The notes beneath the pieces were generated by a model that saw only the letters and a program-made list of their open reading frames with translations, was not told the DNA's origin and did no database searches. Of a DNA stretch of 35,137 nt, positions 1 to 35,137 are shown one piece after another (position 1 is the first letter of the stretch; each line of letters starts with the position of its first letter). Source of the stretch: Linderina pennispora (lineage: Eukaryota > Kickxellomycota > Kickxellomycetes > Kickxellales > Kickxellaceae); assembly GCF_002104995.1 (NCBI RefSeq), contig NW_024468349.1, forward strand, positions 1-35,137, read 5' to 3'. The position numbers and the translations under genes are program-made.

Positions 1-2475
1 AGTCGACGGCGTAGGCAAGCAGGTCGAAGTAATGGTCTCAACAGTGGTCACAGCAGTTGGCTCGCACTCAGCACACGGCGTCGTCGTGTAGGTGTGCGTC
101 GAGGTAACAGTGGTCACAACAGGCAGTGTCGGCGTGATCGTCTGCGTGGATGTGACAACTGTAGGCTTGCAGTCAGCGCAAGGGATCGTGGTGAATGTGT
201 CAACGTCGTGTACACCCCGATATCCGAAGACGGAGTAGGCGACTCGGTCACCATATCGCCGGTGGTAGGAGATGCTTCTGTTGTCACAGTCGATGTAAAC
301 GTCTCCACCTCGGTGATAGTCGTCGGCTCACACACATCGCACGGTCGATGTTCGAGTAACGGTGCTGGTCCACGTGGTGGTGATCGTTGTCTCGGATGTG
401 ACGTCGTCAGAAGTCGACGGCGTAGGCAAGCAGGTCGAAGTAATGGTCTCAACAGTGGTCACAGCAGTTGGCTCGCACTCAGCACACGGCGTCGTCGTGT
501 AGGTGTGCGTCGAGGTAACAGTGGTCACAACAGGCAGTGTCGGCGTGATCGTCTGCGTGGACGTGACAACTGTAGGCTTGCAGTCAGCGCAAGGGATCGT
601 GGTGAATGTTATCAACGTCGTGTACACCCCGATATCCGAAGACGGAGTAGGCGACTCGGTCACCATATCGCCGGTGGTAGGAGATGCATCTGTTGTCACA
701 GTCGATGTAAACGTCTCCACCTCGGTGATAGTCGTCGGCTCACACACATCGCACGGTGTCGATGTTCGAGTAACGGTGCTGGTCCACGTGGTGGTGATCG
801 TTGTCTCGGATGTGACCTCGTCAGAAGTCGACGGCGTAGGCAAGCAGGTCGAAGTAATGGTCTCAACAGTGGTCACAGCAGTTGGCTCGCACTCAGCACA
901 CGGCGTCGTCGTGTAGGTGTGCGTCGAGGTAACAGTGGTCACAACAGTGTCGGCGTGATCGTCTGCGTGGACGTGACAACTGTAGGCTTGCAGTCAGCGC
1001 AAGGGATCGTGGTGAATGTTATCAACGTCGTGTACACCCCGATATCCGAAGACGGAGTAGGCGACTCGGTCACCATATCGCCGGTGGTAGGAGATGCATC
1101 TGTTGTCACAGTCGATGTAAACGTCTCCACCTCGGTGATAGTCGTCGGCTCACACACATCGCACGGTGTCGATGTTCGAGTAACGGTGCTGGTCCACGTG
1201 GTGGTGATCGTTGTCTCGGATGTGACCTCGTCAGAAGTCGAACGGCGTAGGCAAGCAGGGTCGAAGTAATGGTCTCAACCAGTGGTCACAGCAGTTGGCT
1301 CGCACTCAGCACACGGCGTCGTCGTGTAGGTGTGCGTCGAGGTAACAGTGGTCACAACAGGCAGTGTCGGCGTGATCGTCTGCGTGGACGTGACAACTGT
1401 AGGCTTGCAGTCAGCGCAAGGGATCGTGGTGAATGTTATCAACGTCGTGTACACCCCGATATCCGAAGACGGAGTAGGCGACTCGGTCACCATATCGCCG
1501 GTGGTAGGAGATGCATCTGTTGTCACAGTCGATGTAAACGTCTCCACCTCGGTGATAGTCGTCCGGCTCACACACATCGCACCGGTGTCGATGTACGAGT
1601 AACAGTGGCTGGTCCACGTGGTGGTGATCGTTGTCTCAGATGTGATCTCGTCAGAAGTCGACGGCGTAGGCAAGCAGGTCGAAGTAATGGTCTCAACAGT
1701 GGTCACAACCAGTTGGCTCGCCACTCAGCACACGGCGTCGTTGTGTAGGTGCGCGTCGAGGTAACAGTGGTCACAACAGGCAGTGTCGGCGTGATCGTCT
1801 GCGTGGATGTGACAACTGTAGGCTTGCAGTCCAGCGCAAGGGATCGTGGTGAATGTGGTCAACATCGTGTACACCCCGATATCCGAAGACGGAGTAGGCG
1901 ACTCGGTCACCATATCGCCGGTGGTAGGAGATGCATCTGTTGTCACAGTCGATGTAAACGTCTCCACCTCGGTGATAGTCGTCGGCTCACACACATCGCA
2001 CGGTGTCGATGTACGAGTAACGGTGCTGGTCCACGTGGTGGTGATCGTTGTCTCGGATGTGACCTCGTCAGAAGTCGACGGCGTAGGCAAGCAGGTCGAA
2101 GTAATGGTCTCAACAGTGGTCACAGCAGTTGGCTCGCACTCAGCACCGGCGTCGTCGTGTAGGTGTGCGTCGAGGTAACAGTGGTCACAACAGGCAGTGT
2201 CGGCGTGATCGTCCTGCGTGGATGTGACAACTGTAGGCTTGCAGTCAGCGCAAGGGATCGTGGTGAATGTGGTCAACGTCGTGTACACCCCGATATCCGA
2301 AGACGGAGTAGGCGACTCGGTCACCATATCGTTGGAACTAGCAGGTACCATGGTAGTCAGAGTCGAAGTCAGGGTTTTGACGTCAGTGATGGTTATCGGC
2401 CCACAGTCTGAGCAAGGCGTCGACGTAAATGTAGAGGTGGCGGTCCATGTCATTGTAATAGTCGTCTCCGTCGAA
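1..2475 (-). repeat. Tandem repeat array, 414-bp unit (138 residues), about six copies
   Basis: The marker GTCGACGGCGTAGG recurs near 2, 413, 827, 1237 (with one extra A), 1657 and 2074, giving spacings of 411, 414, 410, 420 and 417 around a 414-bp unit. Read on the minus strand, each unit holds three PCxxCxPTxVT cores (PCDVC, PCADC, PCAEC) spaced 54, 35 and 49 residues, total 138. Copies are nearly identical up to about 2331; the most N-terminal 140 bp (2331-2475) is clearly diverged. Departures from 414 are mostly one-base duplications or small losses. The copy at 1237-1656 has six extra bases, for example GTCGAACGG and GTCCGGC. The array is cut by the window start, so the copy number is a minimum. 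Confidence 0.92.
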
Positions 2476-4999
2476 GGGTCGATAAGCTCACCCTGGCCCA
2501 TACTGTTGGACAGCGACTCGTAGCTGGTGATCGGTGCGTCGCTACTAAGTGATGTCTGTGCTGTTGGCGATGAATCAACTGACAGAGCTGGTGTGGAATC
2601 CGTAATTACACCCGATTCCACCGATGTGGCAGATGCGGTTCCGCTATATCCACTGGCAGACATCTGTTCGGCGGCACTTGATAACTCGCCCAGTGCCTGA
2701 GAGCTCCTCAGCTGAAGTCGGCCTAGCGATACTGTCTATGTCATCAAGAGATGATACCCGGTCCTACAGATGACAAGCTAACGAAACTCAACACATCATC
2801 AACAGATGAATGTTCTGTGTATGACGACTTATCAGCACTTGATAGCTCAACGGTACTTGGGGGATCAACAATGCTCGAGCCGTCATCGACTGACGAAAGC
2901 TCCGCGTATGATGACTCATCGGCGCCCGACTGCCCAACAGAAGAAGCCAAGCCAATAATACTCGACTCATCATCTTCTGAGGTTGCGTCAGCAATGCTGG
3001 ACAGCGTATCCGTGCTCAATAGCGCACCAGTACTCGGCAGATCCTCGATGTCCGACTCGTCGCCAATGGACGACAGGTCAAGTACAGTTGACAAACCCTC
3101 GGCGCTAGACTCCTCATCAGCAGATGAAAGCTCGGCAAACGACGACAAGTCAGAGCTCGACACACCATAAATGGACGACGGCTCAATAACAGTCGGCTCA
3201 TCGCTAATGGATGTCAGCTCAATGATACTTGATAGATCCTCGATGCTCGACTCCTCCTCAGCAGATGAAAGCTCGGCAAACGACGACAGCTCAGAGCTCA
3301 GCTCATCATCAACGGACGATGGTTCAATATGCAATGACCCCTCAATGCTCGGTTTCTCATCTGTAGAAGTCTGCTCAACGATGCTTGACTCGCCATCGGT
3401 AGCAGTCGTATCGGAGCAGTCGTATCGGGAACGCTTGATAGCTCATCAGTGCTCGACTCATCTCCAGAAGAGGAAGAAACAGTGTGTGACGACTCGTAAC
3501 CGCTTGACAGCCCGTCAACCGAAGTCAGATCAGCAATACTCGACTCGTTGTAGACTGATGACAGTTCAACATACGATGGTTCCTCAGTGCCCGACGACTC
3601 ACCAGCAGTACTCTGCACCAAAATACTCATCTCCTCATCTGCCGAAGAAATCTCGAGACTGCTGGCTAGCCCATCAGTGCCAGACTCAGCATTGCTAGTC
3701 GACAACTCGGTATATGTCGACTGGTCGCTGCTTGTAATCACATCCACAGATGCCAGCTCAGTGATCCTGGATTTGTCACCAACGGATGACACGTCAACGA
3801 AATCGGACTGGCCATCGTCAGATGCGCTCTCCTGGCTAAGTGATGGGTGTAGCTGTGTCCAACTGTGAAGTAGTAATGGTCTCTGGTTCCGACGACTCTT
3901 TTGTGGATGCCTCAGTGTCAGCAGACTCCTCTATCTCCGATGGTGATGCGCTGGGAATAGACTCGGTGGTAGACGACTCCTCAATCGACAATGTCTCTTC
4001 GCCAGATGATTCCTCATCGGATGACGATACCGTTGCCACCGGATCAGTAGTGATCGATGCCTGTAAGCCTGTCTCAACTGACGATGACACGCCAACACTG
4101 GTGGCCTTGCTTGAGTCATTCTCGGTACCAGACACAGCAGTGCCCTCGTTGGCCGATTCAGTAGCAGGAACCGTCGTCTCCAGTTCCGATTGCTCAGACA
4201 GCGTAGTGGGTATGCCTGGAAGGGTTGATATGGCTGATATATCTTCATCCGTCACATCATCATCAGACGCTGGCAGAAGTTCAGACGACTTCATGGCTGT
4301 GGCATCCTCAGAAGTGCTCTGCTCCTTGGTGTCGCTCAAAAGAACAGACAGAGTGGGCTCAGCCGTAGACGATATGCTATCGACAGGAACAAACAGAAGG
4401 CTCTCAGAGGGTATAGCCGAAGTGGTGGATTGCAAATCACTCGTCGATGGATCTTCCGAAGTGGCCCATGTCTGAGATCGATACATCATCAGCCTTCGAA
4501 GTCTCAAACTCAGGAAAATCGGCAGACGACACGCTATCACCGGCAGAGGCTGAATCGCTGGTTGACGACAACTGGGTAAAAGTGATAGCGACAGGGTCAG
4601 AGAAATCAGAACTTGCGCCCAAGCTCGTCAAGCTTGGCTTTGTATCAGTCAAAAGCCCCCCAGATGGTGTATCAGAAGGCGCAGCATCGGAATATGAACC
4701 GAAATTGGAATCCGAAGGCGTCTCAGCGGGAGTATTTAGTGAAGTATCGAGCGGTGGCTCTGCAGTTGACGGTTCATCAGGCGACGAAGATTGGCCGTGG
4801 AATGACTGCTCGTGCGTATCAGCAAAGACACCAAACGAAGAAAACGCGAGTTGTATGGTCGGCTAGAAGATGGCAGGGAATCTGAGGCCACAGTAGGCAT
4901 CGCATTGTCGACTCTGGGCACTGAGCCCACGGGCTGGGCGGACACAGCTGCGGTTGCTGCAAACGCCGCGAGAATGCAAACAGGGCTGAAGAGCTTCAT
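1..4999 (-). CDS. Secreted Thr/Ser-rich mucin/adhesin-like protein, C-terminus cut by window edge, frame-disrupted
   Basis: The start ATG (4997-4999, minus) opens a clear signal peptide: MKLFSPVCILAAFAATAAVSA. Then follow a Ser/Asp/Glu-rich segment (about 4850-3850), a degenerate Ser-rich repeat region (about 3850-2744) and a tandem array of 138-residue Thr-rich repeats carrying PCxxC motifs, which runs off the left edge. Composition and order (signal peptide, glycosylatable stalk, beta-rich Thr repeats such as TTTWTSTVT) resemble fungal flocculin/adhesin-type wall proteins. Surface adhesion is inferred, and no GPI site can be seen because the C-terminus is missing. The frame shifts at about 4840, 4460, 3845, 3410 and 2745 and several times inside the repeats. 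The same amino-acid style resumes after each break, so this is one gene with single-base indels, either sequencing errors or decay. Long plus-strand frames over it are antisense shadows. Confidence 0.7.
2744..3850 (-). repeat. Degenerate Ser-rich short repeats inside the adhesin-like gene
   Basis: On the minus strand this stretch encodes dozens of variants of about 10-12 residues with SS-x-x-E-L-SS-x-D-E-SS character (for example ELSSADEESS and AELSSVDDGSS). It looks like a heavily O-glycosylated stalk. A 14-bp direct duplication (AGCAGTCGTATCGG) lies at about 3404-3431, where the reading frame is also lost. Confidence 0.75.
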
Positions 5000-5481
5000 G
5001 TCCCAGTATGAGAAATATACAAGATAGCAATAATAGTATAGCGGTCGGTAGGGTTTAAGGAATCCCTGGGTTAGCGATAGCGCGCCTTTAAATATACTCC
5101 AGCATTTGGCTAGATATCACACCGTTTCCAACTCCGACGTAATCGATGCACCGCCTGGATCCAAGCATCTAGCACTATTGTTCTCCTGATGGCATAGAGG
5201 TAGACAAAGACCCGGTGTCGGGCCGCTCTACCAGAAGCTAGGCACCAAAATCAGCGACACATTTCTAGCCCGGCAGGTAATTGTCAGGGGTACTCCACCA
5301 CGCAAGTAACACAAGGGGCAATAGTGTTTTTGTCATGCCTGCTTGTTACACAGCTCAACGACACGCCAAGTTTGTGATGTAAGCCTTCTCTACGGGCTGT
5401 TGTACCGCTTTGCTTCTCAAGACAGGCATTTCATGCTCAGGGCAGGGTACAAGAACGCTTTATTCACCGTTGGATTCCACT
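5000..5481. other. Intergenic region
   Basis: This is the upstream region of the adhesin-like gene (minus) and the 3' flank of the Tim17-like gene (minus). Apart from the TATA candidate I see no coding sequence, RNA gene or repeat. Confidence 0.6.
5087..5096 (-). promoter_or_regulatory. TATA-box candidate for the adhesin-like gene
   Basis: The minus strand reads TATATTTAAA about 90 bp upstream of the ATG at 4999, a usual distance for a fungal TATA box with a short leader. Confidence 0.45.
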
Positions 5482-6241
5482 TCACGAAGCCGCTTTAGCA
5501 GCAGCTCCTCGCGCTGGGTCCATGTTGGCTACCAATCTGCGGATGTGGCCAAGTTCCAGCTTGATCTCTTCTCGACGAGTCATCAGCATCTGGCGGTATT
5601 CGTCCGACTGAATACGGCGGATAGGGAACCAGTCGGGCAGTCTTTCGATTGGATCAGTGGTCAAAGCACGGCGCAGCTTTGCAATTATAGATTGCGACTC
5701 GTCATCCGCCTCTTCGTCGGCTACATTCTCAACTGCTACCTCTTTTTCTGCAGCTGCAGCAGTGGTGGAGCCGCCTGTGCTCTCTGGGCCATTGTGGTGT
5801 TTGCTCTGTAAAATCATCTCTTGCCGACGGCGGTTCAGCCGAGTATAGCAGTACTGGCTTGTGCCTGAAATTGCTGGCAAACAGCGCTACGCCTGTTGGT
5901 ACTGAGCGCCTGCCCCGAGTAATCAATGCAAGAAGCCCACCGGTTAGGCCACCAGCAATGGTGCTGCTGAATAGCTCGTCGCTGTCTCTAGTCTGCGAGA
6001 ACCGTAGGTTGAGCGGCTCGTTTTTGGACTTTTGCTCAATAAGCATGATCTCGCGACTGGTGAAAAACAGCACGCCATACAGCGACCAGTTCATGGCCAT
6101 TGTGGTTGCATGGCGTGAAATCGGCTGCAGGTTGCGCAGAATGGCGATGTTCATGCCCACAACCCCGCCTGTCACAGCGAGGCCCAGAGTGCCGAGGATG
6201 ATTCGGTTGCGCGAGTCGCGATCGGCTAGTACGTTCGGCAT
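5482..6241 (-). CDS. Tim17/Tim22/Tim23-like membrane protein, one frameshift
   Basis: About 252 residues if one base is corrected. The start is MPNVLADRDSRNRI (ATG at 6239-6241). Hydrophobic segments lie at about residues 14-35 and 49-67, followed by a glycine-zipper segment (TIAGGLTGGLLALITRG) and an Arg-rich turn before a last short hydrophobic stretch ending in YTRLNRRRQ. This glycine-rich pattern and RGRR turn fit the Tim17/22/23 family of mitochondrial inner-membrane proteins. The C-terminal 110 residues are Ala/Glu-rich, then carry LPDWFPIRRI and a charged helix. The frame changes at an AAA run (5879-5881 on plus). Dropping one base joins the two halves. A 49-nt intron also restores frame but would delete the last hydrophobic segment, so I prefer a one-base indel. 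The exact family member is not recognised. Confidence 0.6.
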
Positions 6242-6580
6242 GGCGGCGGCGTTTGGTAGATGGCAGACTAGCGCAGACGATCAAACAAGAAGAGTGCTAC
6301 AGCGAAGAACCCCGGTGCCTGAAAGCGCGCGGGCGATGGCGCTCGTCCCCAAGATAACAGACGGTCTAGCCCAAAGCGTTTGTGGGATCGAGATGATCCG
6401 CTGATTTTCTATATTGCATCTGGTCCGCCCCGCCCTTGCACAAGTCCGCACAAGCGGATTTAAGAAGCTGACAATGGCTGATTTTCTCTTCTCTTCCGCA
6501 CCGGATTGTTCTTGTCTCTGCTTGTTGGCATCCTGTCACTCTATTCAGAACATATTTGTATTTAGCATATTAGCCTCTCC
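6242..6580. other. Divergent intergenic region (shared promoter)
   Basis: 339 bp between the minus-strand Tim17-like start and the plus-strand Rolling-stone-like start. No convincing TATA box, ORF or repeat was seen. The region probably carries both promoters. Confidence 0.5.
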
Positions 6581-7576
6581 ATGCTGGCGGCCCTGCGGCG
6601 GACAATCGAGTGGACTGGGCAGTACGCGTACTGTTTTCTGCACCACAACCCGAACCTGCGCGATGAGTTGTTTACTACCTCGTATGTCGTTCCACAGCCC
6701 CTGCTAGCAGCCATACGCGTGATGGTATTTGTATACTGCCTGTCGGTGCTTGTTGCAAATCTAGTGGTCAACATTATGCATGGGGCAGGCTGGAGCTGGC
6801 CAGCATACTTTACGACACTGACATACCTTGGAATCACTATGTACTACGGGTTTGCAGCATTCAACACATGTCAGTATACGCTCGTATACGGGCTGCGCAA
6901 CCGCCGGCGCATACATACCAGTATGGTTTCGCATCCCATCCAGATCCCTTTGGAGCAGTTTCGCCAGCGGACGCTAGGCCTTGGAATTGACCATAGCAGT
7001 GCCTCCCCGCCTGAATTGACGCCAGAGCCAAAGGGCTATGTTGCAAATACTACAAGCCAACCACAGAACCCGGCTGGGTGGCCCGACAATGCCTCGATAC
7101 CAGCGACTTTGGCACAGCCGTCGTCGACATTGCATCAGCTCGCCTTGGCAACGCAGTGGCTCCTGTACGAGACATTCACCTGCTACGCACCACTGGTGTC
7201 GTTGATCTACTGGGGGTTCCTGTACCCATCCAGCGGCGGCTTCTATGAGAGGATCGACACGTGGATGGGCACCAGCATGCACGCGACCAACACAGCACTG
7301 ATGCTGCTTGAGGTGCTCCTGTTTTCGCGGTGCCCGTACCGGTGGACGCACTTTATCGTTGTCATCAGCATCCTGGCCTTGTATCTTGTCCTGGTATACT
7401 TTATGGTCGGGGTTTACGACTTTTACGTATACCCATTCTTTGATGCGCGCTTCTTTGGCGGATACGTTGCAATTATCTGTCTGCTGGTTGCAGACATTGT
7501 CGGGCTTGTGTGGGTCGTGCTGCTGATGGTGCACAGATGGCGCGACACAAAGTACCCAAAATGGACTCAGGAGTGA
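6581..7576 (+). CDS. Rolling-stone / FAR-17a-AIG1-like multi-pass membrane protein
   Basis: 331 residues, intact. The first ATG of the frame lies directly after a pyrimidine-rich leader. Six to seven hydrophobic segments are visible: about 45-65, 72-95, 195-215, 232-248, 256-282 and 292-320. A hydrophilic loop at about 105-185 contains the Arg cluster RNRRR. The motif HATNTALMLLEVLLF, followed by PYRWTHF and YPFFD, is the pattern of the Rolling-stone/AIG1 family, in which a His-x3-N helix is followed by an aromatic-rich segment. Some AIG1/ADTRP members hydrolyse fatty-acid esters of hydroxy fatty acids; whether this one does is unknown. The C-terminus is short and charged. Its partner across the shared promoter is the Tim17-like gene. 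Confidence 0.55.
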   Translation: MLAALRRTIEWTGQYAYCFLHHNPNLRDELFTTSYVVPQPLLAAIRVMVFVYCLSVLVANLVVNIMHGAGWSWPAYFTTLTYLGITMYYGFAAFNTCQYTLVYGLRNRRRIHTSMVSHPIQIPLEQFRQRTLGLGIDHSSASPPELTPEPKGYVANTTSQPQNPAGWPDNASIPATLAQPSSTLHQLALATQWLLYETFTCYAPLVSLIYWGFLYPSSGGFYERIDTWMGTSMHATNTALMLLEVLLFSRCPYRWTHFIVVISILALYLVLVYFMVGVYDFYVYPFFDARFFGGYVAIICLLVADIVGLVWVVLLMVHRWRDTKYPKWTQE

Positions 7577-7896
7577 GCCACATTCCATGCGCCGCAGCTC
7601 TTGGCAGCCAGGGGATCGAGTAGCCTTGAGCGAATGTTTGCTCAACACTCGGGGGATCTGAGTCTTGGCAAAGATGGAGGGAAATGGCGACCCTCGGCAA
7701 TGTAGGCTTGATTTTTCTGCAGCCATAATTCCGCTTGCGTGCTAGTGTCTGGTCGTCACCTGGTCCGCACTGATGTATGCCGCCTCAGCTATTTAAAGAA
7801 AGCTATCTTCTGTGGTAGTTGCGTCGAAAGATCCTGAACCGCACACATCTAGCCTCCTACACCCTTTCCGCCCTGTACTAATTAATACTACTGACC
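7577..7896. other. Intergenic region with TATA box at 7790-7797
   Basis: 320 bp between two plus-strand genes. TATTTAAA at 7790-7797 lies 100 bp before the next ATG and is followed by a pyrimidine-rich leader. Nothing else is visible. Confidence 0.5.
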
Positions 7897-8568
7897 ATGG
7901 AATATTCTGCACGCACCTCACCCCCCGCCGAGAAACAGTCGCCCGAACTCATTAGGACCAGTACTGGCGGGCCCTCGAACTCCAATAATGTAGATCCCGA
8001 CCTGCCTCCCTACAGCGACGAGGCTACCTTTGAAGATACCGCAGCTGTGGCTAGCCCCCCAGTGCCAGCCCAGATCGTTGCACCACCCGCCGTGGATATC
8101 CGCCCACAGCCCATACGCCTGAGTTTGATCAACCCGCACAACATCTCCAGTGGATTCACACTTGCCATCCCTGACGCCTTGCGCGTGTTGCCGAGCCGGC
8201 AATTCGACGCAGAGCGGTGGACCCGCTTCGTGCGCGAGCTCAATGCTGTGCTGAGCAAGGCGCCTGGCACCATTGCCAAGGAAATTACCGAATTCTGGTT
8301 AGTCCACCTGTGCACGCTAGGCGCGGCTGGCATGACAACCAAGATCTACGCCAAGCGCATCAGGCAGAAGGCACAGAATATGGTGGAGAACTGGAACCGC
8401 GTTGATTTGGCACAAATGGGCCTGCATGCGCGGCTCAACGAGTCAGCTGTTGATGTTAACGCGCACCACACGGACGACCTGTACTATCGGCGGCATGGCA
8501 GGCAGTTCCAAAGCCCGGACAACGTCTTGACATACACGTCGCTGGAGCTGGTCGTGGAGCGGCTCTGA
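7897..8568 (+). CDS. GOLGA7/ERF4-like protein (candidate palmitoyltransferase accessory subunit)
   Basis: 223 residues. The first ATG sits in a good context (GACCATGG). Residues 1-75 are Pro/Ser-rich and disordered with a PPYSD motif. From about residue 78 the protein is folded: QFDAERWTRFVRELNAVLS, a hydrophobic segment (about 130-145), YAKRIRQKAQNMVENWN, a Gly-Leu turn, and a final strand YTSLELVVERL. The order (basic/aromatic helix ending in LN, mid hydrophobic helix, Y-x-K helix ending in N, terminal beta strand) matches the Golgin A7/ERF4 domain, whose members stabilise DHHC palmitoyltransferases that modify Ras at ER/Golgi membranes. This was recognised by pattern only. If wrong, it is a conserved fungal protein of unknown function. 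Confidence 0.5.
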   Translation: MEYSARTSPPAEKQSPELIRTSTGGPSNSNNVDPDLPPYSDEATFEDTAAVASPPVPAQIVAPPAVDIRPQPIRLSLINPHNISSGFTLAIPDALRVLPSRQFDAERWTRFVRELNAVLSKAPGTIAKEITEFWLVHLCTLGAAGMTTKIYAKRIRQKAQNMVENWNRVDLAQMGLHARLNESAVDVNAHHTDDLYYRRHGRQFQSPDNVLTYTSLELVVERL

Positions 8569-8675
8569 GGCAGTCATTGTGATGTAATCTTGTGGTCATG
8601 CTAATTAATCGTGGCCTATTGGTCTGGGCGATCCTCGCTTCCAGGAGTAGGGGCCTCGAAGGGCTGGCAGAAAAG

Positions 8676-8682
8676 TATAAAA
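8676..8682 (+). promoter_or_regulatory. TATA box for the P5C reductase gene
   Basis: TATAAAA lies 149 bp before the ATG at 8831, followed by a long pyrimidine-rich leader ending in CACAATGG. Confidence 0.65.
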
Positions 8683-8830
8683 GCCGGCTGACAGAACCAC
8701 CCCAGCGCTACTGCTCTTCGTGACACACAAAAGCATCAGCACAATCAGCGCTTCTACTCTGCTCTTCCACTTCCTATCTCCCTGTAATTGCTTTTTCTGC
8801 TCTACATCGTCAAACACCTAAATCATCACA

Positions 8831-9703
8831 ATGGCTCCTACTATTGTCTTCATTGGCGGCGGCAACATGTGCGAGGCTATCCTGTCTGGCCTGCTCAAGA
8901 TTGGCCACCCGACTGCTAATGTCCGTGTGTCTGAGCCCTTCCCCGAGCGTGCCCAGTATCTGCGCGAGAAGTACTCGATTGACGTGTTTGAGAGCAACGA
9001 CGACGCCATCACCGGCTCTGCAGGCAAGATCTCCACGTCACCTGCCGACGTTGTCGTCCTGGCCGTGAAGCCGCAGGTTGTTGCCGGTGTCGTGAAGGGG
9101 GCTTCAGCGGCTCTGCTCGCTGCCCAGCCGCTGGTCATCTCGATCGTGGCCGGTGTTGCTATTGCCGACTTTAAGCGCTGGATCCACAGCTCGGGTGACA
9201 GCAGCGCCCACGTGCCTCTGGTGCGCCTGATGCCCAACACCCCGGCCCTGGTTGGCGAGGGCGCTGCCGGTATGTTTGCCAACGAGGATGTCAGTGCCGC
9301 GCAGAAGGAGCAGACCGAGTACGTGGTCAAGAACATCGCCAAGGAGTACTTCTGGGTTGCCAGCGAGTCGGGCATCGACGCTGTCTGCGCTGTCAGCGGC
9401 TCTGGTCCTGCCTACTTCTTCCTGGTCATCGAGGCCATGGAGAAGGCTGGCCAGGACCTGGGTCTGCCGGCTGATGTGGCTAAGAGGCTGGCAGCCCAGA
9501 CTGCGCTCGGTGCCGCCAAGATGGTGCTGACCAGCGAGGACGATGTTGCCACGCTGCGCCGCAAGGTCACCTCGCCCAACGGCACCACCCACGCCGCCAT
9601 CGAGAAGATGAAGGAGGAGCGTGTCCCCGAGGGCGTCGACCAGGGGATGAAGGCGTGCTTTGCCCGTTGCTCGTCGCTGTCGGAGGAGTTTGGCAAGCTT
9701 TAA
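8831..9703 (+). CDS. PRO3: Pyrroline-5-carboxylate reductase
   Basis: 290 residues, intact and of normal family length. It catalyses the last step of proline synthesis, NAD(P)H-dependent reduction of 1-pyrroline-5-carboxylate to proline. The N-terminus has the Rossmann dinucleotide motif VFIGGGNMCEAILSGL. Residues about 75-83 read VVLAVKPQ, and RLMPNTPALVGEG is the conserved substrate-side loop. The C-terminal dimerisation helices carry SGSGPAYFF and the family signature around AAQTALGAAKMV, ending with VTSPNGTT. The start is fixed by homology to residue 1 of the Rossmann strand. It is flanked by a TATA box upstream and a poly(A) signal downstream. Codon use is GC-rich, typical of a well expressed gene here. 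Confidence 0.96.
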   Translation: MAPTIVFIGGGNMCEAILSGLLKIGHPTANVRVSEPFPERAQYLREKYSIDVFESNDDAITGSAGKISTSPADVVVLAVKPQVVAGVVKGASAALLAAQPLVISIVAGVAIADFKRWIHSSGDSSAHVPLVRLMPNTPALVGEGAAGMFANEDVSAAQKEQTEYVVKNIAKEYFWVASESGIDAVCAVSGSGPAYFFLVIEAMEKAGQDLGLPADVAKRLAAQTALGAAKMVLTSEDDVATLRRKVTSPNGTTHAAIEKMKEERVPEGVDQGMKACFARCSSLSEEFGKL

Positions 9704-9740
9704 CGCAGCCCCACCACCATAGCGTTTGCCATAGATGCCA

Positions 9741-9746
9741 AATAAA
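9741..9746 (+). terminator. Poly(A) signal after P5C reductase
   Basis: AATAAA lies 38 bp after the stop codon, the only canonical signal in the 176-bp gap before the next gene. Confidence 0.55.
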
Positions 9747-9879
9747 AGACATAGTCAAAGCACATGATCCGTCGGCTTGGGACGCTTGGCAGGTCTCTGC
9801 AGGCGAGTTTGGACAAACGTCATTGGCAACCTCTCCTTCGTTGTCCCTCCTTGTCTATTTATTTATTTTTTTCACACCA

Positions 9880-11684
9880 ATGTTGCACCAGCTGACGGAC
9901 CCGCTCATTGACACATTCAAGGCAGCACTGGTGCACATCACCAATGCTAACGACCGTGTCAAGGTGTTGTTTGCCATCGAGTCGCGGGCGCTGCTGCTTG
10001 AATGTGAGCGCATGTACCAGGTCCAGTTAGACGAGCTGCAACAGAAGCATTCGCGGCACGCGAGCAGCTCGAGCGCAAGCAGGCGCAGATCAGCGAGGAG
10101 CGACTGCGCGTTGACCAGCTACGGCGCAAAACTGCCGGTTCAAAGTTCAAGTGGATCACAAAGGAGCTGGACAGTGCTGTCAGTGGGTTGGAGTTCTCGG
10201 AGCTGATGGTCGAGCGGGCCGAGAAGGCTGTAGATGACAGCGCGAGGGAGCTACAGCGCGCAAAAGAAGATGGTGCACGAGAGACCAGACAGTTCAGAGA
10301 CGATGCACACAGGGCATATGAGGCATGTGCTAATATACTGGACGTTATCCCGGCAGATCCAGATACGCAGAGGGGTGCGCCAGGAATCTGTCAGCAGTTC
10401 ATGGCTGTGATCCCTGTCAAACCTGCATCGGTGCCGCTGGGCAAGCCAGAGCACACATTGCCCCCTCCACCGCCCCCACCGCCTCCACCACCACAAACAC
10501 ACGCATCTGTATCGCCAGATCTCGAAGGAGCCCGCTCGAAACCACAGATGAACCAGCGTGGGTGCTCGCTCCCGCCCCCACCGCCACCTCCCAACTACAT
10601 ACCACTGCCTGGTCCAAAAAACGAGGTCCAGCCAGCCCCACGGCCTGTGCCATACATCCCTGGTGCACGTGCACACTACCCTCCACCTCCATTAACCCGC
10701 CTGCCATCGCCACCGTCATCACATGCACTCGGAGACACCCATATGCAGTCTGTGGAGGAAGTTAGCCCGCCACGGATCCCGCCTAGGCCACGGTACATGT
10801 CCATGCCTGCAGTTACTGAGCCAGCACATGCCTCGCCGCCTTCACTACCACAGACCCAGCGACCAGGCCGTGCTCTGCGGCAACCAACAGCCCATGGAGA
10901 TAAGCTGCATCCGCCACTCAATAGCGACATGCACCGCCAGTCGGCACCGCCAAAAATGCCACAGCCGCCGCCGAAACCAGCGTCGCTGAAGCTCGCACTT
11001 CGATCCCAGCGACCTGCCAGCCGCCCAATTGTGATGTCAATTAATAACAGTCTAGAGACGCAGCTGGCAGTCCGGCGCTTCCAGACGCAACTGCCTCGAA
11101 AGTTTCTTATTCGCATGCCATCGCCGACCAGCCCCGATATCGATTCCGTCCGCCGCGCGGTGTTTGGGCATGTTTGGGCGTGCATTCGAGCAATGCTGCA
11201 AGAATCGGTGCCTGGGATTGCCAGGGCAGAACTGATCGATAATATGGCATCCAGCAGTACCGGCGTATCCATCGACGTGTACGATGGGAGGGTAAACCAC
11301 CCTATTTTGCGGATGCCAGTAGATATCACCGGGTCATTCAAGCGCTATCCGCAGCAGCAAGACTACCCCTGCGACGTAGCTCCAGCAAACAGTCAAGAGT
11401 CGGCAAATATTCACCGGTTGGAAGGCGAGTTCGGCGGTATGTGCGACCCGATAGCCATCGAACGGGCAATTAAGAGCTTGGTACAGCAGCGCATAGCCAC
11501 CGAGCCACTATCTCAAGAATGTGGTGTGGTGATTGCTGCTGAAGGCATGTTGCTGGCGAGGCGAACCGACCACCAGGGTGTTGAGATCAGCCCACTAGTC
11601 GCATTCAACGGCACAGTGCCCCACCCTGTAGCAGCCATCGGATTCTATGTCATGGAAGCACTAAATCGCCTTGCAGATTGCTAA
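9880..11684 (+). CDS. Coiled-coil / polyproline protein of unknown function, one frameshift
   Basis: About 601 residues if one base is restored. The ATG at 9880 follows a T-rich leader. Residues 1-125 form a charged helix (LLECERMYQVQLDELQQK, then REQLERKQAQISEERLR after the break), predicted coiled coil. Residues about 190-400 are disordered and Pro-rich with runs of 6-11 prolines, the kind bound by SH3, WW or EVH1 domains. Residues about 400-601 are a folded region without a recognised domain (contains RKFLIRMPSP and GVVIAAEGMLLARR). The frame shifts at 10045-10046, where AGAAGC would have to be AGAAAGC. No intron fits there. The layout (coiled coil, polyproline, folded tail) suggests a cytoskeletal or endocytic scaffold, but that is a guess. 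Confidence 0.6.
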
Positions 11685-12082
11685 ACGCAGCCCCCCTTGC
11701 GATTCATTTGTTTTTGCAATAGAGAGCTATAGGGTAGATCTGCCTAAATGAGTCACGCAAGCTCGCTAGTGCTGCGAAAGAGAACGAACGAGTTTCAGAA
11801 TCTAACCAGGGCGATGGACTTTTAAGTACGCCATTGCACCCAGACATAAAGAACTAGCAGGACACCAAAAACTATGAACGATGTCGATGGCAACAAGAGC
11901 ACAGCACTGCAGATACAAGCACAGCAAGCCCTGTTTGCCAGGTTAATTCAGTTTATGCATGCTACAAGAACGACGAGATAGGTTACTAAGCCAGCTGGCT
12001 AGGTGATGGCCACAGGCTCTGTGGCATGATTGGTAATGTTGTGCACCTGCTGCAGCTGGCCCTGATATCGACATGTCAGCCG
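11685..12082. other. Intergenic region left of the Fanzor island
   Basis: About 400 bp without a coding frame. A perfect 7-bp-arm hairpin (GCCACAG-GCT-CTGTGGC) lies at 12009-12025. CpG starts to thin out after about 11975. Confidence 0.45.
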
Positions 12083-12257
12083 AATCAGGTGACAGCAGTC
12101 CAGACACCAATGAGAGCCATGCTACAGCCTACAATAGAGGTAGTCTAACCTTTGATAAGTTGCACAGATGGCCATATAGAAAACTCCCCTGCACAACTCA
12201 TCTATTCCCATTTCTCTCTTTTCTTCATTTTTAAATATAACTTTTAAAATCCCCACG

Positions 12258-13465
12258 CATTCAACAAACACAACAGTATATCCATTATGAACATTCCTAA
12301 TATAAATATAGTACCTAAGCCTAAGAACAGTAAGGCAGCTACTAATAGTAGCCCTATAGTAGCATAGTCAGTAGACATCTATTATAGTGATCTATAAGCT
12401 ATATTAGCAGCCTTTTAGAATATGTGCTCTATGATTAAGTATACTATAGGGGCTGTTCTTAGACTTGTAAATTTTAGTAATTTACAATTTACATAGATGT
12501 TTAAATAATCATTTTCAGAATAAATTTTTAATACTAAATATATTTTACTTAGAAAATAATATTATTATATCCAGAATATTGTTGTTCATATGGTTACTAA
12601 GTTATAAATATTTTTCTTACTACTTCACCTAAACTACTATCAGTTTCATAGAAAAGTTTCAGTGAATATGATTTCTTTATAGTTGATTAGCCACAGCTAT
12701 TAAGATATTGACTTTTGTTGCCTAAAGATAATTAACCCCAAATATACAAAGCTTTTTCTTTCTGGTTGAAAGCATATTTACTAAAACTTATATAAGATAC
12801 TGATTGTAGTTTAGGTGAAATGTTTATTTTACTGAAATTGCAAATAATTATAATATATTTAAACAATTTATAGGCAGATAGGTAATTCTGTATAACCTCT
12901 TATAGCTAGCTAGTATCTTTACCTTTATATAGGATTTTATAGTCCTAAAAGTATTTAACTATCTGCTAGAAATTATATAATTAGTTAAAAAAAAACTATT
13001 AAGCTTTAATATAGGTTTAGGTAGCTTGCTCTATAAACTCCTTTTGATCTTGTGTGGCATCTGACCTCATCAGTGAAACCAGGGTGACAAGTTGTTATTG
13101 TAGTGGTCACAGGTCTCCACTGTATATCTCCACTGGTTCAGCATAAGAGCTGCTCTCATTGTCAGTCAGCCTGATAACTTCTATGGCATCATTATGGTGG
13201 TCATCACTGGCTATGCAACACTCTTAGGATGTTTATTTATAAGCATCTATAGAATGAGGCCATATAGCTCTACTAGTAGTCATATAATATTTGTAGATTT
13301 ATTTTATAAATTAATTTGTCTTATGAACATGTGTAAGCAGTAGTATTTGGGCCATAATGGCCCCAGTCTGTATAGACTGATTCAAGAGACTGTATCTGTG
13401 CTAAGGGCCCCAAGAACTATGCAAGCCAGATAATTTTTAATAAAAAGTTCTTAATGCTATGCATA
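12258..13465. other. CpG-free AT-rich tract
   Basis: Line-by-line reading finds no CG dinucleotide in 1208 bp, while TA, TG and CA are common. No open frame is kept: stops occur about as often as chance predicts for such AT-rich DNA. The best reading is old methylated, decayed mobile-element DNA forming the 5' arm of the Fanzor island. Promoter-like T/C-rich sequence precedes the Fanzor ATG at about 13490-13527. Confidence 0.85.
13349..13379. repeat. Two adjacent perfect hairpins upstream of the Fanzor gene
   Basis: GGGCCAT-A-ATGGCCC (13349-13363) is followed directly by CAGTCT-GTAT-AGACTG (13364-13379). They lie about 150 bp before the Fanzor start, inside the CpG-free arm. Confidence 0.7.
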
Positions 13466-13527
13466 CGCAATACAGCAAAACTGAACAGCATCATTTCTCT
13501 TCTTACTTTGCCTATTGAATTTCTCAA

Positions 13528-15182
13528 ATGAATATTACCCGCAGCGCTACTGTCATAAAGACATCACTTGGTGGTATTGGCTTCCGTGATTCCATGTTAC
13601 CCTGCCTAGAGCAATTTGTACACAGTGTCAACATCATCAAAGAGCATACATACATGCTTGCACGATGGATATTACTCCATCAACTAGCTGACGATGATGC
13701 CTTTGACCCTACAACATTTGTAAAAAAGGGATTCTTTCGTTCTATTTATTTATTTATCTATCATAACATGAAGGCAAATCCACTTGCTGCTGCATCGGCG
13801 GCAGCAGCAGACACTGTTGCAGCACTTAACAATGCATATGCACTAGCACCCCCAGTCTGTGCACACGACCCGGTCCAAGGGATCACACAATCTGTGTGGG
13901 ATGTGTGGGGCCAGGTCGTAGGTCAAACATCAAAGCCATTTAAGGCGCATGGTGATAGAAAATTCCACAGAATGGTGACAACAAATGGTGTAACGATATG
14001 CACTTTGTTACAAGACAAGGTATCCAAGGCTGATGGTGCAGTAGATGCTGATGGTGCAGGAGGTAGTGCTACAGGAGGCGATGCTACAGCTGACTGTCGC
14101 TATATCCACCAGATCCCACAGCCAGAGCTACAGAATCAGAAAGGCCGCTGTGTATTCATCGATCCAGGTCGGGGCGATTTGCTATACATGATGCACGAAA
14201 ATAACAGTAATGGGAAAGGGGATGAAAAATGTTCTACCGCTACATACGGCAGCAGCGCAATAAGGAGCTCAAGCTGCGCCACTATGACAGGGTTCGTTGG
14301 GATACAAAGGATCAAGTCCCAGAAGATGCTGTCCGCAGAGCAGAGGCAGAGCTTTCCAAGCACTGCTGCCGGACCCTTAGCCCAGCAAAATTCCGTGCCT
14401 ATGTTGCTGCCCGTGCATCTGTGCGGTGTGTCCTAGCACCGTTTTATGCCAACACGATGACAGCGCGAAGGTAACCAGAGCAGCAGCCCACTAAGTCAAA
14501 CAAGCAGCGCCAGAGGCGCTGGAAGGCCCATCCGGGTGTCGGGACCAGTCCCAAGGTGTACCCGCTTCACTGCAAGCTGCGCCTTGATTCATTCATGAAC
14601 CAGGCCCGTGCAGACCACAGGCTTGCCGCGAAACTCCGGAGCAAGTTCGGTCCAGATCCAGTGCTGATCATGGGCAATTGGAGTGCGCCGATGGCCCGGC
14701 GCCATGCGCCGATTCGTGGCAAGGGATGGCGCGACAAGTTCAAACACCATGGCTTTGAAGTCTATCTGATCGACGAATTCCGGACATCGTCGATGTGCCC
14801 GTTCTGCTGCGAAAAGTCGCTGCAGACATTCCGGCATGTTCCCAACCCGCGGCCCTACCAGAGATCGAAGAACCCAACTGTGAAGTGCCATGGCCTTCTC
14901 CACTGTACAAGCGAGTCATGTAAGCGGGCCATGACACAATACAGGCGAGCCTATTCGTCTCGGCTCTTGAACCGCGATCTCGCAGCAGTTCTAAACTTCA
15001 GACTCGTTTTCCAGTCACTCTGTGATTCAGGCAGTATTCCTGAATGGTTCAGTCATTCTATGGCCATTGCTACCCATGCTTCCGGCACCACCCCTGCAAC
15101 AAAGAACCTGCACAAGAGAAGTTCAGCAGCAGGCGATTCTGCTGCCAGCAGCAGCGAACCAGTGCTGAAACACCAGCGCTGA
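13528..15182 (+). CDS. Fanzor (TnpB-like) RNA-guided DNA endonuclease, one frameshift and one in-frame stop
   Basis: About 551 codons. The N-terminal 200 residues are helical and poorly conserved, with an Ala/Gly-rich insert (about 165-190). The split RuvC domain follows: RuvC-I CVFIDPGRGDLL with Asp at codon 14161-14163; a helical region (FYRYIRQQRNKELKLRHYDR); GNWSAPMARRHAPIRGKG; RuvC-II YLIDEFRTSSMCPFC with Glu at 14775-14777; a zinc ribbon with Cys at 14796, 14805, 14886, 14904 and 14919 (CHGLLHC motif); and RuvC-III NRDLAAVLNF with Asp at 14976-14978. These blocks in this order are typical of Fanzor/OrfB zinc-ribbon nucleases, which cut DNA guided by an RNA made from the element's 3' part. 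The gene starts in one frame and changes at the A5 run 14225-14229, where one more A joins the halves. A TAA at 14472-14474 either is a nonsense codon or lies in a 45-nt in-frame intron (14471-14515). Confidence 0.88.
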
Positions 15183-15330
15183 GCAGGCAATAGATATGGG
15201 AGATGTCCATGATCGCCATTGCACTAACAACAATCCGACACGTTCAAATGACCGGTTCGCCGTGATGCCCTCATCGACGTGTCAATCCATGCTGACTAGC
15301 AGCCGAGCTCGCATCGCGAGCAGAGTATTT
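15120..15330 (+). ncRNA. Candidate guide-RNA (omega/fRNA) scaffold region at the Fanzor 3' end
   Basis: Three stable hairpins follow each other across the stop codon: 15126-15132/15139-15145 (GCAGCAG with CTGCTGC, 6-nt loop); 15261-15267/15272-15279 (CGTGATG with CATCGACG, one bulged G, loop CCCT); and 15307-15312/15316-15321 (GCTCGC-ATC-GCGAGC). Guide RNAs of TnpB and Fanzor elements come from the 3' end of the element and often overlap the ORF end. The boundaries and function are inference; transcription was not observed. Confidence 0.25.
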
Positions 15331-15527
15331 CTAGTATGGATATATAAAAGTATGCTAGTGCAGCTGTCTTATGCTTCATTTCTAACCCCTCTATTTTCTA
15401 TTGGGATATGGTCGGAATTGGCCTGTTGCTGGGCTCTAGGGTTTAGCAGAGTAGGCAGGTGTGAGATAGCTTATGGTAGGGGTCTTAATAGGGCCCTTTC
15501 AACAGATAGAGAATGCTGGATCTGCCA

Positions 15528-15539
15528 GGTCCTAGGACC
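15528..15539. repeat. 12-bp perfect palindrome near the right end of the Fanzor island
   Basis: GGTCCTAGGACC, a perfect dyad without spacer, lies in the CpG-poor right arm about 50 bp inside its edge. Confidence 0.6.
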
Positions 15540-15589
15540 AGTGAGTAGTGGGGCTGGCATGGCCATATTTTGGCTGTGCCCTGGCTAAG

Positions 15590-16266
15590 CGGGCAGCGCC
15601 CTTTTATATGCAAGTAGCAGGGCCGAGCTTTGGCTGCGAAGAGGGTTAGACATTAGCCAGCGCTGTTTCAAAGAGGCGTACTGCATTCGTCATACCATTG
15701 GGCAATATGCACTCACGTGCTATATGCTGTCAACAGCGAATTCCGATCGTCGCACTATTTTTTCTGCAAGAGCAAGAAAACGTCGCAAAATCCCCCACTA
15801 GAGCCTGAAACAAGCGATGTCCTCCTCTCGCTTTCGCTGCTAAGTTATCGAGTCAATTATTTATCTCTTTTCTACTGGTTTGCACTCTTCACACCTTTTG
15901 CTGGCGAAAGATAGGATAAACACACACTACCACACCGTAGGTCTCTATTCACGCGCCACCTTGCAGCGCAAAAAACACAGCTCTTCTTCCCTCCCCAAAA
16001 TAGAGCCAAGTGGGCCGCTAAAGACGAACGAACGAAAGGTACCAACCAGGGTGGCAGCTGCTTTGCTCACTCGCGCTAACCAGAGTTTTTTTATTTGTTT
16101 GCTGGCTGGCAGATGAGCACGCACTCACCGATTTGACCAATCTTTCTTTTTTGTATTCACTATAGCCGTGCTGCTCTACAGGACCACAATCAGCGGTCTG
16201 CATTCACTCACCCAGCACCTGCACGTACACAACGCATACACACACACTAGGCATTTCCAGGCGACG
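15590..16266 (+). promoter_or_regulatory. Upstream region and long leader of the myosin V gene
   Basis: CpG content returns to normal here. A CACGTG E-box lies at 15714-15719 and an inverted CCAAT box nearby at about 15695. From about 15840 the sequence is pyrimidine-rich, as in long fungal 5' leaders. Short frames in this region have no coding character. Confidence 0.4.
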
Positions 16267-19200
16267 ATGAGCTCACCCAGCACCGAGGCGAGCCTGGCGG
16301 AATTGAAGGTGTACGCCAAGGTACCGTATTGCTCGATAAACATCCAACCCCGAGTGCGCTCACAGCACAGTACAGCGACACCCACGCTGAGGGGCGAGGA
16401 CTGAGAGGCCTCTAAGCCTCATGTCTACTCTATCTATACTCTGGGCACAGGTATACGCAACAGCGGCTCTAACCACAACAAAACAACAAGAGGAAAATAG
16501 GGAACAAAGGCATTCTTTGCTGACGATGAGAAGGCTTGGGTCCAGGCGACACTGACAGAAAAAGTGGTCGACGAGGCCAGCCGCACAGTCAAGATGACAT
16601 TTGAGGGCAACGACGAGGATGCGCCGCAGACATATCACTTTGAGGCGACTTTTGACGAACTGCTCAAGAAGCTCAAGGGCCTGCCGCCGCTGGTGAATCC
16701 GCCGCTGCTGGAGGGAATCGATGACCTGACGAACCTCAGCCACCTCAACGAGCCAGCGGTCCTGCACAACCTGCACGTGCGGTACGGGATGCACAACATC
16801 TACACGTACTCGGGCATCGTGCTGGTCGCGCTGAACCCCTTTGCCCGTGTGCCGCTGTACTCGCAGGATATCCTGGAGGCGTATGCAGGACGCATGCGGG
16901 GCGAACTCGAGCCCCACCTGTTTGCGATCTCCGAGGATGCATTCCAGGGGATGGTGCGGGACCGGAAAAACCAGACCATCATTGTGTCTGGCGAGTCAGG
17001 AGCGGGCAAGACCATGAGCGCAAAGTACATCATGCGCTACTTTGCATCGGCGCACGAGGACGGCAGCTCGTCGAACGATTCGTCGGGGATCAGCAAGGTT
17101 GAGGAGCAGATCCTGGCCACAAACCCGGTTCTTGAGTCGTTTGGTAACGCCAAGACCACCCGCAACGACAACTCGTCGCGGTTTGGAAAGTTCCTGGAGA
17201 TCCGATTCAACGAGCGGCACGCCATCGAGGCGGCGTTCATCCGCACATACCTGCTTGAGCGGTCGCGTCTGGTATACCAGCCAACGATTGAGCGCAACTA
17301 CCACATCTTTTACCAGCTGCTTGCGGCGGTACCCGAGGACATGCGTGACAAGCTCGGACTCACCAATGCTACGTGGGAGACGTTCCACTATATGTCGCAG
17401 GGTGGCAGCGGCGAGATCGCCGGTGTCGATGACGCAGTCGAGTTCAAGATCACCAGCGATGCGCTGTCTGTCATCGGTGTCAGCAACGAGAGCCAGAAGC
17501 TGATCTACACGCTGCTGTCTGCGCTGCTGCACATGGGCAACCTGGAGATTGGCGGGTCAGAGCGGATGGGAGCTTCGATCAAGGACGATAGCGCGGCGTG
17601 CAACAAGGTGGTTGAGCTGCTCCAGATCGACGGCACGCTGTTCCGCAAGTGGCTGACCAAGAAGCAGATTGTGACGCGCAGCGAGAAGATTGTCAGCAAC
17701 CTCACCGTAGTCCAGTCGCAGGTCGTTCGGGATTCGGTGGCAAAGTTCATCTATGCACATCTGTTCGACTGGATCGTCGCTACTATCAATGCGTCGCTGG
17801 TCGGATCGGCAGCTGGTGATCCGGCGTCGTTCATCGGCGTGCTGGACATCTATGGGTTCGAGCACTTTGAGCACAACTCGTTTGAGCAGTTCTGCATCAA
17901 CTACGCCAACGAGAAGCTGCAGCAAAACTTCAACCGCCACGTGTTCAAGCTGGAGCAGGAGGAGTACCAGCGCGAGCAGCTGGCCAACTGGACGTTTGTT
18001 GATTTCCAGGACAACCAGCCGTGCATTGATCTGATTGAGGGCAAGCTAGGTGTGCTAGCGCTGCTCGACGAGGAGAGCCGGCTGCAGCAGGGCACGGACA
18101 AGACGTTTGCCGAGAAACTGTACAGGCAGTTTGCCAGCTCGCCCAAGCCGCAGCCCGAGACGCCGTCGGCGTTCTTCCGCAAGCCGCGCTTTGGATCAGA
18201 CAAGTTTACTATCCGGCATTACGCCCATGACGTTACATATGAGTCCGAAGGGTTTATCGAAAAGAACAAGGACACGGTGCCGGACGAGATCCAGAACGTG
18301 CTCAAGGCGTCGACCAACTCGTTCCTGAAGGAGATCCTGGTGGAGCCCGAGCCCGAGCAGCAGCCGGCGCCAAAGGGCCGGCTCAGCGTGCGTGCCGCTC
18401 GCAAGCCGACGCTCGGCACTGTGTTCAAGCACTCGCTGGTGTCGCTGATGGAGACGATTGAGGCGACCGAGTCGCACTATATCCGCTGCATCAAGCCAAA
18501 CGAGGCCAAGGCGGCGTGGCAGTTCGACGCGCCAATGGTGCTGGCCCAGCTGCGTGCCTGCGGTGTGCTCGAGACGATCCGCATCAGCTGCGCTGGCTAC
18601 CCATCGCGGCTGCTGATCCCAGAGTTTATCCACCGCTACCGCGTTCTGCTGCCCTCGGAGGTCTCGTCGCAGGCAAACTCGATGGAAGACGTGCGTGCGC
18701 TGGCAGTCAAGATCCTTGACTCGGCGTTCCAGGAGAGCGACCGCTACCAGGTCGGGCTGACCAAGGTGTTTTTCCGTGCTGGCATGCTCGCGCTGGTCGA
18801 GAAGCTGCGTGTCGAGCGGCTCAACAGCGCTGCCACCAAGATCCAGTGCCTGGTGCGCGGGTACCAGCAGCGCACAAAGTTCCTCAAGATGCGCAAGGCA
18901 GCCCGCGTCATCCAGCTCGGCGTGCGCGGGTATCTGGCGCGTCGCGAGCTGCAGAAGCGGCGCAACACCCGCGCTGCGGTGGTCATCCAGTCGGCGGTGC
19001 GTGCCTACCTGGCTCGTACCAACTATGCCCGCGAGCGCCATGCAATTGTGCGGCTGCAGGCCATGGTGCGCGGCAAGATCGCCCGCAAGCAGACGCTTGC
19101 TCTGCGCCAGGTGCATGCGGCAAGCGTCATCCAGAAGCACGTACGTGGCCACCAGAAGCGCAGCGCGTATCTGCACCAGCGCGACCTGGTCGTCAAGATG

Positions 19201-21417
19201 CAGAGCAACGTGCGCGCTCGTGCTGCCCGGCGCGAGCTCAAGGGGCGCAAGGAGGAGGTGCGGTCGGCTGCTCACTTCCAGGAGGTCACATACAAGCTCG
19301 AAGGCAAGCTGATGGAGCTCACGCGTCAGCTGCAGACCCAGCGCAACGAATCGAAGCAGCTGTCGATCCAGCTGGCCGAGTCGGAGGCCCGCTCGGCCCA
19401 GCTGGCCGAGAAGCTGGCTGGCTCGCAGCAGGAGTCGCGGGAGCTGCGGGACCAGCAGGAGGACAAGATCCGTCTTGCCACCGAGGAGCTGACGCGCCAG
19501 GTGGCCGAGGTCACTGCTGCCAAGGCGGCTGTTGACGAAAAGTGCAAGCAGCTGGTGGACCAGGTTGCGGCTACGCACAAGGAGCTCAACGCCGTGCGTG
19601 CTGAGGCCGAGCGGGAGCGCGGCGAGTCGATGACTGCTCGTGAGCAGCTCGAGAAGAAGCTGGAGGAGCTCGAGGCCGAGCTGTCTGCATCCAAGACGCA
19701 GCTGGCCGACGCCCGCGCCCAGCACCAGCAGCAGATGCTGATCTACCAGCAGCAACACAGCAATGAGCAGCCATCGTCGATCAAGCGCTCTGACACCAGC
19801 GGCAGCAGGTGGAAGGCAGCGGCCAACTACTCGGCCACTGGCTACGAGATGGCTGACTCGGCCACGCCGCCGCACCCGCTGCCGCACGTTGGTGGCGCTG
19901 TCCTGCCCAATGCCCACGCCAACGCGCACCCGATTTCGCCGGTCGAGGACGTGCAGCGTCGCCCGCATTCGGTTGACACTGCGCGCCAAGCCTCTGCGCG
20001 TGCACTGGAGAGCGTTGCCAACAAGCGGTCGACCATCGGTGGCGACGAGGGCCGCACATTGGCCAAGATGCTGGGCTCGCTTGGTGCGTTTGGCGCCGGT
20101 GCGATTGCCGAGGAGGAGGAGCATCCAGCCTTCGAGCTGCACAGCGAGGACGAGGTGCGCGATATGCTGGAAAGCGACGACAACCTGATCACCGAGGTAC
20201 TCAATGAGCTGATCGGTGATCTGCAGGTGCCGTTGCCCAACCTGGACGCCGAGTACTCGCAGCCTGACCTGCTGTTCCCGGCGCATCTGATCGGCCTGTG
20301 CGTGATCAAGATGTTCCAGTACAACCTGTCGCGTCGCATTGACCGGCTGCTGATGTCGTCGATTGCTCGCATCCAGAAGAAAACCGCGGCGTTTGAGTCC
20401 GACTACACTTCTGCGTTCTGGCTGTCGAATGTGTTTGAGCTCCTGTCAATCATCAAGACATCGATGACCGAGCACCAGTCGTCGACGTACGAGTACGCCG
20501 AGTCCGAGCGTGCCATGAACGAGGGCATGCAGTATCTGGAGAGCCTCCTGTCGGACATCTACTTTGGCTGGATCAGGGACCTGCAGAAGCGCTTTGGCAA
20601 GCTGATCATCCCTGGCGTCGTCGAGAGCGAGGCGCTTCCTGGCTTCACTGCCAACGACTCGAGCTTCTTCAACCGGCTCATGGGCACTGGCCCGCGCGAG
20701 TCGCCGGTGAAGATCGAGAACGTGCTGAGTTTCTTCAACCACATCTGGCGCACGATGGAGTTCTACTTTGTAAACCCCGCGATCATGCGCCAGATCATGT
20801 CGGAGCTGCTCTGCAACATTGGCGTGACGGCGTTCAATAACATCATCATGCGCCGCAACTTCTGCTCGTGGAAGCGTGGCATGCAGATCCAGTACAACCT
20901 GACCCGCATCGAGGAGTGGTGCAAGACACACAACGTTGCCGACTCGTCACGCAACCTCGACCGCCTCCTGCAGCTTGTAAAGCTGCTGCAGCTGCAGAAG
21001 TCGTCGGAGCAGGATATCGACATTATGTTCGAGGTCTGCGACCTCCTGAACCCAGCCCAGATCAAGAAGCTGCTGTCGATCTATGCTGTCAGCGACTACG
21101 AGAACCCGATTGTCGGCCCGGTCATGACCGAGGTTACCCGCCGCGCTGCCTCCACCGAGAAGTCTGACAACATCCTTCTCGACACCAACGATCTGACCGA
21201 CCAGGTCCTGTACCTGACTGCGCGCAAGGTGCCGGCGATCGAGACGTACATTCCGCCCGAGTTCAAGATGCCGCGTGTGCGTGCGCTGGTTGACTCGCAG
21301 ACCGATGTGGCGTACGATGACGATGACGAGGAGTATGGAGATGAGGACGACGAGGTCGGCGACTACGGCCACCACCCAGTGGACCGGTACAGCGAGCAAA
21401 CGCTGGCCTACAACTAA
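16267..21417 (+). CDS. MYO2: Class V myosin heavy chain (two exons: 16267-16320, 16501-21417)
   Basis: 1656 residues, intact. This actin motor carries vesicles, vacuoles and other organelles toward growth sites. Exon 1 encodes 18 residues ending in VYAK; exon 2 begins with GTKAFFADDEKAW, which restores the usual N-terminal beta-barrel motif and fixes the splice. Motor domain about 70-785: P-loop GESGAGKT (about 182), switch I NDNSSRFGK (about 240), switch II DIYGFE (about 467), then the actin-binding region. Six IQ motifs (about 792-933) bind calmodulin/light chains. A Glu/Gln-rich coiled coil follows (about 942-1105), then a linker and the DIL globular cargo-binding domain (about 1275-1598). 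The C-terminus is very acidic (DDDDEEYGDEDDE). No frame break occurs in 4.9 kb, in contrast to the genes near the window ends. Confidence 0.95.
16321..16500 (+). other. Intron of the myosin V gene
   Basis: 180 bp, phase 0, donor AAG/GTACCG and acceptor ATAG/GGAACA. A branch-point-like CTCTAAC lies at 16467-16473. A second AG at 16508-16509 would also keep frame but would drop the conserved GTK residues. Confidence 0.8.
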
Positions 21418-21789
21418 AATTAGGGCCGGTTTTGTTGTAGCAGCCTGAGAATGCGGAGACGAAGATGCATTCTTGGCTGATATTCCTGTATATCCGCGGC
21501 TATTTCTTGAGCTGGCAAATGGCTGGTGGTCCTATGTGTCCCCGCACTATGCAGTTCCGACAAATGTGGAGAGGCGAGCATCTCTTCTTTTTGTCTCCAG
21601 AGTGCAGAAAATAAACATTCACTTTCCTCTCGCCTGGGACCTGCGTGCTGTGGGATATCCCTCTGGCTTGCAGCATACAAAAGGCGGGATGTCTGGAGTC
21701 GCTACTATTGCTGGCCTCTGCTGCTGAAAAGTACATTCCACTACCCCTCGTAGATCTTGCACTCACATACATTTATATCGTATCACCAT
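21418..21789. other. Intergenic region between two plus-strand genes
   Basis: 372 bp with no gene seen. An AATAAA at about 21609 may be a poly(A) signal, and a T/A-rich stretch before 21790 may hold the next promoter. Confidence 0.45.
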
Positions 21790-22911
21790 ATGCTTTTAAA
21801 ATCGCTCTACGCACTCGTAGTGCCAGCGGTGCTTGCCTTTGACGTCAACCTGGTGTGGGACGTTCCTGACAACGCGCTAGACCTCACGCAGGCGTCCGCA
21901 CACGTAGCACTGAACTCATCGTCGTCGCCAATCGGTACTGAGTGGATTGGCGTTGGGTGGGACTCTGGCGCCATCTCCCTGCAAAAGCTGCGCGACAATT
22001 CGCTCGCAGTGATTCTGCAGGTGCGCACACCGACAAACGAGAGCACTGTGCGTGCAGGGCGGGTCACCGAATACGCAACTGCACACTACATTGACAAGGA
22101 GGACAAGCAGGCGCGCCAGGGCATGTATTTGATGTCCAAGGTCGACCACGACGACAGCATGCAGGCCGGGTACTCGCTCAAAGTTGTTGCACACTACAAC
22201 ATGGTGTCTAACAACACCATCTACCAGGGCCTGTGGAGCGACGGCGATATCTGGACCTACATGGGATCGATAGTCCTGCAGCACCCGAGCAAGGGAAGTA
22301 TCAAGGACGAGGTCTCCAAGGCGCTCGAGGAGGCTGCCAAACCAGATAGCCACGCGATGGTCGGCGGTGACGACAGGACCAGAGTATCAGCTGAGGGCAG
22401 TGGCAGCTCAGCGCAGTCTACCGATGCTCCCAAGGACCCGCTGGGTGGAGCCAAGCCGCCCGAGACCCTGGCCACCTGCGAGATCAACCGCGAGGCATCA
22501 GGCCGAATCCGGCCAGTCTGTAGGTTTATTCGCCAGCTGCCAATGGTGCCGTCGTTCAGCAAGCCGTTCTCGGGCGTGCGGCGCACTGCCGGTGGCGATC
22601 CAAAGTCGGAGCGGGCCGGAGTCTTCAAGGACCTGGTTCTGAAAAGCAGACTTGCAGATGTCTATGACATCTCGGGAGCCAAGTGCGTTAGTCATAACCG
22701 CGGCAAAGACGATATTGCGTCGTGCCAGAGAGACCCAAATAGCCCAGAGTTTTATATTGCAATTGATGGCGGAGCAGATGGCGTCAGAGGCGAGCAGTCG
22801 GAGCGGTCTGTTATTGTTGAGGGCGAAGATCCCGACAAGGAGTTTGAGGAGGAACGCAGTCTGATGCACCATGACACCGCATCAAAACTGCCTGAGGTCA
22901 ACATCATATGA
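21790..22911 (+). CDS. Secreted protein of unknown function
   Basis: 373 residues from the first ATG of the frame, which opens a clean signal peptide (MLLKSLYALVVPAVLAF). The mature N-terminal half (about 18-175) is a beta-rich domain with TEWIGVGWDSGA and DIWTYMGS, and carries several N-glycosylation sequons (NSS, NES, NNT). It faintly recalls DOMON-type beta-sandwich domains, but I would not assign it. The C-terminal half is low complexity with four cysteines (ATCEI, PVCRF, AKCVS, ASCQR) and an acidic end. There is no membrane anchor. It converges with the His/Cys-rich gene on the other strand. Confidence 0.65.
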   Translation: MLLKSLYALVVPAVLAFDVNLVWDVPDNALDLTQASAHVALNSSSSPIGTEWIGVGWDSGAISLQKLRDNSLAVILQVRTPTNESTVRAGRVTEYATAHYIDKEDKQARQGMYLMSKVDHDDSMQAGYSLKVVAHYNMVSNNTIYQGLWSDGDIWTYMGSIVLQHPSKGSIKDEVSKALEEAAKPDSHAMVGGDDRTRVSAEGSGSSAQSTDAPKDPLGGAKPPETLATCEINREASGRIRPVCRFIRQLPMVPSFSKPFSGVRRTAGGDPKSERAGVFKDLVLKSRLADVYDISGAKCVSHNRGKDDIASCQRDPNSPEFYIAIDGGADGVRGEQSERSVIVEGEDPDKEFEEERSLMHHDTASKLPEVNII

Positions 22912-23314
22912 GCTTCAGCTAGATCGCTCAGCACTTGGCGGCTGGGCATACCAGCTGAACCCAACGCGCAGTCGGGGTAGAGGATAGCCTTCATCCGGGT
23001 AGCTGGGTTTTATTAGTTTATTAGCCAACACTTGTCATGGAAGAAGAAAGAAGCATGGCCATCATTGGGGCTGGGCCAACCGACACCCGGTCTATATGCC
23101 ACATATGCAAAATATGACGATGCCAACCTGTGGTCAGTCGGCCAGACTCTGGATCGGTGCTGGGGCTCGCCGCACGGCCGATGGCTGGGCAGGTTTGTAC
23201 GTGATTTATAACATCGCCGTTGCAGTTGTGGCAAGTATAGATATGCTAAGAATAGGAAAGATGTGAACGAAAGCAAAATGAAATGGACAGTGCCCCTAGA
23301 AAGGCGTGCTGAAT
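22912..23314. other. Convergent 3' intergenic region
   Basis: 403 bp between two convergent stop codons. It is expected to hold both poly(A) sites. No ORF, RNA gene or strong repeat was seen. Confidence 0.5.
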
Positions 23315-24844
23315 CTAAGAGCCAAGCACCGGAACCACGATCTTGAGCTTGCCGTTGGGTTTGACAAAGACCTGGGCGCGGTTGTGGTCATATGTGTCTC
23401 TTGGCAGGAAGAAGTTCTTTGCAAACACGCGGGTCACGCCCAGCGGCGGCTCGCTGTGATGGATGTGGTGGCTAGAGATCTGCTTGACCTGGGTGCGCGA
23501 GCTAGCTGATGAGCGTGTAGACCGGACCGACGGCGACGGCATCGGATGGCGCAGCGGCTTGCCGTGGTCCCCCATGACAACGCACTGGTCGCCGATGAAG
23601 TCGACGTAGATCTTCTGCGCAATGGTGGTGACCTGTGGGATCGTGATCTTGTACTGGGAGCTGGTGCCAAAATGGGTGTGCTCGGGGAAGTACTCGGTGT
23701 TCTTGGGGATCTGGAGGTCGTCGGGCAAAAACTCGTATTCGGGGAACAGGCGGAAGTTTACCTTCTTGAAGCGCTCGTTCGGGTTTGTGGGCTTTGGGCA
23801 GTCGAGGCACGGCAGGATCTTACACCATGTGCAGCATGCCTCGACCTTCTTGACTGGCTCATTGGGCCGCACTCCGACAGGGATCACTGTCTGGTGGTGG
23901 TGGTGGTGGTGGTGGTGTTCTGCTGGCGGCATGGGCACGACTACAGGCGGCTTAGGGGGAGGCGGGGGTTGGACCACCTTCTTGCACTTCTCCGTGTCGT
24001 CTTCAATCTCCCGAATGTATTTCTTGGTTGTTGTGGTTGTGGTGGTTGTGACCTTGATCTCGTCTTCCTCCTCCTCCTGTTCCTGCTGGCGCAGCAAATG
24101 GCCATGGCATTGGTTCTGGTGATGGTGGTGGTGACTTCCTTGGAAGTGGGATGCAGCCTCCTCATGCATGTGGGACTGCATACCGCCATGCATATGCCGG
24201 TGGTGCTCCCACACCTGGCCGACGTTATCCTCGCGCAAGTGCATGTGGTTGGGCGGTGGGGGAGGCGGGTTATCGCGCAGCGGCTTGGAATAGAAGCTGT
24301 CATTGTACGACCCCGAGTTCCTCCATCTGTTGTCAGCAGCCATGCGTAGCATCTCCGACTCCATGTTAGCGAACCCGAACGACGCGTCGCCCTGGTACAT
24401 GGTCGCTGAGCGCGATCTCACCCGGCCATTGCCAAACCTGGAGTCAGTTTCCGACTCCTCGGTGCGCGCACTATACGACGATTCCTCGCGGCACGCCCGA
24501 TGCGATGTCTCTTCGTGGCATGTCGATGTGAGGGACTCGCGCGACATGCAGCACGAGTGGCAGCAGCACCCGTGGTGGACACCGCGGCACACGATGCGGT
24601 GCTCGTGCACGCATAGCTCGCGGCCGCACCGCACCATCTCCTCGCAGATCTCGCATGCAGCCTCGTACGAGAAGGTCTGCGACTGCGCGAGCGATGCCGA
24701 GGAGGACTGGAATGAGCTGCGACGGCGGTTCTCGGAAAACAGGGGCTTTGGCATGTGTGCGGGCGCGAACGGAGTCTGTGAAAAGCCGCTAAAGTGGCCG
24801 CCACCAGTGCGCCGGTTGAATATGTCGTTGTGGAACGAACTCAT
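23315..24844 (-). CDS. His/Cys-rich protein with a split Hsp20-like C-terminal domain
   Basis: 509 residues, intact, ATG at 24842-24844. Residues 64-109 are a Cys/His cluster (CEICEEMVRC, HHGCCCHSCC). Residues 190-320 are low complexity: Pro runs, His-rich stretches including eight His in a row (about 310-317), an acidic run, eight Thr in a row and a second Pro run. A second Cys cluster (ACCTWCKILPCLDC) lies at about 336-349. The C-terminus (about 398-506) resembles an alpha-crystallin domain: YKITIPQV, IYVDFIGDQCVVMGD, then FFLPRDTYDHNRAQV and NGKLKIVVP, interrupted by a Ser/Arg insert of about 40 residues (428-468). Metal binding by the His/Cys regions and a chaperone role are inference. 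Confidence 0.75.
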   Translation of the reverse strand: MSSFHNDIFNRRTGGGHFSGFSQTPFAPAHMPKPLFSENRRRSSFQSSSASLAQSQTFSYEAACEICEEMVRCGRELCVHEHRIVCRGVHHGCCCHSCCMSRESLTSTCHEETSHRACREESSYSARTEESETDSRFGNGRVRSRSATMYQGDASFGFANMESEMLRMAADNRWRNSGSYNDSFYSKPLRDNPPPPPPNHMHLREDNVGQVWEHHRHMHGGMQSHMHEEAASHFQGSHHHHHQNQCHGHLLRQQEQEEEEDEIKVTTTTTTTTKKYIREIEDDTEKCKKVVQPPPPPKPPVVVPMPPAEHHHHHHHHQTVIPVGVRPNEPVKKVEACCTWCKILPCLDCPKPTNPNERFKKVNFRLFPEYEFLPDDLQIPKNTEYFPEHTHFGTSSQYKITIPQVTTIAQKIYVDFIGDQCVVMGDHGKPLRHPMPSPSVRSTRSSASSRTQVKQISSHHIHHSEPPLGVTRVFAKNFFLPRDTYDHNRAQVFVKPNGKLKIVVPVLGS

Positions 24845-25942
24845 GGCTGAGAAAAGAGGGGGCAGAGGAATAACAAAAGCACAGCTGCTGCGTCTTCGTG
24901 CTGGATAAAAAGAAAAGAGTTAAGCAAAAGGAGAGGGATGTGTCTGTTGCAGTAGAGTGGAGCTGGAAGACAACAGAGCAGAAGAATGCGCTGCCTGCTG
25001 GCTTGGCCCTCTGGTTGTTCCCCAAGCGCGTAGCACTATAGTAGTGCTGGGACGGTCTTTACTATAGCCAGCGTCAAGGCAGCAGGCTCTAATCGTGCAT
25101 CTGGAAACCAAATAGTGTCTGGCGGTGATTTGATAATTTTGTTCAGCCCGTACTACGTGCCCTGGCTCGCCGCAAGCGGTCTCCCGAACCGCCTGCTTGC
25201 ACGAGTGGCGGGGGATATCCTCGCCCTTGGCCAATTGCAGGACCAGCCAAGGCGTCGCATGCTGCGCTTTGACGCCAAACGCAGTGCGGAGTTCTTTTTT
25301 AGTCTAGCAAATGGAGAGCGAACGCCATGTGCTGCCTGGCAAGACGCTGGCGCATCTCCTCCTGTATATCCCAAACCATCTCCGCACCACGGCCACAGGC
25401 CATGCCCGAGAAAGACACTTGCACCGGGAGACCGAGCCAGGATTGCCTCCTCCCCACAACGAAACAGGTCTAGTCCAGTTACGCAAGGAGCCAGCGGGAC
25501 CCCCTGCGGCCAGCTATACATAGCTGGCGGTCTCGCGTCAGCTGTTGTCTGCCCCAGGACTGCTGTCGGGACCCGGTGTTCCTGGCAGGACAGCCTGCAA
25601 TAGGCCAGGCGACGCGCAGGATGTGGGCCTGTGGACAGCTGTCCGGAAGTGGAAAATTACCCGCAGCTCAGCAAGAGCAGTGTTGTGGGGGATTGTGTAC
25701 CCGGGCGATGTGCGGAAAAAGGTCTGGTGGATTTCATGCTGTGGTTGAATAATAGAAACGTATTTAGGCTAGTGGCCAGGCGACTTCACCACCAGTTTAT
25801 TTGTTTGTCAGTGCACGCCCTTTTCTCTCCCGCTTCGGCACTGTTGTATTTTTCTTGCTAGCTCCTCCGCCCTTTCTATTTCGCTTCCTATTCCCTACTC
25901 TGGTTTGTTCATCTACTATTCTAATATCTCTAGACCCTTACT
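24845..25942. promoter_or_regulatory. Divergent promoter region between the Hsp20-like and channel genes
   Basis: 1.1 kb without a convincing gene. Frames present here start at non-ATG codons and have no protein-like pattern. A TATA-like TATAGTAAA (minus strand, about 25057-25067) could serve the minus gene, and a CCAAT sequence lies at about 25230. The last 120 bp before 25943 is a pyrimidine-rich leader. A 20-bp inverted repeat is listed separately. Confidence 0.45.
25509..25528. repeat. 20-bp inverted repeat upstream of the channel gene
   Basis: GCCAGCTAT-AC-ATAGCTGGC, perfect 9-bp arms with a 2-bp centre, 415 bp upstream of the channel ATG. It may be a transcription factor dyad site. Confidence 0.6.
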
Positions 25943-28900
25943 ATGGCGGAGACGCAGCTTGTTAGCACCACCACAACGCTGGCGCAGCAGGCAGCATATG
26001 CGGCAACCGCAACGCTGGTAGCGCTGGTACGCAGGGACGATGGCGACGACTCTCCAACAAGCAGCTCGCGCTCGCAGATTGACATCAACGTGTCGTACCT
26101 GTTTGACCCAGCCAACGCGCCAGGAACCGGACCGTACTTTTCAGCAAACAACATTGATGCGGCGACACAGATCACATCGGCAGCGCTGATGGGCGGGTGC
26201 TGTATCGGAGTGTTCTCGCTTCTGCGGTACAAGTGGCCGGAGCTGTACTCGCACCGGCTGCGGCTGCGGTACATGCGGCCAGCAAACATCCCGCGCACAA
26301 TGTTTGGGTGGATCTACCCGATGGTGACAATGTCGGACAGACACGTTTTCGAGACGGTGGGCGTGGATGCACTGCTGTTCTTCCGGTCGTACCGGATGAT
26401 GATCTATATATTTATGTGGCTGGGGTTCCTGGGGATGACGGTGCTGTATCCGGTAGATCGGTACTGGGGCAAGGAGGACGGCGACAAGGGCGAGCACTCT
26501 GTGTTTGAGTCGCCGATTGCCAGCGTGGCTAGCCTCAACGGGCGGTACTCGGTAGCGCATGCACTGATGGCGTATGTGTTTGCGGCGGTGCTGTTTTTCT
26601 ACATCGACCGGTTTTCGCTGCACATGGTGACGATGCGGTGGCACTATCTGCTGCTGACGCGGCGGTCGGGGAACTCGCGCACGCTAATGATCACGCATCT
26701 GCCACGCGAGCTGCGGTCGGAGCGGGCGCTGCGGGGATTCATCAACGGCATGCATGTGGGTGAAGTCGAGGCGGTTCACGTGGCCCCGCTGTCGCGCGAC
26801 CTGGACGAGGCCCTGGCGCGCCGCGCAGCGATCCTGACGAAGCTCGAGGCAGCGTACACGGCGATTCTGGGCAACCCGTGCCGGGCACACACATACAACC
26901 CGGCGCTTCTCAAGCGGGTGATTCTGTCAACAGACCCGAGGGCTCGTGTGGTAGAGGCGCGGCTGCTGCACCGGTGGGCAAAGCATGGCAAGGGCAGCAA
27001 GAAGCAGCAGCAGCAGGGGCCCAAGAAGTATGCGGAGCGACCCACGGTGCTGGTCAAGCGTACGCGGGCAGAGCAGCCCTCGTGGTCAGCGCTGAGGGCC
27101 AAGCTGTGGCCGTATGAGCGCACCGACGCAATCGACTACTACCGCAGCGAGATGACCAAGGCTGACCAGCGACTGAAGGAGGTGCGCGACAGCTTCCACA
27201 TGCTGGAAGCCAGCCCAGTAGCGTTTGTGACGATGCGGCAGCCGGTCAATGCGTACGTGCTGGCACAGCTGAATGTGTATGCCACGCCCAGCACCTGCAA
27301 GATCAAGATGGCGCCCGAGGCGCGGTCGATCGTGTGGAAGAGCGTGGGGGCGCCGTACTCGAAAAAGCTCCTGCGGTTCGTCCTGGGGCTGATCATGTCG
27401 TTTGCGCTGCTGTGTCTGTGGTGCGTGCCCGTAGTTCTGATCTCGACGCTGATTTCGCTGCAGTTCCTGGGCACGCGGTTCCCAGACCTAGCGCATGTGG
27501 TGGAGACCAACAAGTTTGTGCGCTCGCTGCTCAACTACACGCTGCCGTCGCTGATCCTAACCATCTTCATGACGGTTCTGCCGCGCCTGCTGTGGATCTT
27601 TGTGCTGATAGGCGGCGACCGCACCTACGGCATCGCCGACAAGAATATGCTGATCCGGCACTTTTACTTCCTGGTCATCTACATTGTGTTTATTGTCGGC
27701 ATGTCGGGCACCGTGTGGTCGTCGATATACGAGATCTTCACCGAGTTTGGCAAGTTCTGGAGTCGGCTCGTCAACTCGCTGCCGCAGCTGTCGACGTGGT
27801 TCTGCGTGTATGTGATGCTGTATGGCGCCGGATACCAGGTCATGAAGCTGCTGCACTTGAAGTCTGTGTGCCGGTACCTGTGGCACCAGGCCAATGCCAG
27901 GACGCCGCGCGAGTACATGAAGGCGATCTCACCAGTGTTCATCGACTGGGGCACCATTATTCCGTACCCAATGCTGTTTTTCATCATCGGCCTGCTGTAC
28001 TCGCACCTGCAGCCGCTGCTGCTGGTGATGTGCATTCTGTACTTTTCGGTCGGGCTGTTTGTGATGAAGTACATGTGCACGTACTCGTGGTACTTCCGGC
28101 AGCAGAACTCGGGGACATTCTGGCCCGTGATCATCCGGCGCTGGGTGATTGGAATCCTGCTGTACCAGGCGCTGACCACTGCCATCTTTGCCAGCAACAA
28201 CAACCACTGGTTCGTAGCGCCGATGGTCGTTTTGATGCTGTTCACGGCCTACTATTTTCTGGTGCGCTGTCGGTACATCCGCGAGCTCAGCGACTCGGTG
28301 CCGCTGCAGCTGCTGCGCGAAGCCGAGCGCCGCCGCAAGGTCACCCTGGCCAAGGAGCAGCGCGAGTTCGAGGAGAGCGAACGCAGGGCTGAGCGCGACC
28401 TGCAGCTCAACCGCAGGGACCCACTGGGTGCTGGCACTGGCGTTGGGTGGGCGGACCTCCAGGACCGCCGGCCGTCAAGCAACTCGGACGAGTCGCCTGG
28501 TCTGCCTCCGCTCCACACCGTGCCGACACAACCCGGCAGCATTGCGAGCCGGCTCACCTCGATTTCCGCTGACACTGAGAAGCCCGAGGAGGACGGCCCA
28601 AGCTCGCCGCAGTTCTTGACAGCGCGTGAGGCGCACCAGCGCGAGTCGACGGCACCGCTGGTTCCATCGGATGTGCTCGATGGCGGTTATCCGCGCGGAC
28701 CATCGAACAGCAACACAGCGTCGCAGACCAACGATGCTGAGGGCGACACGCTGATCACGCAGCGCACGCACGCCAAGCGCACGCGCAAGTGGTACCAGTC
28801 GACAGCAGTGAACATGGTTCTGCACCCAATCCAGGCCCTGATCGCCACCGTGTCGTTCAGCAGCACCTGGATCAGCGGCGACCCAGCCGCACCGCTGTGG

Positions 28901-30217
28901 GACTTTATCGACGACTATGCGTTCCCGGAGCGCGTCTCGCGCATGTCGCACCCAGCCGGGCGGTCGCCCATGGACCCGCACCGGCCGAAGGCGCAGCCTG
29001 GGTCGCTGTTTGAGATTCTGTCGCTGGCGTTCCGGCGGATTCCGCACGGACTGCGGGTGATCGGGGGCGAGTTCTTCATGCAGTTCGACATTCCCAAGGC
29101 GTACCTGGACAGCAGCGTGGTGGACTACCCCGAGGCTGCTGCCAACGATGACGCGTTCCGAGTCAAGCACAAGCACCGGTCTACGCGCAAGAAGCGCAGC
29201 CGCGAGCGAGGCCTTAGTGACACCTCCAGCGCCAACGACTCGCTACTATCCGACCACAACCAGCACGACCTGTGCCCGCGCAATCTGCCCAAAGACACAA
29301 TCGTGCGGCTACACAGCGACACCGACGCCCTCAGCATCCATGAGGGCGGCATGCATCGGCCCGGCGTCGGCATCCACCGCGCGCGCACCTTCATGCCTGA
29401 AATCAACCCGGCCACCGGCAAGCCCGTGGCCATGCAGTTCCAGATCCATGCCGACGAGTTGCCGCACGGCACTCTGATGAACCGCCGGTTCACTGACTTC
29501 TCGCAGCCCAACATGTCGCGACTGCCGGGTATCCTCGACTCCACGCGCTTCGCCTACCTGCACCCGGGCATTTACGGCGACCTGCCATCGCTCTGGCTGC
29601 CTGTGCCGCACCTGAAGCGCCGCAAAGAGCAGCACCAGCATCGCACTCCTGCACAGCGCCTGCATAGCGCCATGGCCGGCATCGGCGATGCCGTCGAGGC
29701 TAACATTATTGGCGAGAAGAATGTCGACAAAATCCATCAGAGGCGCGAGCGAGCACGTGACAAGTGGGCTGCGCGTGTGCGTCACCCACGCGTCTCGGCC
29801 CTGAACCAGCGCGACAGAGCCGCGTCCGAAAGCCCAGCCACGTCGCCCGGCACCAGCGACTCGGAGGGCGGGGAGGGCTACACCAGCCCACCACCCATCA
29901 ACCCGCAACTTGCTAGCAAATGCAAGGCTCTGGGGTTCGATGCCAGCATCCTGCGCCAGTGTGATCCCACTGGTCTGCATGGCCTTGATCTGGCGCGCCA
30001 GCCCACTGCCGAGTCCACCCTGTTGTCAGCCTATGTCTCAGACGCAAGCTCTATGGTCACTACCGACTACGATCAGGTCCCGAACGGCGACAGTCTGTCA
30101 GGCAGCGAGTCTGACAACATGGACGAGACCGCAAGTGACCTCAGTGCTGCTCTGCGCGGACTCCCGCCCCCTGTACAGGATGCTGCGCGCGGCATGGAGG
30201 AGGGCCGCATGCCATAG
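25943..30217 (+). CDS. CSC1/OSCA/TMEM63-family stress-gated cation channel with a long C-terminal tail
   Basis: 1424 residues, intact. The family forms calcium-permeable channels opened by osmotic or mechanical stress. N-terminal helices lie at about 73-93, 148-170 and 203-225 (with a WIYPMVTMSD motif between). A cytosolic domain (about 242-470) starts with SRTLMITHLPRELR, the RRM-like PHM7 cytosolic fold. The core helices (about 472-780) include the family's conserved pore region. The last about 640 residues are mostly disordered and Ser/Pro/Arg-rich, with two more ordered islands (around FIDDYAFPERVSRM, and a patch after FDIPKAYLDSS). Typical fungal members are about 800-1000 residues, so this tail is unusually long. 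The start is the first ATG after a pyrimidine-rich leader. Confidence 0.93.
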   Translation: MAETQLVSTTTTLAQQAAYAATATLVALVRRDDGDDSPTSSSRSQIDINVSYLFDPANAPGTGPYFSANNIDAATQITSAALMGGCCIGVFSLLRYKWPELYSHRLRLRYMRPANIPRTMFGWIYPMVTMSDRHVFETVGVDALLFFRSYRMMIYIFMWLGFLGMTVLYPVDRYWGKEDGDKGEHSVFESPIASVASLNGRYSVAHALMAYVFAAVLFFYIDRFSLHMVTMRWHYLLLTRRSGNSRTLMITHLPRELRSERALRGFINGMHVGEVEAVHVAPLSRDLDEALARRAAILTKLEAAYTAILGNPCRAHTYNPALLKRVILSTDPRARVVEARLLHRWAKHGKGSKKQQQQGPKKYAERPTVLVKRTRAEQPSWSALRAKLWPYERTDAIDYYRSEMTKADQRLKEVRDSFHMLEASPVAFVTMRQPVNAYVLAQLNVYATPSTCKIKMAPEARSIVWKSVGAPYSKKLLRFVLGLIMSFALLCLWCVPVVLISTLISLQFLGTRFPDLAHVVETNKFVRSLLNYTLPSLILTIFMTVLPRLLWIFVLIGGDRTYGIADKNMLIRHFYFLVIYIVFIVGMSGTVWSSIYEIFTEFGKFWSRLVNSLPQLSTWFCVYVMLYGAGYQVMKLLHLKSVCRYLWHQANARTPREYMKAISPVFIDWGTIIPYPMLFFIIGLLYSHLQPLLLVMCILYFSVGLFVMKYMCTYSWYFRQQNSGTFWPVIIRRWVIGILLYQALTTAIFASNNNHWFVAPMVVLMLFTAYYFLVRCRYIRELSDSVPLQLLREAERRRKVTLAKEQREFEESERRAERDLQLNRRDPLGAGTGVGWADLQDRRPSSNSDESPGLPPLHTVPTQPGSIASRLTSISADTEKPEEDGPSSPQFLTAREAHQRESTAPLVPSDVLDGGYPRGPSNSNTASQTNDAEGDTLITQRTHAKRTRKWYQSTAVNMVLHPIQALIATVSFSSTWISGDPAAPLWDFIDDYAFPERVSRMSHPAGRSPMDPHRPKAQPGSLFEILSLAFRRIPHGLRVIGGEFFMQFDIPKAYLDSSVVDYPEAAANDDAFRVKHKHRSTRKKRSRERGLSDTSSANDSLLSDHNQHDLCPRNLPKDTIVRLHSDTDALSIHEGGMHRPGVGIHRARTFMPEINPATGKPVAMQFQIHADELPHGTLMNRRFTDFSQPNMSRLPGILDSTRFAYLHPGIYGDLPSLWLPVPHLKRRKEQHQHRTPAQRLHSAMAGIGDAVEANIIGEKNVDKIHQRRERARDKWAARVRHPRVSALNQRDRAASESPATSPGTSDSEGGEGYTSPPPINPQLASKCKALGFDASILRQCDPTGLHGLDLARQPTAESTLLSAYVSDASSMVTTDYDQVPNGDSLSGSESDNMDETASDLSAALRGLPPPVQDAARGMEEGRMP

Positions 30218-30329
30218 ATCTCCCACCTATGCTTTTAATGTACTTTTTCCACTTATTATTGGCAGCTTTGTGGTTTCTGGCTGCGTAGACTGCCCTGAAA
30301 AAGGCCAAAGTCACCACGCATTGGGTGCT

Positions 30330-30336
30330 TTATAAT
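30330..30336 (+). promoter_or_regulatory. TATA-box candidate for the small downstream gene
   Basis: TTATAAT about 95 bp before the ATG at 30429, in the 211-bp gap after the channel gene. Confidence 0.35.
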
Positions 30337-30428
30337 TGCTGCCACGCTGCTTGGCGCTGCACCCTCTTCACCCTTCCTTATTCTTTCTCCGCAGAATCCG
30401 TATATACAAACATACTCTTGTTTCTGTA

Positions 30429-31022
30429 ATGATTGCCACCTCGGATACACATGGCGTGCTATATAGCCACTGGAACAGACACACGCCCCTGGACGCCAGC
30501 GTCGCTGCTGCAGATACCTCGCCCATGTCTACTAGCAGAAGCCGCCTAGGCATTTACGTGATTGTCCATCACTCGCCTACTGCCTGTGCCTGCGACTGGT
30601 CTCTCTACTTCCCATCCACATACACGCACATCTTTTACACGTGTGAGGATGGAAAGCTAGAGCAAAAAAGCTCGAGTACCAGCTACACAGACGCTACACG
30701 GGACGCCCGCTATGTGCGATACCTGTCATTTCTGAACGAGGAATTAGCCTACGCGTATTTCCAGAAAACAAAGCACAGCAAAATGAGCACTCGCGCTGTT
30801 GCAAAGTACGTGGAAGTCTCTCAATCCAGCTCCAGCTACAAGCATATACGCCGCGTATTGGGCCTTTTGGGCGAATGCTTGAGCAATGAGAAGTGCAGGG
30901 CAATTGAAGCCGAATGCCTGAGGGTTACCCAAAACAACGCATGCTGCGTCGAGGTACAGTACGAGTTCAACTCCCCATCCGAAAGCATGAGTTCGCACAA
31001 ACACGTAGCTGGAAGCCAGTAA
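30429..31022 (+). CDS. Small protein of unknown function
   Basis: 197 residues from the first ATG of the frame. No family recognised. A central segment (RLGIYVIVHHSPTACACDWSLYFPS) looks like buried beta strands of a compact domain, and the middle is rich in Tyr and Ser. The C-terminal half is helical with KHIRRVLGLLGECLSNEKC and ends in a disordered tail. No signal peptide or membrane helix. It converges with the F-box-type gene, with only 67 bp between stops. Confidence 0.5.
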   Translation: MIATSDTHGVLYSHWNRHTPLDASVAAADTSPMSTSRSRLGIYVIVHHSPTACACDWSLYFPSTYTHIFYTCEDGKLEQKSSSTSYTDATRDARYVRYLSFLNEELAYAYFQKTKHSKMSTRAVAKYVEVSQSSSSYKHIRRVLGLLGECLSNEKCRAIEAECLRVTQNNACCVEVQYEFNSPSESMSSHKHVAGSQ

Positions 31023-31089
31023 TGTCATATCCACCCTACGCAACCAACAGCTCCATTTATACTACACTTCTCGGAAATAAATTACAGCA

Positions 31090-32634
31090 TCATTCGTACC
31101 TGAGAAAGATATAGACCATGCAAAGATGCTGCGCCTTCAACCCAAGCACATCATCTGACAGGACGCTCCGTATGTTACGGTAGATTTCGCTAATGCAGAG
31201 CACGAATGCGCCCCCTAAACGCACGCACTCGAGCTGTGGCATACCAGTCATCAGGGCAACCAACTGCGACGCGCACCTGCCTTCATTGCTATTGGGAATT
31301 CCGCCACTGATAGATAGTTGCTTCAGGTGCGGCAGAATCGCCCGATACCCATCCTTGAACAGGTCCTGCGGCGAATCGCACTCTGTCAGGAATGATGACA
31401 GCTGGTAGCGTGTCAGCTCTAGGCTGCGCAGCTGGACGAACCCGGGGAACTGCACAAACGTGTCAAACGTAGGCAGGCAGTCCACTGTCAGCCGCTGCAC
31501 CGTCGTTAGGTCTCTGAAGCACCGGCAGAAGAACGCATCCTGTGTTTCCTGGATCCCGCCAAAAACAACCACGTTCTTCAGGGATCTAAAGGGATCTGTC
31601 TCAATCATGTGCTTGGTTGGTGTGCCACGCAGCTCCAACGATTCGATCTGTGCCCGCGGGAACTGCGACAGCAGGTCATTGACATCATACTCGTACCCAG
31701 ACACTTTCAGGCTTGCCAGCCTGGGAAAAACCGGGAGTGCGCTGTTTCCATACCCGACCGGCGACGCCGTGGTGCTTGCTGCAAACCCAAGGCTCAGCAT
31801 CCGCAACTCCTTGAACTCGACCAGCCTGCGCGGCTCGCTGGTGAATCTGCCCCACAAGTTCCCCGACTGAATCGGCTTCAGTGTCAGCGCAATCAGCGTC
31901 TCAGCACATATACGTGGCAGATCCACCAGGCTAATGATCGACCCAGAGTTGATATATAGATTTGTCAGCGTCGCCGGAAAGTGCGACATACCACTGGATG
32001 TAATGTCTCGCATGCACAGTGTCAGCCCACTGGTCCGTCTGTTTTCTTTCAGGAGCGCACCAAGCACCAGCTCATCGTACATGGTGCCGCTGTCGCTGAT
32101 GCGCAGGTACCGGGCATTCGGCACCACGCGCAAGAGGTCTGACCCTAGCTCACTTATGACCTTCTCCATGCTGCCGTGCCAGCTGGTGTTGGAGTGCCCA
32201 GGATCGCCGACCACCAGCGTACGCACCGCAGGCCACTCGGCTTCAAACAGCCCTGCTTCTGCCAGCGCCTGTGCGATCTGTCGCACATCCTGCACTTGCG
32301 CATCTCCAAGAACAGAGTGTGGGTGGCATGACGCCTGTTCATTGCACTAATGTACCGGATGTTCGACCTCCAGCCTGCGCGCTGCTCAATCATGCCAGAA
32401 TTCACATTGGTCGCTGCACCGAGCCATGGCAGCCCGTGCGTGGCCACCCTAACCTCGACAAACCCATGCTGGCAGCACATGGACAACCCAGCCTGTCGCG
32501 TGTGCCGATTCAGTGAAGCCTGCTGCAAAAACCGCGACAGCTGGGGGAGCAGACATGTAGTCGACAGTCTCGTAAAAGAGGGACTCGATAATCAGTGCAA
32601 GGACCTCTGGCGGGAGGCTGTTGTGGAGTTGCAT
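31090..32634 (-). CDS. F-box / leucine-rich-repeat-type protein, two frameshifts
   Basis: The ATG at 32632-32634 begins MQLHNSLPPEVLALIIESLF, an F-box-like helix that would bind Skp1 in SCF ubiquitin ligases. The rest, mainly 31090-32295, is irregular leucine-rich repeats with strands such as LRMLSLGF, LASLKVSG, IESLELRG, VQRLTVDC and LRSLELTR. This layout is typical of the large F-box-like families of early-diverging fungi. Two frame breaks separate the parts: one at the G5 run 32543-32547 (one base too many would explain it) and one at about 32301-32307. Corrected length is about 515 residues. It could be an error-bearing intact gene or a recent pseudogene. Confidence 0.6.
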
Positions 32635-33149
32635 GGCTAGGAATACAATTAGATAGTAGAGTACAAAAAAAAAAACAAATATACGTGTTGTGAGGAGAGG
32701 TGAAACGGGTATCTGCCAGAAGCATGGCCTGTGCGCCATGTTCATTGCCTTTTTCAGAAACCTGTCGCCGAGCCCTATTCCTGCAATAAAAAATCCAGCT
32801 AGCAATTCCCACCAGCACATCCCAGTATGCCTGGCGGTCGCTCCTTTATGGCCTGCTGTAAATCTGCACATGGGCAGCGTGGATAGGCCGACGAAGGAAA
32901 GTAGGAGAGGTTGGGCGCGCATAATCCACCCGCGTCAGCCTATATATGCCTGACATTATGTTGCAGTAGTGGTATGTGGATAAATTGCTTTCGGGATGGC
33001 CCACCGCGCCACGCATCTGCTGCCATCTATTTTGCAGTCCCAGATACATAAATAGCAAGTACCCCGTTCGCCCAAGGCAAAGCAAACCCCCACTCGTCTG
33101 CATTTGACAGAAACCTATTACACAACGGTATTATCGCCTTTTACTCGTC
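32635..33149. promoter_or_regulatory. Divergent promoter region between the F-box-type and chitinase genes
   Basis: 515 bp without a gene. An A-rich run lies at about 32665-32677. ACATAAATAG at 33046-33055 is a TATA-like site about 95 bp before the chitinase ATG. Confidence 0.4.
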
Positions 33150-34740
33150 ATGGGCATGTTTAACTTCTCGCTGGCTGTGTATCTGTTTGCTCCTTTTGCA
33201 CACTGCTGGCACATTTGCCAAACCCCCAGTGGTGGTCGGGTACTATCCAACATGGAAGCGCCAAGCTATTGCTGCTGTTGACATCAGCAAATACACACAC
33301 GTCAATGTGGCATTTGCTATCCCCAAGGAAGACGGCTCGCTCACCTTTGAGGGCGACTGGTTCATGGACAGCACTGTCAAGGAGCTCCACGGAAAGAACG
33401 TAAAAGTGCTGGTATCCGTAGGTGGATGGACCGGGTCGAACCACTTTTCTAACATCCTGAAATCCGCGACGACAAGTTCAACAGGCTGGTTGGCAGCATG
33501 GCTTACTACGTAAAGAACTACAACCTTGACGGCATCGACATTGACTGGGAGTACCCGGGACGGATTGGCAACGAGTGCAACGCATACGACCGCTACTAAT
33601 GACGCGGCCAAACTTCCTCAGGTTCCTTCAAGCTCTTCGTACGCGCTTCAACAACGACTTTGGCTCGCGCACAAAGCTGATCACACTGGCGGTGCGGGTA
33701 CAGCCATTTGATGGCCCCAACGGCCCGCTCGCCGATGTCTCCGAGTTTGCCAAGGTCGTCGACTATGCGAACTTGATGCAGTACGACCTCAATGGGCCAT
33801 GGAATCCTGAAACGGGACCCAATGCTCCATTTGATTACCAGCAGGGAAAGTCGGCGCCATTCTCCTTCACCACCGCCATCGATTCTTGGACCAACGCTGG
33901 ATGGCCTGCCAACCAGCTGAACGCCGGCCTTGGCTTTACGGACGGTCGACAAAGGCCACTGTTGATATGCGCCAGGATCCCAACAACCAGTACCAGCCCC
34001 AATCACACGAAGTACCACTAGGTGATTCGGAGGATGGTCCCTGGTATGATGCCTGTGCTGGATCAACCTCAAATTCAGGAACCTGGCAATGGAGGCACCT
34101 GCGCGACCAGGGTGTCCTGGTATCGCCTACCTCCTCCAACCCACAGTGGATGCGCCAGTGGGACAATACTACCAAAACGCCGTGGCTATTCCAACCCGCA
34201 AAGCAACATCTACTTATCATAACGACGACACAGATAGCATACGCATCAAATCTGACTATGCTGCTGAACGTGGACTTGCGGGTGTCATGGTGTGGTCAAT
34301 AAACATGGACCACGATGGAGAGCTTGTCAAAGCAGCACGGTCCTTTGGTGGTAACTCGGGCAAAAATGATCAACCACCTCTGGCACCGCATCTCAGCACC
34401 AGCCTCTGGCTCTACTCCTATTCAAGGCGATAGGCCAGGTGGGACCATCAGCACCTCAGCCGACCCATCGCCATCATCCTCAGAGCCACCTCCACCGGCT
34501 TCTGGCAGCCAATTGATCCCAGGAAATCCATGCGGCATGAATGGCAGTTACCAGTGCATTGATGGTGGCGGCCGCAATTCCGCGTATGTTGTCTGCCACA
34601 ATGAAAAATGGCTGGCTCGCTCGTGCGCACCCGGAACCGTCTGTCTGGAGCTTGGCCGGTCGATCTTGTGCGGCTGGCCCGTATTTGCGCGCATAGTCGC
34701 CTCAGCAAACAAATTTGCGCATGGTCTCTCAATTGCATGA
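33150..34740 (+). CDS. GH18 chitinase with CBM19-like C-terminus, about eight frame breaks
   Basis: The ATG at 33150 opens a signal peptide once one T of the run 33185-33187 is discounted. The GH18 barrel follows: VVVGYYPTWKR, VSVGGW, the catalytic motif LDGIDIDWEYPG (about 33530-33550), MQYDLNG, GLAGVMVWSINMDHDGEL (strand 8), then a Ser/Pro linker. The last part is a Cys-rich module (NPCGMNGSYQC, CAPGTVCLELG, CGWP) like CBM19 of yeast chitinases. It would hydrolyse chitin in the fungus's own wall or in prey. The frame is lost at about 33186, 33461, 33597 (TAA), 33611, 33936, 34185, 34222 and 34405. Most breaks look like one-base changes in short homopolymers, with motifs resuming at once. 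Heavy sequencing error or a pseudogene are both possible. Confidence 0.8.
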
Positions 34741-35137
34741 TCGAACCTATGCTACAGCTATATAAATCGTCAATGCTATCCATAACCCGAAGCAATATCG
34801 AAGACAACCAAATATAGATATTAACCCCTCTAATGCTTGCTATCATGCCTGAGGATATTGGCCAGGAAATCGATGGGTTCCCATGAGATACATGAGAGCC
34901 ACAAGAGCTGCTTAACTAATTTACAGTAGGTCTGGAGCAGGTGTTGACATTCGGGTCCGGAGTCCCCCTGCGCCACCATAGGCAAGGCCGAAACATACGT
35001 ACAAAGGCCCAAACAGACGACCAGCCTTCCTTCTTCCCTCAGTCACTTTTTGAAAGTCATTTTTCCATATACTCGATAACCATCATCCCTAGGTTAACAG
35101 CAAGCTTCAAAACCACAGTTCAGTTGGAATGAAATTG
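34741..35137. other. Right-end intergenic sequence
   Basis: About 400 bp after the chitinase. No coding frame of substance, RNA gene or repeat was recognised. A TATATAAA sequence lies at about 34760. Confidence 0.4.

Follow-up and report, generated by a model that had tools for sequence, protein, structure and literature searches.

Fanzor1 Genes and the Elements That Carry Them

The nearest precedent found for the locus described here is provided by the Fanzor1 elements CRe-1, CRe-2 and CRe-3 of Chlamydomonas reinhardtii, which were reported by Bao and Jurka in 2013 and lie within Helitron2 transposons (PMC3627910), and the residence of Fanzor1 in Helitrons is thus already known. As described in that source, these elements are multicopy non-autonomous Helitrons that share their ends with a RepHel Helitron. 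They have asymmetric terminal repeats and two hairpins, insert after TTTT, in many cases with duplication of the target, and contain genes of 5-10 exons. Their copies are frequently truncated at the 5' end or deleted internally, while the 3' end is kept. In the same source, SPu-1 of Spizellomyces punctatus is described as a TIR element with a putative TA duplication and 17 full-length copies (PMC3627910). At the protein level, the REC and WED domains of Fanzors, located on the side ahead of RuvC-I, grip the TAM and the guide (PMC11423790); a DPG motif marks RuvC-I and the catalytic Glu is placed six residues ahead of the first zinc-ribbon Cys (PMC10711439).

The window, meaning the whole stretch of DNA analysed, is the entire 35-kb contig C4 (NW_024468349.1, 35,137 nucleotides) in the 26.17-Mb, 222-contig assembly of the fungus Linderina pennispora. 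The best explanation of the evidence as a whole, and a very probable one, is that the locus represents a canonical Helitron with a Fanzor1 gene, in a copy that is non-autonomous and has decayed. Like the CRe elements, the Fanzor1 elements of this genome are numerous non-autonomous Helitrons sharing ends with a RepHel Helitron, and they display the same 5' truncations and internal deletions with a retained 3' end (PMC3627910). Unlike them, they carry canonical Helitron1 ends (TC ... hairpin-CTAG, A^T insertion) without asymmetric repeats, their gene is one uninterrupted frame, and the RepHel element abuts the Fanzor element; the TIR architecture of SPu-1 is likewise different. The gene in the window is ordinary, being a dead Fanzor1 copy, and it is the system that is unusual, combining a canonical Helitron, an adjacent RepHel partner and a wide spread of Fanzor1 in one fungal genome. 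A search of the open-licence literature returned nothing on Fanzor together with Linderina or with Coemansia, and what it returned on Kickxellomycotina with Helitron concerned other elements, judging by title. The available excerpts of PMC8226300 and PMC12730594 mention TnpB and Helitron merely in passing.

The Fanzor1 Gene in the Window

The following features of the gene were recognized.

13528..15182, plus strand: Fanzor1 pseudogene from ATG to TGA, from the ORF translation and PDB sequence matches
13778..13779, to within a few bases: junction of an 834-bp in-frame deletion (278 codons) in the N-terminal half, from alignment to L010 and other full-length copies
14161..14163, plus strand: RuvC-I Asp codon GAT in IDPGRGD (DPG motif), read in the letters
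14225..14229, plus strand: A5 run with a single-base frameshift, one base short of L010
14472..14474, plus strand: in-frame TAA stop, read in the letters and the translation
14775..14777, plus strand: RuvC-II Glu codon GAA in LIDEFRTS, at the alternative position according to the motif definition of PMC10711439
14796..14921, plus strand: zinc ribbon, from CPFC through the last Cys of CHGLLHCTSESC, from the translation, the PDB match and the alignment of relatives
14976..14978, plus strand: RuvC-III Asp codon GAT in NRDLAA, read in the letters and conserved

The matches obtained identify the encoded protein as a true Fanzor1, in agreement with the original prediction of a Fanzor-type RuvC nuclease. 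A 208-aa C-terminal piece of the window copy matched PpFz1 of Parasitella parasitica (PDB 9cf0, E 1.6e-39) and SpuFz1 of Spizellomyces punctatus (PDB 8gkh, E 3.2e-27) in the PDB sequence search, and a 709-aa stretch of an intact paralogue matched the same two proteins at E 3.8e-73 and E 3.1e-34, respectively. The structure prediction that had been proposed as a check pointed the same way: when an AlphaFold2 model of the 208-aa piece (mean pLDDT 77.7) was compared with the PDB by Foldseek at E up to 0.001, all six matches were PpFz1 or SpuFz1 chains (E 1.2e-13 to 3.5e-9), with low TM-scores of 0.41-0.44 by query length. PpFz1 (PDB 9cf0-9cf3) is the closest solved relative, with GNWSAP, DEFRTSS and the zinc ribbon in common, and it differs from the protein encoded here, which has a Gly/Ala-rich low-complexity stretch ahead of RuvC-I. 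The GNWS motif, formerly regarded as a possible lineage variant, turned out to be ordinary, since it is the consensus in the alignment with 33 relatives as well as part of the GNWSAP of PpFz1.

Homology to Fanzor1 was clear in the PDB; in the proposed profile search, the curated Pfam and NCBIfam cut-offs were not reached. The PF07282 cut-off (26.3 bits) was missed by the window piece (19.4 bits) and by L010 (16.2 bits), and the NF040570 cut-off (100 bits) was missed at 16.8 bits. Since three relatives (P0002, P0003 and P0004) also fail PF07282, these scores are taken to mean that the profiles under-detect the clade and are no ground for placing the protein outside it, and in view of the sub-threshold matches the identity was decided by the PDB sequence search and Foldseek. 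PF26935 is the precomputed label on most of the listed relatives, and the Pfam search conducted here reported no PF26935 match in three of them. The search for relatives with residues 505-820 gave 132 at E up to 1e-5, and the 120 listed are mostly from Coemansia, accompanied by Dichotomocladium, Rhizopus, Mucor and kin. With the full-length protein, 7,999 candidates included a single relative, and a candidate list crowded with low-complexity words is the probable cause.

On re-reading the letters, the ORF limits, the two frame breaks, the three acidic RuvC residues and the zinc ribbon with its CPFC and CHGLLHC motifs all proved to have been placed exactly. The window copy has the DPG motif at RuvC-I, and its alternative Glu is intact (E-FRTSSM-C). 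From this intact set of catalytic codons it had been concluded that the gene was recently active and nearly intact, with two minor interruptions. That conclusion is contradicted by comparison with the paralogues, which alone brought the 834-bp internal deletion to light, together with the element boundaries. Aligned to L010, the window copy lacks approximately codons 84-361, and it is also short of 93 bp of low-complexity sequence, of one base in the A5 run and of a further 3 bp; with this deletion, the frameshift and the stop, it has no complete open frame such as a working Fanzor1 would need. In a comparison of 16 copies it is also the one that has diverged furthest, with a mean distance of 7.6% to the 15 long copies, which differ from each other by 3.9-6.1% on average. 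The surviving catalytic codons are no mark of a working copy, because all 15 long copies keep all three, and a recently active gene, which could be rescued only by a mis-assembly of the window, deserves virtually no credence.

The deleted codons take in the first stretch that aligns to PpFz1, ahead of RuvC-I, and judging from this position the lost part is probably most of the recognition lobe. With so large an N-terminal part gone and the frame broken, the window copy almost certainly makes no guided nuclease. Because its ends and its RNA region remain, it could nevertheless be mobilised or supply RNA in trans.

Ordinary fungal genes surround the element in the window, encoding pyrroline-5-carboxylate reductase (8831-9703), a myosin with head, IQ and DIL domains (16564-21417), which we take to be of class V from its domain order, an RSN1-type channel (25943-30217) and a GH18 chitinase exon (33187-33513). 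On the minus strand, positions 1-2600 hold long, repetitive Ser/Thr-rich reading frames that resemble cell-surface proteins by eye. The GC content drops to 0.30-0.41 at 12000-14000, compared with about 0.5-0.66 in the remaining 1-kb blocks. Just upstream of the element, in AT-rich DNA, a MITE-like inverted repeat is present at 12624-12819, with 52-nt arms that are 85% complementary and 92 nt apart.

Element Boundaries and Insertion Site

The gene is embedded in an element with the following parts.

12916..15334, plus strand: Helitron-type element of 2419 bp with the Fanzor1 gene, from sharp BLAST boundaries in the window and at 20 loci; 5' TC and 3' CTAG
12916..12992, plus strand: 5' terminus TCTTTACC..., homologous, and diverged in the window copy, to a 77-bp stretch of the RepHel Helitron
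15307..15321, plus strand: 3'-terminal hairpin GCTCGC-ATC-GCGAGC, read in the letters; the RepHel element has a like plan
15335..15336, plus strand: right-flank TA, present at 50 of 52 distinct insertions sampled; assignable to either host or element

Full-length paralogous elements are about 3.34 kb long and start with TCTTTACC; such an element comprises one uninterrupted Fanzor1 frame of 857-876 aa between the 5' TC and the 3' hairpin-CTAG. The hairpin is followed by 13 nt that end in CTAG, which, together with the 5' TC, gives the canonical arrangement of 5' TC and 3' CTRR with a hairpin. First-look searches gave 250 candidates for the 3' end and 178 for the 5' end, and 40 of each were scored. 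Among 68 3' ends read, 62 fit the anchor, comprising 58 with CTAG or CTGG, three with CCAG and one with CTTG, and the six outside it also read CTAGTA by eye. The anchored ends represent 52 distinct right flanks, whose first two bases are TA in 50, CA in one and TT in one, so that the +1 base is T in 51. On the left side, 46 5' ends were read, and after removal of those joined to RepHel, those with unrecognisable or too-short starts and duplicates, 35 distinct flanks were left, with A at -1 in 31 and T or C at -2 in 29. These flanks point to insertion between A and T, without target duplication and with the consensus YA^TA, as in canonical Helitron1. Since a clean pre-insertion site was not found, the exact end is left as either CTAG or CTAGTA.

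Two other classes of element were considered and rejected. Helitron2 is disfavoured by the lack of asymmetric terminal repeats in five elements, whose longest complement of 5 nt equals the shuffle mean, and a TIR/TSD element of the SPu-1 type by the fact that neither feature was seen by eye in the printed ends. A TCTTTA unit occurs more than once in 15 of the 46 5' ends (e.g., L010, L014, L043, L044, L052 and L085), as if the terminal hexamer were repeated.

The RepHel Partner

The RepHel protein is missing from the window element and present in partner elements with a common 5' terminus. A PF14214 search of the genome gave 13 matches, several per gene, and the RepHel of L041 matched both PF14214 (2e-49) and PIF1 (2e-78), corresponding to an HUH Rep and a Pif1 helicase. 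The 5' terminus of this element is 98.7% identical over 77 bp to that of the Fanzor element L010, and its 3' end, GCTTGC-ATC-GCAAGC...CTAG, repeats the hairpin plan of the Fanzor element with one compensated stem pair. In the genome search, eight RepHel 3' ends (all eight candidates) and six RepHel 5' regions were found, and every one of the eight 3' ends directly abuts a Helitron 5' terminus. Seven adjoin a Fanzor element (in C171, C157 twice, C212, C1, C23 and C112), and the eighth (C2) adjoins an element sharing just the first 54 bp. The RepHel copies in C171 and at C157:1115024 have a common 5' flank, and the eight copies may therefore reflect few independent events.

The most economical interpretation is a composite Helitron of RepHel and Fanzor, from which Fanzor-only units also start. 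Alternatively, the RepHel and Fanzor elements could be separate Helitrons that became adjacent in all eight cases through preferred insertion behind the 3' end of another Helitron. Such independence would suit the complete ends that each type possesses and the far greater abundance of Fanzor elements, given the 178 5' and 250 3' first-look candidates against eight RepHel 3' ends; it fits poorly with the junction, which is G|T in the copies read instead of the A|T seen at 31 of 35 other 5' flanks, and with the finding that none of the eight RepHel 3' ends abuts non-Helitron DNA. Separate Helitrons are considered possible, though unlikely. Because the 5' terminus and the design of the 3' end are held in common and RepHel lies directly upstream of the Fanzor element, the RepHel Helitrons would very probably be the movers of the Fanzor element, whether in cis, with the two forming a composite, or in trans.

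Two further Helitron-like sequences were observed. L105 (C2) and the right flank of L064 (C23) have the 5' terminus (~54 bp) in common and a different interior, CGCTAGAGCGTTT..., and this element is either a divergent relative or the member of a second non-autonomous family. At G000:C68:198243-198650, a Helitron-like gene of more distant affinity lies within an open frame of 1989 aa (PF14214, E 5.8e-24).

Copies, Derivatives and Selection

The proposed search for paralogues found them to be abundant, with at least 150 matches to the C-terminal piece across the assembly (150 scored out of 271 candidates). A flank is shared with a copy on a different contig by 10 of the 62 anchored 3' ends, and the contigs concerned are probably homologous, which makes the copy numbers a little too high. 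Fourteen protein matches (L009-L022, all fetched) lie in frames that run for 798 aa or more without a stop, and nine of them contain the complete frame of 857-876 aa from the common ATG. The RuvC-I Asp, RuvC-II Glu and RuvC-III Asp codons are kept in all 15 long copies. The pooled pN/pS was 0.31 over eight intact copies and 0.39 over eight other long copies, which are mostly broken and include the window copy and the intact L014.

Shortened copies form a further group, as 38 of the 150 scored matches begin at query residue 86-89. Six of these were read and have internal deletions that remove RuvC-I and RuvC-II, with a right breakpoint common to all six and two different left breakpoints; their pN/pS was 0.46 overall, 0.41 in the N-terminal part and 0.70 in the short C-terminal remnant. 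Since their 3' end is intact and most have a recognisable 5' end, the derivatives probably moved in trans. The low pN/pS of the broken copies and derivatives suggests that the signal of selection is partly inherited from the source copies, and much of it may be.

Helitrons capture genes, and this habit raises the question of whether Fanzor is a passenger acquired by chance, a nuclease without benefit to the element. The multiplication of copies without RuvC-I and RuvC-II would be understandable for a passenger, and so would a pN/pS below 1 that extends to broken copies and derivatives, as the signal may be old. A useless nuclease would, however, hardly account for the value of 0.31 in the intact copies, for the catalytic codons kept throughout the long copies, or for the conserved 3' island described below, and chance capture is judged quite improbable.

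A Conserved 3' Island and a Candidate Guide RNA

Two features at the right end bear on a putative guide RNA.

15237..15336, plus strand: candidate omega-RNA scaffold, consisting of the 87-nt island (15237-15323), a spacer, CTAG and the fixed TA, from low diversity and a predicted fold
15337..15356, plus strand: predicted guide region in the host flank, from Fanzor/TnpB architecture

The 87-nt island (L010 3845-3931) has a diversity of only 0.019 in 15 copies. The values are higher for the 54 nt just upstream (0.085), the terminal spacer (0.092), the 5' leader (0.056) and the coding region (0.043). Of 113 sliding windows, the 10 that fall below the island are all coding. In the predicted RNA fold, 99.6% of pair cells are kept over 22 copies. 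In L010 this fold joins the T of the right flank to the scaffold by a base pair, a resemblance to the IS607 scaffold described below. No two-sided changes occur in the 3'-end fold over these 22 copies, so that covariation neither supports nor refutes it, and the fold energy is not exceptional (z -1.3 to -1.5). A search of 12800-15600 against Rfam at E up to 0.1 returned nothing.

The island is as expected of a guide-RNA scaffold and is regarded as a candidate for one. It might instead serve Helitron termination alone, a terminal hairpin being a Helitron hallmark that recurs in the like plan of the RepHel element, and the predicted fold having no statistical support; the island, however, extends about 70 nt inward of the hairpin, beside a fast-evolving stretch, which a purely terminating function would not lead one to expect. 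A role in termination only is therefore held to be the less probable option, albeit one with some weight. With the island as a scaffold, Fanzor very probably works with an RNA derived from the final ~100 nt of the element, the right flank serving as its guide. The fixed TA could then play the part of the fixed right-flank nucleotide that is included in the scaffold of the IS607 TnpB ISXfa1, which, unlike the present element, belongs to a serine-recombinase element of a bacterium (PMC10711439).

Homologous Contigs without the Element

Contig C168 is a homologue of the window, with 97.6% identity downstream and 90.6% upstream, up to 12821. Absent from it are the element and about 45 bp of flanking sequence, ~16 on the left and 29 on the right, counting the flank A. 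In C24, the homologue of the L015 locus, the element is likewise absent together with 43 bp, and a GTCA repeat marks the break. Five pairs of homologous contigs yielded no clean empty site: besides these two, L024 and L028 are occupied on both sides, as judged by adjacent matches, and in the fifth pair a full element in C161 (L010) faces ~1.2 kb of unread sequence between the same flanks at C1:1089851-1091039.

An overlap would be expected between the motif that Fanzor targets and the YA^TA of the Helitron: the A^TA insertion site accommodates the TAM of PpFz1, 5'-ATN (PMC11423790), and the YA^TA consensus resembles that of SpuFz1, 5'-CATA (PMC10432273). SpuFz1 cuts at positions 16-21 (PMC10432273), and the flank losses, with a right-hand reach of 17-29 bp, extend to about where a Fanzor with these TAMs would be expected to cut. 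The 43-45-bp losses are thus possibly nuclease scars; two cases are too few, and the same picture would result if the element had been lost imprecisely or if small insertions had occurred earlier. By cutting element-free sites, the nuclease would help the element to be retained or to spread. A fuller and more speculative scheme can be formulated, in which Fanzor cuts the element-free allele with the right flank as guide, the losses in both element-lacking contigs are repair scars, the TAM coincides with YA^TA, the fixed flank TA completes the scaffold, and the nuclease acts as the drive that spreads a rolling-circle transposon across a heterozygous genome; taken as a whole, this scheme is considered doubtful.

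Implications

As the locus illustrates, whether a particular Fanzor copy works can hardly be judged from the integrity of its catalytic codons. PMC10711439 poses the question of why an RNA-guided nuclease is carried by so many eukaryotic transposons that are unrelated to one another. With its many young copies of the complete gene, the adjacent RepHel, a recorded insertion motif and apparently two haplotypes, the genome of L. pennispora makes the benefit of such a nuclease to a rolling-circle transposon directly testable.
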